From: Comamonadaceae bacterium OS-1
Lineage (GTDB): Bacteria > Pseudomonadota > Gammaproteobacteria > Burkholderiales > Burkholderiaceae_C
Length of the DNA stretch: 64,000 bases
Direction: 5' to 3'
Assembly: GCA_027923965.1 (NCBI GenBank)
Contig: AP026969.1
Span: 124,001-188,000, forward strand
A program made the translations under genes and the position numbers. The notes below the pieces were generated by a model. That model did not search any database. It was not told the DNA's origin and saw only the letters and a program-made list of their open reading frames with translations. Shown one piece after another: positions 1 through 64,000 of the stretch. Every line of letters starts with the position of its first letter. The stretch's first letter is position 1.

Positions 1-576
1 AATAAGGTGAAATTTTCTCTCATTACTTTTCTCTATTTCTTGGACGCTTGTAAAACTATTTATTAGCTGTCTTGTGCCGAAAAAGGTAATTAATTCAGGA
101 ATGCATACTATTAATATATTTTTGGCAATGGCAACTGCGGTCCTTGATATAGAATCGGCGCTTCCATGGCAGTCAATTATTGCAACTCTAGCATTGCAGT
201 CAAGAATGGATTTGTTAATTATTGCGGATATTGCTTCGAAAATTTCTTCGGGTGATACATTCTCTAATTGATGAATTCCGGTGATGTCGATTTGTGGTGC
301 AATAAGGCAGTAAATGTTGTCGCTAATTTTTTGAATTTTAGAGAATTCATTTAAAATGTGAAGACGGTCGTCGTTGAATTCTGTAAATTTTTTATTTGGT
401 AGACATTCGCCATGATCTCCAATTAGTTCACTCAGACCGCGGTTTAAGAAATCTAAATCAATCAGTAATACAGGGGAGCCAGATGTGGATATTATCTGGG
501 CTAGGCCAATAGCAAGAGTGGTTTTCCCAACTCCTCCTTTCCCGCTGGTAATCGCAATGATTTCGCATTGTTTCAT
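1..576 (-). CDS. ParA/MinD-type P-loop ATPase, partial (3' end beyond window start)
   Basis: The minus-strand frame is open from ATG at 576 to the window edge, giving at least 192 residues. The N-terminus reads MKQCEIIAITSGKGGVGKTT, a deviant Walker A motif with the signature lysine that defines the ParA/MinD/Mrp ATPase class. LLIDLDF follows near residue 40 and IIDCHG near residue 136 serves as the Walker B-like strand. Such ATPases dimerise on ATP and position plasmids, protein complexes or membrane machinery. The gene lies 26 bp downstream of a small membrane protein gene in the same direction, so the two probably form one transcript. Base composition is much richer in A+T than the core genes to the right, consistent with transfer. 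No ParB-like partner or parS site is visible here. ATPase class is certain; the cargo is unknown. Confidence 0.85.
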   Translation of the reverse strand, partial: MKQCEIIAITSGKGGVGKTTLAIGLAQIISTSGSPVLLIDLDFLNRGLSELIGDHGECLPNKKFTEFNDDRLHILNEFSKIQKISDNIYCLIAPQIDITGIHQLENVSPEEIFEAISAIINKSILDCNARVAIIDCHGSADSISRTAVAIAKNILIVCIPELITFFGTRQLINSFTSVQEIEKSNERKFHLI

Positions 577-602
577 AGTTGGTCTGCAATCGATATAGTG
601 CC

Positions 603-1013
603 CTATAGGCGTCGAGTAAACTCTTTGTTGAGATTGCTCGGTCCTTTTGACATGCAAAATGTAGGGTTAAAGCCGCTTATGCATTGTAGGGCGACATATC
701 CAAGTATTAAAATTATAAACAGGACTTTTAATGTATTGGATATTATGTGACTAGAGTCACTGCTAGAGTTGGCCATTGAAAAAACTGACCATCCAATTAA
801 AAAGACAACGGCAGCCCTAAGGCAGGCACTCGCACATGGAGATGCATCCTCTACGGTTTCCAATATCTTTAGAAGAGTTCGTTCATATGGCACCGCTCTT
901 AGGGTTGTTGGCTGTGTTTTTGTGGCTGTAGTTTTATTCGGTCCGACCGCTTGTTTTCTTCCAGGTAACTTTTTACCATCGCCTGGGTCTTCATTAGCTT
1001 GAGGGGTGGTCAC
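603..1013 (-). CDS. small two-helix membrane protein, hypothetical
   Basis: A 136-residue protein whose best start is GTG at 1013; the frame is closed by a stop 15 bp upstream, so it cannot begin much earlier, and no clear Shine-Dalgarno sequence is seen. Residues 1-58 are polar and Lys/Thr/Pro rich. Two hydrophobic stretches follow (about 64-80 and 95-112), predicting a helical hairpin in the inner membrane, with a short charged tail ending RRL. Four cysteines are present, two of them at 60 and 64 next to the first helix. I do not recognise a family. It is co-directional with the ParA/MinD-type ATPase 26 bp downstream, which suggests a membrane anchor or partner for that ATPase. That link is inference from position only. 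Confidence 0.6.
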   Translation of the reverse strand: MTTPQANEDPGDGKKLPGRKQAVGPNKTTATKTQPTTLRAVPYERTLLKILETVEDASPCASACLRAAVVFLIGWSVFSMANSSSDSSHIISNTLKVLFIILILGYVALQCISGFNPTFCMSKGPSNLNKEFTRRL

Positions 1014-1818
1014 TATGGTGCCAATCTATCTTTTGATTAATAGATATGAGATTTTTAAATAATTTCTCACGTGATCATTTTTGAAGATGATTTATTGGAT
1101 TCTTTTGCGGATCATGGTGCATCCACAATATTAAGGATGTTTTTTTGGAAGACATCGATTAGTGACTTGTATGTTTCTTTACCTCGCTTCACAAGTGGCA
1201 TGAGTGATGAATGATGTTTTTTTTAGTCCATGCCCGAATGAATTTTGGTGTTTGACTAAGATGTCCTTACTAGTCTGGAGGTTTGGAGCATGTCGGGATA
1301 TCCGCGTTTGGACATTCCAATTGAGTTTGCCCATGCCAAACGGTGCTTTCTAGCGGCTCAAGACGCTGCGCCCGGCAAGTGGCTTGCCGCAAGCGACTGC
1401 CGTAATGATTCGGGCGCTGCTGGCCCTTTACCGTTCTTGACTGCATTTAGCGGATCGTCATTTGCGCTGTGAACTTCAAAGAGTTCATTCTTAGATGCTG
1501 TGCAGTGTTTATTGCGTCAACAATCTACGGGCTTGAGGGTCTGTAGGTCACATAGCACGTCGGATAAAACTGAGGCGTGTGAGGCTGCTGGTTGACCGCT
1601 TACTGGTGCGTCAAAGTCAGTTTTGCCGATCATTCGGTTTCGGTTCGGCTGATCAGGCGTAACTCGTTGATCTGCATGGAAAAAAACCCCTGTCAAAAAG
1701 CAAGGGCTTCATAACAGTTCGGTATACGTTCGGTTCTAAGGCCTAAAGGGTGGTGGGGGCGGAAGAAATCCTTTAAATTCATGGGCTTAAGGAGGCCTGG
1801 AAGCTGGGCTCCCTTGTT
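1014..1818. other. low-GC stretch without a convincing gene (island interior)
   Basis: About 800 bases with scattered stops in all frames. The A+T-rich part (about 1014-1290) lies upstream of the leftward membrane-protein gene and probably contains its promoter, but I could not pick one. A 60-codon frame at 1290-1472 (+) has a GGAGG-like sequence before its ATG but unconvincing composition. A 29-codon minus-strand frame at 1112-1201 is followed in frame, after a single TGA, by 14 more sense codons. Neither is called. No integrase or inverted-repeat insertion sequence is visible. Confidence 0.5.
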
Positions 1819-1863
1819 CTCATAATCCTTTGGTCGAGTGTTCAAGTCACTCACGTCCTACCA
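1819..1863 (+). tRNA. 3' half of a tRNA gene, anticodon CAT (probable island att site, not a functional tRNA)
   Basis: From the anticodon loop onward the geometry is that of a normal class I tRNA: loop CTCATAA (1819-1825, anticodon CAT), 3' anticodon-stem strand TCCTT (1826-1830), five-base variable loop TGGTC (1831-1835), T stem GAGTG/CACTC around loop TTCAAGT (1836-1852), acceptor strand ACGTCCT (1853-1859), discriminator A and encoded CCA (1861-1863). The 5' half is missing: neither AGGACGT nor a properly placed AAGGA precedes it. A duplicated tRNA 3' half at the border of a low-GC segment is the standard mark of a tyrosine-recombinase attachment site. The orientation places the intact tRNA at the far left end of the island, outside the window. 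Confidence 0.7.
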
Positions 1864-1958
1864 TTCCAATTTATAACCCGGCGCGTTTCTCGTGCCCTGG
1901 TTTCAGCGGGGGGTGAGCCCATCAGCGGTGTCAAGCTTCACCATCGCGATCCGCACCA

Positions 1959-3293
1959 TCACCCCTCCCGCGCAGCACAAAAACTGAACTGGTCCCGCCC
2001 CGCCCGCTTCGCCAGGTACATGGCCGAATCTGCGCTTTTGACCAGCTCGCCCACCGTCAGGCCGTCCTGGGGATAAAACGCCACGCCTATGCTGCCGGAC
2101 ACCTGGGGGGCGGGGTGGGCGATGTCGAAGGGGCGGGCCAGTTCGCGCTGGATGACGGTGGCTACGGCTTTGGCGTGCTCGGGGCTGCCCAGGTCGGGCA
2201 GGATGACGGTGAATTCGTCGCCGCCCAGGCGCGCCACCGTGTCTTCCTTGCGCAGGCAGGATTGGATGCGCAGGGCGGCCTGGCGCAGCAGTGCATCGCC
2301 TGCCTCGTGGCCTAGCGTGTCGTTGATTTCTTTGAAGTGGTCCAGATCGATAAACAGCAGTGCCAGCAGGCACTGGGAGCGGGCCGCGTGCCGCAGCTGC
2401 AGGTCCAGCCGGTCCAGAAACAGTCTGCGGTTGGGTAGCCCGGTCAGGCTGTCGTAGTTGGCGCTGCGCCAGTTGTGTTCTTCGGTGGCCTTGCGGTCGG
2501 TGACGTTGCGGGCCGTACCCACCACCGCCTCGACGTTGCCCGCCACGTCCACCACGGGCGCAAAAATGTAGTCGTATACATCGGTGACCACGCCGTCTGC
2601 GGCGTAGCGCATCTCGCCGCGCACCGGTTTTTTGGAGTGGATGACGGCGGCAATGCTCTGTTGCAGCGCATCGGCCCCGGGCAGGCCTACTTCGGCGCAC
2701 AACTTACCGGTGATATCGTCCATCTTGCAGCCCAGCAGCGCCGTCATGGCCTGGTTGGCGTAGGCGAAGTGACCGTCCAGATCGAAGGTGAAACTCAGGT
2801 CTGGCGACGACGACAAGATGGTGTCAAACATCCGGGTGAGTTGCTCTTTTTCATACGCGTAACTGGTCACCGATTCGGTGATGGCCTGGTCAATGGCCTC
2901 GTTGAAGCGAATAAGGTCTCTGACGGCCGTGGCGGGAATGGTTTCGTCCTTCAGCGACTTCTGCCACAGGCGGGTGACGCTGGCGCGCAGGGCGCGGTAC
3001 TCGGCCACCGCTGCGTCCAAGCCGAACCCAAAGGCCAGGCGTTCCTTGCCGTGCTCGTTGGCGGCGGTGTCTTCTTGCTCCGTTTCGTTCAGGCCTTTTG
3101 ATTTGTCGGTGGCATCGCGCTCGGTCTGGGGCTGGTCCAGGTCGGCGGCCACCGTCTCCAACACCAGTTTGATGTGGTCGCGCAGCGCCACCTTGTTCAT
3201 GGTTTGTCCTGGGGGCACCAGGGTGGCGGCAAAGTCTTGCCACTCCTGCAGGATGGGTTCCATGTTCGAGAGGATGAAAGCTGAGAGGCGCAT
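1959..3293 (-). CDS. PAS-GGDEF diguanylate cyclase
   Basis: A 444-residue soluble protein expected to make cyclic di-GMP from two GTP. Residues 1-150 form an all-helical sensory region whose start (LSNMEPILQEWQDFA) resembles RsbRD-type N-terminal domains. A PAS domain with its PAC-like end follows at about 155-275, then GGDEF at about 280-440. The active-site GGDEF is intact at 357-361. The sequence RKED lies exactly five residues before it (348-351), so the RxxD inhibitory I-site is present and product feedback is likely. No EAL domain is attached. The gene stands alone, transcribed toward the tRNA fragment and divergent from the membrane-protein gene at 3481. Activity is firm; the PAS ligand and the N-terminal signal are unknown. 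Confidence 0.9.
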   Translation of the reverse strand: MRLSAFILSNMEPILQEWQDFAATLVPPGQTMNKVALRDHIKLVLETVAADLDQPQTERDATDKSKGLNETEQEDTAANEHGKERLAFGFGLDAAVAEYRALRASVTRLWQKSLKDETIPATAVRDLIRFNEAIDQAITESVTSYAYEKEQLTRMFDTILSSSPDLSFTFDLDGHFAYANQAMTALLGCKMDDITGKLCAEVGLPGADALQQSIAAVIHSKKPVRGEMRYAADGVVTDVYDYIFAPVVDVAGNVEAVVGTARNVTDRKATEEHNWRSANYDSLTGLPNRRLFLDRLDLQLRHAARSQCLLALLFIDLDHFKEINDTLGHEAGDALLRQAALRIQSCLRKEDTVARLGGDEFTVILPDLGSPEHAKAVATVIQRELARPFDIAHPAPQVSGSIGVAFYPQDGLTVGELVKSADSAMYLAKRAGRDQFSFCAAREG

Positions 3294-3480
3294 TCCCGCT
3301 TATAGGGCGAATCGGCCACCGCGTATAGCCGGTAGAGCACATAAGGAAATTGCAGCCCGTCGCTATGCCCCTACCCCCATGTGGCTGCGGCATGCCGTCC
3401 TACCGCATCCCTGGCGCAAAGCCGACAGCCGTTAATTGCCAATCGCCGCACCATGCTGTCTCATCTTCTGGAGACACAAC

Positions 3481-4419
3481 GTGAACGACGCCATCTTGCC
3501 CGCCTCGCCCAACATGCCCCCCGGGATTGCACCCGCATACGCTCAAAGTTCGACACCGTCCGTCAGCGCCGTCTCATGGGCGGCCATTGTGGCGGGGGCC
3601 GCCGGGGCTGCTGCGCTGTCGCTGATTCTGCTGATCCTGGGCGTGGGCCTGGGGCTTTCGTCTGTGTCGCCATGGTCTGGCCAGGGCGCTACGGCCAGTA
3701 CCTTTGGCATCTCGACGATTGTGTGGCTGGCCTTTACCCAGCTGGCTGCGGCTGGCTTGGGTGGCTATCTGGCGGGTCGCCTGCGCATGCGCTGGGCGGC
3801 TGTGCATACCGACGAGGTGTACTTTCGCGACACCGCCCATGGGTTTCTGGCCTGGGCGTTGGCGACTTTGGTGACGGCAGCCATGCTGACATCGGCCATT
3901 GGCGGCATCGTCAACGGTGCCGCCAGCACGGCGGCCAATGCGGTGCCTGCGTTGGCTGCGGCTGCTAAATCGGATGGTGGTTTTGTCGACCAGGGCTATT
4001 TTGTCGACGGCCTGTTTCGAAAAAACATGGGGGCTGCAGCCGCTCCGGATGCCGCTGCCAGTGCACCCACCCAAGCCACCCAGGAGGAAGTGGTGTCCTC
4101 CTCCGCCGAAGTGGGCCGCATCTTGGCCAGCGCCATGGTCAAGGGCCAGCTGCCTGCCGACGATGCGAAATATGTAGGCCAGCTGGTCGCACAGCGCACC
4201 GGGCTGCCCCAGGCCGATGCCGATAAGCGGGTTGCCGATGTATTCGCCCGGGTGCAGGCCAGCGCCAAAGACCTGGAGGCCACCACCCGCAGTGCGGCAG
4301 ACAAGGCCCGCAAAGCATCGGCGTACAGCGCCCTGTGGCTGTTCGTGTCGCTGCTGATGGGTGCCTTTATTGCCAGCCTGGCCGCCACCTTCGGTGGCCG
4401 CCAGCGCGACCTTTTTTAA
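3481..4419 (+). CDS. hypothetical membrane protein with central soluble region
   Basis: Start chosen at GTG 3481, which follows CTGGAGACAC at good spacing; an upstream ATG in the same frame (3436) has no ribosome site. The 312-residue product is Ala/Gly rich. It has hydrophobic segments near residues 30-55, 70-95 and 115-145, a polar region of about 100 residues containing an Ala/Lys-rich amphipathic stretch, and a C-terminal hydrophobic segment (ALWLFVSLLMGAFIASLAATFGG). Proteins of this general layout with glycine-rich helices are often annotated only as hypothetical membrane proteins, and I assign no function. It heads a co-directional run with a 24-residue hydrophobic peptide and a hemerythrin gene, each preceded by an AGGAG-type site, suggesting one stress-related transcript. 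Confidence 0.7.
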   Translation: MNDAILPASPNMPPGIAPAYAQSSTPSVSAVSWAAIVAGAAGAAALSLILLILGVGLGLSSVSPWSGQGATASTFGISTIVWLAFTQLAAAGLGGYLAGRLRMRWAAVHTDEVYFRDTAHGFLAWALATLVTAAMLTSAIGGIVNGAASTAANAVPALAAAAKSDGGFVDQGYFVDGLFRKNMGAAAAPDAAASAPTQATQEEVVSSSAEVGRILASAMVKGQLPADDAKYVGQLVAQRTGLPQADADKRVADVFARVQASAKDLEATTRSAADKARKASAYSALWLFVSLLMGAFIASLAATFGGRQRDLF

Positions 4420-4443
4420 CCACGCAACCCAAGGAGACACCCC

Positions 4444-4518
4444 ATGCGTTCACTGCTTTTGCTATTTCTCGGGATCCCTATTCCCATCATCATTTTGATT
4501 GCGCTCTTCGTCCACTAG
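4444..4518 (+). CDS. 24-residue hydrophobic peptide, conserved-looking
   Basis: A complete small gene: AAGGAGACA at 4430-4438, ATG at 4444 and TAG at 4516-4518. The peptide starts MRSLLLLFLGIPIPI and ends LIALFVH, so it is essentially one membrane-spanning segment with a Pro-Ile-Pro kink and a single N-terminal arginine. I recall near-identical short peptides in other proteobacteria, usually unannotated because of their size. It lies 24 bp after the membrane-protein gene and 32 bp before the hemerythrin gene, so it is probably co-expressed with both. A role as a membrane stress peptide is inference. The strong ribosome site and hydrophobic coding make chance unlikely. Confidence 0.75.
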   Translation: MRSLLLLFLGIPIPIIILIALFVH

Positions 4519-4550
4519 AGCACCCCCACAACCCTCCAAGGAGTCACACC

Positions 4551-5039
4551 ATGCCAACCACGACCAAAACCCCCGCAAAGTCCGCCCCGTCCAAACCGCA
4601 AGAGGCCACCGCCATGCTGCGAGCCGACCACAAGCGGGTCAGTGAACTGTTTGCCGAGTATGAAATCACCAGCTCCGTCAGTAAGAAAAAAGACCTGGTC
4701 AGCACCATCTGCAAGGAGCTGAGCGTGCACGCGCAAGTGGAGGAAGAAATCTTCTACCCCGCCGTCCAACGCGCGCTGCGCGATACCGAACTGGTGCCCG
4801 AAGCCACCGTAGAGCACGCCACCCTGAAGGATCTGATTGCGCAAGTCCATGGTGTGACCCCCGACGGTGCCATGTTCGATGCCAAGATCAAGGTGTTGTC
4901 CGAATATGTGAAGCACCACGTGAAAGAGGAGCACACCGAAATGTTCCCCAAAGCCAAAAAGACCAGCCTGGACCTGCTGGCCCTGGGGGCAAAGATGGCC
5001 TCGCGCAAGACCGAGTTGCTGGCCGCAAGATCCGCCTGA
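4551..5039 (+). CDS. hemerythrin HHE domain protein
   Basis: Start at ATG 4551 after CAAGGAGTC; the frame is open farther upstream but has no better site. The 162-residue protein begins with a Lys/Pro-rich tail of about 20 residues. It then carries the HHE signature: [29 protein letters not shown] and [15 protein letters not shown] supply the His and Glu ligands of a non-haem di-iron four-helix bundle. Family members bind O2, NO or iron and are linked to oxidative or nitrosative stress. The bundle ends near residue 145, with a helical tail after it. It is the last gene of a likely three-gene unit with the upstream membrane protein and the 24-residue peptide. Fold and metal site are confident; physiological ligand is not. 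Confidence 0.88.
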
Positions 5040-5109
5040 TACAGCGCCATGGGGCTTGGCAGGGCGCTTTGCCTCTAACATGGGCGCCTTGCACAACCAA
5101 AGGCATTCC

Positions 5110-6126
5110 ATGATTTTCGTGACCGGTGGCGCTGGCTACATTGGCTCCCACACCTGCGTTGAACTGCTCAATGCCGGGCTGGACGTAACGGTATTCGACA
5201 ATTTTTGCAACAGCCAGCCCGAGTCGCTGGCGCGGGTCGAGCGCATCACGGGCAAAAAGCCCCGGCTGATCGAGGGCGACATCCGCGATGTGGCGGCCCT
5301 GACGGCGGCGCTGCAATCCAGCGGGGCCACGGCGGTGATCCACTGCGCGGGCCTGAAGGCCGTGGGCGAGTCGGTGGCCCAGCCGCTGCGCTACTACGAC
5401 AACAACGTGGTGGGCACGCTGCGCCTGCTGGAGGCCATGGGCGCGTGTGGCGTGAAGACGCTGGTGTTCAGCTCCTCGGCCACGGTGTACGGCGACCCGC
5501 AGCGCCTGCCGCTGACCGAAGACCACCCGCTCTCGGCCACCAACCCCTATGGCCGCAGCAAGCTGATGGTGGAAGACCTGCTGCGCGACCTGCACCGCAG
5601 CGACGCGACGTGGCGCATCGGCATCCTGCGCTACTTCAACCCGGTGGGCGCGCACGAAAGCGGGCTGATCGGCGAAGACCCGCGCGGTACGCCCAACAAT
5701 CTGCTGCCGTTTGTGGCCCAGGTGGCCGTGGGGCAGCGGGCCTTTTTGAACGTGTGGGGCGACGACTACGCCACCGCCGACGGCACCGGCGTGCGCGACT
5801 ACATCCACGTGGTCGACCTGGCCGTGGGCCACCTCAAGGCGCTGGAGCGCCTGCAGGCCGTACCCGACTTCTTGACCGTGAACCTGGGCACCGGCATTGG
5901 CTACAGCGTGCTGGACATGGTGCGCGCGTTCGAAAAAGCCAGCGGCAAACCCGTGCCCTACCAGGTCGCCCCCCGGCGGCCCGGCGACATTGCCGCCTGC
6001 TATGCCGAACCCACTGCCGCCCTGGAATTGCTGGGCTGGCGCGCCGAGCGCGGGCTGGATGCCATGTGTGCTGATGCCTGGCGCTGGCAGAGCGCCAACC
6101 CCACCGGGTTCAGCGCGGCTGTCTGA
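5110..6126 (+). CDS. galE: UDP-glucose 4-epimerase
   Basis: A 338-residue short-chain dehydrogenase-type epimerase that interconverts UDP-glucose and UDP-galactose, feeding LPS and exopolysaccharide synthesis. The NAD-binding TGGAGYIG motif is at residues 5-12. The catalytic SSSATVYG stretch is near 121-128 and the Tyr147-x3-Lys151 pair lies in [16 protein letters not shown] and the C-terminal [11 protein letters not shown] region are typical of GalE. ATG at 5110 is chosen because the Rossmann motif must lie at the very N-terminus; upstream in-frame codons (from 5056) would add 18 unrelated residues. It follows the hemerythrin gene by 70 bp and is probably transcribed separately. Length and motifs fit the bacterial family well. 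Confidence 0.96.
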
Positions 6127-6265
6127 TGTTCCTGTGCGGTTTCGGAATATCTAGTGGATACTCCATCGCAAGTTATTTTGGCTTCCTGTGCTTATAGAGT
6201 GAGCGTGAGAAGCTACTGATACCGTAGCTAGCGTGTTTTTATGGTGTGCGGTTTATGCATGGCAC
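6127..6265. repeat. degenerate copy of the dispersed short repeat between convergent genes
   Basis: The interval between galE and the leftward exporter gene contains GCTTCCTGTGCTTATAGAG followed by TGAGCGTGAGAAGC (about 6180-6216). It resembles the palindromic element found elsewhere in the window (best copies about 10704-10740, 33067-33118 and 38095-38132) but with more mismatches. It may act as a weak bidirectional stop between convergent genes. Nothing else is seen here. Confidence 0.35.
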
Positions 6266-7489
6266 CTACACCACCCGCCCCACCTCCGGCCAGCGCCGGT
6301 GCAGCCCCATCCAGGCCAGCAGGCCGATGCTGAGCAGGCCCGCCGAAGCCAGCGCCAGCGCAATGGCCGAGTGCATCACCAGGGGGGCCAGTACCCCGGC
6401 CACCAGCCCGTTGGCGGTAGAGCCCAAACAGGCCTGCAGGCTGGAGGCCATGCCGCGCCGCTCGGGCACCAGGTCCAGCACCAGCAGGGTCACGGCGGGC
6501 ACCATCATGGCCCAGCCAAACGCAAACAGCGCCACCGGAAACAGCGCCCAGCTCACGTGCGCGGTGAACAGCAGATTGGCCAGCACATTCACCGCCGACA
6601 CCCCCACCATGATGACAAAGCCGTGGCGGATCTGCGTCTTGGCCGCGACCTTGCCCGCCATACGCCCACTGAGCCAGGCACCGGACATGATGCCGCTGAT
6701 GGTCAGGACAAAGAACCAGAAAAACTGCGTCGGCCCCAGGCCCAGCAGGTGGCCTAAAAACTCGGGGGCCGACAGCACGTACAAAAACATGCCGTTGAAG
6801 GGCACGCCGCTGGCCAGGGCCAGCAGCACAAAGCGTGGGTTGGAGATCAGCTGCCGGTAGCCGCGCAGCAGGTTGCGGGCGTTCAGCGGCTGGCGCTGGT
6901 CGCGGTGCAGGGTTTCGGGCAGGAAGCGGAAGTTGGCCAGCCACAGCAGCACGCCCACGCCGGTCAAGAACCAGAAAATGCTGTGCCAGCCCAGGTGCAC
7001 AAACAGCCAGCCGCCGATGATGGGCGCAATCGCCGGGGCCACGCCGAAGTAGATGGTGATCTGGCTCATCACCTTTTGCGCATCGGCCGGGGGAAACATG
7101 TCGCGCACCACCGCCCGCGACACCACGATGCCCGCGCCGGTCGACAAGCCCTGCAAGGCACGAAAAAACACCAGTTGCCCAATGCTTTGCGATAGCGCAC
7201 AGCCCGCGCTGGCCAGGGTGAAGATCGCCAGGCCCGTAAGCACCACCGGGCGGCGGCCGAAGCTGTCCGACAGCGCGCCGTGGAACAGGTTCATGAACGC
7301 AAAGCCAAACAGGTAGGCCGACAGCGTTTGCTGCATCTCGGCCGGGGTGGCGTTCGTGGATGCCGCAATCCCCGAGAACGCCGGGATGAAGGTGTCGATG
7401 GAAAACGGCCCCAGCATGCCGAGCAGGGCCAACAGAATTGCCAGGGCCCAGCGTGGCGCGGGCCACAACTGGGCGGCGTTTGGATTCAT
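6266..7489 (-). CDS. Bcr/CflA-family multidrug efflux MFS transporter
   Basis: A 407-residue inner-membrane protein with about twelve hydrophobic segments. Family marks are the N-terminal MLGPFSIDTFIPAFSGIA, the loop HGALSDSFGRRPVV (the MFS motif A position between helices 2 and 3) and FRALQGLSTGAGIVVSRAVVRD in helices 4-5, all characteristic of the drug:H+ antiporter Bcr/CflA group. Members export bicyclomycin, chloramphenicol-like drugs, sulfonamides or small metabolites such as cysteine, so the substrate cannot be read from sequence. Start ATG 7489 is followed directly by the short polar N-terminus. The gene is transcribed in the same direction as metK upstream, 134 bp away, with a partial copy of the metK end in between. 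Confidence 0.9.
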   Translation of the reverse strand: MNPNAAQLWPAPRWALAILLALLGMLGPFSIDTFIPAFSGIAASTNATPAEMQQTLSAYLFGFAFMNLFHGALSDSFGRRPVVLTGLAIFTLASAGCALSQSIGQLVFFRALQGLSTGAGIVVSRAVVRDMFPPADAQKVMSQITIYFGVAPAIAPIIGGWLFVHLGWHSIFWFLTGVGVLLWLANFRFLPETLHRDQRQPLNARNLLRGYRQLISNPRFVLLALASGVPFNGMFLYVLSAPEFLGHLLGLGPTQFFWFFVLTISGIMSGAWLSGRMAGKVAAKTQIRHGFVIMVGVSAVNVLANLLFTAHVSWALFPVALFAFGWAMMVPAVTLLVLDLVPERRGMASSLQACLGSTANGLVAGVLAPLVMHSAIALALASAGLLSIGLLAWMGLHRRWPEVGRVV

Positions 7490-7543
7490 TACAGGAAGCG
7501 GGGTGGTAAGCCCACCAGTATCCCCGCGAACCGACTTACGTGC

Positions 7544-7588
7544 TTATTTCAAGCCCGCAGCCGCCCGCAGCAGTTGGGCCTTGTGCCT
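7544..7588 (-). pseudogene. partial duplicate of the metK 3' end
   Basis: Just downstream of the metK stop the minus strand encodes RHKAQLLRAAAGLK followed by TAA (7544-7546). The genuine metK C-terminus is [15 protein letters not shown]. The nucleotide match includes GCAGCAGTTGGGCCTTGT on the plus strand at about 7567-7584 and again at about 7650-7667. The copy is out of frame with metK (the two stops are 79 bp apart), so it cannot be a read-through extension; it is a relic of duplication or recombination. It has no start codon of its own. Confidence 0.75.
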
Positions 7589-7622
7589 GCGGCGCAACGC
7601 CCATAGCCCTGCTGCGCAGGAC

Positions 7623-8810
7623 TTAGCCCTTCAGGCCTGCCGCGTTCCGCAGCAGTTGGGCCTTGTCGGTACGCTCCCAGGTGAATTCAGGCTCTTCGCG
7701 CCCAAAGTGCCCATACGCCGCGGTCTTCTCGTAGATCGGGCGCAGCAGGTCCAGCATCTGGATGATGCCCTTGGGGCGCAGGTCGAAGTGGGCCTTGACC
7801 AGCTCGGCGATCTGCTCGTCGGGGATCACGCCCGTGCCTTCGGTGTAGATGGTCACGTTCATCGGGTGGGCCACGCCAATCGCATAGGCCACCTGGATCT
7901 GGCACTGGCGCGCCAGGCCGGCGGCCACGATGTTCTTGGCCACGTAGCGGGCGGCGTAGGCGGCCGAACGGTCCACCTTTGTAGGGTCTTTGCCGCTGAA
8001 CGCGCCGCCGCCGTGCGGGCAGGCACCGCCGTAGGTGTCCACAATGATCTTGCGCCCGGTCAGGCCGCAGTCGCCTTGCGGGCCGCCGATGACGAAGCGG
8101 CCGGTGGGGTTGATCAGGTACTTGGTGTCCTGCAGCCACTCTTTGGGCAGCACCGGCTTGATGATTTCCTCGATCACCGCCTCGATGAAGGAGGCCTTCA
8201 TCTTGGTGGGCGTTTCCGACTGGTCGGGGTGGTGCTGGGTGGACAGCACCACGGTGTCGATGCTGTGCGGCTTGCCGTCCACGTAGCGCATGGTCACCTG
8301 GCTCTTGGCATCGGGGCGCAGGAAGGGCAGGCGGCCGTCCTTGCGCAGTTGCGCCTGGCGCTCGACCAGGCGGTGCGCGTAGTAGATGGGCGCGGGCATC
8401 AGCTCGGGTGTCTCATTGCAGGCGTAGCCAAACATCAGACCCTGGTCGCCCGCGCCGGTGTTGAGGTGGTCGTCTGACGCATGATCCACGCCCTGGGCGA
8501 TGTCGTTGCTCTGCTTGTCGTAGCAGACCATGACCGCGCAGCCCTTGTGGTCGATGCCGTATTCGGTGTTGTCGTAGCCGATGCGCTTGATGGTGTCGCG
8601 CGCCACCTGGATGTAGTCCACGTGCGCATTGGTGGTGATTTCACCGGCCAGCACGACCAGGCCGGTGTTGGTCAGCGTCTCGGCAGCCACACGACTCAGC
8701 GGGTCTTGCTTGAAGATTGCGTCCAGAATCGCGTCCGAGATCTGGTCGGCCACCTTGTCGGGGTGGCCTTCGGAGACGGATTCGGAGGTGAAGAGAAAGT
8801 CGTTCGCCAT
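7623..8810 (-). CDS. metK: S-adenosylmethionine synthetase
   Basis: Forms S-adenosylmethionine from methionine and ATP in the cytosol, supplying methyl groups and polyamine synthesis. The 395-residue length is standard. GHPDK at 15-19 lies in the ATP/Mg site, the [12 protein letters not shown] signature is present, and the [19 protein letters not shown] phosphate-binding loop is complete. The start ATG 8810 directly precedes [18 protein letters not shown], the usual N-terminus. The gene is divergent from the acyltransferase gene at 8946 with 135 bp between them. I looked for an S-adenosylmethionine or S-adenosylhomocysteine riboswitch in that interval and did not see one. Its 3' end has been partially duplicated downstream. 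Confidence 0.98.
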
Positions 8811-8945
8811 TTTGTAAACTCCTGTGTTGGTGATGGCGCGTTGCCAGCCCGGGAGCTTTGGCGAACGCTTTAGCAGATGTGTTTAACGTCGCCCTGCAAG
8901 TAGTTCATTTAACTCAGCGACCCCGTCATTTTACCGCCACAAACT

Positions 8946-9794
8946 ATGTCCTTGTTGTTTCGATGGTCCGCCCACCTGCCGCTGGCGGTACTGCACATGC
9001 TGGGTGCGCTGCTGGGTTGGCTGGCGTACCTGGCATCGCCCACCTACCGCAAGCGCTTCAACGAGAACGTGGCCCAGGCCGGGATTGCCCCGCGCCAGGC
9101 CCGCCGTGCCATCGCCGAAGCCGGCAAGCTGGCTACCGAATTGCCCTGGCTGTGGCTGCGCCCCCGCGCCCAGAAGCTGCCCAAAATCCAATGGCAGGGC
9201 GTGGAGCACCTGGAAGCCGCGCTGGCCCTGGGCAAGGGCGTGGTCTTCATGACCCCGCACGTGGGCAGCTTCGAGGTGGTGCCCCAGGCCCACGCCGCCC
9301 GCTTCAGCGAGCAGTACGGCGACATGACCATCCTCTACAAGCCGTCCAAGTTCGCCTGGCTGGATGATCTGCTCAAGGCCGCCCGCTCCGCACCGGGGCT
9401 GGAGGCCGCGCCCACCACCACCGGCGGCGTGCGCATGATCCTCAAGTCGCTCAAGCAAGGCCGGGTGGTGGGCATGCTGCCCGACCAGGTGCCCGGGGAA
9501 GGGCAGGGCGTGTGGGCCCCGTTTTTTGGCCGCCCGGCCTACACCATGACCCTGGCCTTGCGCCTGGCCCGGCAAAGCGGTGCGCCAATGCTGGTAGCCT
9601 TGGGCGACCGTTTGCCCTGGGGGCGCGGCTATGTCATCCATGTGCAGCCCCTGCATTTGCCGCTGGACCAGGGCGATGCAGTGGCCGCTGCGGCGCTGAA
9701 CGCCGCCATGGAAGACCTGATCCGCCAACGCCCCGGCATGTACCTCTGGAGCTACGCGCGCTACAAGCAGCCGCGGCCAGAAGCGCGCCCTTGA
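8946..9794 (+). CDS. lysophospholipid/lipid A acyltransferase (LpxL/HtrB family), first copy
   Basis: A 282-residue membrane-associated acyltransferase of the lipid A late acyltransferase family, which transfers acyl chains from acyl-ACP to Kdo2-lipid A or related lysolipids. One N-terminal hydrophobic segment (residues 8-30) anchors it. The catalytic H-x4-E motif is in MTPHVGSFEVV (near 105), and the later ILYKPSK and LPDQVPGEGQGVWAPFFGRPA blocks match the family. The ATG at 8946 opens the conserved LFRWSAHLPLAVLH stretch. It is followed after 26 bp by a second family member in the same direction, so the pair likely adds two different secondary acyl groups. Which is the LpxL-like and which the LpxM-like enzyme cannot be settled here. 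Confidence 0.9.
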   Translation: MSLLFRWSAHLPLAVLHMLGALLGWLAYLASPTYRKRFNENVAQAGIAPRQARRAIAEAGKLATELPWLWLRPRAQKLPKIQWQGVEHLEAALALGKGVVFMTPHVGSFEVVPQAHAARFSEQYGDMTILYKPSKFAWLDDLLKAARSAPGLEAAPTTTGGVRMILKSLKQGRVVGMLPDQVPGEGQGVWAPFFGRPAYTMTLALRLARQSGAPMLVALGDRLPWGRGYVIHVQPLHLPLDQGDAVAAAALNAAMEDLIRQRPGMYLWSYARYKQPRPEARP

Positions 9795-9820
9795 TTTCCC
9801 GTTTTTGATTTGGATTTTTG

Positions 9821-10687
9821 ATGCTGTCCCAAGGATTGATTGTGTTCATGCGCCTGCTGGCGCGCCTGCCACTGGCCTGGGTGCGCGGCGTGGGCTGGGT
9901 CCTGGGGATGGTGTTGTACGCGCTGCTGGGCGGTCGGCGGGCCATCGCCACTACCAACCTCGCACTATGTTTTCCAGAGCAGTCTGCGCAGGAGCGGCGG
10001 GCGCTGGTGCGGCAAATCTTTGTGTATTTCACCCAGGCCTGGCTGGACCGGGGCTGGCTGTGGCACGGCGCGCCTGAGCGCACCTTGCAGCGGCTCAAAA
10101 TCGTGGGCGACGTGGCGCAACTCAGCGGCGATACCCCCACCGTGCTGTTTGTGCCGCACTTTGTGGGGCTGGACGCGGGGGCTACCGCCTTGTCGCAGCA
10201 GATTCCGCGTGACTTCAACACCATCTTCACCCCCCAAAGCAACCAGGTGATGGACGCGTGGATCGCCCAGGGCCGCCAGCGCTTTGGTAACGCCCGCCTG
10301 TTCGACCGCCGCCAGGGCGTGAAGGAAATCGTCGCCTCGCTGCGCCAGGGCCAGCCGCTGTACCTGCTGCCCGACATGGACTTTGGGGCCAAGGACGCGT
10401 TTTTCGTGCTGTTTTACGGCGTGCCCGCCGCCACCGTGCCGTCGCTGGCCCGCTTTGCCCGCCTGGGCCGGGCCAAGGTGGTGCCGGTGCTGACCCGGAT
10501 GACCGACTGGGGTTATGAAATCGAAGTGCTGCCTGCCTGGGAAGACTTCCCCAGCGCCGATGCCGAAGCCGACACCGCCCTGATGAACCGCCGCCTGCAA
10601 GACTACATCGCCACCATGCCCGCACAGTACTTCTGGGTGCACAAGCGCTTCAAAACCCGGCCCCCAGGCGCGCCCGAGGTGTATTGA
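9821..10687 (+). CDS. lipid A biosynthesis acyltransferase (LpxL/LpxM family), second copy
   Basis: A 288-residue paralogue of the preceding gene. It has an N-terminal hydrophobic segment (LPLAWVRGVGWVLGMVLYALLGG) and then TTNLALCFPE, the conserved block just after the anchor in lipid A acyltransferases. The catalytic H-x4-D is in FVPHFVGLDAG and LLPDMDFGAKDAFFV matches the usual family motif. ATG 9821 is preferred over the TTG immediately before it. The C-terminus QYFWVHKRFKTRPPG is the hallmark ending of true late acyltransferases and is better conserved here than in the first copy. The two genes probably form an operon acting on lipid A in the inner membrane before export. A copy of the dispersed repeat follows the stop. 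Confidence 0.93.
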   Translation: MLSQGLIVFMRLLARLPLAWVRGVGWVLGMVLYALLGGRRAIATTNLALCFPEQSAQERRALVRQIFVYFTQAWLDRGWLWHGAPERTLQRLKIVGDVAQLSGDTPTVLFVPHFVGLDAGATALSQQIPRDFNTIFTPQSNQVMDAWIAQGRQRFGNARLFDRRQGVKEIVASLRQGQPLYLLPDMDFGAKDAFFVLFYGVPAATVPSLARFARLGRAKVVPVLTRMTDWGYEIEVLPAWEDFPSADAEADTALMNRRLQDYIATMPAQYFWVHKRFKTRPPGAPEVY

Positions 10688-10703
10688 GGTTTACTATGCT
10701 TTT

Positions 10704-10740
10704 AGGAGCTGCTTGTGCTGATGGGATGAGCACGGGCGGC
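10704..10740. repeat. dispersed palindromic short repeat
   Basis: AGGAGCTGCTTGTGCTGAT followed by GGGATGAGCACGGGCGGC lies 16 bp after the acyltransferase stop. The same block, reverse-complemented, occurs in the transposase element near 38095-38132, with only a few differences. The arms TGCTTGTGCT and AGCACG... can pair. Placement after a gene end suggests a transcript 3'-end or REP-like role. Confidence 0.6.
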
Positions 10741-10850
10741 CTGAAAGACCATGGATGTCGGTTAGGCAATCAGCCTTTGCTCGTCAAGCAGTAGCTGCAC
10801 TGCGTTGCGGCTTCGTCGTTAAGTCCATCCTAGGCAGGCGGCTGCCAATT

Positions 10851-10898
10851 ACAGTTTTCCTATATTTTCACAAAACCTGAAAATCGTAGGAAAACTGT
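10851..10898. terminator. long A/T-rich hairpin between convergent genes
   Basis: Outer arms ACAGTTTTCCTA (10851-10862) and TAGGAAAACTGT (10887-10898) are perfectly complementary over 12 bp. Inside them ATTTTCA (10864-10870) pairs with TGAAAAT (10878-10884), giving a stem of 19 bp with a 1x2 internal loop and a seven-base loop CAAAACC. It lies between the rightward acyltransferase gene and the leftward engB gene. A bidirectional terminator is the simplest reading, but the stem is unusually A/T rich and the U-tract is weak. Confidence 0.5.
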
Positions 10899-10929
10899 TT
10901 TAATTCAACAGGATAGAGGCCTAAAAACC

Positions 10930-11685
10930 TCAATCTTCGTCCAAATTCTCAGGCTCGTCCACCACCGGTGCGGCGGGCTCGGGTGCGGGGGCATCGCTGC
11001 CTTCGGGGTGGGCCCACTGCCATAGCAACTGGCTGGCTTCGTCGATGCCTTGCTTCTTCAGCGCCGAGAACAGCTTGACCTCGCCGCCACCGGCCTGCAG
11101 GCGCGCGATGGACAGGGCCTTGGTGGCTTCTTCGCGGTTGAGCTTGTCGGACTTGGTGAGCAAAATCAAAAACTTCAGGCCTTCGGCCACGCGGGGGCGC
11201 ACGATGTCCAGCAGGATTTCGTCCAGCTCGGTCAGGCCATGGCGCGGGTCGCACATCATCACGATGCCGACCAGGTTTTCGCGGGTGACCAAATAATTGG
11301 CCATCACGCGCTGCCAGCGGATCTTGTCGGCCTTGGGCACGGCCGCGTAGCCGTAGCCTGGCAAGTCGGCCAGCACCGCGTCGGTCACGCCCTGTTTGCC
11401 CAGGCTGAACAGGTTGATGTTCTGCGTGCGGCCGGGCTTTTTGGAGGCGTAGGCCAGCTGCTTTTGCTGCGTCAGGGTGTTGATGCAGGTGGATTTGCCC
11501 GCGTTGGAGCGCCCCACGAAGGCGATTTCCGGCACGGTCAGCGGCGGCAGATGGTGTAACTGCGGCGCGGTGGTCAGGAACTTGGCCGTGTGCATCCAGC
11601 CCGAGGCGATGACCGCCTGGCTTTTGGCGGGCGGTAATTTGGGCAAGGGCGCGCCGTCGGCTGCCGGGGGAGTGGTAGGAATCAT
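10930..11685 (-). CDS. engB: ribosome biogenesis GTP-binding protein EngB/YsxC
   Basis: A TrmE-Era-EngA-like GTPase needed for large ribosomal subunit assembly. Motifs are G1 GRSNAGKST (58-66 from the chosen start), G2-region PGRTQNINLF, G3 DLPGYGYA and G4 TKSDK. The start is placed at ATG 11685 (MIPTTPP); an in-frame ATG at 11763 would add 26 residues unlike the family. The 251-residue protein carries a roughly 30-residue acidic, Ala/Pro-rich C-terminal tail (APAPEPAAPVVDEPENLDED) that is beyond the core fold and probably disordered. It is divergent from the cytochrome c4 gene, an arrangement common in betaproteobacteria, where System II cytochrome genes follow. GTPase identity is secure. 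Confidence 0.96.
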   Translation of the reverse strand: MIPTTPPAADGAPLPKLPPAKSQAVIASGWMHTAKFLTTAPQLHHLPPLTVPEIAFVGRSNAGKSTCINTLTQQKQLAYASKKPGRTQNINLFSLGKQGVTDAVLADLPGYGYAAVPKADKIRWQRVMANYLVTRENLVGIVMMCDPRHGLTELDEILLDIVRPRVAEGLKFLILLTKSDKLNREEATKALSIARLQAGGGEVKLFSALKKQGIDEASQLLWQWAHPEGSDAPAPEPAAPVVDEPENLDED

Positions 11686-11853
11686 GGAATCTTCGGAGGA
11701 CAGGGCGCAGGGGCTGCGGCTGTCGTGTTCAAGGGGTTCTCGTAAAGACAACCGGGCCTGCATTGTAGAATCATTGGCTTGTGCGCCCCGGATTCACTCT
11801 GGATGCGTACCCAGATCGCCCCCGAAAAGACAAATCGATAGGCCCCCTCGAAT

Positions 11854-12492
11854 ATGAAGCTCCTTGTCTCCCTGTTGACCGCCGCCGCGCTGGCGAGCCC
11901 CTTTGTGTCGGCTTCGGCCAATGAAGAGAAGCCCGCAGCGCCCATGGCCGCCAAGCCCGATCTGGTCAAAGGCGAGGCCAGCTTTACCGCGGTGTGCGCC
12001 GCCTGCCACGGTGCCGACGGCAATTCGGGCATTGCCGCCAACCCCAAGTTGTCGCAGCAGCACCCCCAGTACCTCATGAAGCAGTTGCAGGAATTCAAGT
12101 CCGGCAAGCGCAACAACGCCATCATGAAGGGCTTTGCCACCGCCCTGAGTGACGACGACATGCGCAACATCGCCTATTGGGTTACGTCCAAACCGGTCAA
12201 ACCGGGCTTTGCCAAAGACAAAGAGCTGGTGGCTCTGGGTGAACGTATTTACCGCGGTGGCATTGCCGACCGCCAGATCGCTGCCTGCGCTGGCTGCCAC
12301 AGCCCCAACGGTGCCGGCATTCCGGCCCAATACCCGCGTCTGGGTGGCCAACATGCCGACTACGTGGCCACGCAACTGACCACTTTCCGCGATGGCGGCC
12401 GCAAGAACAGCGTGCAAATGACCATGGTGGCCGCCAAGATGAACGACCGTGAAATCAAGGCCGTGGCCGATTACATCGCTGGCCTGCATTGA
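11854..12492 (+). CDS. dihaem cytochrome c4 family protein
   Basis: A 212-residue secreted cytochrome with a Sec signal peptide (MKLLVSLLTAAALASPFVSASA) and two class I c-type haem domains. CAACH is at 48-52 and CAGCH at 145-149. The distal methionines probably lie in the conserved GIAAN/AIMKGF and VQMTMVAAKM regions. Cytochromes c4 carry electrons in the periplasm to terminal oxidases such as cbb3. The gene directly precedes resB and ccsB, whose products attach its haem, and is separated from them by a strong terminator, so the biogenesis genes need their own promoter. Family and haem count are certain; the partner oxidase is outside the window. Confidence 0.95.
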   Translation: MKLLVSLLTAAALASPFVSASANEEKPAAPMAAKPDLVKGEASFTAVCAACHGADGNSGIAANPKLSQQHPQYLMKQLQEFKSGKRNNAIMKGFATALSDDDMRNIAYWVTSKPVKPGFAKDKELVALGERIYRGGIADRQIAACAGCHSPNGAGIPAQYPRLGGQHADYVATQLTTFRDGGRKNSVQMTMVAAKMNDREIKAVADYIAGLH

Positions 12493-12545
12493 AATGGCAC
12501 AGGAGCCGGGTTCTTTAGGGAACCAATGGCTCCGTGAACACCCCT

Positions 12546-12582
12546 AAAAGGGCGGGCCTGCGATGACGGCCCGCCCTTTTTT
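12546..12582 (+). terminator. rho-independent terminator after cytochrome c4 gene
   Basis: AAAAGGGCGGGCC (12546-12558), loop TGCGATGAC, then GGCCCGCCCTTTT followed by more T. This is a 13-bp perfect stem with the A/T flanks of a bidirectional terminator. A second, smaller hairpin (GGAGCC... GGCTCC enclosing GGTTC... GAACC, about 12502-12532) sits immediately upstream between the stop codon and the terminator. Confidence 0.9.
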
Positions 12583-12608
12583 ACTTTTGCCTTTGAGCGT
12601 TTTCTTCC

Positions 12609-14726
12609 ATGTCTGTCAGTACCCACGGCGTTCGCGTCAAAACCCGCTCCCATGCCCTGCGCGCTGCGGTGGAGCTGTTTTCGTCGATGCGGTTCTCGAT
12701 CTCGCTGCTGACCGTGATCTGCATCGCGTCGGTGATCGGCACGGTGCTCAAGCAGCAGGAGCCGCTGGTCAACTACGTCAACCAGTTCGGGCCGTTCTGG
12801 GCCCAGGTGTTTGCGGCGGCCAGCCTGACCACGGTGTACAGCGCCTGGTGGTTCATGCTGATTCTGGCGTTTTTGGTGCTCAGCACCTCGCTGTGCATTG
12901 CGCGCAGCACGCCCAAGATCTGGGCTGACTTCAAGATTTTCAAGGAAAACATCCGCGCCCAAAGCCTCAAGGCCTTTGCCCACCACGCCCAGGCCACCCT
13001 GGCCGAAACGCCCGAGGTGGCGGCCCAGCGCATTGGACAGACCCTGGTCAGCGGCGGCTGGAAGGTGAAGCTGCAGCAGCGCGACAACGGTTGGATGGTG
13101 GCCGCCAAGGCCGGTGCCGCCAACAAGCTGGGCTACATCGCCGCCCACAGCGCCATCGTGCTGATCTGCCTGGGTGGCCTGTTCGACGGCGACCTGGTGG
13201 TCAAGGCGCAGATGCTGCTCAACGGCAAGTCGGTCTACAAGGGCGGCGGGCTGATCGCCGACGTGCCTGCCGATTACCGCATGGGCCCCAACAACCCGAC
13301 CTTTCGCGGCAACATCCTGGTGGCCGAGGGCTCCCAAAGCAGCACCGCCATCCTGAACCAGGCCGAAGGCGTGGTGCTGCAAGACCTGCCGTTTGCCATC
13401 GAACTGAAGAAGTTTGTCGTCGAGTACTACTCCACCGGCATGCCCAAGCTGTTTGCCAGCGACATCGTCATCCACGACAAGGAAACCGGGGCCGCCATTC
13501 CGGCCCGCGTAGAGGTTAACCACCCAGCCAACTACAAGGGCGTGGAGATTTACCAGTCCAGCTTTGACGATGGCGGCTCCAAAGTGTCGCTGCGGGCCGT
13601 GCCCATGGGGGCAGCCACCAAGCCGTTCGAGATCGAGGGCACCATTGGCGGCACCTCGCAGCTCACCCAAGGCGCCGGTGGCGACAAGCTCACGCTGGAG
13701 TACACCGCCCTGCGCATCATCAACGTGGAAAACTTCGGTGCCAACGCCGCCTCCTCGGGCGCGGACGTGCGCAAGGTCGATTTGCGCCACTCCATCGATT
13801 CGCGCCTGGGCGCGGCCAACAAGACGCAAACGCAAAAAGTGCTGCGCAACGTGGGCCCCAGCATTACCTACAAGCTGCGCGATGCCGCAGGCCAGGCCCG
13901 CGAGTTCCACAACTACATGCTGCCGGTGGATACCGGCGACGGCGTGCCGGTCTACCTGTTGGGCATGCGCGAGAACCCCGCTGACACCTTCCGCTACCTG
14001 CGCATCCCGGTGGATGCCGAGGGCAGCATCGACAGTTTCACCCGTCTGCGCACCGCGCTGCTGGACCCGGCGTTGCGCACCCAGGCGGTGCAGCGTTACG
14101 CGGCCAAGGCGGTGGACCCGGCGCGTCCTGAACTGGCGCAGCAGCTCAGCCTGTCGGCCAACCGTGCCCTGGCCCTGTTTGCCGGGGCGGAGGCGGGTGG
14201 CAAAAGCACCAAAGGCGCCAAAGGTGGCCTGCAGGCCATCGCCGACTTCATCGAAACCAATGTGCCCGAGGCCGAGCGGGAAAAAGCCGGTTCGGTACTG
14301 GTGCGGATCCTGAACGGCGTGCTGTTCGAGTTGCTGCAAGCCGCCCAGACCCAGGCCGGGCTGCCGCCCCTGGAGCCCTCGGAAAAGACCCAGGGCTACA
14401 TGACACAGGCGGTGCTGGCCCTGAGCGACGTGCAGTTCTACCCCGCACCCATGGCCTTCGAGCTAACCAACTTCACCCAGGTGCAGGCCAGCGTATTCCA
14501 GGTGGCCCGCGCACCCGGCAAGAAGGTGGTGTATCTTGGCTGTGCGTTCCTGATCCTGGGCGTGTTTGCCATGCTGTACGTGCGCGAGCGCCGCGTCTGG
14601 GTCTGGCTCAGCCAGGGAGATAACAGTACCGAAGCCAGCATGGCCTTGTCCACCAACCGCAAGACCATGGACGGCGACCGCGAATTTGACCACCTCAAAG
14701 ACAAGCTGATTGGGGCGAAAGACTGA
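12609..14726 (+). CDS. resB: cytochrome c biogenesis protein ResB (System II)
   Basis: A 705-residue membrane protein of the ResB/Ccs1 family that works with CcsB/ResC to move haem across the inner membrane and present it to apocytochrome CXXCH motifs. It has hydrophobic segments near 30-50 (FSISLLTVICIASVIGTVLKQ), 70-95 (WWFMLILAFLVLSTSLCIA) and 175-195 (GYIAAHSAIVLICLGGLFDGDLVV). A large periplasmic domain follows, and a last helix lies near 635-660 (VVYLGCAFLILGVFAMLYVRERR). This matches the family architecture. An in-frame run of Lys/Gly near 535 (GGKSTKGAKGG) looks like a lineage-specific loop. The gene is separated by one base from ccsB, so the two are translationally linked. Confidence 0.94.
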   Translation: MSVSTHGVRVKTRSHALRAAVELFSSMRFSISLLTVICIASVIGTVLKQQEPLVNYVNQFGPFWAQVFAAASLTTVYSAWWFMLILAFLVLSTSLCIARSTPKIWADFKIFKENIRAQSLKAFAHHAQATLAETPEVAAQRIGQTLVSGGWKVKLQQRDNGWMVAAKAGAANKLGYIAAHSAIVLICLGGLFDGDLVVKAQMLLNGKSVYKGGGLIADVPADYRMGPNNPTFRGNILVAEGSQSSTAILNQAEGVVLQDLPFAIELKKFVVEYYSTGMPKLFASDIVIHDKETGAAIPARVEVNHPANYKGVEIYQSSFDDGGSKVSLRAVPMGAATKPFEIEGTIGGTSQLTQGAGGDKLTLEYTALRIINVENFGANAASSGADVRKVDLRHSIDSRLGAANKTQTQKVLRNVGPSITYKLRDAAGQAREFHNYMLPVDTGDGVPVYLLGMRENPADTFRYLRIPVDAEGSIDSFTRLRTALLDPALRTQAVQRYAAKAVDPARPELAQQLSLSANRALALFAGAEAGGKSTKGAKGGLQAIADFIETNVPEAEREKAGSVLVRILNGVLFELLQAAQTQAGLPPLEPSEKTQGYMTQAVLALSDVQFYPAPMAFELTNFTQVQASVFQVARAPGKKVVYLGCAFLILGVFAMLYVRERRVWVWLSQGDNSTEASMALSTNRKTMDGDREFDHLKDKLIGAKD

Positions 14727-14727
14727 T

Positions 14728-16071
14728 ATGAACACCACCACCTCCCCCACCACCATCCAGCTCAATGAGGCCTATTGGGGCCGTCGCAGCGCCTTCGACT
14801 GGCTGTTTGCCGCCCTGGTGGTGGTCGGCGGCCTGTTTGCGTTCAGCCGCTACATGGACTTCATGGACGTGTACGAAAAAGGCATCTTGCTGGGGGCCAT
14901 GCCCGCCGCCATCTGGATCGGCTGGTTCTGGCGGCCTTTGCGGGGACTGATGCTGACGGTGGCGGCGCTGTCGCTACTGGCTATTTGGTCCTACCAGGTG
15001 GACGGGCAGGGCAGCCTGCCGCGCTCGGAAACCGTGTTCTGGCTGAAGTACTTTTTGTCCAGCCAGTCGGCCATTTTGTGGATGAGCGTGCTGTTCTTCA
15101 TGGCCACCATTTTTTACTGGCTGGGCATGGCCGCATCCGGCAGCAACAGCGCCAGCATGGAATCCATTGGCTCGCGCATCACCTGGGCGGCCGTCACCAT
15201 GGCCCTGGTGGGCACCATGGTGCGCTGGTACGAGAGTTACCTGATCGGTGCAGACGTGGGCCACATCCCGGTGAGCAACCTGTACGAAGTGTTTGTGCTG
15301 TTTTGCTGGCTCACCGCCACCTTCTACCTGTACTTTGAAGCCCAGTACAACACCCGCGCCATGGGGGCGATGGTGATGCTGGTGGTCAGTGCGGCGGTGG
15401 GCTTTTTGCTCTGGTACACCGTGGTGCGCGAGGCGCACGAGATCCAGCCCCTGGTGCCCGCCCTGAAAAGCTGGTGGATGAAACTGCACGTGCCTGCCAA
15501 CTTCATCGGCTATGGCACTTTCTCGCTGGCCGCGATGCTGGCCTTTGCCTACCTGATCAAGCAGCAGGCCGCCGAGACCCGCTGGCACAAGCTCACGCCG
15601 CTGTGGCTGCTGGGCGTGGTGCTGTGCTTTATTCCGCTGGTGTTCCGCAAAACCACCGCGGACGCGGGCGGCAGCTACTGGGCCGGATACCTGATGGTAT
15701 CGGCGGTGATCATGGGCAGCATTCTGTGGGGCCGCCAACGCATTGCCTCGCGCCTGCCCAGCCTGGAGGTGCTGGACGACGTGATGTACAAGTCCATCGC
15801 CGTGGGTTTTGCTTTCTTTACCATCGCCACTGTGCTGGGTGCCCTGTGGGCGGCCGAGGCCTGGGGCGGCTACTGGAGCTGGGACCCGAAGGAAACCTGG
15901 GCGCTGATCGTCTGGCTGAACTACGCCGCCTGGCTGCACATGCGGCTCATGAAGGGCCTGCGCGGCACCGTGGCCGCCTGGTGGGCGCTGGCGGGCTTGG
16001 GCGTGACCAGTTTTGCGTTCCTGGGCGTCAATATGTTCCTGAGCGGCCTGCACAGCTACGGAACCTTGTAA
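14728..16071 (+). CDS. ccsB: cytochrome c biogenesis protein CcsB/CcsA (haem handling, System II)
   Basis: The CcsA/ResC-type partner of ResB, 447 residues with about eight transmembrane helices. The haem-handling WWD-like region [19 protein letters not shown] is near residue 388, and conserved histidines flank it ([10 protein letters not shown] and WLHMRL). Start ATG 14728 is used because it lies one base after the resB stop; an upstream in-frame ATG overlaps resB and has no support. It belongs to the haem-lyase family shared with CcmC/CcmF. With resB it forms the whole System II synthetase, and nearby substrates include cytochrome c4. The order resB-ccsB-msrP is common in betaproteobacteria. 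Confidence 0.95.
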
Positions 16072-16132
16072 GACTTTTGCGTCTCGCACGACTGACTCTT
16101 ACGCCATCCCGCGCTACGTTAAGGATTTCACC

Positions 16133-17134
<1,002 letters not shown>

Positions 17135-17141
17135 GCCGGCC

Positions 17142-17795
17142 ATGAAAAAGCTCTTGCTCCACCCCGCTGCCAAGCCGGGTGTGTTTTTGCTCTGTCTGTT
17201 GCCTTTTCTGTGGCTGGCGTGGAATACCTTCCAGGCGCAGTTGGGCAATGCCAACACACTGGGGGCCAACCCCGCCGAGCACCTGATCCGCGCCACCGGC
17301 GACTGGACGCTGCGCTTTATCTGCATCGTGCTGGCCGTCACGCCCCTGCGTACCATCACCAACACCCCCGGCCTGGCGCGCTTTCGGCGCATGCTGGGGC
17401 TGTATGTGTACTTTTACGTGGTGCTGCACCTGCTGAGCTACAGCTGGTTCGACATGGGCTTTGACGTGCCCGATATCGCCAAGGACATCGCCAAGCGGCC
17501 TTTCATCCTGGTGGGTTTCCTGGCCTTTGTGCTACTCACCCCGCTGGCCGCCACCTCATTCAACCGCGCCATCAAGGCCATGGGTGCCAAGCGCTGGCAG
17601 ACCCTGCACAAGCTGGTGTACGGCATTGCCGGGCTGGGGCTGTTACACTTTTTCTGGATGCGGGCGGGCAAGAACAACTTCGCCGAAGTCGCGGTGTACG
17701 CCGCCATCATCGCCGTGCTGCTGGGCTGGCGTGTGGTTCAGTACCTTAAGAAAAAAGGCCTCTCACGCCCATCCAATAAGCGTGTAGTGCTATAA
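17142..17795 (+). CDS. msrQ: MsrPQ haem-binding membrane subunit MsrQ (YedZ)
   Basis: A 217-residue b-haem membrane protein that passes quinone electrons to MsrP. About six hydrophobic segments are seen. Histidine-containing helices (LYVYFYVVLHLLSYSWFD, RWQTLHKLVYGIAGLGLLHFFWM) provide haem ligands as in the ferric reductase-like superfamily. ATEH-type residues near 45 (NPAEHLIRATGDWTLRFI) fit the family start. It is 7 bp downstream of msrP with ATG after a purine-rich site, clearly one operon. The last codons (SNKRVVL) and stop run into a short repeat CATCCAATAAGCG... GTGCTATAAAA of the dispersed family, so the C-terminus seems to have been rewritten by that element. Confidence 0.95.
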   Translation: MKKLLLHPAAKPGVFLLCLLPFLWLAWNTFQAQLGNANTLGANPAEHLIRATGDWTLRFICIVLAVTPLRTITNTPGLARFRRMLGLYVYFYVVLHLLSYSWFDMGFDVPDIAKDIAKRPFILVGFLAFVLLTPLAATSFNRAIKAMGAKRWQTLHKLVYGIAGLGLLHFFWMRAGKNNFAEVAVYAAIIAVLLGWRVVQYLKKKGLSRPSNKRVVL

Positions 17796-17800
17796 AAATC
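17766..17800. repeat. dispersed short repeat overlapping the msrQ 3' end
   Basis: CATCCAATAAGCGTGTAGTG followed by CTATAAAA spans the final codons and stop of msrQ. It shares the ATCCAATnAGC core with the copy at about 38107-38122 and the AATAAGCG core with the copy near 33098. It is much richer in A+T than the surrounding gene. Confidence 0.45.
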
Positions 17801-17833
17801 AGTATTTCGATCTGATGGGCATCAAGAGCCAGC

Positions 17834-18415
17834 CTAAGCCTCCTCTGCCGCGCCCGTGTCCACATCTTCAAACACCGTCTCCATCGGCAAGCTCAGGCCC
17901 ACAGATTCCAAACGGCAGCTGGGCTCGCCTGCGTAGTCGTGCAAAAGCCACTCGTTGTTGGGCTGGCGGCAGTAGATTTCGATGCGCCGGGTGTCCACAT
18001 CAATGAGCACAAACTCCTGCAAGGCGGCGATTTGTCGGTAGGCCACAAACTTGGCACCCCGGTCATAGGCCGCGGTGGAGGCGGACAATATTTCCACGAT
18101 GAGCTTGGGGTGCTCTACAAACAAGTCGGCCCGGCGGTCGCGCTCGTCGCAGGTGGCCATCACATCAGGGTAAAAGAAGGCATCGGCCGCCGCCACGTGC
18201 AGCTTCATGTCGGCAATAAAGGGCAGGCATGGCGAGCCCCGCAGGTGCTCTCGTAGCGCGGCGAACATATTGCCCGCCACAATCGCGTGTGTGCGCCTTA
18301 CGCCCACCATGGCGAACACTTCTCCTGCCAGGTATTCGGAACGATGGGGCTGCTCCGCCTCCCAGGCCAGGTAGGCATCGGCATCAAAGTGGGGTTGGCT
18401 CAGGGGTAGTCCCAT
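17834..18415 (-). CDS. Uma2 family (DUF820) predicted nuclease-fold protein
   Basis: A 193-residue protein with the Uma2/DUF820 pattern. MGLPLSQPHFDADAYLAWE opens the fold; the helix-strand block RSEYLAGEVFAMVG carries the conserved Glu, and PDVMATCDERD plus PKLIVEILSASTAAYDRGAKFVAYRQIAALQEFVLID carry the Asp, Glu and Lys of a PD-(D/E)XK-like active site. Members are abundant in cyanobacteria and scattered in proteobacteria. Their role is not established; nuclease activity is predicted from fold only. It stands alone, convergent with msrQ and downstream of the dehydratase gene, and no toxin or defence partner is adjacent. Confidence 0.85.
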   Translation of the reverse strand: MGLPLSQPHFDADAYLAWEAEQPHRSEYLAGEVFAMVGVRRTHAIVAGNMFAALREHLRGSPCLPFIADMKLHVAAADAFFYPDVMATCDERDRRADLFVEHPKLIVEILSASTAAYDRGAKFVAYRQIAALQEFVLIDVDTRRIEIYCRQPNNEWLLHDYAGEPSCRLESVGLSLPMETVFEDVDTGAAEEA

Positions 18416-18519
18416 GTGAATTTCCTGGTGTGCGACGGCGACGGGGGAATCTTAGCGCGTGTTGCCGCAGCAGCACTTGGGACAAGGCGTTGGTGGGGAT
18501 TCGGCCATGGGGCGTGGCT

Positions 18520-19782
18520 TCAGAACTCGGTGTGGATGGCCCCGGTGACGCGGCCATCGTCTTCCACCACCGCCATCCAGCGCCATTTGTCGAATGTGGT
18601 GCAGGGGTGGGAAATGCCCAGCACCACGCGGTCGCCCACCTGGGGCACCACACCGGCGGGGTCAAAGCGCAGGTAGGCGTGCTGGTCGTTCAGCGCGCTG
18701 ATGTGCCAGTCGGATGGTGTTGCTACTGATGTTGTAGCGCCTCGTGCTACATAGCTCTGCGGTAGCGGCATTTCCAGGTCATAAGAAATATCGCGGCGAC
18801 CACAGGTGAGCAGGGCCAGACCGGGTTCGGGCACAGACTGCACCAGCGTCCACACCGACAAGGCGGCGCGCAAGGAGCTGTCCAGCCCTTCGCGCTGCTC
18901 CAACTTTTTCAAATACCGGGCGTAGTTGCCGTGGTCGTGGGTGATGTAGCAGCCCGAGCGCAGCACGCCGGTGAACGGGCGCGACAAATCTTGCGTGCGC
19001 AGCAGCGGCAGCACCAGGTCGAACACGGCGGAGCCTCCGGCGGTGACCAGCAGCTCCTCGCCTTGCCATAGGGCTTCGGCATCCACCGCCCGCACCACCT
19101 CGGTGACGCGGCGCAGCAGGTGGGTCACCTCCTGGGCATCGTGGGCGCTGTCGCAGCGGGCCACGCCGCCCTCGTAGCACTCGATGCCGCCCAAGCGTAC
19201 GGCTGGGGAGGCCGCCAACGCGCGGGCCAGGGCCATGGCCTGCTCGGCGGTGCGGCAGCCGGTACGCTGGCCGGGAATGCCCATTTCCAGCAACACATCG
19301 AAGGGCTCGGTGGCCTGGCGCTTGTGCGCCCAGTCTTCAATCAAGCCCAGTTGCGCCAGCGAATCCACCAGAAACCAGACCTTGAGGCCGGGCTGCGCGG
19401 CCAGCAACGCCGCCAGCGCGTCAAAGTCGGCATCGCAGACCACCTGGTTGCAGATGACGATGCGCCGCGCCCCAGCGGCCACGCCTACGCGGGCCTGGTA
19501 CACCGTGGCAAAGCTCAGGCCCCAGGCCCCGGCTTCCAGTTGCTGGGCGAACAGCTCGGGCGACATGGTGGTTTTGCCGTGCGGGGCCAGCACCACGCCC
19601 TTGCGCTCGGCATAGGCCTGCATCCAGGCGATGTTGTGCGCCAGCGCGGCCCGGTTGAGGGTGGCCAGCGGAAACGCCAGGTCATTGGCCAGCAGGTTCC
19701 AGCCCCGCCCCGCCAGGTCGCTGGCCAACACCGGGGCGGTGGCCGGGAAGCTCTTGAAGTGCGTGTCGAGGGTGAGGCGCAT
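18520..19782 (-). CDS. D-serine/D-threonine dehydratase-like PLP enzyme (alanine racemase fold)
   Basis: A 420-residue fold-type III PLP enzyme of the eukaryotic-like D-serine dehydratase / amino acid deaminase group. The PLP lysine is Lys70 in VLAPHGKTTM. The C-terminal SHPCTTFDKW places His392 and Cys394 where the family binds its catalytic zinc. GGSAVFD and SGCYITHDHGNY match phosphate- and metal-site blocks. Likely chemistry is elimination of water and ammonia from D-serine or D-threonine. Residues near 342-352 (ARGATTSVATP) are encoded by an A+T-richer insert containing the TAGC...GCTAC repeat motif, an in-frame intrusion. The gene is upstream of Uma2 and downstream of lysA, same strand, about 78 bp from each other's ends. 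Confidence 0.87.
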   Translation of the reverse strand: MRLTLDTHFKSFPATAPVLASDLAGRGWNLLANDLAFPLATLNRAALAHNIAWMQAYAERKGVVLAPHGKTTMSPELFAQQLEAGAWGLSFATVYQARVGVAAGARRIVICNQVVCDADFDALAALLAAQPGLKVWFLVDSLAQLGLIEDWAHKRQATEPFDVLLEMGIPGQRTGCRTAEQAMALARALAASPAVRLGGIECYEGGVARCDSAHDAQEVTHLLRRVTEVVRAVDAEALWQGEELLVTAGGSAVFDLVLPLLRTQDLSRPFTGVLRSGCYITHDHGNYARYLKKLEQREGLDSSLRAALSVWTLVQSVPEPGLALLTCGRRDISYDLEMPLPQSYVARGATTSVATPSDWHISALNDQHAYLRFDPAGVVPQVGDRVVLGISHPCTTFDKWRWMAVVEDDGRVTGAIHTEF

Positions 19783-19835
19783 GGAGTGTGGGAAAAATTT
19801 ATGGCGAAATACGGCCTATCCGCTGGTCGCATGGC

Positions 19836-19870
19836 GCTTTTATGCTATCAAAATGATAATTTACGCTACC
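19836..19870. repeat. dispersed short repeat at the lysA 3' end
   Basis: GCTTTTATGCTATCAAAATG followed by ATAATTTACGCTACC spans the last codons of lysA and the following bases. The GCTATCAAAA core matches the type of sequence that also ends msrQ and that interrupts the DUF1415 gene at about 35135-35160. It is a candidate transcript 3'-end structure. Confidence 0.4.
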
Positions 19871-21135
19871 AGCTTCTCGAACCGGATCTGGTCGGCAATC
19901 GACTCGCGGGTGCGGATGAGGTGGGCGGCTGCGCCATCTACCAGCACTTCGGCGGGGCGGCCCCGGCTGTTGTAGTTGCTGGCCATGCTCATGCAGTAGG
20001 CCCCGGCCGACAGTACCGCCAGCAGGTCGCCGGGCTGCACTGCCAGGTCGCGGTCGCGGCCAATCCAGTCGCCGCTTTCGCACACCGGGCCGACCACATC
20101 CATCAGGGTGGTGGCCTCCGCGCGCGGGGCCAGGGGCACTATGCAATGGAAAGCCTGGTACATCGCGGGGCGGGGCAGGTCGTTCATGGCCGCGTCGATG
20201 ATGGCGAAGTTCTTTTGCTCACCGGGCTTGAGGTACAGCACCTCGGTGATGCACACGCCCGCATTGCCCACCAGCGAGCGGCCGGGCTCGACCATCAGCT
20301 GGCGCTGGCCGTAGCCGCGTGCATCCAGCTTGGCCAGCAGTTGGTGCCACAGCGCGTCGGCTGCGGGCGGGGTGTCGTCCTGGTAGTTGATGCCCAGGCC
20401 GCCGCCGAAGTCGATGTGGTGCAGGGTGATGCCGGTGGCCTCGATCGCGTCCACCAGGTCCAGCACCCGGTCCATGGCATCCAGGTAGGGGGTTTCCTCG
20501 GTGATTTGCGAGCCGATGTGGCAGTCGATGCCCACCACACGCAGGCCGGGCAGGCTGGCGGCGCGCTGGTAGGTGGCCAGGGTTTCCTCGTGGGCGATGC
20601 CGAATTTGTTGCCCTTGAGCCCGGTGGAGATGTAGGGGTGGGTCTTGGGGTCGACGTTGGGGTTTACGCGGATGCTGACCGGCGCGCGCAGGCCCATGGA
20701 CAGTGCCACTTCGTTCAACACCTCCAGCTCGGCGGTGCTCTCCACGTTGAAGCAGCCAATGCCCACGCCCAGCGCGTGGCGCATCTCGGCCCGGGTCTTG
20801 CCCACGCCGGAGAAGATCACCTTGGAGGCCACCGCACCGGCGGCCAGCACCCGCGCCAGCTCGCCGCTGGAGACGATGTCAAAGCCGCAGCCCGCCTGGG
20901 CAAACACCTGCAGCACGCCCAAGGACGAGTTGGCCTTCATGGCGTAGCAGATCTGCGCCTTGCGGCCCGCAAAGCCGCGCTGGTAGGCGGCCAGGGCTTC
21001 CAGCATGGAGGCTTTGGAGTAGACGAACAGGGGCGTGCCGTGGGTCTGGGCCAGGGCGGCGAGCGGCTGGCCTTCGATGCACAGGGTGTTGTTTTGGTAA
21101 GCGATGTGGGGGTGGCCGGGTAGGGGGGATGTCAT
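19861..21135 (-). CDS. lysA: diaminopimelate decarboxylase
   Basis: Last enzyme of lysine biosynthesis, decarboxylating meso-diaminopimelate with PLP. With start ATG 21135 the product is 424 residues, normal for LysA. An earlier in-frame ATG at 21204 would prepend 23 atypical residues. PLP lysine is Lys67 in ICYAMKANSS. HIGSQ, the GGGLGI phosphate loop, EPGRSLVGNAG and CESGDW with the active-site Cys are all present. The neighbouring order lptM-lysA, divergent from cyaY and mrcA, is typical of betaproteobacteria and gammaproteobacteria. Dependence on nearby LysR-type control is not seen; no lysR gene is adjacent. Identification is secure. Confidence 0.97.
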   Translation of the reverse strand: MTSPLPGHPHIAYQNNTLCIEGQPLAALAQTHGTPLFVYSKASMLEALAAYQRGFAGRKAQICYAMKANSSLGVLQVFAQAGCGFDIVSSGELARVLAAGAVASKVIFSGVGKTRAEMRHALGVGIGCFNVESTAELEVLNEVALSMGLRAPVSIRVNPNVDPKTHPYISTGLKGNKFGIAHEETLATYQRAASLPGLRVVGIDCHIGSQITEETPYLDAMDRVLDLVDAIEATGITLHHIDFGGGLGINYQDDTPPAADALWHQLLAKLDARGYGQRQLMVEPGRSLVGNAGVCITEVLYLKPGEQKNFAIIDAAMNDLPRPAMYQAFHCIVPLAPRAEATTLMDVVGPVCESGDWIGRDRDLAVQPGDLLAVLSAGAYCMSMASNYNSRGRPAEVLVDGAAAHLIRTRESIADQIRFEKLVA

Positions 21136-21270
21136 GGGTTTGGGGGGCAAAAAAGTTTGCGCAATGGTAGTGCGGTGGCCCGCGCCCATCCATAGCAAAT
21201 GCACGGTGCTTGCGGGGGATGGCCGGGGTTTTGCAGGGTTCTGGGGGGCAACGCCTGCAAAAAATCGAAA

Positions 21271-21471
21271 TTAAGGTGCGGAGGCGGGGGGGGCTGGTTT
21301 CAGCACCTCGGGCGTGAGGGTTTCGGGCAGCGTGGCGCGGTGCGTGCTGGCCGGTTCCGTGGGGTGGTAGAGCACGCCTTTTTGGCCGCAGCCCCCCAAA
21401 AAGGCGAGGCTTGCGACCATGGTGGCGGCAAGGGCGGGGCGGCTGACTAGAATTTGGCTTAACTTCAACAT
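21271..21471 (-). CDS. lptM: LPS translocon maturation lipoprotein LptM (YifL-like)
   Basis: A 66-residue lipoprotein. The signal peptide [19 protein letters not shown] ends in a lipobox with Cys28, immediately followed by GQKGVLYHP, the short conserved motif of LptM, which helps LptD fold and form correct disulfides in the outer membrane. A Pro/Ala/Thr-rich tail completes it. It lies upstream of lysA in the same direction, the usual neighbourhood. The start at 21471 leaves only 11 bp to the divergent cyaY start; a second possible start at ATG 21420 would leave a signal peptide of 10 residues before the Cys, too short. So the longer start is kept and the promoters must overlap coding or leader sequence. 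Confidence 0.85.
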
Positions 21472-21482
21472 GGCGAAATTGT

Positions 21483-21812
21483 ATGACCGACCCCGAATTC
21501 ATGGACCGCGCGGAAATTTTGCTCCAAGCCGTGGAGGCTAGCTGCGACCGCATCAACGACAGCACCGATGCCGATATCGACAACCAGCGCACCGGCGGCA
21601 TGGTCACCCTGACCTTCCCCAACCGCAGCCAGATCATCATCAATCTGCAAAAGCCGCTGCAAGAAGTCTGGCTGGCCGCCAAGTCGGGCGGCTACCACTA
21701 CAAGTTTGATAGCAATCAGTGGATGGACACCAAGGGCCAGGGCGAGTTTTTTGCCGGCCTGACCCGCGATGCCAGTGCCCAATCGGGGTTGTCGCTGGAA
21801 TTCAAGCCCTGA
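21483..21812 (+). CDS. cyaY: frataxin homologue CyaY
   Basis: A 109-residue iron-binding regulator of iron-sulfur cluster assembly. The acidic first helix ([39 protein letters not shown]) carries the Asp/Glu patch that binds iron. The beta-sheet signature [34 protein letters not shown] is characteristic, and the conserved Trp is in QEVWLA. It diverges from lptM with 11 bp between starts and abuts mrcA tail to tail with no spacing. This gene set (cyaY opposite lysA/lptM, beside a PBP1a gene) recurs in related genomes. Length and motifs fully match. Confidence 0.96.
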
Positions 21813-24206
21813 TCAGTTCTTGAACAGATCGATGATGCGGTTGCGTTCCTCGTTGGCCGGAGGCGCGGGCGTGGCTACGCCATTGCCAGAGTTGCCCGGG
21901 GCGGCTTGCGCGTCGTCCAAGCCCAGGCTGGTGACACCCGTGCTGCGGCCATATTCGGAATAAAACCAGTCGCCCCCGGCGTTGGTCACGCCTTCGGGCG
22001 GCACAGGTACCACCACCGGTACGCCGTTCAGGGCGGTTTCCATGAAGTTGATCCACACCGGCAGGGCCAGGCCGCCACCGGTTTCGCGCGCGCCCAGGTT
22101 GCGCGGCGTGTCGTAGCCGATCCAGGTGATGGCCGTCAGTGTGGGCTGGTAGCCCGCGAACCAGGCATCGATGGAGTCGTTGGTGGTGCCGGTCTTGCCG
22201 TACACATCGGGGCGTTTGAGGATGCGCTGGGCGGCCGCCGCCGTGCCGCGCAGGGTGACTTCGCCCAGCAGGTTGGTCATCATAAAGGCGTTGCGCGGGC
22301 TGATGGTGCGCACCGATTCGTCCAGCACCGGGGCCTTGGTTTCCACCAGCACTTTGCCTCTTTGGTCGGTCACCTTGGCCACCAGCCAGGGGTTGACGCG
22401 GTAGCCGCCATTGGCAAACACCGCGTAGGCCGAGGCCATTTGCATCGGCGTGACCGAGCCCGCGCCCAGCGCCATAGTCAGGTAGGCCGGGTGCTTTTCG
22501 GGGTCAAAACCGAAGTGGGTGATCCACTCCTGCTCTTTCTTGGGCCCGATGGCCTGCAGCAGGCGGATGGAGACCATGTTTTTCGACTTGGCCAGCGCGG
22601 TGCGCAGCGTCATCTGGCCTTCAAACTTGCCGTCGTAGTTTTTCGGCTCCCAGGGCTGGCCGCCGGTCACGCCCGCGTCAAAAAACAGCGGCGCGTCGTT
22701 GACGATGGTGGCCGGGGTAAAGCCGTTTTCCAGGGCCGCTGAATAAATAAAGGGCTTGAAGCTGGAGCCCGGCTGCCGCCAGGCCTGGGTCACGTGGTTG
22801 AACTTGTTCTTCTGGAAGTCGAAGCCGCCCACCAGGGCCTTGATGGAGCCGTCGCGCGGGTCGAGCGCCACAAATGCGCCTTCCACCTCGGGCAGCTGGG
22901 TGATCTCCCAGGTGCCTTTGGTGGTTTTCATGACGCGGATGATGGCACCGCGCCGGATCTTGATGTTGGGCGGGGCCTTGTCGGCCAGGCCCGACTGTGC
23001 GGGTTTCAGGCCGTCGCCGGTGATGTCCACGGTATCGCCGTTCTGGCGCACGGCGCTGATCTTTTTGGGGTTGGCATCCAGCACCATGGCCGACATCACG
23101 TCGCCGTTGTCGGGGTGGTCCACCAGGGCTTCGTCGATCGCGTCGTCCAGGTCGGCCGGGTCGGTGGGCAGGGTGACGAACTTTTCCGGGCCGCGGTAGA
23201 TCTGGCGGCGCTCAAAGTCCATCAGGCCCCGGCGCAGGGCCTTGTAGGCAGCATCCTGGTCGTTGGCCTTGAGCGTGGTGTAGACGTTCAGGCCGCGGGT
23301 GTAGGTTTCTTCGCCGTACTGGGCAAACATCAGCTGGCGCACGGTTTCGGTTACGTATTCGGCGTGGATGCGGTCGCTGCCGATGCCCGTGCGCACGTGC
23401 AGCTCCTCTTTGCGGGCGGCGTTGGCCTGGTCTTCGGTGATGAAGCCGTTTTCTTCCATGCGGGTGATGATGTGCTGTTGCCGGATCTTGGCCCGGGTGG
23501 GGTTGGCGATCGGGTTGTAGGCCGAGGGGGCTTTGGGCAGGCCTGCGAGCATGGCGGCTTCGGCGATGCTGAGATTCTTCAGCGGTTTGCCGAAGTAGGC
23601 TTCTGCCGCCGAGGCAAAGCCATAGGCGTGGTTGCCCAGGAAGATCTGGTTCATATAGATTTCCAGAATCTGGTCCTTGCTCAGCGCGTGTTCCAGCTTG
23701 AAGGTCAGCAAAATCTCGTAAATCTTGCGGGTGTAGCTTTTTTCGGCCGACAAATACACGTTGCGCGCCACCTGCATGGTGATGGTGGAGGCACCCTGGC
23801 TTTTCATGCGGCCCATATTGGCCACGGCGGCCCGCACCATGCCTTTGTAGTCCACGCCACCGTGCTGGTAGAAGCGTGCATCTTCAATCGCCAGCACGGC
23901 ATCTTTCATCACCTGTGGAATGTCTTTGATGGGGGTCAGGCTGCGGCGCTCTTCGCCAAACTCGGCCAGCAACAGGCCTTCGGCCGAAAACACCCGCAGC
24001 GGCAACTTGGGGCGATAGTCCGACAGCTCGGAAATATCGGGCAAATTGGGGTAGGCCACTGCCAGGGCCACGCCGATCACCATGGCCAGTGCCACCACGC
24101 CTGCCAGCGCCAGGCCCAGGCCCCATCCCAGCAGACGCAGCGACCAGGCCAGAATCTGCGAGCTCTGGTTTGCGTGGGGGGTGTTAGATGGAGGTTTGGA
24201 AGGCAT
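21813..24206 (-). CDS. mrcA: penicillin-binding protein 1A (bifunctional murein synthase)
   Basis: A 797-residue inner-membrane enzyme polymerising glycan strands and cross-linking peptides. One N-terminal helix (LLGWGLGLALAGVVALAMVIGVALAV) precedes the GT51 domain with EDARFYQHGGVDYKGMVRA (catalytic Glu), STITMQVARN and the KILEIYMNQIFLG-like block. An OB-like insert follows, then the transpeptidase motifs SSFK, SKN and GKTGTTND. ATG 24206 is selected because the protein then begins MPSKPPSNTPHANQ just before the helix; the open frame extends 37 codons farther with no family similarity. The C-terminus is Pro/Ala/Asn rich. It diverges from pilM across 223 bp, the standard arrangement in this class. 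Confidence 0.96.
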   Translation of the reverse strand: MPSKPPSNTPHANQSSQILAWSLRLLGWGLGLALAGVVALAMVIGVALAVAYPNLPDISELSDYRPKLPLRVFSAEGLLLAEFGEERRSLTPIKDIPQVMKDAVLAIEDARFYQHGGVDYKGMVRAAVANMGRMKSQGASTITMQVARNVYLSAEKSYTRKIYEILLTFKLEHALSKDQILEIYMNQIFLGNHAYGFASAAEAYFGKPLKNLSIAEAAMLAGLPKAPSAYNPIANPTRAKIRQQHIITRMEENGFITEDQANAARKEELHVRTGIGSDRIHAEYVTETVRQLMFAQYGEETYTRGLNVYTTLKANDQDAAYKALRRGLMDFERRQIYRGPEKFVTLPTDPADLDDAIDEALVDHPDNGDVMSAMVLDANPKKISAVRQNGDTVDITGDGLKPAQSGLADKAPPNIKIRRGAIIRVMKTTKGTWEITQLPEVEGAFVALDPRDGSIKALVGGFDFQKNKFNHVTQAWRQPGSSFKPFIYSAALENGFTPATIVNDAPLFFDAGVTGGQPWEPKNYDGKFEGQMTLRTALAKSKNMVSIRLLQAIGPKKEQEWITHFGFDPEKHPAYLTMALGAGSVTPMQMASAYAVFANGGYRVNPWLVAKVTDQRGKVLVETKAPVLDESVRTISPRNAFMMTNLLGEVTLRGTAAAAQRILKRPDVYGKTGTTNDSIDAWFAGYQPTLTAITWIGYDTPRNLGARETGGGLALPVWINFMETALNGVPVVVPVPPEGVTNAGGDWFYSEYGRSTGVTSLGLDDAQAAPGNSGNGVATPAPPANEERNRIIDLFKN

Positions 24207-24429
24207 AGGGCACGGCGAACAGAAAAGAAAAAAAGGGAGGGCGGTAACCGCAAATCGCCCCCATTTTGCCCTTACCCTCAAGGCTATTCGCCAAGAGCAC
24301 GCGTGTACTTTTGGCAACGCTCTGTAGATTTACCTTTGGAAATATGCTTTGCTGGGGGTTAGTCTTACTGATAGCATCCCCGTCAAATGTTAATTTTTGT
24401 AGCATTCTGCTCAGTACCGGGAGAAAGAT

Positions 24430-25509
24430 TTGATCTCATTGGGATCGTTGTTCAGTCGCAAACCCCAGCCATTGCTGGGTCTTGACATCAGTTCGTCCAG
24501 CCTCAAGCTGGTCGAGCTGGACCATGATGCGGTCGGAAACCTGGTGCTTAAGCGTTGTGCAATTGAGCCTTTGGAACGCGGCTGGATCACCGACGGCAAT
24601 ATCGAAAAATTCGACGAGGTCGCTGAAGCGATGCGCCGTCTGGTCAAGAAAAGTGGCACCCGCACCAAAAATGTGGCTATGGCCTTGCCGCCGTCTGCCG
24701 TGATCACCAAGCGCATTGTTCTGCCCGGTGGGCTGTCGGACATGGAGCTGGAGGTCCAGGTCGAGTCGGAAGCCAACCAATACATCCCTTTTTCGCTCGA
24801 CGAAGTGAGCCTCGACTTTTGCGTGGTCGGCCCCAGCGCCAGTTCGGCAGGCGATGTGGATGTGCTGATTGCCGCTTCGCGCAAAGAAAAGGTGCAAGAC
24901 CGCCAGGGCCTGGCCGAAGCCGCCGGGCTGAACCCGGTGATTCTGGATATCGAATCTTATTCCGCTCGGCTGGCCACCTCGCGCCTGATCGAACGCATGG
25001 CCAACCGAGGCGCAGATGCCCTGGTGGCGCTGTTTGAAGTGGGTGCCCTGGCCACCAGCATGCAGGTGATTTGCAACGACGAAGTGCTGTACGAGCGCGA
25101 CCAGGCCTTCGGCGGAGCGCAACTGACCCAGTTGATCGTGCGCCAGTACGGGTTTTCGCAAGAAGAAGCCGAGAGCAAAAAGCGCAGCGGCGACCTGCCC
25201 GAAGACTACGGCAGTGTGGTGTTACAGCCCTTTGTAGAGAGCCTGGCCCAGGAAATCGGCCGGGCCTTGCAGTTCTTCTTTACCAGCACGCCCCACAACA
25301 GGGTGGACCACGTGCTGTTGGCGGGCGGCTCGGCGGCCTTGCCTGGCCTGACGGAGGCCGTTACCCAGCACGCATCGTTTGCCTGCAGTCTGGTCAACCC
25401 GTTTGAAGGCATGGAGATGGGCAACGACGTCCGGCTGAAAAAGGTGCTGCGCGAAGCGCCCTCGTACCTCACCTCGTGTGGGTTGGCCATGCGGAGGTTT
25501 CTGCAGTGA
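24430..25509 (+). CDS. pilM: type IV pilus assembly ATPase-fold protein PilM
   Basis: An actin-fold cytoplasmic protein of 359 residues that binds the PilN N-terminus and links the cytoplasmic motor side to the PilNO-PilP-PilQ frame. The start is TTG 24430, preceded at good distance by GGGAGAAAG. LLGLDISSSSLKLVEL is the first phosphate loop, KNVAMALPPSAVITKRI and VQVESEANQYIPFSLDEVSLDF are typical PilM blocks, and VLLAGGSAALPGLTEAV is the second actin-like loop. It overlaps pilN by 4 bp. First gene of a five-gene operon with end-to-end overlaps, so expression is coordinated and coupled. Confidence 0.96.
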   Translation: MISLGSLFSRKPQPLLGLDISSSSLKLVELDHDAVGNLVLKRCAIEPLERGWITDGNIEKFDEVAEAMRRLVKKSGTRTKNVAMALPPSAVITKRIVLPGGLSDMELEVQVESEANQYIPFSLDEVSLDFCVVGPSASSAGDVDVLIAASRKEKVQDRQGLAEAAGLNPVILDIESYSARLATSRLIERMANRGADALVALFEVGALATSMQVICNDEVLYERDQAFGGAQLTQLIVRQYGFSQEEAESKKRSGDLPEDYGSVVLQPFVESLAQEIGRALQFFFTSTPHNRVDHVLLAGGSAALPGLTEAVTQHASFACSLVNPFEGMEMGNDVRLKKVLREAPSYLTSCGLAMRRFLQ

Positions 25510-26120
25510 TCCTGATCAATCTATTGCCGCACCGAGAAGCGGCACGGGCGCGTAGGCGTGAAACCTTCCAGGTGATGCTGGCGATTTCGGTTTTGCTGGG
25601 TGCCTTGCTCATCGGGGCCGGGTTTCTGTGGTTTGAGGCCCAGATCTCGGGCCAGCAAGAGCGCAACGGAATTTTGACCCAGGCGGTTTCGGTACTGGAC
25701 GGTCAGATCAAGGAAATTGCCAATATCGAATCCGAAATCAAGGCCTTGACCGAACGCCAGAAAGCCGTAGAAGACCTGCAAGCAGACCGCAATCTGCCGG
25801 TTCATTTGCTCAATGAACTGGTGAAACAGCTGCCAGATGGAACTTACATCACCAGTCTGAGGCAGGAAAATCAAAGCGTCACCATCCAGGGAGTGGCCCA
25901 GTCGAATGAGCGTGTATCGGAACTGTTGCGCAATTTGGCCAACAACACGCCTTGGCTGTCCAAACCCGATCTGGTGGAGATTGTGGCCAGCAATGTGAGC
26001 CTGACTGCGCGCGACCAGCGGCGGGTGGCCAAATTCAATTTGCGGGTACGTCTGATGCGTTCCAGCGAAGTGCAAAAAACCGTTGAATCGGCGGCATCTG
26101 CTGCGGTCGTCAGCCCATAG
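25506..26120 (+). CDS. pilN: type IV pilus inner-membrane protein PilN
   Basis: A 204-residue bitopic protein. GTG 25506 overlaps the pilM stop and gives the hallmark N-terminus ILINLLPHREAARARRRETF, which is the peptide bound by PilM. One transmembrane helix follows (VMLAISVLLGALLIGAGFLWFEA, about 25-47). A periplasmic coiled coil comes next (LDGQIKEIANIESEIKALTERQKAVEDL), ending in a ferredoxin-like fold (YITSLRQENQSVTIQGVAQSNERVSELLRNL). A longer in-frame upstream extension inside pilM lacks support. It forms a heterodimer with PilO in the periplasm. The coding is less GC-rich than the flanking mrcA gene but matches other pil genes here. Confidence 0.95.
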   Translation: MILINLLPHREAARARRRETFQVMLAISVLLGALLIGAGFLWFEAQISGQQERNGILTQAVSVLDGQIKEIANIESEIKALTERQKAVEDLQADRNLPVHLLNELVKQLPDGTYITSLRQENQSVTIQGVAQSNERVSELLRNLANNTPWLSKPDLVEIVASNVSLTARDQRRVAKFNLRVRLMRSSEVQKTVESAASAAVVSP

Positions 26121-26130
26121 CAAAAGTGTC

Positions 26131-26802
26131 ATGGCTACAAAAAAACCTTCCGTGAATATTGACTTCAAGGCCCTGCAGGAATCGCTGCAAAGGCAGTTCC
26201 GCGACCTGAACCCCAACGACCCCTCGGTGTGGCCTGTGGTGCCGCGCTATCTGTTGTTCTTTGTGGTGGTATTGGCGGTGGTCGCCGGTCTTTGGTACAC
26301 CTGGCTCAGCAGCTACGAGGAAGAGTTGGTTGCCGAGCAAACCAAGGAAGCCCAGTTGCGTGAAACCTATACCGCCCGGCTGGGCAAGGCCGTCAATCTG
26401 GAGGCGCTCAAAAAGCAGCGCGAACAGGTCCAGCAATACGTGACGCAACTCGAAAAGCAACTGCCCAGCAAAGCCGAAATGGCCGCCTTGCTGTCGGATG
26501 TGAACCAGGCCGGTCTGGGGCGCAGCCTGCAGTTTGAATTGTTCCGCCCGGGCCAGGTGGTGGTCAAAGACTATTACGCCGAGTTGCCGATTGCCGTGCG
26601 GGTGACGGGCAAGTACCACGACATGGGGGCTTTTGCCTCCGATGTGGCCAACCTCTCCCGCATTGTGACGCTCAACAACCTGTCCATCGCCCCCATGAAC
26701 GCCAGCCAGGACGGCATGCTGTCTATGGAAGTCACTGCCAGAACCTTCCGCTACCTCGACGCCGAAGAAATCGCAGCACAGAAACCGGGAGCCAAGAAAT
26801 GA
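26131..26802 (+). CDS. pilO: type IV pilus inner-membrane protein PilO
   Basis: A 223-residue bitopic partner of PilN. ATG 26131 lies 10 bp after pilN. The cytoplasmic N-terminus NIDFKALQESLQRQFRDLNPNDPSVWPVVPRY precedes one helix (LLFFVVVLAVVAGLWYTWL). A long coiled coil follows (EEELVAEQTKEAQLRETYTARLGKAVNLEALKKQREQV), then a ferredoxin-like domain (LQFELFRPGQVVVKDYYAELPIAVRVTGKYHDMGAFASDVANL). These features define PilO. The ATG of pilP overlaps its stop. Together PilN and PilO carry PilP to the secretin. A frame extending upstream of 26131 overlaps the pilN end and is rejected. Confidence 0.95.
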   Translation: MATKKPSVNIDFKALQESLQRQFRDLNPNDPSVWPVVPRYLLFFVVVLAVVAGLWYTWLSSYEEELVAEQTKEAQLRETYTARLGKAVNLEALKKQREQVQQYVTQLEKQLPSKAEMAALLSDVNQAGLGRSLQFELFRPGQVVVKDYYAELPIAVRVTGKYHDMGAFASDVANLSRIVTLNNLSIAPMNASQDGMLSMEVTARTFRYLDAEEIAAQKPGAKK

Positions 26803-27344
26803 AATGGCTTCCTTGTGTGGTTGTGGGTAGTCTGGCTGCCGCCCTGTTGGTGGGGTGCAGCATTTCCGGAGAAGACGAATTGCGCCAGTGGATGAGCGAG
26901 CAGCGCAACCAGGTGCACCCCCGCGTCATCCCCTTGTTAGAACCCAAGAAATTCATCCCCCAGGCCTACACCCAGGAAGGCTCGGTAGACCCGTTCAGCT
27001 TGCAAAAGCTGACCCAGGCGCTCAAGCGCGATGCCACCCAAAGTGTGGCCAATACCGCCTTGATTGCCCCCGAGATGTCGCGCCGCAAAGAGGCGCTGGA
27101 AGCCTATCCGGTGGACTCCATGGTGATGGTGGGCAGCTTGCGCAAAGCTGGTCAGCCCGTGGCCTTGGTCAAAATCGACAACCTGCTCTACCAGGTGCGT
27201 GTGGGCAACTACCTGGGCTTGAACTACGGCCGGGTCATGAAGATTGACGAATCAGAACTTACGTTACGGGAAATCGTGCAGGACTCGACCGGAGACTGGA
27301 TCGAGCGGCCCGCTAGTTTGGTGCTACAAGAGGGAGCGAAATGA
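26799..27344 (+). CDS. pilP: type IV pilus lipoprotein PilP
   Basis: A 181-residue lipoprotein with signal peptide MKWLPCVVVGSLAAALLVGC and lipobox LLVGC (Cys20). After a disordered linker (RNQVHPRVIPLLEPKKFIPQAY) comes the PilP beta-sandwich: DSMVMVGSLRKAGQPVALVKIDNLLYQVRVGNYLGLNYGRVMKI, the core that contacts PilN/PilO and the secretin N0 domain. ATG 26799 overlaps the pilO stop by 4 bp and its own stop overlaps the pilQ ATG by 4 bp. It anchors in the inner membrane in this family and bridges to PilQ. Confidence 0.96.
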   Translation: MKWLPCVVVGSLAAALLVGCSISGEDELRQWMSEQRNQVHPRVIPLLEPKKFIPQAYTQEGSVDPFSLQKLTQALKRDATQSVANTALIAPEMSRRKEALEAYPVDSMVMVGSLRKAGQPVALVKIDNLLYQVRVGNYLGLNYGRVMKIDESELTLREIVQDSTGDWIERPASLVLQEGAK

Positions 27345-29494
27345 ATAAGCAGAATCGAATGGGGTGGCACATGCTAGACCGTAAGCTGGAAAAGTTTGCC
27401 GCAGCGCTGGTGTTTGCGCTTACCTCGGTGGCCGCGCACGCGCAAGCCACCATTGAGTCCGTCACCGGCTCCATGCAGGGGGGCACCGAGGTCATTCGTA
27501 TTGACCTCAGTGAGCCGCTGGCGGCCTTACCTTCTGGCGTGTCCATCCAGTCACCGGCCCGCATTGCGCTCGATTTTCCGGGTGTGTCCAACGGCATTGG
27601 CCGCTCGTCCATCGACGTGAACCAGGGCAATCTGCGCTCGGTGAATGTGGTGCAGGTTGGGGACCGGTCGCGCATTGTGCTCAACCTGAAGCAGGCCACC
27701 TCGTACAAGGCCGAACTCAAAGGCAAGTCGATTCTGGTGGTGCTGGATGCCGTGGCAGCCCCAGCGCCCACGGCCAGTGCAACACCTACTTTTGCCGATG
27801 CGGGCAGCCGCGACAAGGCCCCGCTGCGAGACATCGACTTCCGCCGCGGCGACGACAACGCAGGCCGCATCATTGTGGCTTTGCGCAACACCCAGGTGGG
27901 TGTAGACGTGCGCCAGCAAGGGCAAAACCTGGTGGTCGAGTTTCTGAACTCCAGCCTGCCCGAAGGCCTGCGCCGCCGCCTCGACGTGGCAGACTTCGGC
28001 ACACCTGTGCAAAACATCACCACCACGCAGGTGGGCGACCGTGTGCGCATGCTCATCGAGCCCAAAGGCGCGTGGGACCACAGCGCTTACCAAAGCGACG
28101 GCCAGTTCGTGGTCGAAATCCGCCAGCAAAAGACCGACCCGACCAAATTAGTCCAGGGCACGGGCTATGCGGGCGAAAAACTGTCGCTGAACTTCCAGAA
28201 CATCGAAGTCCGCGCGCTGTTGCAGGTGATCGCAGACTTCACCAACTTCAACGTCGTCACTTCCGACTCCGTCACCGGCTCTGTCACCCTGCGGCTGAAA
28301 GACGTGCCCTGGGACCAGGCCCTGCAAATCATCATGGACTCCAAAGGTCTGGGCATGCGCAAGTCGGGCTCGGTGCTGTGGATTGCGCCCAAGGACGAAA
28401 TCGACGCACGCACCAAGAAAGACCTGGAATCTGCCGCCTCCATGCAGGCATTAGAGCCCTTGGTAACCCAGTCATTCCAGCTCAATTACGCCAAGGCGGG
28501 CGATATTGTGACCCAGCTAGGAGGCTCGGTCTCCGGTACCAACAGCAACATGCCCCGCTTCCTCAGTGTGCGCGGTACCGCGATTTCTGAGCCCCGCACC
28601 AACCAGATTTTTGTCAACGACATCCCCAGTCGCATCGCTGCGGTGCAGGACCTGATCAAAAAGCTGGACATTGCGGTGCGCCAAGTATTGATCGAAGCCC
28701 GCATCGTGGAAGCCTCGGACACCTTTGGCAAGTCACTCGGTGTCAAGCTCGGCAGCACCGCCGGCAGTTCGACCACGGCGGGCGTGGCAGCAGGCAGCGT
28801 AGGCTTGGCAGGCAACACGCGGTTCACCGTGGGCACCAGCTACAACAATGTGGTTGCCAGCAACGGCTCCAGTGGCTCTACGGTGGATACCACCAGCAAC
28901 TTTGTGAACCTGCCCGCAGTGGGTGAGGGCGGCTACAACGCGGCGGCGTTTGCGCTGTCGATTTTCAGCAGCGCCGCCAACCGCTTCCTGAACCTGGAAA
29001 TCTCGGCCTTGGAAAACGACGGCAAGGGCAAGCTCGTGTCCAGCCCACGCATCGTCACCGCCGACCAGACCAAGGCGTTGATCGAGCAAGGTACCGAATT
29101 CCCCTACCAGCAAGCCACCTCCAGCGGTGCCACGTCCGTGGCCTTCCGCAAGGCGAATCTGAAGCTGGAAGTCACTCCCCAGATCACCCCAGAGGGCAAC
29201 ATCATCCTTGACCTGGACATCAACAAGGACAGCCGTGGCGAGACCACCTCGGCCGGTATTGCCATCGACACCAAACACATCAAGACACAGGTTTTGGTAG
29301 AAAACGGCGGTACAGTGGTGATCGGCGGTATCTTTACATTGGACGAGACCGATAGCATTACCAAGGTGCCTGTGCTGGGCGACATTCCGTATTTGGGCAA
29401 CCTCTTCAAATCCAAATCGCAAGCCAGCACCAAGAAGGAAATGCTGGTTTTCATCACGCCAAAAATGATCGTCGAACGCGCAGGCTCGCGCTAA
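27341..29494 (+). CDS. pilQ: type IV pilus secretin PilQ
   Basis: The 717-residue outer-membrane channel through which the pilus passes. A signal peptide (LEKFAAALVFALTSVAAHAQA, with a longer N-region) is followed by two AMIN domains that bind peptidoglycan (about 35-125 and 155-250). Next come the N0/secretin-TonB short domain (LSLNFQNIEVRALLQVIADFTNFNVVTSDSV, about 275-345), an N1 KH-like domain (about 375-460) and the secretin C-domain (VRQVLIEARIVEASDTFGKSLGV to VPVLGDIPYLGNLFKSKS). The last-motif region is intact. It ends at 29494 and a strong ribosome site for the next gene lies within 20 bp. This completes the pilMNOPQ set; pilus motor and pilin genes are elsewhere. Confidence 0.97.
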   Translation: MNKQNRMGWHMLDRKLEKFAAALVFALTSVAAHAQATIESVTGSMQGGTEVIRIDLSEPLAALPSGVSIQSPARIALDFPGVSNGIGRSSIDVNQGNLRSVNVVQVGDRSRIVLNLKQATSYKAELKGKSILVVLDAVAAPAPTASATPTFADAGSRDKAPLRDIDFRRGDDNAGRIIVALRNTQVGVDVRQQGQNLVVEFLNSSLPEGLRRRLDVADFGTPVQNITTTQVGDRVRMLIEPKGAWDHSAYQSDGQFVVEIRQQKTDPTKLVQGTGYAGEKLSLNFQNIEVRALLQVIADFTNFNVVTSDSVTGSVTLRLKDVPWDQALQIIMDSKGLGMRKSGSVLWIAPKDEIDARTKKDLESAASMQALEPLVTQSFQLNYAKAGDIVTQLGGSVSGTNSNMPRFLSVRGTAISEPRTNQIFVNDIPSRIAAVQDLIKKLDIAVRQVLIEARIVEASDTFGKSLGVKLGSTAGSSTTAGVAAGSVGLAGNTRFTVGTSYNNVVASNGSSGSTVDTTSNFVNLPAVGEGGYNAAAFALSIFSSAANRFLNLEISALENDGKGKLVSSPRIVTADQTKALIEQGTEFPYQQATSSGATSVAFRKANLKLEVTPQITPEGNIILDLDINKDSRGETTSAGIAIDTKHIKTQVLVENGGTVVIGGIFTLDETDSITKVPVLGDIPYLGNLFKSKSQASTKKEMLVFITPKMIVERAGSR

Positions 29495-29521
29495 GAAATA
29501 CTGACAACGGAGCAGGGAAAA

Positions 29522-31366
29522 ATGATGCGTTATTTAAAGGTGTGGGCGCTGGTATTGCTGGCGTTGGTGATGGCGGCTTGTGGTGGAGGGGGAAATCCGG
29601 GAAGCTCGTCTGGAGGCGGAACAACGCCTACTGTGTCGACGGTGACTTCAATCGAGCTATTGGCTTCAGCCACTTCGCTAGATTCTGCCGACAGCACAAA
29701 GGGTGTGACGATTACTGCTTTTGCTAAAAACACCTCTAACGTGGGTGTTGCAGCCCAATCTGTTGCATTCGCAGCGACATCTGGTGCATTGACCGGTGTT
29801 TCGACAGTTAGCGATTCGAATGGGAAAGCCACCGCAGTATTGACTACCGGTGCGGACCATTCCAACCGAAATATCACTGTTACAGTCACGATCGGAACGG
29901 TTGTGAAAACCATCGTGATTCCTGTGACGGGAACAACCATCACCATTACCGGCAGTGCGTCCATGCTGGTGGCGGCATCATCTAGTTTTACGGTAGCGTT
30001 AAAAGACAGTGGCGGTACGGCTATACCCGGTACAACACTGACCATTACTTCATCTTTAGGCAATGCTATTTCGGTTGCGGCATCACCGTTAACGACCAAT
30101 AGTGCTGGCGTTGGTAGTTTTTCATACACGGCAAATAATGCTGGAACCGATACCTTAACAGTGGCAGGTGCTGGTGTTAGTGCGACGTACTCTGTAATTA
30201 TCAGTAATACCAACTTTGCGTTTGTAACGCCAGTGGACGGGGCAGACATCAATGTCGGAGCTATCGGCCAACCGGTGTCTGTGCGTTTGTTGCCTGCAGT
30301 GGCGGGTATCACCATTAATTTCAGCTCAACCCGTGGTGAAGTGAGTCCACCCAGCGCCGTGACTGATGCGTCTGGCGTAGCTACCACGACCGCAAGATCT
30401 ACATCTGCTGGTGCTGCCAATATCACAGCGGTTGCAGCAACAACAGGAAGTCCTCAAACCCGGCGGGCGGTGAATTTCATTGCCACTGTTCCGAATTCAG
30501 TTGTGTTGCAGACCAACGTCAGTGCGATTGCCCCTAATACAGCAGGCTCTACTGCAAACCAAGTTACCTTAACAGCCACCGTAAAGGATATCAATAACAA
30601 TGCCGTCAAAGGGAGTGTTGTTAATTTCTCTGTGACTGATACCAGTGGCGGCACTATTGCCAATGGAACTGGGGTGACCAATGCCAATGGTGTGGTTGTT
30701 GATGCCTATATTCCAGGCACATCCTCGACCGCAGCGAATGGTGTTGTTTTAACTGCGACCGTGGCGGGAACGCCTTTTTCTAATCAGGCCACTGTAACTG
30801 TTAATGCACAGGCCTTGTTTATCACCATCGGTGTGGGTAATGAGATAACAAATCTTGATACCAGTACATACAGCAAGCCATTTTCTGTGTACGTTAATGA
30901 TGCCAATGGTTCGGCGGTAGCAAATCAACAGATTATTTTGTCAGCTTATCCAGTTGCATATGCTAAAGGCGTGTTGGTTTTTGACACGGCTAGTGGTGTT
31001 TGGGTTATGAATAGTTTCGTCTCTTGTGACAACGAAGATGTGGATAGAAGCGGTATCTATTCTGTGGGTAAAGATACCAATACCGACGGAGCTTTAACGC
31101 CTGGTTCCCCCGGTTTAATTCCGACTTCGTCCGTTACCACTAGCACAAGCGGTTCGGCTGCATTTAATTTGAATTACGGTGAGCAATTCGCACCGTGGGT
31201 TGTTTTTGAGATCAAGGCACGGGCAACCGTTGCCGGAACTGAGTCCAGTAAGATTTTTTACTATGCAGCAAAGGGATCTGCTGCAGATTTCGGTTCTTCG
31301 ATTGTTGCGCCTGCAGGTCGCGTGAGTCCATTTGGGACGGTTTTGAGTTGCACCAGCCCGAATTAA
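29522..31366 (+). CDS. Ig-like (Big_1/invasin type) repeat lipoprotein
   Basis: A 614-residue predicted lipoprotein: signal peptide with lipobox LVMAAC (Cys20), then a Gly/Ser/Thr linker. Successive bacterial Ig-like repeats follow at about 42-135, 137-225, 228-320 and 325-430, each with the SxxxxGKATAVLTTG, GVGSFSYTANNAGTD, GVATTTARSTSAGAANITA or GVVVDAYIPGTSS-type ends of Big_1 domains. A C-terminal domain of unknown type has three Cys. Codon use is clearly richer in A+T than pilQ and aroK, and Ser/Thr/Val content is high, as for surface adhesin-like proteins. ATG 29522 follows GGAGCAGGGAAAA. It sits between pilQ and aroK, which I would expect to be adjacent. A pilus-related or adhesive role is inference from position. 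Confidence 0.85.
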   Translation: MMRYLKVWALVLLALVMAACGGGGNPGSSSGGGTTPTVSTVTSIELLASATSLDSADSTKGVTITAFAKNTSNVGVAAQSVAFAATSGALTGVSTVSDSNGKATAVLTTGADHSNRNITVTVTIGTVVKTIVIPVTGTTITITGSASMLVAASSSFTVALKDSGGTAIPGTTLTITSSLGNAISVAASPLTTNSAGVGSFSYTANNAGTDTLTVAGAGVSATYSVIISNTNFAFVTPVDGADINVGAIGQPVSVRLLPAVAGITINFSSTRGEVSPPSAVTDASGVATTTARSTSAGAANITAVAATTGSPQTRRAVNFIATVPNSVVLQTNVSAIAPNTAGSTANQVTLTATVKDINNNAVKGSVVNFSVTDTSGGTIANGTGVTNANGVVVDAYIPGTSSTAANGVVLTATVAGTPFSNQATVTVNAQALFITIGVGNEITNLDTSTYSKPFSVYVNDANGSAVANQQIILSAYPVAYAKGVLVFDTASGVWVMNSFVSCDNEDVDRSGIYSVGKDTNTDGALTPGSPGLIPTSSVTTSTSGSAAFNLNYGEQFAPWVVFEIKARATVAGTESSKIFYYAAKGSAADFGSSIVAPAGRVSPFGTVLSCTSPN

Positions 31367-31884
31367 GCATCTTCCTCGTCGGCCTCCCCGGCTCCGGTAA
31401 ATCCACCGTCGGCCGCCAGCTTGCCCGGCGGCTGCAGGTTCCTTTCATCGACTCGGACCACGTGATAGAGCAGCGCATTGGTTGCTCTATCCGTGAGTTT
31501 TTCGAGCGCGAGGGGGAGCCGCGTTTCCGTGATGTGGAGGCAGAGGTCATTGAAGCACTGACCCTCAACGGTCCTGGCGTACTGGCCACGGGCGGGGGCA
31601 CGGTGCTGCGGCCAGCCAATCGGGAGGCGCTGCACGGTCGGGGCCAAGTGGTGTATCTGCGCTCCACCCCGGAAGAAGTCTTTCGCCGGGTACGCCACGA
31701 TGTGAACCGGCCCCTGCTGCAGGTGGCCGATCCCCTGAACCGGCTGCGCGATCTGTTCGCCATCCGCGACCCGCTGTACCGCGAAACTGCGCACTTTGTG
31801 ATCGAAACCGGGCGGCCTTCGGTGTCGACCCTGGTCAACATGATCATCATGCAGTTGGAACTCGGTGGCGCTCCACCAACTTGA
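31348..31884 (+). CDS. aroK: shikimate kinase
   Basis: Phosphorylates shikimate with ATP in aromatic amino acid synthesis. The 178-residue protein has Walker A GLPGSGKST (12-20), DSD of the shikimate site (near 34-36), the REFFEREGEPRFRDVE helix, the GGGTV Walker B-like/substrate loop and the lid RPLLQ. The only start compatible with the family N-terminus is TTG 31348, which lies inside the 3' end of the Ig-like gene and overlaps it by 19 bp. No ATG or GTG precedes the Walker motif in frame at a usable distance, so translation is probably coupled. It is 48 bp ahead of aroB, the next pathway gene. Confidence 0.94.
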   Translation: MHQPELSIFLVGLPGSGKSTVGRQLARRLQVPFIDSDHVIEQRIGCSIREFFEREGEPRFRDVEAEVIEALTLNGPGVLATGGGTVLRPANREALHGRGQVVYLRSTPEEVFRRVRHDVNRPLLQVADPLNRLRDLFAIRDPLYRETAHFVIETGRPSVSTLVNMIIMQLELGGAPPT

Positions 31885-31932
31885 GTACGCGGCGCACGCC
31901 AGCGCCCGGGCTTCCCCTTAAACTGTGTGGCT

Positions 31933-33051
31933 ATGCCCGCAACCACACAGACCATCGCCACCCAAACCGTCCATATTGCCCTGGGCGACCGCAGCTACCC
32001 CATCGACATCGGTACCGGCTTGCTGGACAACCCGGCCACCTGGGCGGACCTGCCGCGCGCCGCGACGGCGCTGATCGTCACCAACACCACCGTCGGCCCG
32101 CTGTACGCCCAGCGCCTCCAGGCCGCGCTGCACGGCCACTACCCGACCATCCACACTGTGGTGCTGCCGGATGGCGAGGCGTATAAAACCTGGGAAACCC
32201 TGAACCTGATTTTTGACGCGCTGCTGGGCTTTGGGTGCGACCGCAAGACCGTGCTGTTTGCCCTGGGTGGCGGTGTGGTGGGCGACATGACCGGTTTTGC
32301 CGCTGCCAGCTACATGCGCGGCGTGCCCTTTGTGCAGGTGCCGACCACGCTGCTGGCCCAGGTAGATTCGTCGGTGGGTGGCAAAACCGCCATCAACCAC
32401 CCGTTGGGCAAGAATATGGTGGGCGCGTTCTACCAGCCTTGTAAAGTGGTCTGCGACCTGGACACGCTGGCTACGCTGCCACCGCGCGAGCTCAGCGCCG
32501 GGTTGGCCGAGGTCATCAAGTACGGGCCCATTGCCGACATGGACTTGCTGGACTGGCTGGATGCGCACATGGATGCTCTGCGTGCAGGCGATGTGGCCGC
32601 CTTGGCCCATGCGGTGCGGCGCAGTTGCGAGATCAAGGCCTTTGTGGTGGGCCAGGACGAACGCGAAGCCGGGCTGCGCGCCATTCTGAACTTTGGCCAC
32701 ACCTTCGGCCACGCCATCGAGGCGGGCATGGGCTACGGCACGTGGCTGCACGGCGAAGGCGTGGGCAGCGGCATGGTGATGGCGGCGCATTTGTCGCAGC
32801 GGCTGGGCCTGATCGACGCGGCCCTGGTGCAGCGCCTCACCCAGCTCATCCAGCGCGCGGGCCTGCCCACCGTGGGCGCAGTGCTGGACGCGGCGGACAA
32901 CGCCGGCCGCTACCTGCAACTGATGCGGGTGGACAAAAAATCCGAGGCGGGCGAAATCAAGTTTGTGTTGATCGGTCCACCCGGCAACGCCACCGTGCGC
33001 GGTGCACCCGATGCCCTGGTGCGGACGGTGGTCGATGCCTGCTGCGTGTGA
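31933..33051 (+). CDS. aroB: 3-dehydroquinate synthase
   Basis: Second enzyme of the shikimate pathway, converting DAHP to 3-dehydroquinate with NAD and a divalent metal. The product is 372 residues from ATG 31933 (a GTG two codons earlier is possible). NAD-binding [46 protein letters not shown] and the metal-ligand region [13 protein letters not shown] plus [11 protein letters not shown] are all present and correctly spaced. Its place after aroK is normal. The gene ends in DACCV and is followed at once by a well-formed copy of the dispersed palindromic repeat before dgt. Confidence 0.97.
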
Positions 33052-33066
33052 GCAGATTTTCATGCA

Positions 33067-33118
33067 TGCTACTGAAATAATAGCTTCTCATGCTTATCTA
33101 ATAAGCGCTAGAGGTCTA
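33067..33118. repeat. dispersed palindromic short repeat between aroB and dgt
   Basis: AATAGCTTCTCATGCTTATC followed by TAATAAGCGCTAGAGGTCTATT folds as two nested arms: GCTTAT pairs with ATAAGC across a three-base loop, and AATAG pairs with CTATT outside. This is the cleanest palindromic copy in the window. It fills the interval between the aroB stop and the dgt start. Confidence 0.65.
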
Positions 33119-33132
33119 TTTCTTATAAATCT

Positions 33133-34257
33133 ATGCCGCTAGCCGCTTACGCCTGCGACCCGGCGCAAAGCCGGGGCCGCCGCTTCTTTGAAGCGCCCGC
33201 ACCCACCCGCACCGAGTTCCAGCGCGACCGCGACCGCATCGTCCACTCCACCGCGTTCCGCCGCCTGGTCTACAAAACCCAGGTGTTTTTGAACCACGAG
33301 GGCGACCTGTTCCGCACCCGGCTCACCCATTCGCTGGAGGTGGCGCAGCTGGGCCGCTCCATCGCCCGCGCGCTGGACCTCAACGAAGACCTGGTCGAGG
33401 CGATCGCCCTGGCCCACGACCTGGGCCACACCCCGTTTGGCCACGCCGGGCAAGACGCGCTGAACGCCTGCATGGCCGAGTTTGGGGGCTTCGAGCACAA
33501 CCTGCAAAGCCTGCGCGTGGTGGACGCGCTGGAAGAGCGCTACCCGCTGTTTGACGGCCTGAACCTCACGTTTGAAACCCGCGAGGGCATCCTCAAACAC
33601 TGCTCCCGTGCCAATGCCGAAAATCTGGGCGACGTGGGCCAGCGTTTTCTGGACCGCACCCAGCCCAGCCTGGAAGCCCAGCTATGCAACCTGGCCGACG
33701 AGATCGCCTACAACGCCCATGACATCGACGACGGTGTCCGCTCCGGCCTGATCACGCTGGAGCAGTTGCAAGACGTGCCGCTGGTGGCCCATTTCCACCA
33801 GCAAACCCTGGCCGAGCACCCGCAGCTCAAAGGCCGCCGCGTGCTCTACGAGTCGATCCGCCGCATGCTCAGCGCCCAGGTCTACGACGTGATCGCCGCC
33901 ACCCAGGCCGCCCTGCAAGCCGCCCAGCCGCAGAGCGTGGACGGCGCCCGTCAGTGCGCGCCGCTGCTGTGTTTCAGCCCGGCCATGCGGGCCCAGTCGC
34001 TGGAGCTGAAGCGTTTTTTAATGAAGAATCTGTACCGCCATCCCCAGGTGATGGCCATGACCGCGCAAGCGCAAACCATGGTGCATGAACTGTTCAGCGC
34101 CTACCTGGCCGCGCCGCACGAGATGGCCCCCGCGTATACCGAAAGGGCGGCCCGGGCTGGGGCACCGCGCGCCGTGGCCGACTACCTGGCCGGCATGACC
34201 GACCGCTTTGCCGCCCGCGAGCACGAGCGGCTGACCGGGCAAAAACTGCTTGGATAA
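33133..34257 (+). CDS. dgt: deoxyguanosinetriphosphate triphosphohydrolase-like HD protein
   Basis: A 374-residue HD-superfamily phosphohydrolase of the Dgt group that splits dNTPs into nucleoside and triphosphate. Metal ligands are in RTRLTHSLEVAQ (His66) and AHDLGHTPFGHAG (His95-Asp96), with a later Asp in LADEIAYNAHDIDD. The early REFQRDRDRIVHSTAFRRLVYKTQVF-like block is the dGTPase signature. ATG 33133 has no strong ribosome site and lies right after the palindromic repeat. The gene commonly follows aroB in betaproteobacteria. Substrate preference among dNTPs cannot be read from sequence, and the long form found in E. coli is not present. Confidence 0.93.
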   Translation: MPLAAYACDPAQSRGRRFFEAPAPTRTEFQRDRDRIVHSTAFRRLVYKTQVFLNHEGDLFRTRLTHSLEVAQLGRSIARALDLNEDLVEAIALAHDLGHTPFGHAGQDALNACMAEFGGFEHNLQSLRVVDALEERYPLFDGLNLTFETREGILKHCSRANAENLGDVGQRFLDRTQPSLEAQLCNLADEIAYNAHDIDDGVRSGLITLEQLQDVPLVAHFHQQTLAEHPQLKGRRVLYESIRRMLSAQVYDVIAATQAALQAAQPQSVDGARQCAPLLCFSPAMRAQSLELKRFLMKNLYRHPQVMAMTAQAQTMVHELFSAYLAAPHEMAPAYTERAARAGAPRAVADYLAGMTDRFAAREHERLTGQKLLG

Positions 34258-34277
34258 ATAACAGCAAAGAGACATCC

Positions 34278-34928
34278 GTGAGCTTTCTCAACCAACTCAA
34301 AACCCAGGCCCACGCCCTGCGCAGCCAGCAAAATGCCGCCCAGATGACGGCCGAGGCCCGCGTGGCGCAGACCGAGGCCGCCTGCCAGACGGTAGCCGCC
34401 TATCTGGCCGACCTGGCCCAGCAGCTCAACGTCATCACCCCGCCCGCACCCGCCTTCACGCTGGACGGAAAAACCCCCTGGCCCGCCATGAAGATGGCCG
34501 ACTTTCGCTGCGACGTGCGGCAAAAGCGATTACGTGGCGTGGATGTGGTGGACTACATCGGCATGGGCTGGCGGGTACAACCCCAAGATGGGCCACCGGT
34601 GGAGGCGGCAGTGAGCGTCAACTTTCCGCCGGAGCTGGAGCGCGTTGAAGCCCGGCTGGCGCTGGGCCATTTGAAGCATGACCGGCGGGAGCAGCGCCAC
34701 CCTGACACCAACAAACTGCTGGCCATCCGCTTCGAGTACACCACTGAGCTGCTGGGCAGCGTGCGCATCACCCCCGACCACGACCATTCGCGCATGGCGT
34801 TTCGCATCAGCAATGCCACCGGTTTCGAGGTGCACACCACCGAGATGGCGGCTGCCGACATCAACCCCGCCGTGCTGGACGAACTGGCCCGCCTGCTGGT
34901 GGCCCAGCCCAGCCGCTTCCTGCGCTAA
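34278..34928 (+). CDS. hypothetical protein, conserved-looking
   Basis: A 216-residue soluble protein without signal peptide or membrane segment. The first 60 residues form an Ala/Gln-rich amphipathic helix (LNQLKTQAHALRSQQNAAQMTAEARVAQTEAACQTVAAYLADLAQQLNV). The rest alternates strands: MADFRCDVRQKRLRGVDVVDYIGMGWRVQ, EAAVSVNFPPELERVEARLALGHLKHDRREQRH and IRFEYTTELLGSVRITPDHDHSRMAFRISN. I do not recognise a characterised family. ATG 34278 starts 20 bp after dgt and the gene ends 3 bp before the DUF1415 gene, so it is part of a tight four-gene run ending with a methyltransferase. Confidence 0.75.
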   Translation: MSFLNQLKTQAHALRSQQNAAQMTAEARVAQTEAACQTVAAYLADLAQQLNVITPPAPAFTLDGKTPWPAMKMADFRCDVRQKRLRGVDVVDYIGMGWRVQPQDGPPVEAAVSVNFPPELERVEARLALGHLKHDRREQRHPDTNKLLAIRFEYTTELLGSVRITPDHDHSRMAFRISNATGFEVHTTEMAAADINPAVLDELARLLVAQPSRFLR

Positions 34929-34931
34929 GCC

Positions 34932-35501
34932 ATGGCCACCAACGCTACCGTGATAGCCGACATGCGCCGCTGGCTGGAGCGCGCCGTCATCGGCCTGAAC
35001 CTGTGCCCCTTCGCCAAAGCCGTACACACCAAGGGCCAGATCCACTACGCAGTGAGCGCCGCCACCGACACCGATGCCCTGCGCCAAGACCTGATTCATG
35101 AGCTCAAAGAGCTGCTCGTGCTGGACCCATCTGCACGAGATACTACGCTTTTGATAGCGCCCCATGTGCTGCACGACTTCCTGGACTACAACGATTTCGT
35201 GGGCCGGTCCGAGCGATTGCTGCGCAAGATGGACCTGGAAGGCGTGGTGCAGATCGCCAGCTTCCACCCCGAATTCCAGTTTGCGTTCACCGAGTTCGAC
35301 GACATCACCAACGCCACCAACCGCGCCCCATACCCCTGCCTGCACCTGCTGCGCGAGGCCAGCATCGACCGCGCCGTGGCCGCCTTCCCGGAGGCGGAAA
35401 CCATCTTCGAGCGCAACAAGGCGACGATGGAGGCGCTGGGGCAGGGCGGTTGGGATGCCCTGGGCGTGGGAAAATCACCCGATGAAGACCCCCAAAAATA
35501 A
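34932..35501 (+). CDS. DUF1415 domain protein
   Basis: A 189-residue protein matching DUF1415. The signatures are MRRWLERAVIGLNLCPFAKAV near the start (with the invariant NLCPFA), LIHELKELL, the VLHDFLDYNDF block, and FHPEFQFAFTEFDDITNATNRAPYPCLHLLREASIDRAV, which is the most conserved stretch. No enzymatic role is established. Residues near 65-76 (SARDTTLLIAP) are encoded by an A+T-richer block containing ACTACGCTTTTGATAGCG, the core of the dispersed repeat, apparently inserted in frame. Its stop is 20 bp inside the next gene. Confidence 0.85.
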   Translation: MATNATVIADMRRWLERAVIGLNLCPFAKAVHTKGQIHYAVSAATDTDALRQDLIHELKELLVLDPSARDTTLLIAPHVLHDFLDYNDFVGRSERLLRKMDLEGVVQIASFHPEFQFAFTEFDDITNATNRAPYPCLHLLREASIDRAVAAFPEAETIFERNKATMEALGQGGWDALGVGKSPDEDPQK

Positions 35502-36357
35502 GCCGCTGGCCGCACCCGCGCTGCCACCCGAAATCGACCCCGCCCAGTCCGTCGAGCTGCTCAAAGAGCTGCACATCCTCACCCGTGACGGCAAGCTCAA
35601 CCAGGACTCGCGGCGCAAGCTCAAGCAGGTCTACCACCTGTTCCAGTTCATCGAAAAGCTGTTGGGCGAGTTGCCCGCCAGCAGCACCGGTTTGACCCTG
35701 GCCGACCACGGCGCGGGCAAGTCCTACCTGGGCTTCATCGTCTACGACCTGTACTTCAAGGCCCTGGGTGTCGGCCACATCTATGGCATTGAGACGCGCT
35801 CTGAATTGGTCACCAAGTCGCAAGAACTCGCAGCGCGCCTGGGCTTTGAGCGCATGTCCTTTCTGAACCTGAGCGTGGCCGAATCCACCCAGTCGGCCCT
35901 GCTGCCCGCGCGCATCGACGTGGTCACCGCCCTGCACGCCTGCGACACCGCCACCGACGACGCGATTGCCTTTGGCCTGGAAAAGAACGCCCGCGCCATG
36001 GTGCTGGTGCCCTGCTGCCAGGCCGAGGTGGCGGCCTGCCTGCGCCAGAACAAGGCCTTGAACGGCAGCAAAACGCCCTTGTCCGAACTCTGGCGGCATC
36101 CGCTGCACACCCGCGAAATGGGCAGCCAGATCACCAATGTGCTGCGCTGCCTGTACCTGGAAGCCTGGGGCTACCAGGTCACCGTGACCGAGCTGGTCGG
36201 CTGGGAGCACAGCATGAAAAACGAGCTCATCATCGCCAAGCACACCGGCCATAAAAAGCGTGCTGCCGCCGAGCGCCTGACGGCACTGCTGGCCGAGTTT
36301 GGCCTGTCGGCCCTGCTGGCCACCCGCTTCAAATTGCCCGAAACACCCGGAGCCTGA
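35482..36357 (+). CDS. SAM-dependent methyltransferase-like protein
   Basis: A 291-residue protein with a Rossmann-type methyltransferase core. LTLADHGAGKSYLGFIVYDL is the SAM-binding loop in the variant DxGAGKSYL form typical of this family. IYGIETRSELVTKSQELAARLGFERMSFLN gives the second strand and acidic-end motif, and DVVTALHACDTATDDAIAFGLEKNARAMVLVPCCQAEV is the catalytic-side block with LHACD and PCCQ. That HACDxATD/PCC pattern is shared with proteins related to GCD14/METTL25-like methyltransferases. ATG 35482 overlaps the DUF1415 gene by 20 bp. Substrate is unknown; RNA or protein is possible. Confidence 0.8.
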   Translation: MKTPKNKPLAAPALPPEIDPAQSVELLKELHILTRDGKLNQDSRRKLKQVYHLFQFIEKLLGELPASSTGLTLADHGAGKSYLGFIVYDLYFKALGVGHIYGIETRSELVTKSQELAARLGFERMSFLNLSVAESTQSALLPARIDVVTALHACDTATDDAIAFGLEKNARAMVLVPCCQAEVAACLRQNKALNGSKTPLSELWRHPLHTREMGSQITNVLRCLYLEAWGYQVTVTELVGWEHSMKNELIIAKHTGHKKRAAAERLTALLAEFGLSALLATRFKLPETPGA

Positions 36358-36359
36358 CC

Positions 36360-37331
36360 ATGTCTGCTGTGCCGTTAAAGAAATTTTTGCCCCAGGCCAG
36401 CCCGCTGGTACTGGGCTGCATGGGCCTGGGCGGCGGCTGGGACACGCAGCCGCTAACCGACTTTGATGTGGACAAGGCCCAGGCCGCCACCGAGGCTGCG
36501 CTGGCGGCGGGCATCACCCTGTTTGACCACGCCAACATCTACACGCTGGGCAAGGCCGAGGAGAGCTTTGGCCGCCTGTTCCAGCGCCAGCCCTCGCTGC
36601 GGCACAGCCTGCTGCTGCAGTCCAAATGCGGCATCCGCTTCGCCGATGCAGAAGGCCCCAAGCGCTACGACCTGTCGGCCCAGCATATTGTGGGGAGCGT
36701 GGACGCGATCTTGCGTAGGCTGCAGACCGACTACCTGGACGTGCTGATCCTGCACCGTCCCGACCCGCTGGTGCAGCCCGCCGAAGTGGCCGAGGCCTGG
36801 CAACAGATCAAGGCCGCAGGCAAGGCGCGCTTCCTGGGCGTATCGAACATGCACGCCGCCCAGGTGGCCTGGTTGCAGCAGGCGCTGGACGAGCCTCTGG
36901 TGGTGAACCAGTTGGAGATGAGTCTGCTCAAGCGCGACTGGTTGGAGTCTGCCACTTGCTTCAACGACGGGCAGGGCGCATCGTCGCTCGCGTGGGACGG
37001 CACGCTGGAATACGCCCAACAACACGGCCTGCAGCTCCAGGCCTGGGGCGCTTTGGCACGCGGCTGGTTCACCGGTGCCGCGCCAGCCGACGCCCCCGCC
37101 GCTGTGCGCCGCACCGCAGACCGCGTGGCGCAACTGGCCCAAGCCCACGGTGTGTCCAATGAGGCCATCGTGCTGGCCTGGCTGATGCAGCACCCGGCGC
37201 GCATCCAGCCCGTGATCGGCACCACCGACCCCCAGCGCATCCACGCCTGCGCCCAGGCCACCCAGGTGACCCTCAGCCGGGGTGCGTGGTACCAGCTTTA
37301 TGAGACCGCCCGGGGCCACGAACTGCCTTGA
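36360..37331 (+). CDS. aldo/keto reductase (YdhF-like)
   Basis: A 323-residue TIM-barrel NADPH oxidoreductase of the AKR family. Catalytic residues are Asp56 and Tyr61 in FDHANIYTLGKAEESFG, Lys89 in QSKCGIR and His132 in LHRPDPL. GVSNMHAAQ, NQLEMSLL and LAWLMQHPARIQPVIGTTDPQRI are standard barrel blocks. The order resembles E. coli YdhF, whose physiological substrate is unresolved. The gene starts 2 bp after the methyltransferase stop, so it belongs to the same transcript. The left inverted repeat of the transposase element begins 4 bp after its stop, showing the insertion landed at the gene boundary. Confidence 0.93.
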   Translation: MSAVPLKKFLPQASPLVLGCMGLGGGWDTQPLTDFDVDKAQAATEAALAAGITLFDHANIYTLGKAEESFGRLFQRQPSLRHSLLLQSKCGIRFADAEGPKRYDLSAQHIVGSVDAILRRLQTDYLDVLILHRPDPLVQPAEVAEAWQQIKAAGKARFLGVSNMHAAQVAWLQQALDEPLVVNQLEMSLLKRDWLESATCFNDGQGASSLAWDGTLEYAQQHGLQLQAWGALARGWFTGAAPADAPAAVRRTADRVAQLAQAHGVSNEAIVLAWLMQHPARIQPVIGTTDPQRIHACAQATQVTLSRGAWYQLYETARGHELP

Positions 37332-37389
37332 AGAAATAATAGGGGTCAGAACCCGATTAATATCGCGCATCCACTTTGAGGTTGCGTAC

Positions 37390-38088
37390 ATGGCCCGGCT
37401 TCCCCGCCTCACCGTCCCCGGTTACCCCCACCACGTCATCCAGCGTGGCAACAACCGCCAGCCCATCTTTGTCCACCCGGGCGATTACGGCCTGTTGCTG
37501 GGCCTGCTGACCGAGAACGCCAAGAAGTTCGGCGTGCAGGTCCATGCCTATGTGCTGATGCCCAACCACTTCCACCTGCTGGCCACACCCGCCACGGCCG
37601 AGAGCCTGCCGCAGATGATGCAGGCGGTGGGCCGCAGCTATGTGCGCTATTTCAACGATGCGCAGGGCCGCACCGGCACCCTGTGGGAAGGGCGCTACAA
37701 ATCCACCCTGGTGCAAACCGACCGCTACCTGCTGGCCTGCATGGCCTACATCGATCTGAACCCGGTGCGGGCCGGGCTGGTGGCCGACCCGCGCGACTAC
37801 GCCTGGTCCAGCTACGGCCACCACATCGGCCAGCGGGCCGACAAACTGGTCACGCCACACCCGCTGTGGTGGGCGCTGGGCAACACGCCGTTTGCACGCG
37901 AGGTGGCCTACGCCAAATTGGTGCATGCAGGCATCACCGAGGAGCAACAGCAGCAACTGACCCAATCGGCCTTGCGTGGCTGGGCTTTGGGCGATGCGGA
38001 TTTTGTGGCGGATTTACAAAAGCGCACCGAACGCCGGGTGGCCAAGGCCGCCGCAGGCCGACCCTTTTTGCCCAAAAAATCAGAATAA
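37390..38088 (+). CDS. REP-associated tyrosine transposase (Y1/IS200-like)
   Basis: A 232-residue single-strand HUH-type transposase. The start at ATG 37390 gives the common N-terminus ARLPRLTVPGYPHHVIQRGNNRQ. The HUH motif is His60-Phe-His62 in YVLMPNHFHLLATP, and the candidate catalytic tyrosine is Tyr84 or Tyr87 in GRSYVRYFNDAQGRTGTLWEGRYK. YIDLNPVRAGLVADPRDYAWSSYGHHIG is the diagnostic C-terminal block of the RAYT branch. The frame is complete, so the enzyme is probably active. RAYTs cleave REP hairpins and are usually single-copy chromosomal genes without self-transposition. The C-terminal basic tail (KRTERRVAKAAAGRPFLPKKSE) may bind DNA. Confidence 0.95.
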   Translation: MARLPRLTVPGYPHHVIQRGNNRQPIFVHPGDYGLLLGLLTENAKKFGVQVHAYVLMPNHFHLLATPATAESLPQMMQAVGRSYVRYFNDAQGRTGTLWEGRYKSTLVQTDRYLLACMAYIDLNPVRAGLVADPRDYAWSSYGHHIGQRADKLVTPHPLWWALGNTPFAREVAYAKLVHAGITEEQQQQLTQSALRGWALGDADFVADLQKRTERRVAKAAAGRPFLPKKSE

Positions 38089-38094
38089 AAAGTG

Positions 38095-38132
38095 CTTCTC
38101 GTGCTTATCCAATCAGCACAAGCAGCTCCTAT
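38095..38132. repeat. dispersed palindromic short repeat inside the transposase element
   Basis: TGCTTCTCGTGCTTATCCAA followed by TCAGCACAAGCAGCTCCTAT. Read on the other strand it is AGGAGCTGCTTGTGCTGATT..., nearly the same as the copy at 10704-10740. It lies just after the transposase stop and could be the structured substrate or a 3'-end signal. Confidence 0.6.
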
Positions 38133-38206
38133 TTTTGATGTGTCCCCATTTAATTACTTGATGATTTAGTCAAGAATTAATTGGAATCTGACCCCTATTA
38201 TTCTGC

Positions 38207-38235
38207 TTGGCATTGTTGTTGCTGTGCTTTATGCT
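38207..38235 (+). promoter_or_regulatory. candidate sigma-70 promoter for gltBD
   Basis: TTGGCA at 38207-38212 and TATGCT at 38230-38235 are separated by exactly 17 bp, five and four matches to the -35 and -10 consensus. The site starts 5 bp after the right inverted repeat of the transposase element and ends 33 bp before the gltB ATG. The gltB ribosome site AGGAGAG is at about 38259. Confidence 0.5.
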
Positions 38236-38268
38236 TCGATCCCCCGCGAAACACTATAGGAGAGCGCC

Positions 38269-41200
38269 ATGACAACGGCTGCCGAGATCCAGTATCTCAA
38301 AGACCACGGTTTGTATTCCTCCAGCAACGAGCACGATGCTTGTGGCCTGGGTTTTGTGGCCCATATCAAGGGCGAAAAGCGCCACGATATCGTCACCCAG
38401 GCGCTGAAGATCCTGGAAAACATCGACCACCGGGGTGCCGTGGGTGCCGACCCGCTGATGGGCGATGGCGCGGGCATTCTGATCCAGATCCCCGACGCGC
38501 TCTACCGCGAAGAAATGGCCAAGCAAGGTGTGACCCTGCCCGCCGCCGGTGAGTACGGCGTGGGCATGATCTTCTTGCCCAAAGAGCACGCCTCCCGCCA
38601 GGCCTGCGAGCAGGAGATGGAGCGCGCCATCAAGGCCGAAGGCCAGGTGTTCCTGGGCTGGCGCGATGTGCCGGTGGACAAGGACATGCCCATGTCGCCC
38701 ACGGTGCGCAAGACCGAGCCGCTCTTGAAGCAGGTATTCATTGGCCGCGGCGACGATGTCATCGTGCAGGACGCGCTGGAGCGCAAGCTGTACGTGATCC
38801 GCAAGACCGCCAGCGCCAACATCCAGAACCTCAAGCTCAAGCACAGCAAAGAGTATTACGTGCCCAGCATGTCCAGCCGCACGGTCATCTACAAGGGCCT
38901 GCTGTTGGCCGACCAGGTCGGCGTGTACTACAAGGATTTGTCCGACGAGCGCTGCGTCTCGGCGATTGGCCTGGTGCACCAGCGTTTCTCCACCAACACC
39001 TTCCCCGAGTGGCCGCTGGCCCACCCATACCGCTACGTGGCGCACAACGGTGAAATCAACACCGTCAAGGGCAACTACAACTGGATGAAGGCCCGCGAAG
39101 GCGTGATGGCCAGCCCCGTGCTGGCCGCCGACCTGGCCAAGCTCTACCCCATCAGCTTCGCCAACCAGTCCGACACCGCCACCTTCGACAACTGCCTGGA
39201 GTTGCTGACCATGGCCGGCTACCCCATCAGCCAGGCCGTGATGATGATGATCCCCGAGCCCTGGGAACAGCACACCAACATGGACGAGCGCCGCCGCGCC
39301 TTCTACGAATACCACGCCGCGATGATGGAACCCTGGGACGGCCCGGCCTCCATCGTGTTCACCGATGGCCGCCAGATCGGTGCCACGCTGGACCGCAACG
39401 GCCTGCGCCCCTCGCGCTACTGCGTTACCGACGACGACCTGGTCATCATGGCCTCCGAGTCCGGCGTGCTGCCCGTGCCCGAGAACAAGATCGTGCGCAA
39501 ATGGCGTTTGCAGCCCGGCAAGATGTTCCTGATCGACCTGGAACAGGGCCGCATGATCGACGACGACGAGCTCAAGGCCAACATCGTCAACACCAAGCCC
39601 TACAAGCAGTGGATCGACAACCTGCGCATCAAGCTCGACAGCGTGCCCGCCGACTCGGCTGCCGCCACCGTCAGCCCCACAGCGCTGCTCGACCGCCAGC
39701 AGGCCTTCGGCTACACCCAGGAAGACATCAAGTTCCTGCTCTCGCCCATGGCCCAGGCCGGGGAAGAGGGCATCGGCTCCATGGGCAACGACAGCCCGCT
39801 GGCTGTGCTCAGCGACAAGAACAAGCCGCTGTACAACTACTTCCGCCAGATGTTCGCCCAGGTGACGAACCCGCCGATCGACCCGATCCGCGAAGCCATC
39901 GTCATGTCGCTGGTGTCCTTCATCGGCCCCAAGCCCAACCTGCTGGACATCAACCAGGTCAACCCGCCGATGCGCCTGGAAGTGGCCCAGCCCATCCTCG
40001 ACTTTGCCGACATGGCCAAGCTGCGCGACATCGAACGCCACACCCACGGCAAGTTCCGCAGCCACACGCTGGACATCACCTATCCCGCCGCCTGGGGCCG
40101 CGAGGGCGTGGAAGCCAAGCTGGCCTCGCTGTGCGCCGAAGCCGTGGACGCGATCAAGGGCGGTAAAAACATCCTCATCGTCAGCGACCGCAACGTCAGC
40201 GCCACGCAAATCGCCATTCCCGCCCTGCTGGCCAGCAGCGCCCTGCACCAGCACCTGGTGACCCTGGGCCTGCGCACCACTACCGGCCTGGTGGTGGAAA
40301 CCGGTACCGCCCGCGAAGTGCACCACTTTGGCGTGCTGGCAGGCTACGGTGCCGAAGCCATCCACCCCTACCTGGCGATGGAAACCCTGGCCGACCTGCA
40401 CAAGGACCTGTCCGGTGCGCTGTCGCCCGAGAAAGCCATCTACAACTACGTCAAGGCTATCGGCAAGGGCCTCTCCAAGATCATGTCCAAGATGGGCGTG
40501 AGCACCTACATGAGCTACTGTGGTGCGCAGCTGTTCGAGGTGATTGGCCTGAACCAGGAAACCGTCTCCAAGTACTTCACCGGCACCTCCAGCCGCGTGG
40601 AAGGCATTGGCGTGTTCGAGATTGCCGAAGAAGCCCTGCGCATGCACAAGGCGGCTTTTGGCGACGACCCGGTGCTGGCCACCATGCTCGACGCGGGCGG
40701 TGAATACGCCTGGCGCGTGCGCGGCGAAGAGCACATGTGGACGCCCGATGCCATCGCCAAGCTGCAGCACAGCACCCGCGCCAACAACTGGAACACCTAC
40801 AAGGAATACGCCCAGCTCATCAACGACCAAAGCCGTCGCCACATGACCCTGCGCGGCCTGTTCGAGTTCAAGATCGACCCGGCCAAGGCCATTCCGGTGG
40901 AAGAAGTCGAAGCGGCGAAAGAAATCGTCAAGCGCTTCGCCACCGGTGCCATGTCCATGGGCTCCATCTCCACCGAAGCCCACACCACCCTGGCCGTGGC
41001 CATGAACCGCATTGGCGGCAAGAGCAACACCGGCGAAGGCGGCGAGGACTCCAACCGTTACCGCCAGGAGCTCAAGGGCATCCCGATCAAGCAAGGCCAG
41101 ACCCTGCGTGAAATCATCGGCCCCGAGGTGGTGGAAACCGTCAACTACCCGCTGCAAGACGGCGACTCGCTGCGCAGCCGCATCAAGCAGGTGGCTTCGG

Positions 41201-42999
41201 GCCGCTTCGGTGTCACCGCCGAATACCTGGTGTCCAGCGACCAGATCCAGATCAAGATGGCCCAGGGTGCCAAGCCGGGCGAGGGCGGCCAGCTGCCCGG
41301 CGGCAAGGTGTCCGAGTACATCGGCAAGCTGCGCCACTCGGTGCCAGGTGTGGGCCTGATTTCGCCCCCGCCGCACCACGACATCTATTCGATCGAAGAC
41401 TTGGCCCAGCTGATCCACGACCTGAAGAACGTGGCACCGCACGCCAGCATCAGCACCAAGCTGGTGTCGGAAGTGGGCGTGGGCACCATCGCCGCAGGCG
41501 TGACCAAGTGCAAGAGCGACCACATCGTGATCGCCGGGCACGACGGCGGCACCGGCGCATCGCCCTGGTCGTCCATCAAGCATGCCGGTGGCCCGTGGGA
41601 AATCGGCCTGGCCGAAACGCAGCAGACCCTGGTGCTGAACCGCCTGCGGGGCCGCGTGCGCGTGCAGGCCGACGGCCAGATGAAGACCGGCCGCGATGTC
41701 GCCATCGGCGCACTGCTGGGCGCGGATGAATTCGGCTTTGCCACCGCCCCGCTGGTGGTCGAAGGCTGCATCATGATGCGCAAGTGCCACCTGAACACCT
41801 GCCCCGTGGGTGTGGCTACGCAAGACCCGGTGCTGCGCAAGAAATTCCAGGGCAAGCCTGAGCATGTGGTGAACTTCTTCTTCTTCATCGCCGAAGAAGT
41901 GCGCCAGATCATGGCCCAGCTGGGCATCCGCAAGTTCGACGACCTGATTGGCCGCGCCGACCTGCTGGACACCCGCAAGGGCATCGCCCACTGGAAGGCC
42001 AGCGGCCTGGACTTCAACCGCCTGTTCGCCCAGCCCAATGTGCCCGCCGATGTGCCGCGTTACCACGTGCAAAACCAGGAGCACGGCCTGGAAAAATCGC
42101 TGGATAACGTGCTGATCGAGAAATCGCAGCCCGCCATCCTGCGCGGCGAGAAGGTCAAGTTCATGGAAGTGGCGCGCAACGTCAACCGCTCGCTGGGAGC
42201 CATGCTCTCGGGTGCGCTGACCAAGGTGCGCCCCGAAGGCCTGCCGGACGACACCATCCGCATCCAGCTCGAAGGTACGGGCGGCCAGTCGTTTGGTGCC
42301 TTCCTGGCCAACGGCATCACGCTGTACCTGATTGGCGATGCCAACGACTACACCGGCAAGGGCCTCTCCGGTGGCCGTATCGTGGTACGCCCCAGCATCG
42401 ACTTCCGCGGCACGGCCACGCAAAACACTATCGTCGGCAACACGGTGATGTACGGCGCGACCAGCGGCGAATCCTTCTTCAGCGGCGTGGCCGGGGAGCG
42501 CTTTGCGGTGCGCCTGTCGGGTGCCACCACGGTGGTGGAAGGCACGGGTGACCACGGTTGCGAGTACATGACCGGTGGCACCGCGTTGATCCTGGGTAAA
42601 ACCGGACGCAACTTCGCTGCCGGCATGAGCGGCGGCATCGCCTACGTCTATGACGAAGATGGCCAGTTCGCCAAGCGCTGCAACATGTCCATGGTGTCCC
42701 TGGAGAAAGTGCTGCCCTCGGGTGAGCAACAAGGCCTGGGCGTGGCCGACCAGTGGCACAACGGCCAGACCGACGAAGTCCAGCTCAAGAAGCTGCTGGA
42801 AGACCACAACCGCTGGACCGGCAGCAAGCGCGCCCGCGATCTGCTGGACAGCTGGGCCGAGGCGCGTGGCAAGTTCGTCAAGGTGTTCCCGCTGGAGTAC
42901 CAGCGCGCCCTGGGCGAAATCCATGCACGAAAAGTGGCCCTTGCGCAGGCCGCATCAGCACAAGCAGCTACTAAAACAGAAGCAGTGCCTGCCAAGTAA
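38269..42999 (+). CDS. gltB: glutamate synthase (NADPH) large subunit
   Basis: A 1576-residue iron-sulfur flavoenzyme subunit that makes two glutamates from glutamine and 2-oxoglutarate. The N-terminal class II amidotransferase nucleophile is Cys25 (DACGLGFV), revealed after removal of a propeptide as in known GltB. The central domain, the FMN-binding synthase domain ([32 protein letters not shown] to [23 protein letters not shown]), the 3Fe-4S cysteine cluster ([19 protein letters not shown]) and the C-terminal GXGXG beta-helix ([42 protein letters not shown]) are all intact. ATG 38269 follows AGGAGAG. The last 20 residues ([15 protein letters not shown]) are coded by the CAGCACAAGCAGCTACT repeat core, a lineage-specific tail. 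gltD follows after 26 bp. Confidence 0.98.
42949..42990. repeat. dispersed repeat core in frame at the gltB 3' end
   Basis: GCATCAGCACAAGCAGCTAC followed by TAAAACAGAAGCAGTGCC codes the last residues of GltB. ATCAGCACAAGCAGCT is identical to the arm of the copy at about 38111-38126. The coding frame runs through it, so the element became part of the protein. Confidence 0.55.
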
Positions 43000-43025
43000 A
43001 GCCAAGCAAAGAATAGGAACGAATC

Positions 43026-44504
<1,479 letters not shown>

Positions 44505-44707
44505 AATGTTGAACACCCCCAGGCTACAGCGCAAGCGCTTTCCGCCAACCCCCTTGCAGGGGGCAACACCTGTGGCCTGGTAAAGCCAGTTCCACGGTGT
44601 TTCTGGAAGGGGTGTCTGTGCCTTGGGTTATGTGCTTTTTCGGGGGTCTGCGATTCTACCATGGGCGTGAGCAGCTCCTGAATTCATAGCGTAGGGCGGA
44701 AACTCTA
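44505..44707. other. intergenic stretch after gltD
   Basis: About 200 bases with no gene. It contains a possible weak hairpin from CCCCCTTGCAGGGGG (about 44551-44565) and a degenerate copy of the dispersed repeat core (CGTGAGCAGCTCCTGAATTC, about 44665-44684). The mla upstream signals begin after it. Confidence 0.4.
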
Positions 44708-44733
44708 ATACATACATCCGGGTATGTTTGTAT
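44708..44733. promoter_or_regulatory. 26-bp A/T-rich imperfect palindrome upstream of mlaF
   Basis: ATACATACAT (44708-44717), spacer CCGGGT, then ATGTTTGTAT (44724-44733): ten-base arms with one mismatch, set in G+C-rich surroundings about 80 bp before mlaF. The symmetry is that of a dimeric regulator site. No regulator can be named. Confidence 0.4.
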
Positions 44734-44777
44734 TTCGCGACACTGCCGGGCCGACTATGGGGGCTATCCCTTATCAT

Positions 44778-44812
44778 GCAAAAGCCGGAAGTGTTCCGGC
44801 TTTTGCTTTTTT
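44778..44812 (+). terminator. strong rho-independent terminator touching the mlaF start codon
   Basis: GCAAAAGCCGGAA (44778-44790), loop GTG, TTCCGGCTTTTGC (44794-44806), then six T. The 13-bp stem is perfect. Its T run ends at the base before the mlaF ATG (44813), so it would stop transcripts coming from gltBD, and it also occupies the place where mlaF should have a ribosome site. Confidence 0.85.
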
Positions 44813-45649
44813 ATGACCTCATCCGCTTCTGACAACCTTGTTGACATCCGCCAGCTCACCTTCGGGTACGGAGATCGTCCGGTGCTGGACGGCATTACGC
44901 TGAGCATTCCGCGCGGCAAGGTGACGGCTTTGATGGGGGCTTCGGGTGGCGGCAAGACCACGGTGCTGCGCCTGATTGGTGGGCAGATCACGGCGCAAAA
45001 GGGCGAGCTGCTGCTGGGCGGCCAGAACGTCGCCCAGTTTGACCAGGCCGGTTGGTACGCTGCGCGCCGCCGCATGGGCATGCTGTTCCAGTTTGGCGCC
45101 TTATTTACCGATATGACGGTGTTCGACAACGTGGCGTTTCCGCTGCGCGAGCACACCGACCTGTCCGAAGCGCTGGTGCGCGACATCGTGCTGATGAAGC
45201 TGGGTGCGGTTGGCCTGCGCGGCGCGCGCGACCTCATGCCCAGTGAAGTCTCGGGCGGCATGGCGCGCCGGGTGGCCCTGGCCCGCGCCATGGCGCTGGA
45301 CCCCGAGCTGCTGATGTACGACGAGCCTTTCGCCGGGCTGGACCCGATATCGTTGGGCACCGCAGCCCGGTTGATCCGCGACCTGAACGACACCATGGGC
45401 CTGACCAGCGTGGTGGTGTCGCACGACCTGGACGAAACCTTTCACATCGCCGACAAGGTGGTGATTTTGGCCAACGGCAAGATCGTGGCCCAGGGCACGC
45501 CGGAGGAGGTGCGCGGCAGCACCGACCCGCTGGTGCACCAGTTCATCCACGCGCTGCCTGATGGTCCGGTGCGCTTCCATTACCCCGGCCCCACGGTGGA
45601 GCAGGATTTTGGTGCAGGCCTGCAGCCGCCCCAAGGTGGTGCCGCATGA
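44813..45649 (+). CDS. mlaF: phospholipid transport ATP-binding protein MlaF
   Basis: The 278-residue ABC ATPase of the Mla system, which keeps the outer membrane asymmetric by moving phospholipids between membranes. Walker A GASGGGKTT is at 42-50, the signature SGGMARRVALARA and Walker B LLMYDEPFAGLDP are intact, and an H-loop lies in VVVSHDLDE. The start is ATG 44813, directly after a terminator U-run; no in-frame start between there and the Walker A gives a family-like N-terminus, so the gene either has a leaderless transcript or depends on an unusual leader. It overlaps mlaE by 4 bp. The C-terminal tail after the ATPase core is longer than in E. coli. Confidence 0.95.
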   Translation: MTSSASDNLVDIRQLTFGYGDRPVLDGITLSIPRGKVTALMGASGGGKTTVLRLIGGQITAQKGELLLGGQNVAQFDQAGWYAARRRMGMLFQFGALFTDMTVFDNVAFPLREHTDLSEALVRDIVLMKLGAVGLRGARDLMPSEVSGGMARRVALARAMALDPELLMYDEPFAGLDPISLGTAARLIRDLNDTMGLTSVVVSHDLDETFHIADKVVILANGKIVAQGTPEEVRGSTDPLVHQFIHALPDGPVRFHYPGPTVEQDFGAGLQPPQGGAA

Positions 45650-46428
45650 GCTGGTACAAGCCATCCGACGTGGGTTTTGCGCTGCGCAGCAAACTGGCCG
45701 ATATCGGCCGCGCCACGCGCCTGTTTGTACGCCTGGTGGCGCTGCTGGGGCCTACTTTGCGGCGCTTTGGTCTGGTGCGCGACCAGATCCATTTTTTGGG
45801 CAACTATTCGCTGGCGCTGATCAGCGTGTCGGGCCTGTTCGTCGGCTTTGTGCTGGGCTTGCAGGGCTATTACACCTTGCAGCGTTATGGCTCCAGCGAG
45901 GCCCTGGGCATGCTGGTGGCCCTGAGCCTGGTGCGTGAACTGGGCCCCGTGGTCACGGCCCTGCTGTTTGCCGGGCGCGCGGGCACCTCGCTCACTGCAG
46001 GCATTGGTTTGATGAAGGCGGGCGAGCAGCTCAGCGCTATGGAGCTGATGGCGGTGGACCCGGTGCAGCGCATCCTGGCCCCGCGCTTTTGGGCCGGGGT
46101 GATCACCATGCCCTTGCTGGCAGCGCTGTTCAGCGCGGTGGGCATCGTGGGGGGCTGGGTGGTCGGCGTGCTGATGATCGGCGTGGATGCGGGCGCGTTC
46201 TGGAGCCAGATGCAGGGCGGCGTGGACGTGTGGCGTGACGTGGGCAACGGGGTCATCAAAAGCATCGTGTTCGGTTTTACGGTGAGCTTTGTGGCGCTGC
46301 TGCAAGGCTATGAGGCCCAGCCCACGCCCGAAGGCGTGTCGCGGGCGACGACGCGCACGGTGGTGGTGGCCTCGCTGGCGGTGCTGGCGCTGGATTTTCT
46401 GCTCACGGCCACCATGTTCACAATCTGA
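45646..46428 (+). CDS. mlaE: phospholipid transport permease MlaE
   Basis: A 260-residue permease of the MlaE family. Hydrophobic segments lie at about 55-80, 95-115, 150-175, 195-225 and 235-258. The conserved EEL-like coupling region is RELGPVVTALLFAGRAGTSLTAGIGLMKAGEQLSAMELMAVDPVQRILAPRFWAGV, the most recognisable part of the family and the surface facing MlaF. ATG 45646 overlaps the mlaF stop and mlaD starts 10 bp after its stop. Together with MlaF, MlaD and MlaB it forms the inner-membrane complex. Confidence 0.96.
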   Translation: MSWYKPSDVGFALRSKLADIGRATRLFVRLVALLGPTLRRFGLVRDQIHFLGNYSLALISVSGLFVGFVLGLQGYYTLQRYGSSEALGMLVALSLVRELGPVVTALLFAGRAGTSLTAGIGLMKAGEQLSAMELMAVDPVQRILAPRFWAGVITMPLLAALFSAVGIVGGWVVGVLMIGVDAGAFWSQMQGGVDVWRDVGNGVIKSIVFGFTVSFVALLQGYEAQPTPEGVSRATTRTVVVASLAVLALDFLLTATMFTI

Positions 46429-46438
46429 GGTACGGTTT

Positions 46439-46930
46439 ATGCAACGCTCTAAAAACGATGTCTGGGTGGGTTTGTTTGTGCTGCTGGGGGCGGCGGCGCT
46501 GCTGTTTCTGGCGCTGCAGTCGGCCAATCTGCTGACGCTGAATTTCCAGACCGGCTACACCGTGTCGGCCAAGTTTGACAACATCGGCGGGCTCAAGCCC
46601 AAGGCCGCCGTCAAAAGCGCCGGGGTGGTGGTGGGTCGGGTGGACAGCATCACTTTTGATGACAAAAGCTTCCAGGCACGGGTGTCCCTGGCCATGGATC
46701 CGCGCTACGCTTTCCCCAAAGACAGCTCGCTGAAGATTTTGACCAGCGGCCTGCTGGGCGAGCAGTACATCGGCATCGAAGCCGGTGCCGATGCCAAGAA
46801 CCTGGTGGCCGGCGACACGATTGCGGCCACGCAGTCGGCGGTGGTCCTGGAGAATTTGATCAGCCAGTTTTTATACAGCAAGGCCGCCGATGGCCCGGAT
46901 ACCCCCGCTGCTGCTCCCGCTAAAAAATGA
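46439..46930 (+). CDS. mlaD: phospholipid-binding MCE protein MlaD
   Basis: A 163-residue single-pass protein with a short cytoplasmic start (MQRSKNDVWVG), one helix (LFVLLGAAALLFLALQSANLL) and an MCE domain, which hexamerises into a ring that carries lipids through its pore. SAKFDNIGGLKPKAAVKSAGVVVGRVDSI is the defining MCE stretch and LTSGLLGEQYIGIEAG the pore-loop side. ATG 46439 is used; the open frame upstream overlaps mlaE out of frame and is not coding. Its stop overlaps the mlaA start by 4 bp. The C-terminal tail is Pro/Ala rich. Confidence 0.96.
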   Translation: MQRSKNDVWVGLFVLLGAAALLFLALQSANLLTLNFQTGYTVSAKFDNIGGLKPKAAVKSAGVVVGRVDSITFDDKSFQARVSLAMDPRYAFPKDSSLKILTSGLLGEQYIGIEAGADAKNLVAGDTIAATQSAVVLENLISQFLYSKAADGPDTPAAAPAKK

Positions 46931-47661
46931 CCACTATGAAAAATATAACTAGATACGCAAGCCTGGCCTGCACAACCGGCGCTTTTGTTCTGATGTCCGG
47001 CTGCGCTACCGGCCCGCAGGCAAACCCGCGCGATCCGCTGGAGCCGATGAACCGGCAGATATTTGGCTTCAACGAGGTCGTGGACAACGCTGTGGTCAAG
47101 CCCGTGGCCAAGGCCTACACCTATGTGTTGCCTTCGCTGGTGCGCCAGGGCGTGACCAATTTCTTCTCCAACCTGGGCGAGGTCTGGAGCACGGCCAACA
47201 ACGTGCTGCAGTTCAAGGGCCGCGAGGCCGCTGAAAGCTGGATGCGTTTCAGCATCAACAGCGTGTTTGGTATTGCGGGCATTTTTGACCTGGCCACCGA
47301 CATGGGGCTGGAGCGCCACAAAGAAGACTTTGGCCAGACGCTGGGGGTATGGGGCGTAGCGTCGGGGCCTTACCTGGTGTTGCCTTTGTTCGGGCCGTCT
47401 ACCATCCGCGACACCGCGGCGCTGCCGATCGACATGCAGGGCAGCATGCTCAACGCCGTGCCGCACTCGGGCGACCGCGACCGCCTCACCGGCCTGAACC
47501 TGGTCGATACCCGCGCCAACCTGCTGCGTGCGGGTGCGGTGCTGGACGAGGCCGCGCTGGACAAGTACACCTTTACCCGCGACTTCTACCTGCAATTGCG
47601 CCGCAGCGAGGTCTACGACGGCAACCCGCCCGACCTGCCGGTGCCGGACGCACCCAAGTAA
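46927..47661 (+). CDS. mlaA: outer-membrane phospholipid-removal lipoprotein MlaA (VacJ)
   Basis: A 244-residue lipoprotein: signal peptide SLACTTGAFVLMSGC with lipobox Cys24, then DPLEPMNRQIFGFNEVVDNAVVKPVAKAY, the family signature. NFFSNLGEVWSTANNVLQFK and the GPYLVLPLFGPSTIRDT block mark the helical ring that sits in the outer leaflet and extracts misplaced phospholipid. Its presence between mlaD and mlaC is the betaproteobacterial arrangement; in E. coli it is encoded separately. It overlaps mlaD by 4 bp. A gap of 97 bp to mlaC contains no gene. Confidence 0.96.
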   Translation: MTTMKNITRYASLACTTGAFVLMSGCATGPQANPRDPLEPMNRQIFGFNEVVDNAVVKPVAKAYTYVLPSLVRQGVTNFFSNLGEVWSTANNVLQFKGREAAESWMRFSINSVFGIAGIFDLATDMGLERHKEDFGQTLGVWGVASGPYLVLPLFGPSTIRDTAALPIDMQGSMLNAVPHSGDRDRLTGLNLVDTRANLLRAGAVLDEAALDKYTFTRDFYLQLRRSEVYDGNPPDLPVPDAPK

Positions 47662-47758
47662 TAACTTGCAACGCTGGCTTGTAACTTCGGCCTCCGCGTC
47701 AACCTGCGGGTGCCCATTTCCATTATTGCAAGGCGGGTTTCCCGCAGAGAAAGTTCGT

Positions 47759-48400
47759 ATGAAACGTCGTTTGTTAGGCCAGTGGGCCGCAGGTTTTGTG
47801 TTTTCCGTGGCGGCTGTCACGTCCATGGGGGCTTGGGCCGCCGATGAAGCGCCTGACGCACTGGTGCAGCGCATCTCCAGCGATGTGCTCGACACCATCA
47901 AGGCTGACAAGACCCTGCAGCAGGGCAATGTGAACAAGATCATGGCCCTGGTCGACACCAAGATCATGCCCAACGTGAACTTTCAGCGCATGACCGCCTC
48001 GGCCGTCGGCCCCGGCTGGCGCCAGGCCACACCCGAGCAGCAAAAGAAACTGCAGGACGAGTTCAAGACCCTGCTGGTGCGCACCTACTCGGGTGCCTTG
48101 GCCCAGGTCACCAGCGACCAGGAGGTCAGCCTGAAACCCCTGCGGGCGGCAGCAGACGACAAAGAAGTGCTGGTGCGCACCGAAGTCAAAGGCCGTGGCG
48201 ACCCCATCCAGCTCGACTACCGCCTGGAGAAAACCCCCGGCGAGGGCGCAGGCTGGAAGATCTTCAACCTGAACGTGCTGGGCGTGTGGCTTGTGGAAAC
48301 CTACCGCAGCCAGTTCGCCAGCGAAATCAACGCCAAGGGTGTGGACGGCCTGATTGCCAGCCTGACCACGCGCAACCAAGCCAACGCCAAAAAGAACTGA
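47759..48400 (+). CDS. mlaC: periplasmic phospholipid shuttle MlaC
   Basis: A 213-residue secreted protein with signal peptide ending near MGAWAAD. It contains the MlaC/Ttg2D fold: VNKIMALVDTKIMPNVNFQRMTASAVGPGWRQATPEQQKKLQDEFKTLLVRTYSGAL is the helix block forming the lipid pocket and VRTEVKGRGDPIQLDYRLEKTPGEGAGWKIFNLNVLGVWLVETYRSQF the conserved sheet. It carries lipids between MlaA at the outer membrane and MlaFEDB. ATG 47759 is preceded by a purine-rich AGAGAAAG. One base separates it from mlaB. Confidence 0.95.
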   Translation: MKRRLLGQWAAGFVFSVAAVTSMGAWAADEAPDALVQRISSDVLDTIKADKTLQQGNVNKIMALVDTKIMPNVNFQRMTASAVGPGWRQATPEQQKKLQDEFKTLLVRTYSGALAQVTSDQEVSLKPLRAAADDKEVLVRTEVKGRGDPIQLDYRLEKTPGEGAGWKIFNLNVLGVWLVETYRSQFASEINAKGVDGLIASLTTRNQANAKKN

Positions 48401-48401
48401 C

Positions 48402-48671
48402 ATGCTGGTGCTGCCCGCCGAGCTGACCCACGCGCAGGCCACGGCCTCGCTGCGCATGCTGCTGCAGGGCCTGCGCTCGCAGACCGGCGCGGCCGTGGTG
48501 GTGGATGCCACTGCGCTGGCCCGCTTCGATTCTTCCGCCCTGGCCGTGCTGCTGGAATGCCGCCGCGAAAGCTTCAGCCTGGGCCGCTCGTTTGCGGTGC
48601 GCGGCCTGCCCCAGCGGCTGGCGGCGCTGGCTGGCTTGTACGGCGTGGCCGAGCTGTTACCGACAGCCTGA
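48402..48671 (+). CDS. mlaB: STAS-domain protein MlaB
   Basis: An 89-residue STAS domain protein that binds MlaF and is required for stable ABC complex formation. The pattern is anti-sigma antagonist-like: AELTHAQATASLRMLLQGL, VVVDATALARFDSSALAVLLECRRE with the conserved Asp-Ser-Ser, and FAVRGLPQRLAALAGLYGVAELL. It starts one base after the mlaC stop and is the last gene of the set mlaFEDACB. A 7-bp GC-rich hairpin (CGGCAGG/CCTGCCG, 48685-48703) follows the stop and may end or slow the transcript. Short length is normal. Confidence 0.93.
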   Translation: MLVLPAELTHAQATASLRMLLQGLRSQTGAAVVVDATALARFDSSALAVLLECRRESFSLGRSFAVRGLPQRLAALAGLYGVAELLPTA

Positions 48672-48719
48672 AAACCTTACCGGGCGGCAGGTGGGGCCTG
48701 CCGTTAAAATCATCGGCCC

Positions 48720-49658
48720 ATGCCCGCCATATCCTTCCAGCAGGTCTCCAAGACCTACCCCAGCCCCCGCGGCTCCCAAAAACCCCCACTCACCGCCCTC
48801 GACAGCGTCAGCTTCGACATCGCGCAGGGGGAATTCTTTGGCCTGCTCGGCCCCAACGGTGCGGGTAAAACCACGCTGATCAGCATTCTGGCGGGCTTGA
48901 ACCGCGCCACCGGCGGCAAGGTGCTGGTGCACGGCCATGACGTGGCCAAAGACTTCGCCCAGGCCCGCCGCCAGCTCGGTGTGGTGCCGCAGGAGCTGGT
49001 GTTCGACCCGTTTTTCAACGTCCGCGAGGCGCTGCGCATCCAGTCCGGCTACTTTGGCGTGAAGAACAACGATGCCTGGATCGACGAGCTGCTGGAAAGC
49101 CTGGGCCTGGCCGACAAGGCCACGTCCAATATGCGCCAGCTCTCGGGCGGCATGAAGCGCCGCGTGCTGGTGGCCCAGGCCCTGGTGCACAAGCCGCCGG
49201 TCATCGTGCTCGACGAGCCCACCGCCGGGGTCGATGTGGAGCTGCGCCAGACCCTGTGGCAGTTCATCGCCAAGCTCAACAAACAAGGCCACACGGTGCT
49301 GCTCACCACCCATTACCTGGAAGAGGCCGAAGCCCTGTGCTCGCGCATCGCCATGCTGAAAAAGGGCCGCATCGTCGCCCTGGACCGTACCAGCGAGCTG
49401 CTGAAAAATGCCTCCAGCAATGTGCTGCGCTTCAAAGTGGATAGCGAACTTCCCCCAGCCCTGGCGCAGCAGGCCCGGATTACAGGCCGCATCGTGCAGT
49501 TCCCCGCACACAACGCTGCGGAGATCGAGCGCTACCTGGCCGCAGTGCGCGAAGCCGGTTTGACCGCCGAAGATGTGGAGATCCGCAAGGCCGATCTGGA
49601 AGACGTGTTCCTCGACGTGATGACCAACGGCTACGTGGCCAGCGAGGTGGCAGCATGA
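48720..49658 (+). CDS. ABC-2 exporter ATP-binding protein (YadG-like)
   Basis: A 312-residue ATPase with Walker A GPNGAGKTT (about 44-52), signature LSGGMKRRVLVAQAL, Walker B VIVLDEPTAGVDVE and H-loop LTTHYLEEAEAL. The C-terminal extension after 225 is typical of the ABC-2 CcmA/YadG group. It overlaps its permease by 4 bp. ATG 48720 has little leader, with TAAAAT 15 bp before it, so transcription may begin very near the start codon. It follows the mla genes in the usual betaproteobacterial order, suggesting an envelope substrate, but none is known for YadGH. Confidence 0.93.
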   Translation: MPAISFQQVSKTYPSPRGSQKPPLTALDSVSFDIAQGEFFGLLGPNGAGKTTLISILAGLNRATGGKVLVHGHDVAKDFAQARRQLGVVPQELVFDPFFNVREALRIQSGYFGVKNNDAWIDELLESLGLADKATSNMRQLSGGMKRRVLVAQALVHKPPVIVLDEPTAGVDVELRQTLWQFIAKLNKQGHTVLLTTHYLEEAEALCSRIAMLKKGRIVALDRTSELLKNASSNVLRFKVDSELPPALAQQARITGRIVQFPAHNAAEIERYLAAVREAGLTAEDVEIRKADLEDVFLDVMTNGYVASEVAA

Positions 49659-50410
49659 CCGGCTGGCAAACCCTGCTCTACAAAGAGTCGCTGCGCTTTT
49701 GGAAAGTGGCTTTCCAGACCGTGGGCGCGCCGGTGCTCACCGCCGTGCTCTACCTGCTGATCTTCGGCCATGTGCTCGAAGGCAAGGCCCTGGTCTACGG
49801 CACCATCAACTACACCGCCTTTCTGGTGCCCGGCCTGGTGATGATGAGCGTGCTGCAAAACGCGTTTGCCAACAGTTCCTCGTCGCTGATCCAGAGCAAG
49901 ATCATGGGCAGCCTGGTGTTTGTGCTGCTGTCGCCGCTGTCGCACTGGGACTGGTTCTGGGCCTACGTGGGCTCGGCCATCGCACGCGGCCTGCTGGTGG
50001 GTGTGGGCGTGTTTGCCGTCACCGCCATCTTCACCGGTGCCAGCTTCGAGGCCCCTCTGTGGATCATCGTGTTTGCGGTGCTGGGCGCGGCGCTGATGGG
50101 CACCCTAGGCATCATCGCCGGGCTGTGGGCCGAAAAGTTCGACCAGATGGCGGCGTTCCAGAACTTCGTGATCATGCCTATGACGTTTTTGAGCGGCGTG
50201 TTCTATTCCATCCATTCTCTGCCGCCTTTCTGGCAAACCGTGAGCCACCTGAACCCGTTTTTCTACATGATCGACGGCTTCCGCTACGGTTTTTTTGGCG
50301 TGAGCGACGTGTCGCCCTGGCTCAGCCTGGGCATCGTGGGCGCGGCCCTCTTGGTGGTGAGTGCCATCACCGTCAACCTGCTGCGCATCGGCTACAAAAT
50401 CCGCGGATAA
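49655..50410 (+). CDS. ABC-2 exporter permease (YadH-like)
   Basis: A 251-residue integral membrane protein of the ABC-2 transporter class with six hydrophobic segments. The N-terminal amphipathic helix LLYKESLRFWKVAFQTVGAPVLTAVLYLLIFG, LVPGLVMMSVLQNAFANSSSSLIQSKIMGSLVFVLLSPLSHWDW and VIMPMTFLSGVFYSIHSLPPFWQTVSHLNPFFYMIDGFRYGFFG are diagnostic ABC-2 blocks. It overlaps the ATPase gene and precedes bolA by 5 bp. Substrate unknown. Confidence 0.93.
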   Translation: MTGWQTLLYKESLRFWKVAFQTVGAPVLTAVLYLLIFGHVLEGKALVYGTINYTAFLVPGLVMMSVLQNAFANSSSSLIQSKIMGSLVFVLLSPLSHWDWFWAYVGSAIARGLLVGVGVFAVTAIFTGASFEAPLWIIVFAVLGAALMGTLGIIAGLWAEKFDQMAAFQNFVIMPMTFLSGVFYSIHSLPPFWQTVSHLNPFFYMIDGFRYGFFGVSDVSPWLSLGIVGAALLVVSAITVNLLRIGYKIRG

Positions 50411-50415
50411 CCAAC

Positions 50416-50658
50416 ATGACTGCTGAAGAACTCCAAACCATCATCCAATCGCACCTGCCCTGCGAGCACATTGCCCTCGAAGGCGATGGCCGCCATTGGT
50501 ACGCCACCATCGTATCCAGCGAGTTCGAAGGCCGCCGCGCCATCCAGCGCCACCAGCGGGTCTACGCCACGCTGGGCTCCAAGATGTACACCGACGAAGT
50601 GCATGCGCTGTCGATGAAGACCTACACACCGGCCGAATGGGCCGCTTTGCCCCGTTAA
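50416..50658 (+). CDS. BolA family protein (IbaG-like)
   Basis: An 80-residue BolA-fold protein ([36 protein letters not shown] is the class signature). BolA/IbaG proteins bind monothiol glutaredoxins and 2Fe-2S clusters and act in iron-sulfur trafficking and envelope stress. The conserved Cys (residue 16 in [12 protein letters not shown]) and His (HQRVYATLG) match the IbaG branch. ATG 50416 is 5 bp after the exporter permease and the gene is 20 bp before murA, the ancestral neighbourhood in proteobacteria. Confidence 0.93.
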
Positions 50659-50678
50659 ACCTTTTTAGAGCTTTCTCC

Positions 50679-51955
<1,277 letters not shown>

Positions 51956-51959
<4 letters not shown>

Positions 51960-52606
51960 TCACCTTAGCCCTCTCCAAAGGCCGCATCTTCGACGACACG
52001 CTGCCGCTGTTGCGCTCTGCCGGTATCGAGGTGCTGGACGACCCCGAAAAGTCCCGCAAGCTGATTCTGGACACCAACCAGTCTGGGGTGCGCGTGCTCA
52101 TCGTTCGCGCCTCCGACGTGCCCACCTACGTGGAAAACGGCGGTGCCGACCTGGGCATCACCGGCAAAGACACGCTGATCGAACACGGCGGCCAGGGCCT
52201 GTACCAGCCGCTGGACCTGCAGATTGCGAAATGCCGCATCAGCGTGGCGGTGCGCAACGACTTCGACTACGAGCGCGCCGTCAAGCAGGGCTCGCGCCTG
52301 CGGGTTGCTACTAAATATGTAGCGATTGCGCGCGAATTCTTCGCCGCCAAGGGCGTGCACGTCGATCTGATCAAGCTCTACGGCAGCATGGAACTGGCCC
52401 CGCTGACCGGCCTGGCCGATGCCATCGTGGACCTGGTGTCCACCGGCAACACGCTGCGGGCCAACCACCTGGTGGAAGTGGAACGCATCATGGACATCAG
52501 CTCGCGCCTGGTGGTGAACCAGGCCGCGCTCAAGCTCAAGCAAGCCCCCATCCGCGCCATGATCGATGCCTTCGCCGCGGCGGTGGCCGAGCGCGCAAAA
52601 ACCTGA
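51956..52606 (+). CDS. hisG: ATP phosphoribosyltransferase, short form
   Basis: First enzyme of histidine synthesis, joining ATP and PRPP. At 216 residues it is the short HisG form, which lacks the C-terminal regulatory domain and needs the HisZ subunit; hisZ is not in the window. [30 protein letters not shown] and the PRPP/catalytic block [51 protein letters not shown] are standard. Residues near 116-122 (RVATKYVAI) are coded by TTGCTACTAAATATGTAGCG, a likely remnant of the dispersed repeat. ATG 51956 overlaps murA by 4 bp. Confidence 0.96.
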
Positions 52607-52611
52607 ATACT

Positions 52612-53934
52612 ATGACTTTTGTAGCTACTCCCGCCCGTCTGGTCAGCACAAGCAGCACTTTTGAGGCTGAATTCAAAGCCCGCCTGCACTGGTCTGCCGA
52701 GGCCGACACGGCGATTGAAACCACCGTTGCCAACATCCTGGCCGACGTGCAATTGCGCGGCGACGTGGCGGTGCTGGAGTACACCAACCGCTTTGACGGC
52801 CTGCACGCCAACACCCTGGCCGAGCTGGAGCTGACCCAGGCCGAGCTCAAGGCCGCCTTCGATGCCATTCCCGCCGCCCAGCGCGAAGCCCTGCAGGCGG
52901 CAGCCGCCCGCGTGCGCAGCTACCACGAGGCGCAGAAAAAGGCTTCGGGTGAAAGCTGGAGCTACCGCGACGCCGACGGCACCCTGCTGGGCCAAAAGGT
53001 CACGCCGCTGGACCGCGTGGGCATCTACGTGCCCGGCGGCAAGGCGGCGTACCCCAGCAGCGTGTTGATGAACGCCATCCCCGCGCACGTGGCGGGTGTG
53101 GGCGAGATCATCATGGTGGTGCCCACCCCGCGCGGTGAGAAAAACGCCCTGGTGCTGGCCGCCGCCTATGTGGCCGGTGTCACCCGCGCCTACACCATCG
53201 GCGGTGCCCAGGCCGTGGCTGCGCTGGCCTATGGCACGGCCACCATCCCCAACGTGCACAAGATTACCGGCCCCGGCAACGCCTACGTGGCCGCCGCCAA
53301 GCGCCGCGTCTTCGGCACCGTGGGCATCGACATGATTGCCGGCCCCAGCGAGATTCTGGTGCTGGCCGACGGCAGCACCCCGCCCGACTGGGTGGCCATG
53401 GACCTGTTCAGCCAGGCCGAACACGACGAGCTGGCGCAAAGCATTCTGCTGTGCCCCGACGCAGCCTACATCGACCAGGTGCAGGCTTCGATCGACCGCC
53501 TGCTCAATGAAATGCCCCGCGCCGAGATCATCGCCAAGTCGCTCACCGGCCGCGGCGCGCTGATCCAGACCCGCAGCATGGAAGAAGCCTGCGAGATCAG
53601 CAACCGCATCGCCCCCGAGCATTTGGAGGTCAGCAGTACCGACCCGCACCGCTGGGAGCCGCTGCTGCGCCACGCCGGAGCCATCTTTCTCGGTGCCTAC
53701 ACCAGCGAGAGCCTGGGCGACTACTGCGCCGGACCCAACCACGTGCTGCCCACCGCAGGCACGGCCCGCTTCTCCAGCCCGCTGGGCGTGTATGACTTCC
53801 AAAAGCGCAGCAGCCTGATCGAAGTCAGCCAGGCCGGTGCCCAGGAACTGGGCCGTATCGCGGCGGAGCTGGCCTATGGCGAGGGCTTGCAGGCCCACGC
53901 CCGGGCCGCCGAGATGCGGTTGGACAAAAAATAG
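52612..53934 (+). CDS. hisD: histidinol dehydrogenase
   Basis: The last enzyme of histidine synthesis: two NAD-linked oxidations of histidinol, with zinc. The 440-residue protein has [72 protein letters not shown], the catalytic [10 protein letters not shown] stretch (Glu-His pair) and [14 protein letters not shown] near the end. ATG 52612 follows hisG by 5 bp; residues 8-18 ([11 protein letters not shown]) are coded by GTCAGCACAAGCAGCAC, the same repeat core that forms the GltB tail, so the N-terminus contains a repeat insertion. A strong terminator follows the stop. Confidence 0.97.
52630..52665. repeat. dispersed repeat core in frame near the hisD start
   Basis: CCCGTCTGGTCAGCACAAGC followed by AGCACTTTTGAGG codes residues 7-18 of HisD. 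TCAGCACAAGCAGC is the same core as in the copies at about 38111 and 42953. It is in frame. Confidence 0.45.
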
Positions 53935-53950
53935 GCTTTTTTCCAGGCGT

Positions 53951-54000
53951 AAAAAGAGCTGCTACCGCCCGTTCCATCGGCGGTAGCAGCTCTTTTTTTT
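53951..54000 (+). terminator. rho-independent terminator after hisD
   Basis: AAAAAGAGCTGCTACCGCC (53951-53969), loop CGTTCCATC, GGCGGTAGCAGCTCTTTTT and more T to 54000. A 19-bp perfect stem, bidirectional in form, closing the mla-murA-his transcript and the leftward toxin gene. Confidence 0.95.
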
Positions 54001-54029
54001 GATGTTAAAAACGATAGCGTATCGGTTGT

Positions 54030-54431
54030 TTAAGCGGTTAACAACCGGGCTCCGTCCACCTTGGATGCCCCCCGGTCCAGCGTCCACAAGGGGCTCTCGC
54101 CTGCTGCGTGGGCCAGCGCAATGTGCAGGCAGTCGGCAAAGTCGGCACTGCTTTTTTGGTACAGCGCCAGAGCCACTTCTACCGCCGATTCGGAGCCAAA
54201 CGACAACTCGGTGGCGGCCAGCAGCCGGGATATGGCCGTTGTCACCTGCTCTTTGCTGAAGCGGTAGGCTGCGCGCAGCACCCACTCCAGCTCCAGCACC
54301 ACGGTAACCGGCAGGTAGAGCGTTTCACCGGCCTGCAATGCGTTGTGGATCAGGTCGTGCGCCAGGGCCGACTGGGCCGGGTCGTCTTGCACCAAGAAGC
54401 GCACCAGCACATTGGTGTCCAGGGCGGCCAT
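54030..54431 (-). CDS. PIN-domain toxin, VapC-like
   Basis: A 133-residue PIN ribonuclease. MAALDTNVLVRFLVQDDPAQ places the first metal Asp at residue 5; the acidic residues in VVLELEWVLR, SSADFADCLHIALA and TLDRGASKV complete the site. PIN toxins of this class cut tRNA or rRNA. ATG 54431 lies 6 bp after the antitoxin gene stop on the same strand, antitoxin first, as in VapBC modules. The gene reads toward the hisD terminator. Activity depends on whether the paired antitoxin is intact, which it appears to be. Confidence 0.9.
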   Translation of the reverse strand: MAALDTNVLVRFLVQDDPAQSALAHDLIHNALQAGETLYLPVTVVLELEWVLRAAYRFSKEQVTTAISRLLAATELSFGSESAVEVALALYQKSSADFADCLHIALAHAAGESPLWTLDRGASKVDGARLLTA

Positions 54432-54437
54432 GCAATA

Positions 54438-54653
54438 TCAGGGCCGCATGTCTTCGGTACGCACGCTGCGGCCCTTGGGGGCTTGCAGCATGCCCGCCAA
54501 ATCCAGCAGCGACTGGTTTTTGACCCGCACAGTCAGGCTGCCGTCGGGCATCAAATGCCATTGCAGTTGCGTGCCGGCCTGGGCGTGCAAAGCATCGCGG
54601 ATGGCCTGCGGTACGGTGGTCTGGCCTTTGGCGGTGAGAGTCGAGGTGGACAT
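54438..54653 (-). CDS. AbrB/MazE-type antitoxin (VapB-like)
   Basis: A 71-residue protein beginning MSTSTLTAKGQTTVPQAIRDAL, the swapped-hairpin AbrB/SpoVT DNA-binding fold, followed by a hydrophobic core strand (TQLQWHLMPDGSLTVRVK) and a C-terminal toxin-binding tail (LLDLAGMLQAPKGRSVRTEDM). It is upstream of the PIN toxin, 6 bp away. Antitoxins of this type repress their own promoter; a short palindrome could lie at 54654-54685 but I could not define it. Confidence 0.88.
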   Translation of the reverse strand: MSTSTLTAKGQTTVPQAIRDALHAQAGTQLQWHLMPDGSLTVRVKNQSLLDLAGMLQAPKGRSVRTEDMRP

Positions 54654-54685
54654 GTAAATCCCTTACTTATCCATGAATTGTAATG

Positions 54686-56374
54686 TCAGGCAGACATTTT
54701 GTACTGCGGCGCGTGCGCCTGCAGCCACTGCTCCAGCATCATCAAGATCCACACCATTTCACCAAAATAGCCGGGGTGCTCCTGCAGCCGCTCGGTCAGC
54801 AGGCTGCGGATGAATTCGGGGCGCACGATGTTGCGGGTGGCCAGGCTGTTCAGCGAATCGGTGGCGACTGCTCTGAGGCCGTCGTGGCGGGTGGCCCATA
54901 CGCCGAAGGGCAGGCCGAAGCCCTGTTTCTTTTTGGTCAGAATTTCGTCGGGCAGGAAGCCGCGCAGGGCTTCCTTGAAGAACCAGCGCAGCTTCAGGCC
55001 CTTGAGTTTGTACTCCAGCGGCAGCTTGAGCGAGAAGTCCAGCAGCGCCTCGTTGAGCATGGGAAAGCCTACGTGCAGACCCGCCAGCCGGGTGGTGCCG
55101 CAGACCTTGGGCAGGTCGCTTTCGGCCAGGGTGTAGCGCCAGTCGAAGGCCAGCATGCGGTTGAGCTGGCTGCCGGTGGTGGGCAGGTTCCAGATGCCGC
55201 GCTGCTGCTCGGCCGGGCCCTGGATGTTGACCTGGCTCAGAAACGCCGGGGTCAGCACATCGTTCACGCCCAGGCGCAGCAGCAGGTTGTACATCTGCAG
55301 GCGGTCGGGCAGCGGCACCTTGGCCTGTTCCACGTAGCTGGAGGCTTTGCTGAGCAGGGGGATGCTGCTTTCGGCGGTCTTGGCCAGCACCGGCTCCATC
55401 AGGCCGCTGCGGATGCCGCTGGGCAGCATGTCGTACCAGCCGAACACGCGCTGCTTGGCGTAGCGGCTGTTGCCACCAAAGAGCTCGTCGCCGCCGTCAC
55501 CGGCCAAAATTTTGGTCACGCCGTCGTCCTTGGCTTTGCGGGCGCAGTAGTACGAGGGCAGGGCGGACGAGTTGCCAAACGGCTGGTCGTAGGAGCGGGC
55601 CACGTCGGCAATGCTGCGCACCAGGTCGTCGGGGGTGACGTAGTACTCGTGGTGCTCGGTGCCAAAGTGGCGCGAGGCCAGCCGGGCGTATTCCATCTCG
55701 TCGTAGCCCTCGGCATCGAAGCCGATGGAGTAGGTGGCCGCTTTTTGGCCCTGCTTGCCGCCGATTTCGCTGAGCATGCCCGCCACGGTGGAGCTGTCGG
55801 TGCCGCCGCTCAAAAAGCAGGCCGCCGTGCCACCGTCGAGCTGGGCGTTGACGGCGGTGCGCACCAGGCCGCGGAATTCTTCGCGCAGGCTGCTGAACGA
55901 GGCGCTGCGCGGCTCGATGAAGGTCGGCACCCAGTAGGGTGCGACGGTGAGTTTGCCGTGCTCAAACAGCGCGTAGTGGCCTGGCGGCAGGCGGAACACG
56001 CCTTTGAAGATGGTGCGCGGCGAGGGGATGGCGTGGAAGTACAGGTAGTCGAAGATGGCCTGCGGGTCGATGTCGGCCCCATCGGCAAGCTCGTCCGCGC
56101 GGCCCGCAAAGCGGATCTGCCCGTCCGCCACCCGGTAGCACAGGCTGCGAATGGCAAAGCGGTCCACCGCCAAAAAGGTGCGGCCCGATGGCTCTTGCAG
56201 CCCTACCGCAAAGTCGCCCGTGGCCTGCAGCGCGGCGCTGCAGGCATCGGCGGCGCAGGCAGCTTGCCAGGCAGCCAATGTGCCGTTGGTGCCCGCGATG
56301 GCGGCCAGGCGGGCATCGGTAAAGCGGGGGCTGCCAAGTACCAGGGATGCCAGGGAAGGGGTGTTTGAGGACAT
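54686..56374 (-). CDS. asparagine synthase-like protein lacking the N-terminal glutaminase cysteine
   Basis: A 562-residue AsnB-family protein. The synthetase domain is intact: SGGTDSS at 189-195 (PP-loop), the DEME block and DGGDELFGGNSRYAK, and the C-terminal KKKQGFGLPFG. The N-terminal domain is short and begins MSSNTPSLASLVLGSP with no Cys at position 2, so it cannot hydrolyse glutamine in the usual way. The remnant GDFAVGLQEPSGRTFLAVDRFAIRSLCYR corresponds to the DR-x-G region of AsnB. Such proteins occur in exopolysaccharide and glycan loci, where they may amidate sugars or proteins with free ammonia or be structural. Next to it are a beta-helix protein and a glycosyltransferase. Start ATG 56374 is preferred over an upstream in-frame ATG that overlaps the next gene. 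Confidence 0.85.
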   Translation of the reverse strand: MSSNTPSLASLVLGSPRFTDARLAAIAGTNGTLAAWQAACAADACSAALQATGDFAVGLQEPSGRTFLAVDRFAIRSLCYRVADGQIRFAGRADELADGADIDPQAIFDYLYFHAIPSPRTIFKGVFRLPPGHYALFEHGKLTVAPYWVPTFIEPRSASFSSLREEFRGLVRTAVNAQLDGGTAACFLSGGTDSSTVAGMLSEIGGKQGQKAATYSIGFDAEGYDEMEYARLASRHFGTEHHEYYVTPDDLVRSIADVARSYDQPFGNSSALPSYYCARKAKDDGVTKILAGDGGDELFGGNSRYAKQRVFGWYDMLPSGIRSGLMEPVLAKTAESSIPLLSKASSYVEQAKVPLPDRLQMYNLLLRLGVNDVLTPAFLSQVNIQGPAEQQRGIWNLPTTGSQLNRMLAFDWRYTLAESDLPKVCGTTRLAGLHVGFPMLNEALLDFSLKLPLEYKLKGLKLRWFFKEALRGFLPDEILTKKKQGFGLPFGVWATRHDGLRAVATDSLNSLATRNIVRPEFIRSLLTERLQEHPGYFGEMVWILMMLEQWLQAHAPQYKMSA

Positions 56375-56399
56375 AGTGGAAGCGTAGAAAGCAAAAATA

Positions 56400-57566
56400 T
56401 CAGGGCTGGCGCGCCAGCAGGCGCTGCATGGCACCGGGATTATGCGGGGCAATGCTGAGCGCAATGCTCTTGGCGGTGTGACTATATTCACGCTGCGCTT
56501 GCAGGGTTTTGTCCAGGGCAATGGCTTTGCCCAGCAGCGGCGAGCCCGCCCGCAGCCGGTAGTCGCCGCCGGGTGCCAGGCTGCTGCGGTCGGTGTTGAA
56601 GTTGTTGCGGAAGTCGCCCGGCGTGGTGGCCTGCAGGGGTGCCGCGCCCACCAGCAGGTTGTTCGCGGCCAGCACGGCATCGGCACCGGGTTTGACCTTC
56701 AGCCAGACGCCGCCCTGGGGCAGGTCGTCCACCAGGGTGTTGTAGGCCAGGCTGAGCTGGTTGACCGGCCAGGTGTAGCCCTCGGCCCCGAAGGAGATGA
56801 CTGCCGGGTTTTCGGTCAACGGGCCCTGCTGGACGATGTTGCCCACCACCACGGCCACCCCGCCATTGGGAAACTCCAGCTCGTAGCTGGCGCTGCCGCC
56901 TTCGTCGGTCAGGCGGTTGTACAGGATGTTGCTTTGCGCCGCGCGGCTTTTCAGCAGGTGGCCGGTACGGGCGTGGTGCAGGTAACTGCCGGTAATAGTT
57001 GCACGGGCGATCTGGCCGATGTAGAGGTTGTGGTTGTGCCCGTCGGGGCGCATGTTGTAGGCAAATTCGCTGTTTTCCACCTCCAGCACCGCGTTGGGGT
57101 CGTTGCTGGTGAGCAAGCCCATTTCGTTGAGTGTGAAACTGCAGTTGCGCACCACCAGCCAGCCGGATTCAAAGCGGATGCCCGCGCCGTTGCGGCCCGC
57201 CACCTGCGCGCCCTCGAAGTCAAAGCCTTCCACGGTGAACTTTGGCGAACGCACTACCCAGATGCCTTTGTCCTCTGCCGCCGCGCCGTTGGCCTGCAGG
57301 CGCACCCGCCCACCCACGGCACGCAGCGTCAGGTTGGGCTGGGTCCACACGGCCACGTCGCCCACGTACTCGCCTGCATCCACTTCAATAAGAGTGCCTG
57401 CGCTTGCCAGACGGGCAGCAGCAGCTATGGTTTTAATAGCTCGCTGCGGGCCGACCTGCAGCGTGTTGACCGCGCTTTGGGCCACGGCCACGCCGCACAG
57501 CAGCAGCCACAAGGCTAAAAAACGGATGTAACGCGGAGGAAGGGTGAATGCCATAAGTCGGAGCAT
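56400..57566 (-). CDS. secreted right-handed parallel beta-helix protein
   Basis: A 388-residue protein with an N-terminal hydrophobic signal (FLALWLLLCGVAVAQSA) and then repeated short strands typical of a beta-helix: GTLIEVDAGEYVGDVAVWTQPNLTLRAVGGRVRL, FTVEGFDFEGAQVAGRNGAGIRFESGWLVVRNCSF, VLEVENSEFAYN and ATITGSYLHHARTGHLLKSRAAQSNILYNRL. Proteins with this fold bind or cleave acidic polysaccharides. It is 25 bp upstream of the AsnB-like gene in the same direction, so the two are likely co-transcribed and act on an envelope or exopolysaccharide. Residues near 43-60 (RAIKTIAAAARLASAGTLI) are coded by a block carrying the dispersed-repeat motifs AGCTATTAAAACCATAGCTG and GGCAAGCGCAGGC. ATG 57566 or 57554 are both possible starts. 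Confidence 0.82.
   Translation of the reverse strand: MLRLMAFTLPPRYIRFLALWLLLCGVAVAQSAVNTLQVGPQRAIKTIAAAARLASAGTLIEVDAGEYVGDVAVWTQPNLTLRAVGGRVRLQANGAAAEDKGIWVVRSPKFTVEGFDFEGAQVAGRNGAGIRFESGWLVVRNCSFTLNEMGLLTSNDPNAVLEVENSEFAYNMRPDGHNHNLYIGQIARATITGSYLHHARTGHLLKSRAAQSNILYNRLTDEGGSASYELEFPNGGVAVVVGNIVQQGPLTENPAVISFGAEGYTWPVNQLSLAYNTLVDDLPQGGVWLKVKPGADAVLAANNLLVGAAPLQATTPGDFRNNFNTDRSSLAPGGDYRLRAGSPLLGKAIALDKTLQAQREYSHTAKSIALSIAPHNPGAMQRLLARQP
57385..57450. repeat. dispersed repeat motifs in frame in the beta-helix gene
   Basis: On the plus strand CAGCTATGGTTTTAATAGCTC lies downstream of GCCTGCGCTTGCC; the reverse reads AGCTATTAAAACCATAGCTG. The GCTAT...ATAGC symmetry and the A+T content match the other copies. 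The reading frame is kept. Confidence 0.4.
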
Positions 57567-57627
57567 TCTGCCGGATGCCTTGTCACGCTTCTCCCCGTAT
57601 GATCTCGCAGCAGAAATTAACCGAAGA

Positions 57628-57681
57628 CTTACGCAGCCTCCCCTGTGTTGCCCTCTGGGCGCGCAGAGGAGGCTACGTAAG
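57628..57681. promoter_or_regulatory. large inverted repeat in the glycosyltransferase leader
   Basis: CTTACGCAGCCTCC (57628-57641) and GGAGGCTACGTAAG (57668-57681) are complementary over 14 bp with one mismatch, with a 26-base loop. The right arm ends 21 bp before the GTG start at 57703. It could be an RNA hairpin or a dimeric protein site in the space between two divergent genes. Confidence 0.5.
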
Positions 57682-57702
57682 CCGTGTAACCAAGGTCCCC
57701 GT

Positions 57703-58935
57703 GTGAAAACAGTTTTGATGATCGCCTACCACTTCCCGCCGCTGGCGGGCAGCAGTGGTATCCAGCGGACCTTGCGCTTTGTGCAGCACCTGCCCGCGCT
57801 GGGCTGGAAGCCGGTGGTGCTGACCGCCGATCCGCGCGCCTACGAGCGCACCAGCCCCGATTTGATGAACGACGTGCCCGAAGGCACCGTGGTGCGCCGC
57901 GCCTTCGCCCTCGACACGGCCAGGCACCTCAACATCCAGGGCCGCTACATGGGCTGGATGGCCCGGCCCGACCGCTGGATCAGCTGGCGCTTTGACGCGG
58001 TGCGCCAGGGCCTGCAACTCATTAAGGAATTCAAGCCTGACGCGATCTGGTCCACCTACCCCATCGCCACCGCCCATGTGATCGCCCAGCAGTTGCACCA
58101 CAAGACCGGTCTGCCCTGGATTGCCGACTTCCGTGACCCGATGGCCCAAGACGGCTACCCCGCCGACCCCATCACCTGGCGCAGCTACCAGCGCATCGAG
58201 CAAGAGGCGGTGGAGCAGGCCAGCCGCAGCGTCTTCACCACCCCCGGCGCGGCGCAGATGTACCGCGAGCGCTATCCCCAGGCCGCCAGCCGCATCACCG
58301 TGCTGGAAAACGGCTATGACGAAGAGAGCTTTGCCCACGCGCCTGCCGTGGCGAGCCGCCCGTTGACCGACGACCAACCTGTGGTGCTGCTGCACAGCGG
58401 CATCGTCTACCCGTCCGAGCGCGACCCGACCCAGCTCTTTCAGGCCCTGCAGCGCCTCAAGGCCAGTGGTGCGTTGACGGCCCGACAGTTGCAAATCCGC
58501 TTCCGCGCCTCGGCCCACGACGACATGCTGACCCAGTTGGCTACCGAGCACGGCGTGCAGGACTTCATCGAACTCAGCCCCGCCGTGCCCTACCGCGAGG
58601 CGCTGGCTGAAATGTTGTCGGTGGATGCCTTGCTGGTCATGCAGGCCAGCAACTGCAACGCCCAGATTCCGGCCAAGATTTACGAATACCTGCGCGCAGG
58701 CCGCCCCATCCTGGGCCTGACCGACCCGGCGGGCGACACCGCCGGTGTGCTGCGCGGTGCCGGGCTGGAGGCCATGGCCCGCATCGACTCGGCCGACGAG
58801 ATTGCCGCCCTGTTGCCGCAGTTTGTGGCGGATGTGCGGGCCCAGGCGGTGCGTTTGCCCGACCCTGCCGCCGTCAAGAACGCTTCGCGCCAGGGCCGGT
58901 CGCAGGCGTTTGCGGAGCTGCTGGCGGGTTTGTAA
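57703..58935 (+). CDS. glycosyltransferase (GT4-like)
   Basis: A 410-residue GT-B fold glycosyltransferase. GTG 57703 is chosen: it follows AAGG at a proper distance and gives VKTVLMIAYHFPPLAGSSGIQRTLRFVQHLPALGW, the typical N-terminus of the family, whereas the 53 upstream in-frame codons have no resemblance. AIWSTYPIATAHVIAQQLHHKTGLPWIADFRDPMA is the N-domain nucleotide-sugar side. VVLLHSGIVYPSERDPTQLFQALQRL and the C-terminal VSVDALLVMQASNCNAQIPAKIYEYLRAGRPILGLTDPAGDTAG block are the GT4 core with its E-x7-E type region. It probably adds a sugar during polysaccharide assembly with the neighbouring beta-helix and AsnB-like genes. Its last 62 bp overlap the histidine-kinase gene on the other strand. 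Confidence 0.88.
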   Translation: MKTVLMIAYHFPPLAGSSGIQRTLRFVQHLPALGWKPVVLTADPRAYERTSPDLMNDVPEGTVVRRAFALDTARHLNIQGRYMGWMARPDRWISWRFDAVRQGLQLIKEFKPDAIWSTYPIATAHVIAQQLHHKTGLPWIADFRDPMAQDGYPADPITWRSYQRIEQEAVEQASRSVFTTPGAAQMYRERYPQAASRITVLENGYDEESFAHAPAVASRPLTDDQPVVLLHSGIVYPSERDPTQLFQALQRLKASGALTARQLQIRFRASAHDDMLTQLATEHGVQDFIELSPAVPYREALAEMLSVDALLVMQASNCNAQIPAKIYEYLRAGRPILGLTDPAGDTAGVLRGAGLEAMARIDSADEIAALLPQFVADVRAQAVRLPDPAAVKNASRQGRSQAFAELLAGL

Positions 58936-60211
58936 ACACCAGCGCCACCCGCAGTCCGCCCAGTGCGGGGGATGCGTCCAGCCGCAGTTTCGCGCCGTGC
59001 GCCTGCGCAATCGCCTGGGCAATCGCCAGGCCCAGCCCGCTGCCGCCTGCCGTGGCCTCGGCGCTGCGGTAGAAGCGGTCAAACACCTTGTCCAGATCGC
59101 CAGGCGCAATGCCGGGGCCGGAGTCTTCCACGGTCAGCACGGGTGCGCCGTTGTCGGAGGTGATGGCTACGTCCACCCGGCCCTGCTCGGGCGTGTATTT
59201 CAGCGCGTTGTCCAGCAGGTTGCGCAGCAGGATGCGCAGCGCGTCGGGGTGGCCCATCACCTCTGTGGGCTCGCTGGGGGCGACTCCCAGGTCGATGCTG
59301 CGCGCCTGGGCTTGGGGCAGCGCTTCTTCCACGGCGAGTTGCACCAGGTCATGCAGCGCGATGCGCTCAGGCGGCGTATCGCTGGCGGACTCTTGCCGGG
59401 CCAGCACCAGCAGCTGGTTCATCAGGCGCACCGCCCGGTCTATGCCCTGGTGCAGGCGGGCGATGGCGACGCTGCGGGTGGGCGCATCGGGGGCGCGGTC
59501 CAGCGCCTGGGCTTGCAGTTTCAGGGCGGTGAGCGGCGAGCGCAGCTCGTGCGCGGCATTGGCCACAAAGGATTTCTGGGCATCGAAAGCGGCGTGCACC
59601 CGGCCAAACAGCAGGTTCAGCTCACGCACCAGGGGCAGCACCTCGTCGGGCAGGTCGGCTTCGGGCAGGGGCGACAGGTCGTCCACCGCACGTGCTGCCA
59701 CCTGCTGGCGGGTGCGCTCCAGCGGCTTGAGGGCGTGGCGTATGGCCCACCACAGCGCGGCCATCAGCAGCGGGGCCATGATGGCCATGGGCAGCATGGC
59801 GCGCACGGCCAGGGCGCGGGCGCGGGCCTGGCGGGCGCTCAGGTCCTGGGCGATCTGGATGGTTTGCGCCGGGGTCTGGATGGAGTAGACGCGGTAGCGC
59901 GTGCCGTTTTGCTCCACGTCCGAAAAGCCCAGCACGGCCTGCGGTGGCAGGCGGTTGCGGTGCGACTGGAACAGCTGCACCCCGGTGGGGCTCCAGATCT
60001 GCACTTCGTAGTCGGCATCAAAGGGGTCGTCTGGTGTGGCCTGGCTGGGCGCGCCGTTGCGCAGCGCCAATGCCATTTGCTGCAGGTGGTAGTCGAACAT
60101 TTCGTCGGCCTGCTGCAGCGCGCCGCGGTAGGCAGATGCCGCCTGGAACAGCGCGGCCACCACGATGGCGGTCATCACCGAGCCCAGCAGGCGGCGGCGA
60201 ATGGAGTTCAT
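58874..60211 (-). CDS. sensor histidine kinase (QseC-like)
   Basis: A 445-residue membrane kinase with two N-terminal hydrophobic segments (about 9-27 and 137-158) enclosing a periplasmic domain of about 110 residues. A HAMP-like linker follows, then an H-box with phospho-acceptor His221 (FVANAAHELRSPLTAL). The N-box is ILLRNLLDNALKYTPEQG, and G1/G2 boxes VEDSGPGIAPG and GGSGLGLAIAQAIAQAHG complete the ATPase. ATG 60211 overlaps the regulator stop by 4 bp, the usual coupling. The C-terminal 20 residues (PPAAPQTPATGPGAKRS) extend past the catalytic fold and are encoded opposite the end of the glycosyltransferase gene. Signal is unknown. Confidence 0.94.
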   Translation of the reverse strand: MNSIRRRLLGSVMTAIVVAALFQAASAYRGALQQADEMFDYHLQQMALALRNGAPSQATPDDPFDADYEVQIWSPTGVQLFQSHRNRLPPQAVLGFSDVEQNGTRYRVYSIQTPAQTIQIAQDLSARQARARALAVRAMLPMAIMAPLLMAALWWAIRHALKPLERTRQQVAARAVDDLSPLPEADLPDEVLPLVRELNLLFGRVHAAFDAQKSFVANAAHELRSPLTALKLQAQALDRAPDAPTRSVAIARLHQGIDRAVRLMNQLLVLARQESASDTPPERIALHDLVQLAVEEALPQAQARSIDLGVAPSEPTEVMGHPDALRILLRNLLDNALKYTPEQGRVDVAITSDNGAPVLTVEDSGPGIAPGDLDKVFDRFYRSAEATAGGSGLGLAIAQAIAQAHGAKLRLDASPALGGLRVALVFTNPPAAPQTPATGPGAKRS

Positions 60212-60867
60212 GGCCGAGGCATCACATAGCCCAAGCCACGCACGTTCTGGATCAGCTCGGCCCCCAGCTTTTTGCGCAGGCCGTGGATGTAGACCTCGAC
60301 CGCATTGCTGCTCACGTCGTCTTTCCAGCTGTAGAGTTTTTCTTCCAGCTGGGCCCGCGAGAACACCACGCCGGGGCGTGCCATCAGCGCCTCCAGTACG
60401 GCCCATTCGCGGCCGGACAGGGTGACGGGCTGGCCGTCGCGGGTGGCTTCATGGGTGGCGGGGTTCAGGCGCAGGCCATGCACTTCCAGTACCGGGTCGG
60501 CGCGGCCTGCGCTGCGCCGAGTCAGGGCGCGGATGCGGGCCAGCAGCTCGTCGATGTCGTAGGGTTTGAGCACGTAGTCGTCGGCCCCGGCATCCAGCCC
60601 GGCAATGCGGTCGGCCACCGCGTCGCGGGCGGTGACCACCAGCACGGGGGTGGCATCTTTGCGCTGGCGCAGGGCTTTGAGCACGTCCAGCCCGTCGCGC
60701 CGGGGCAGGCCCAGGTCGAGCAGCACGAGGTCGTAGGCGGCGCTGCGCAGGGCAGTGTCGGCCATCTCGCCGTCTTTTACCCAGTCCACGGCGAAGTGCT
60801 CGGCGCGCAGCACGTCGAGCACGGTTTCACCGATCATGGGGTCGTCTTCTACCAGTAACAAGCGCAT
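60208..60867 (-). CDS. OmpR-family response regulator (QseB/PmrA-like)
   Basis: A 219-residue regulator with a receiver domain (phospho-acceptor Asp51 in LVLLDLGLPRRDG, Thr/Lys switch residues in VVTARD and LKPYDIDEL) and a winged-helix DNA-binding domain (VLEALMARPGVVFSRAQLEEKLYSWKDDVSSNAVEVYIHGLRKKLG), the QseB/PmrA branch. It is the first gene of a two-gene operon with the kinase. A direct repeat that fits the PmrA/QseB box lies 23 bp before its start (60891-60907), so it probably controls its own promoter. Confidence 0.94.
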   Translation of the reverse strand: MRLLLVEDDPMIGETVLDVLRAEHFAVDWVKDGEMADTALRSAAYDLVLLDLGLPRRDGLDVLKALRQRKDATPVLVVTARDAVADRIAGLDAGADDYVLKPYDIDELLARIRALTRRSAGRADPVLEVHGLRLNPATHEATRDGQPVTLSGREWAVLEALMARPGVVFSRAQLEEKLYSWKDDVSSNAVEVYIHGLRKKLGAELIQNVRGLGYVMPRP

Positions 60868-60890
60868 GCCGCGAGTATGTATTTTTTTGG

Positions 60891-60907
60891 CTTAGGCGGA
60901 ACTTAAG
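60891..60907 (-). promoter_or_regulatory. tandem CTTAAG-type box, probable binding site of the adjacent regulator
   Basis: Read on the minus strand the sequence is CTTAAG, five bases TTCCG, then CCTAAG. PmrA and QseB bind two direct CTTAAK half-sites five bases apart; only one base departs from this here. The box lies 23 bp upstream of the regulator ATG with a plausible -10 (TACATACT) in between. Confidence 0.5.
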
Positions 60908-60920
60908 GTCCCAGCCGCAT

Positions 60921-61508
60921 TTATTTCTTGGGCCGACTCTTGCGCGCTGGCTTGGCCTCTGCCGGTGTGTGTTTCTGGTTTTCCTGGTCCAGCCACAGCA
61001 GCGAGTCCACATGCGACAGAAAACGCTGCAGATATTCGGGCGATAGCTGGCGCATCAGCGCCAGGGAGCGCAGTACCAGCATGTGGGGGTTCAGCGGGCC
61101 GGCGTTTTCGGGGCCGCGCACCATGGCCTGGTCCATATGGTCGATGGCGGCGATTTTGGACCACACCTCGCGGAAACCGCGCACGCTTTTCAGCTCTGGC
61201 CGGGGCCCGTGGTGGTGGCTTGGCTGTGTGGTGCGGCGGATGTAGTGGTTCAGTTCCGCCAGCGGCCCGGGGCCTCTGTTTGGCGCTGGTCGGAGCAGGC
61301 CCTGCGCTTGCCCCATGCGCTGGCTGTAGTCGGCCAGGGCCGTGGCCAGCTTGGCCTGCAAAATGGGCTGCAACGCACCCGTGGCTGCGGACGCGCGGCG
61401 GGATAGCACTTCCAGGTAATGGAAGCGTGCGGGGTCGAAGCGCTGGGCGTCGGCATTGCGTAACGACAGCAACGACTGTAGCGACGGCGACGCTCCCGCC
61501 TCGCTCAT
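60921..61508 (-). CDS. DUF2894 domain protein
   Basis: A 195-residue protein of the DUF2894 family. It begins with a helical half (LQSLLSLRNADAQRFDPARFHYLEVLSRRASAATGALQPILQAKLATALADYSQRM), has a Pro-rich hinge, then the conserved LAELNHYIRRTTQ and the KSVRGFREVWSKIAAIDHMDQAMVRGPENAGPLNPHMLVLRSLALMRQLSPEYLQRFLSHVDSLLWLDQ block. It ends in a basic tail (KPARKSRPKK). No catalytic motif is seen. Its start overlaps the OmpA-like gene by 4 bp, so it is produced with that protein and DUF802; it is probably a soluble accessory part of the same complex. Confidence 0.87.
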   Translation of the reverse strand: MSEAGASPSLQSLLSLRNADAQRFDPARFHYLEVLSRRASAATGALQPILQAKLATALADYSQRMGQAQGLLRPAPNRGPGPLAELNHYIRRTTQPSHHHGPRPELKSVRGFREVWSKIAAIDHMDQAMVRGPENAGPLNPHMLVLRSLALMRQLSPEYLQRFLSHVDSLLWLDQENQKHTPAEAKPARKSRPKK

Positions 61509-62152
61509 GGCTTGGCAGACCGGGGCACCGGGGCCATTTCCACGCGCCGGTTCAGCGCGCGGCCCTCTTCGCTGGTGTTGGAGGCCACCGGCTGCTCTGC
61601 ACCAAAAGCCGCAGCAAACACTTTGGACGAGGGCATGCCTTCATCGATCAGCGAGCGGGTCACCTTGAGGGCGCGCTGGGCCGATAGCTCCAGGTTGTCG
61701 GCAAATTGCTGGTTGCCACCAACGATGGGTTTGTCGTCGGTAAAGCCGCTGACCATCAGCATGTCGCCGCGCTCACCCAGGACCAACTGCAAGGCCGGTA
61801 CCAGGCTTTTCAGCAGTTGCTGGCCTTCAGGGCGCAATTGGTCGGAATTGACCGGGAACAGCACATTGCCGCTGATGCCGATGCGGCCGTTGTTCAGCGT
61901 GACCCGGCCCGCTGCCAGCGGAATGGCCAGGGCCTTTTCCAGTGCCATGCGGCGCTGCTCTTCCGCCTGGCGCTTGCCCACCTCGGCCTGCAGGTTGGCC
62001 ACCAGGTCCATCTGCACCACCAGCACGCCCACCAGGATCAGCACAAACGCGCCCAGCAGGCCCGCCATCAGGTCGCCAAACACCGCCCATACCGGTGCGG
62101 CCTGCGCAATGCTGTCGTCGTCGATTCCATCCAGGCTATCGGCGCCGGTCAT
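61505..62152 (-). CDS. MotB/ZorB-like OmpA-domain membrane protein
   Basis: A 215-residue protein with one N-terminal transmembrane helix, a short coiled coil and an OmpA-like peptidoglycan-binding domain (VSGFTDDKPI, NLELSAQRALKVTRSLIDEG, FGAEQPVASN and the final RALNRRVEM are the OmpA signature). The helix reads VWAVFGDLMAGLLGAFVLIL: Asp27 with the following L-M-x-x-L-L-x-x-F pattern is the arrangement around the ion-carrying Asp of MotB and ZorB. Proteins of this type form the two-fold stator core with a five-fold MotA/ExbB partner. Its start overlaps the DUF802 gene by 4 bp and its stop the DUF2894 gene by 4 bp. Biological role is not known. Confidence 0.85.
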   Translation of the reverse strand: MTGADSLDGIDDDSIAQAAPVWAVFGDLMAGLLGAFVLILVGVLVVQMDLVANLQAEVGKRQAEEQRRMALEKALAIPLAAGRVTLNNGRIGISGNVLFPVNSDQLRPEGQQLLKSLVPALQLVLGERGDMLMVSGFTDDKPIVGGNQQFADNLELSAQRALKVTRSLIDEGMPSSKVFAAAFGAEQPVASNTSEEGRALNRRVEMAPVPRSAKP

Positions 62153-64000
62153 GCCACGCTCTCTTTGGCCACGGCGGCGGGCTTGCTGCCGCGTCTACGC
62201 AGGTCTTCCACCAGCCCCTGCTGCGAGCTGATGCTCAGGTCAATCACCTCGCGCGCCTGCGCCACGTAGTAGGCGAGTTGCTCGTCGCTGCGCGCCACCG
62301 ACTGGCCGATGCTGCCCTCCATGCGGTGCAGGCTGTCGATCAGCTTTTCGTTGCTGGCGCTGAACAGCTGTACCCCATGGCCGAATGCTTCGCCCAGGCT
62401 GGCAAGCTCCACAGCGCTGCCCGCCACATGGGCGGCCACATCCGCCGCCTGGCCCGCGTGGGTGCCCAGGGTGTTGGCAAACTGCTGGCCGGCCTGGTCC
62501 AGCACCGTAGCCGCCGAGGCCACCAGCGACTCGATCGCCGCCTGCTGCGCGTTGGATGCCTGGTTCAGGTGCTGCAGCAGCGTGCTGATTTTTTCCAGTA
62601 GGCTGGAGCGCTCTTCAAAAGCCAGGTTGTCGCGCTCGCTGAGGCGGGTCATTTCCTGGCGCAGTTGGGTGATCACGCCCGCGGCGGCCTGCGGTACTTC
62701 GGCTGCCGTTTGCATCAGCCGGGTCATGGGGGCTTCCAGCGCCGTGCCCAGCGTGGCGAGGTGGCTGGCCAGTGCGGTCTGCAATGCGTCCAGGCGCTCC
62801 ACGGCGGCCACGCCACGGCTGGCTTCTTCGGCCCGCAGCGCACCGAGTTCGCTGCGCCACAAGGCTGCCAGTTGGTCCATGCGCTCGCCTTGCTGCGCGG
62901 CCCAGCGGGCTTCCGTCTCGGTGCGCGACTGCACCAGGGCTTCGGACCGGGCCAGCACCCCGGCCAAGCCGTTCAGCGTCTGGCTGACCTGCTGGCTGGC
63001 ACGGTCGGTAATGTCGCTGGCAGTTTGTGCCAGCGCCAGGCTGGCGGCCCGTTGGTCGGCCAGCGTTTGGGCACCCACGCGCTGCCATTCGCCCTGCAGC
63101 TGGCTGGCCATGGCTTCCAACGCCTGCGTCCAGCCCTGCAGCCGTTGCTGGTCGCTCGCCACCTGCTGGTTTTGCGACGCGGCGGCGGCCTCGTGCACGG
63201 TGGCCAGCAGCGTGGCGGAGCGCTGCTCAAACGTGGTGCTAAAGCGGGTCAGCGCCTGGCCCAATTGGGTAACCTGGGCTTCGCTGCTGCGCGCATGCTG
63301 CTGCAGCGCTGTGGTCCAGCCATCGCCCACGCTGCGCGCCGTGCTGCCGAGCTCAAAGGTCAGGCCGCTGATTTGCGCCTGGGTGGCATCCAGCACGCGC
63401 TGGTGCACACGGCTGGATTCCTGCGCGATCTCTGCCATGGCGGCCTGCACCACCGGCTGCAGGCTCTCGCCCGCCGCCTTGGCCCCGGCCACCAGGCTGT
63501 CTTGCAGCGATGTGCCCACGGACTGGGCCAGTTGGGTGTAGACCCCGCTGACATCGCGGTGGAACTGGTCCTGTTGACTCAGCAACTGCGTGCTTAAGCG
63601 TTCTTGCTGCTCTTGCAGCTGGGTGTTGAGTTGCGCGCTGCGGCGCTCCAGCCCGTCCACCATGGCCTGCAGGCGGTCTACCACTTCGGGCAGGCTCTGT
63701 GACTGCACCTGCAGCGCCTTGAAGGCTTCCTGACGCTGGTGGGCCTGTGACAACGGGCGAAACACCGTGGCCGCCAAGGTGTCGAGCTGGCGCACCACGT
63801 CCAGCCGCTCGCGCCGCCCCAGGGCCGACAACAAGCCCAGCATGGCCGAGGTGGCCACCCCGGCCACCGAGGTGCCAAACGACAGCCCCAGCCCCTTGAT
63901 GGGTGCCGCCAGCGCCGTACGGATGGCCTCCAGGTTGCTAGAACCTTCGAGGGCAAAAACCGCCCCTTTGAAGGTCACCACCATGCCCAGAAAGGTGCCC
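62149..64000 (-). CDS. DUF802 membrane/coiled-coil protein (MotA/ZorA-like), 5' end beyond window
   Basis: At least 617 residues are visible and the frame is open at the right edge: the codons before the first ATG in the window read GTFLG, so the start lies outside. The visible N-part, GTFLGMVVTFKGAVFALEG then APIKGLGLSFGTSVAGVATSAMLGLLSALGRRERL, has the loop-helix-helix pattern of MotA/ExbB/TolQ proteins (GTxLGxxxTF followed by a Gly/Ser-rich helix ending in charged residues). The rest, about 500 residues, is a continuous Gln/Ala-rich coiled coil (for example LNTQLQEQQERLSTQLLSQQDQF), which would project into the cytoplasm like the tail of ZorA. It is the first visible gene of an overlapping operon; a DUF3348 gene is commonly next upstream in related bacteria. 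Confidence 0.82.
   Translation of the reverse strand, partial: GTFLGMVVTFKGAVFALEGSSNLEAIRTALAAPIKGLGLSFGTSVAGVATSAMLGLLSALGRRERLDVVRQLDTLAATVFRPLSQAHQRQEAFKALQVQSQSLPEVVDRLQAMVDGLERRSAQLNTQLQEQQERLSTQLLSQQDQFHRDVSGVYTQLAQSVGTSLQDSLVAGAKAAGESLQPVVQAAMAEIAQESSRVHQRVLDATQAQISGLTFELGSTARSVGDGWTTALQQHARSSEAQVTQLGQALTRFSTTFEQRSATLLATVHEAAAASQNQQVASDQQRLQGWTQALEAMASQLQGEWQRVGAQTLADQRAASLALAQTASDITDRASQQVSQTLNGLAGVLARSEALVQSRTETEARWAAQQGERMDQLAALWRSELGALRAEEASRGVAAVERLDALQTALASHLATLGTALEAPMTRLMQTAAEVPQAAAGVITQLRQEMTRLSERDNLAFEERSSLLEKISTLLQHLNQASNAQQAAIESLVASAATVLDQAGQQFANTLGTHAGQAADVAAHVAGSAVELASLGEAFGHGVQLFSASNEKLIDSLHRMEGSIGQSVARSDEQLAYYVAQAREVIDLSISSQQGLVEDLRRRGSKPAAVAKESVA

Follow-up and report, generated by a model that had tools for sequence, protein, structure and literature searches.

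What is the task of the ion-driven motor that seems to be encoded at the end of the window, i.e. the whole 64,000-nucleotide stretch of DNA analysed here (positions 124001–188000 of one 5.12 Mb contig)? A sequence-only reading had left that task open, and had presented the motor as uncharacterised and separate from Zorya. Profile searches lead to a different answer. The motor genes belong to a complete four-gene operon, DUF3348-ZorA-ZorB-DUF2894, which on the evidence of its protein families is Zorya type III, an already known defence type. What appears to be new is the rod of the ZorA protein, which seems to be phase-locked, to vary widely in length and to end in a fixed tip.

Three of the genes are minus-strand open reading frames of the window, and both junctions are overlaps of exactly 4 bp, as the earlier reading had it. 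The DUF2894 gene lies at 60921..61508 (195 aa; PF11445, E 5.6e-50; PDLC00652, E 2.5e-60), the MotB/OmpA-like ZorB gene at 61505..62152 (215 aa; PDLC00651 ZorB3, E 7.4e-103) and part of the ZorA gene, which encodes the DUF802 protein, at 62149..64000. The adjoining stretch shows that the complete ZorA has 737 aa, with the gene start at what would be window position 64362; the protein matches PDLC00648 ZorA3 (E 2.3e-243, residues 1–731) and PF05650 (E 1.8e-12). ZorB has one membrane helix and a periplasmic OmpA domain (PF00691, E 1.7e-17), and is also above the cut-off of NF006547 (hypothetical protein). A DUF3348 gene had been expected outside the window, and it is indeed found in the operon, directly upstream of the ZorA gene with a 10 bp gap, at the equivalent of 64373–65128 (251 aa; PF11828, E 1.6e-63; PDLC00658, E 7.7e-66). 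The next gene on the same strand is argH, and the other neighbours of the operon are a two-component system (response regulator and sensor kinase) and sugar-related genes. The nearest relatives by protein are in Rhodoferax/Albidiferax (ZorA 94%, DUF2894 88–92%).

All four proteins match PADLOC type III models in the profile search. As far as the accessible text of the two papers goes, Zorya type III is defined by ZorA, ZorB, DUF3348 and DUF2894 (PMC8565338; restated in PMC11890865). The locus has a ZorA3, a ZorB3 with the helix Asp and the OmpA domain, and DUF3348 and DUF2894 genes that flank ZorAB; the motor is thus a form of Zorya by published definition and not separate from it. Type III from Stenotrophomonas nitritireducens DSM 12575 is described, in the same accessible text, as making at least one of the phages tested plate less well in E. 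coli (PMC8565338). Because of the four PADLOC matches and this published activity, the supposed uncharacterised motor is a named defence type, and a test of a relative has already answered the question of what it is for, although a literature search of titles and abstract openings found no study of the type III mechanism. The tested Stenotrophomonas system has the same four families by profile, likewise in one operon; it comes from another family and a different host group. The names ZorF for DUF3348 and ZorG for DUF2894 appear in the accessible text of PMC8565338, whereas PADLOC-DB has the opposite naming (DUF2894 is ZorF3), and therefore DUF numbers are used here.

The motor proteins resemble those of the other Zorya types. 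The ZorA pore helices and the essential ZorB Asp align with those of type I (ZorABCD), and a long cytoplasmic ZorA rod is found in both. Type I has ZorC and ZorD where DUF3348 and DUF2894 are found here, and its rod tip differs by eye. ZorA2 models of type II (ZorABE) match at best 28 of 31 ZorA3 members, and type II carries the HNH nickase ZorE. Neither ZorC and ZorD nor ZorE is present beside ZorAB among the flanking genes read (argH, response regulator, sensor kinase).

The proposal of a MotAB/ZorAB-type motor fares well. The single ZorB helix with Asp27, the GTFLG and GLGLSFGTS segments of the DUF802 protein and its long helical tail are all present. For Asp27, the predicted ion-binding residue (codon at 62072..62074, minus strand), the 60 aligned sequences all have Asp; they come from 64 operon loci, four of which yielded no usable start of the frame. 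Among the 80 named loci, a set that overlaps the first, 79 have Asp and the remaining one has a gap; conservation of the residue among DUF802-linked OmpA proteins, one of the points on which the sequence-only reading hinged, is therefore confirmed. The residue aligns gap-free to position 24 (D24) of Shewanella ZorB, 8vvn_B, in a match that is weak alone (E 0.04), and a ZorB1 profile match (E 3.3e-20) covers the same helix. According to the accessible text of PMC11890865, defence by types I and II depends crucially on D24 of ZorB.

Similar evidence comes from ZorA. The hydrophobic helix of residues 160–178 (63829..63885, minus strand) is a predicted pore helix, based on hydropathy, on its conserved S165 and S172 and on alignment to Shewanella ZorA, 8vvn_C; T123, S165 and S172 are invariant in 31 ZorA3 and lie opposite T/S in 8vvn_C. 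A type I ZorA model matches the first 404 residues of all 31 ZorA3 (best E 2.6e-13), and a profile of the 31 N-terminal parts finds 8vvn_C (E 2.8e-8; membrane stretch alone, 8.3e-5). The assignment of the DUF802 helices to the motor superfamily thus stands with respect to ZorA, but only weakly with respect to Pfam MotA_ExbB (PF01618), which 9 of the 31 relatives reach at E <= 1 (best 0.01), short of the curated threshold; the ZorA of the source operon gives no match, either as the full protein at E 0.001 or as its first 404 residues at E <= 1. Hydropathy gives 2–6 membrane segments in the first 210 ZorA residues, and 0 in four sequences, and therefore no claim is made on the number of ZorA helices. 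Flagellar MotAB and ExbBD are alike in the predicted 5:2 ion-driven motor core and the MotB-like OmpA domain, and it is the long cytoplasmic rod, together with the Pfam threshold not reached, that sets this ZorA apart from them. Types I and II are described as having a 5:2 motor (ZorA5ZorB2) that binds peptidoglycan and needs both the Asp and the rod (PMC11890865, accessible text). By analogy, we infer that type III would have the same 5:2 motor, with ion flow at Asp27 and rotation of the rod.

In the rod, which follows the membrane helices, large hydrophobic residues recur with a period of 3.64 (543 windows from 60 sequences). The power of this stripe is 9.4, compared with 1.0 for shuffled sequences and 1.9 at the heptad period of 3.5. 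The C-terminal tip, residues 690–714 (62221..62295, minus strand), is more conserved than any other part of the tail, and 20 of the 24 positions 691–714 are 93–100% identical in 245 sequences, many of which are close relatives.

Rod length, counted from the invariant Gly of the membrane part to the invariant Gln of the tip, varies from 277 to 902 residues, with 91 distinct values among the 247 of 251 sequences placed by alignment anchors (pattern anchors missed 33 of 245 sequences). The lengths are quantised at 3.640 (nR2 35.9, R 0.63), against a maximum nR2 of 11.0 at any period tried in 1000 random sets, and the step equals the period of the hydrophobic stripe. One phase is common to the short and the long halves of the lengths. 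After the period had been found, six loci were read that belong to other orders of the same class; with the phase set by the rest, their five distinct lengths each fall within 0.07 turn of it (null 0.00014), and these six are also among the 251.

Rod length changes mostly by whole helical turns. Sixteen pairs have ZorB proteins that are more than 85% identical, and in five of these the rods do not differ in length; in the others the differences are 11, 33, 58, 62, 69, 135, 142, 168 or 211 residues, and each is within 0.15 turn of a whole number, several pairs having members in common. Single rod indels step at 3.64 as well (51 distinct lengths, 4 to 130; R 0.59, with 0 of 2000 random sets as high), and off-phase indels, e.g. 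of 12 and 20, also exist. The 3.64 steps are absent from DUF3348 and DUF2894 indels and from the lengths of DUF3348, DUF2894 and ZorB, and rod length (n=54) is not correlated with the length of DUF3348 (p 0.12) or of DUF2894 (p 0.25). The sequences are related, and the figures therefore describe indel behaviour, not counts of independent lineages.

To judge from these sequences, the rod resembles an unbroken shaft that is locked in phase, free in length and fixed in its coupling. Drift in length under an unchanging phase and tip speaks against a ruler or a tether of fixed reach, and for a continuous shaft or strut. The comparison thus adds a testable rule for the ZorA rod, free length with locked phase. 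Chemoreceptor length classes are likewise long helical rods with in-register length steps. Chemoreceptors step by heptads (3.5), whereas the ZorA rod steps at 3.64, and its nR2 at 3.5 is only 0.09. No description of a phase-locked variable rod with a fixed tip was found in the literature, in a search that left preprints and most subscription papers uncovered. For types I and II, component size is said to be well conserved within each type, and whether the Zorya rod rotates or rearranges is left open, in the accessible text of PMC11890865.

Type I ZorA is scarce, with matches in 4 of 369, 1 of 2, 1 of 2 and 2 of 398 genomes, both of the 1 of 2 matches being already known; 27 records listed by a plasmid search were left out of the rod comparison. 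Seven type I loci were read, one of which (L244) failed the motif, and the six that were measured have 441–591 residues on a comparable rod measure. Although these lengths group at 3.64 (R 0.83, null fraction 0.008), a scan of periods peaks at 3.84, and a phase-locked rod in type I is therefore only suggestive with n=6.

The two accessory proteins bear on how such a rod might be used. DUF3348 is all-helical in the predicted structure of a homologue, P0130 (pLDDT 83.6, pTM 0.79), and DUF2894 is predicted to be helical with low confidence. Neither has a nuclease family in Pfam, and each matches its own DUF alone at E <= 0.001; type III is therefore a Zorya type without a recognisable encoded nuclease, and the one in which to seek an output unlike that of other Zorya types. 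In the accessible texts, nuclease modules are held responsible for the output of types I and II (PMC11890865), and the two accessory proteins of type III are proposed to regulate ZorAB (PMC8565338).

The most probable reading, in which we have good confidence, is that the predicted ZorA/ZorB ion motor of this Zorya III operon probably senses cell-wall damage and would act via the rod on DUF3348 and DUF2894. If types I and II are a guide (PMC11890865, accessible text), the periplasmic ZorB domain would meet peptidoglycan disturbed by an entering phage, ions would pass at Asp27, and ZorA together with its rod would turn or rearrange, the rod twisting or rotating. The near-invariant tip, at whatever distance, may then hand the motion to the helical DUF3348 and/or DUF2894 in a putative contact; candidate outputs include membrane depolarisation and the recruitment of a host nuclease. 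A bolder version, which we put forward tentatively and hold to be somewhat doubtful, is a nuclease-free Zorya in which the motor twists a phase-locked shaft of free length whose tip moves two helical proteins. Since the motion would be handed to two purely helical proteins, the output would be mechanical or a recruited host function, not an encoded nuclease. If true, a shaft of this kind, locked in phase and free in length, would apply to Zorya as a general rule of design.

The operon recurs in a constant form. At E <= 1e-25 a ZorB3 match, never more than one per genome, occurs in the genomes sampled at three levels: order (6 of 150), family (57 of 200) and genus (7 of 8); one match from the order and one from the family (L104 and L095) are weak and have no operon. 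Among the 66 loci examined, 64 are operons. All four genes are detected in 54 of these 64 (tblastn, 1e-5), and of the other 10, three are cut by contig ends and seven have one partner undetected at the same threshold. A second set consists of 80 named loci, the best 80 of at least 561 confirmed relatives (Comamonadaceae, Rhodocyclales and others), and has some genomes in common with the first; all four genes are present in 73, and contig ends truncate six of the remaining seven. Across both sets the detected genes keep the same order and strand, and this recurring order makes the arrangement more than chance.

Other explanations have been weighed against the reading given above. The length steps could come from DNA repeat slippage, or from recombination between similar in-phase segments, rather than from selection on phase. 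The rod is repetitive and amphipathic, and its length can change fast, as in the pair L054/L059, where ZorB is 99% identical and the rods differ by 62 residues. However, most multiples of 3.64 occur (4, 7, 11, 15, 18, 25, 29, 33, 36, 40 and so on) and not the multiples of one unit, and the phase is kept over a 600-residue range and in the held-out families; we regard slippage as unlikely, if still a serious competitor. Less likely again is that type III ZorAB acts as an ion leak alone, which depolarises the infected cell and which DUF3348 and DUF2894 merely gate. The lack of a nuclease family in these proteins, the all-helical model of DUF3348 and the proposal that they regulate ZorAB all speak for such a gate, but output in types I and II is ascribed to nuclease modules, and a long rod with a conserved tip has no evident use in a simple leak.

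The motor could also be a housekeeping envelope device, for tension sensing or trafficking, whose protective effect is a by-product of expression in E. coli. No defence genes are present among the neighbouring genes at the source locus, each positive genome has a single copy, and nearly every genome of its own genus (7/8) carries the operon. The wider distribution speaks against it: at E <= 1e-25, 143 of the 200 family genomes and 144 of the 150 order genomes lack the operon, its location differs between genera, and protection by a relative is published (PMC8565338, accessible text). ZorB identity is also weakly correlated with RpoB identity (Spearman 0.21, Mantel p 0.002) and strongly with ZorA identity (Spearman 0.70) in the same 51 genomes. 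Three genomes from other families have a mean RpoB identity to the family of 77–78%, where the family mean is 88%, and a ZorB identity of 64–66%, where the family mean is 65%. A housekeeping role is thus improbable, the least likely of the three alternatives; the cassette reads as moving laterally, with the patchy spread expected of a defence system.

The surroundings of the operon vary. At least two flank gene clusters are common to 8 of 33 same-genus pairs and to 8 of 1983 different-genus pairs, and a statement that flanks are shared by close relatives only was dropped as too strong in view of the latter. The different-genus pairs L053/L058, L058/L085 and L075/L078 include the most widespread flank cluster, and no cluster exceeds 11 of 64 loci. 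The idea of a core operon, linked to argH and inherited vertically, was also considered and rejected; of 66 loci, only L003, the adjoining stretch, and L100, which are of the same genus, have a close argH match beside the operon, and an argH match of more than 60% identity is beside the operon in 0 of the 80 named loci. Plasmids carry a match in 27 of 72,556 records, 26 of which are Burkholderiales by genus name, and among the 15 plasmid matches listed, size ranges from 0.37 to 3.2 Mb.

The length of the ZorA rod, the long helical part between the membrane helices and the near-invariant C-terminal tip, changes very fast. This is seen in two pairs of relatives that carry the Zorya type III operon: the rods of L054 and L059 differ by 62 residues with ZorB proteins that are 99% identical, and those of L098 and L099 by 135 residues with ZorB at 94% identity. 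Two different type I ZorA genes are present on separate contigs of one genome, G582 (loci L240 and L241), and encode proteins of 718 and 642 aa.

In PMC8565338 and PMC11890865, DUF3348 is termed ZorF and DUF2894 ZorG; the PADLOC-DB profiles (PDLC00652-PDLC00658) have these two labels swapped.

Genes for a sensor kinase and an OmpR-type response regulator adjoin the operon directly downstream. Ahead of them, within the same region at 54686-60867, are genes for an asparagine synthase and a glycosyltransferase together with a weak match to a beta-helix; these three look like a polysaccharide cluster. On the opposite side, outside the window and past argH, a HipA-like kinase gene and, before it with a one-base overlap, a helix-turn-helix gene are found in the neighbouring stretch (L003:12452-14205), about 3.3 kb from the DUF3348 start. 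The two are likely to constitute a HipBA toxin-antitoxin pair.
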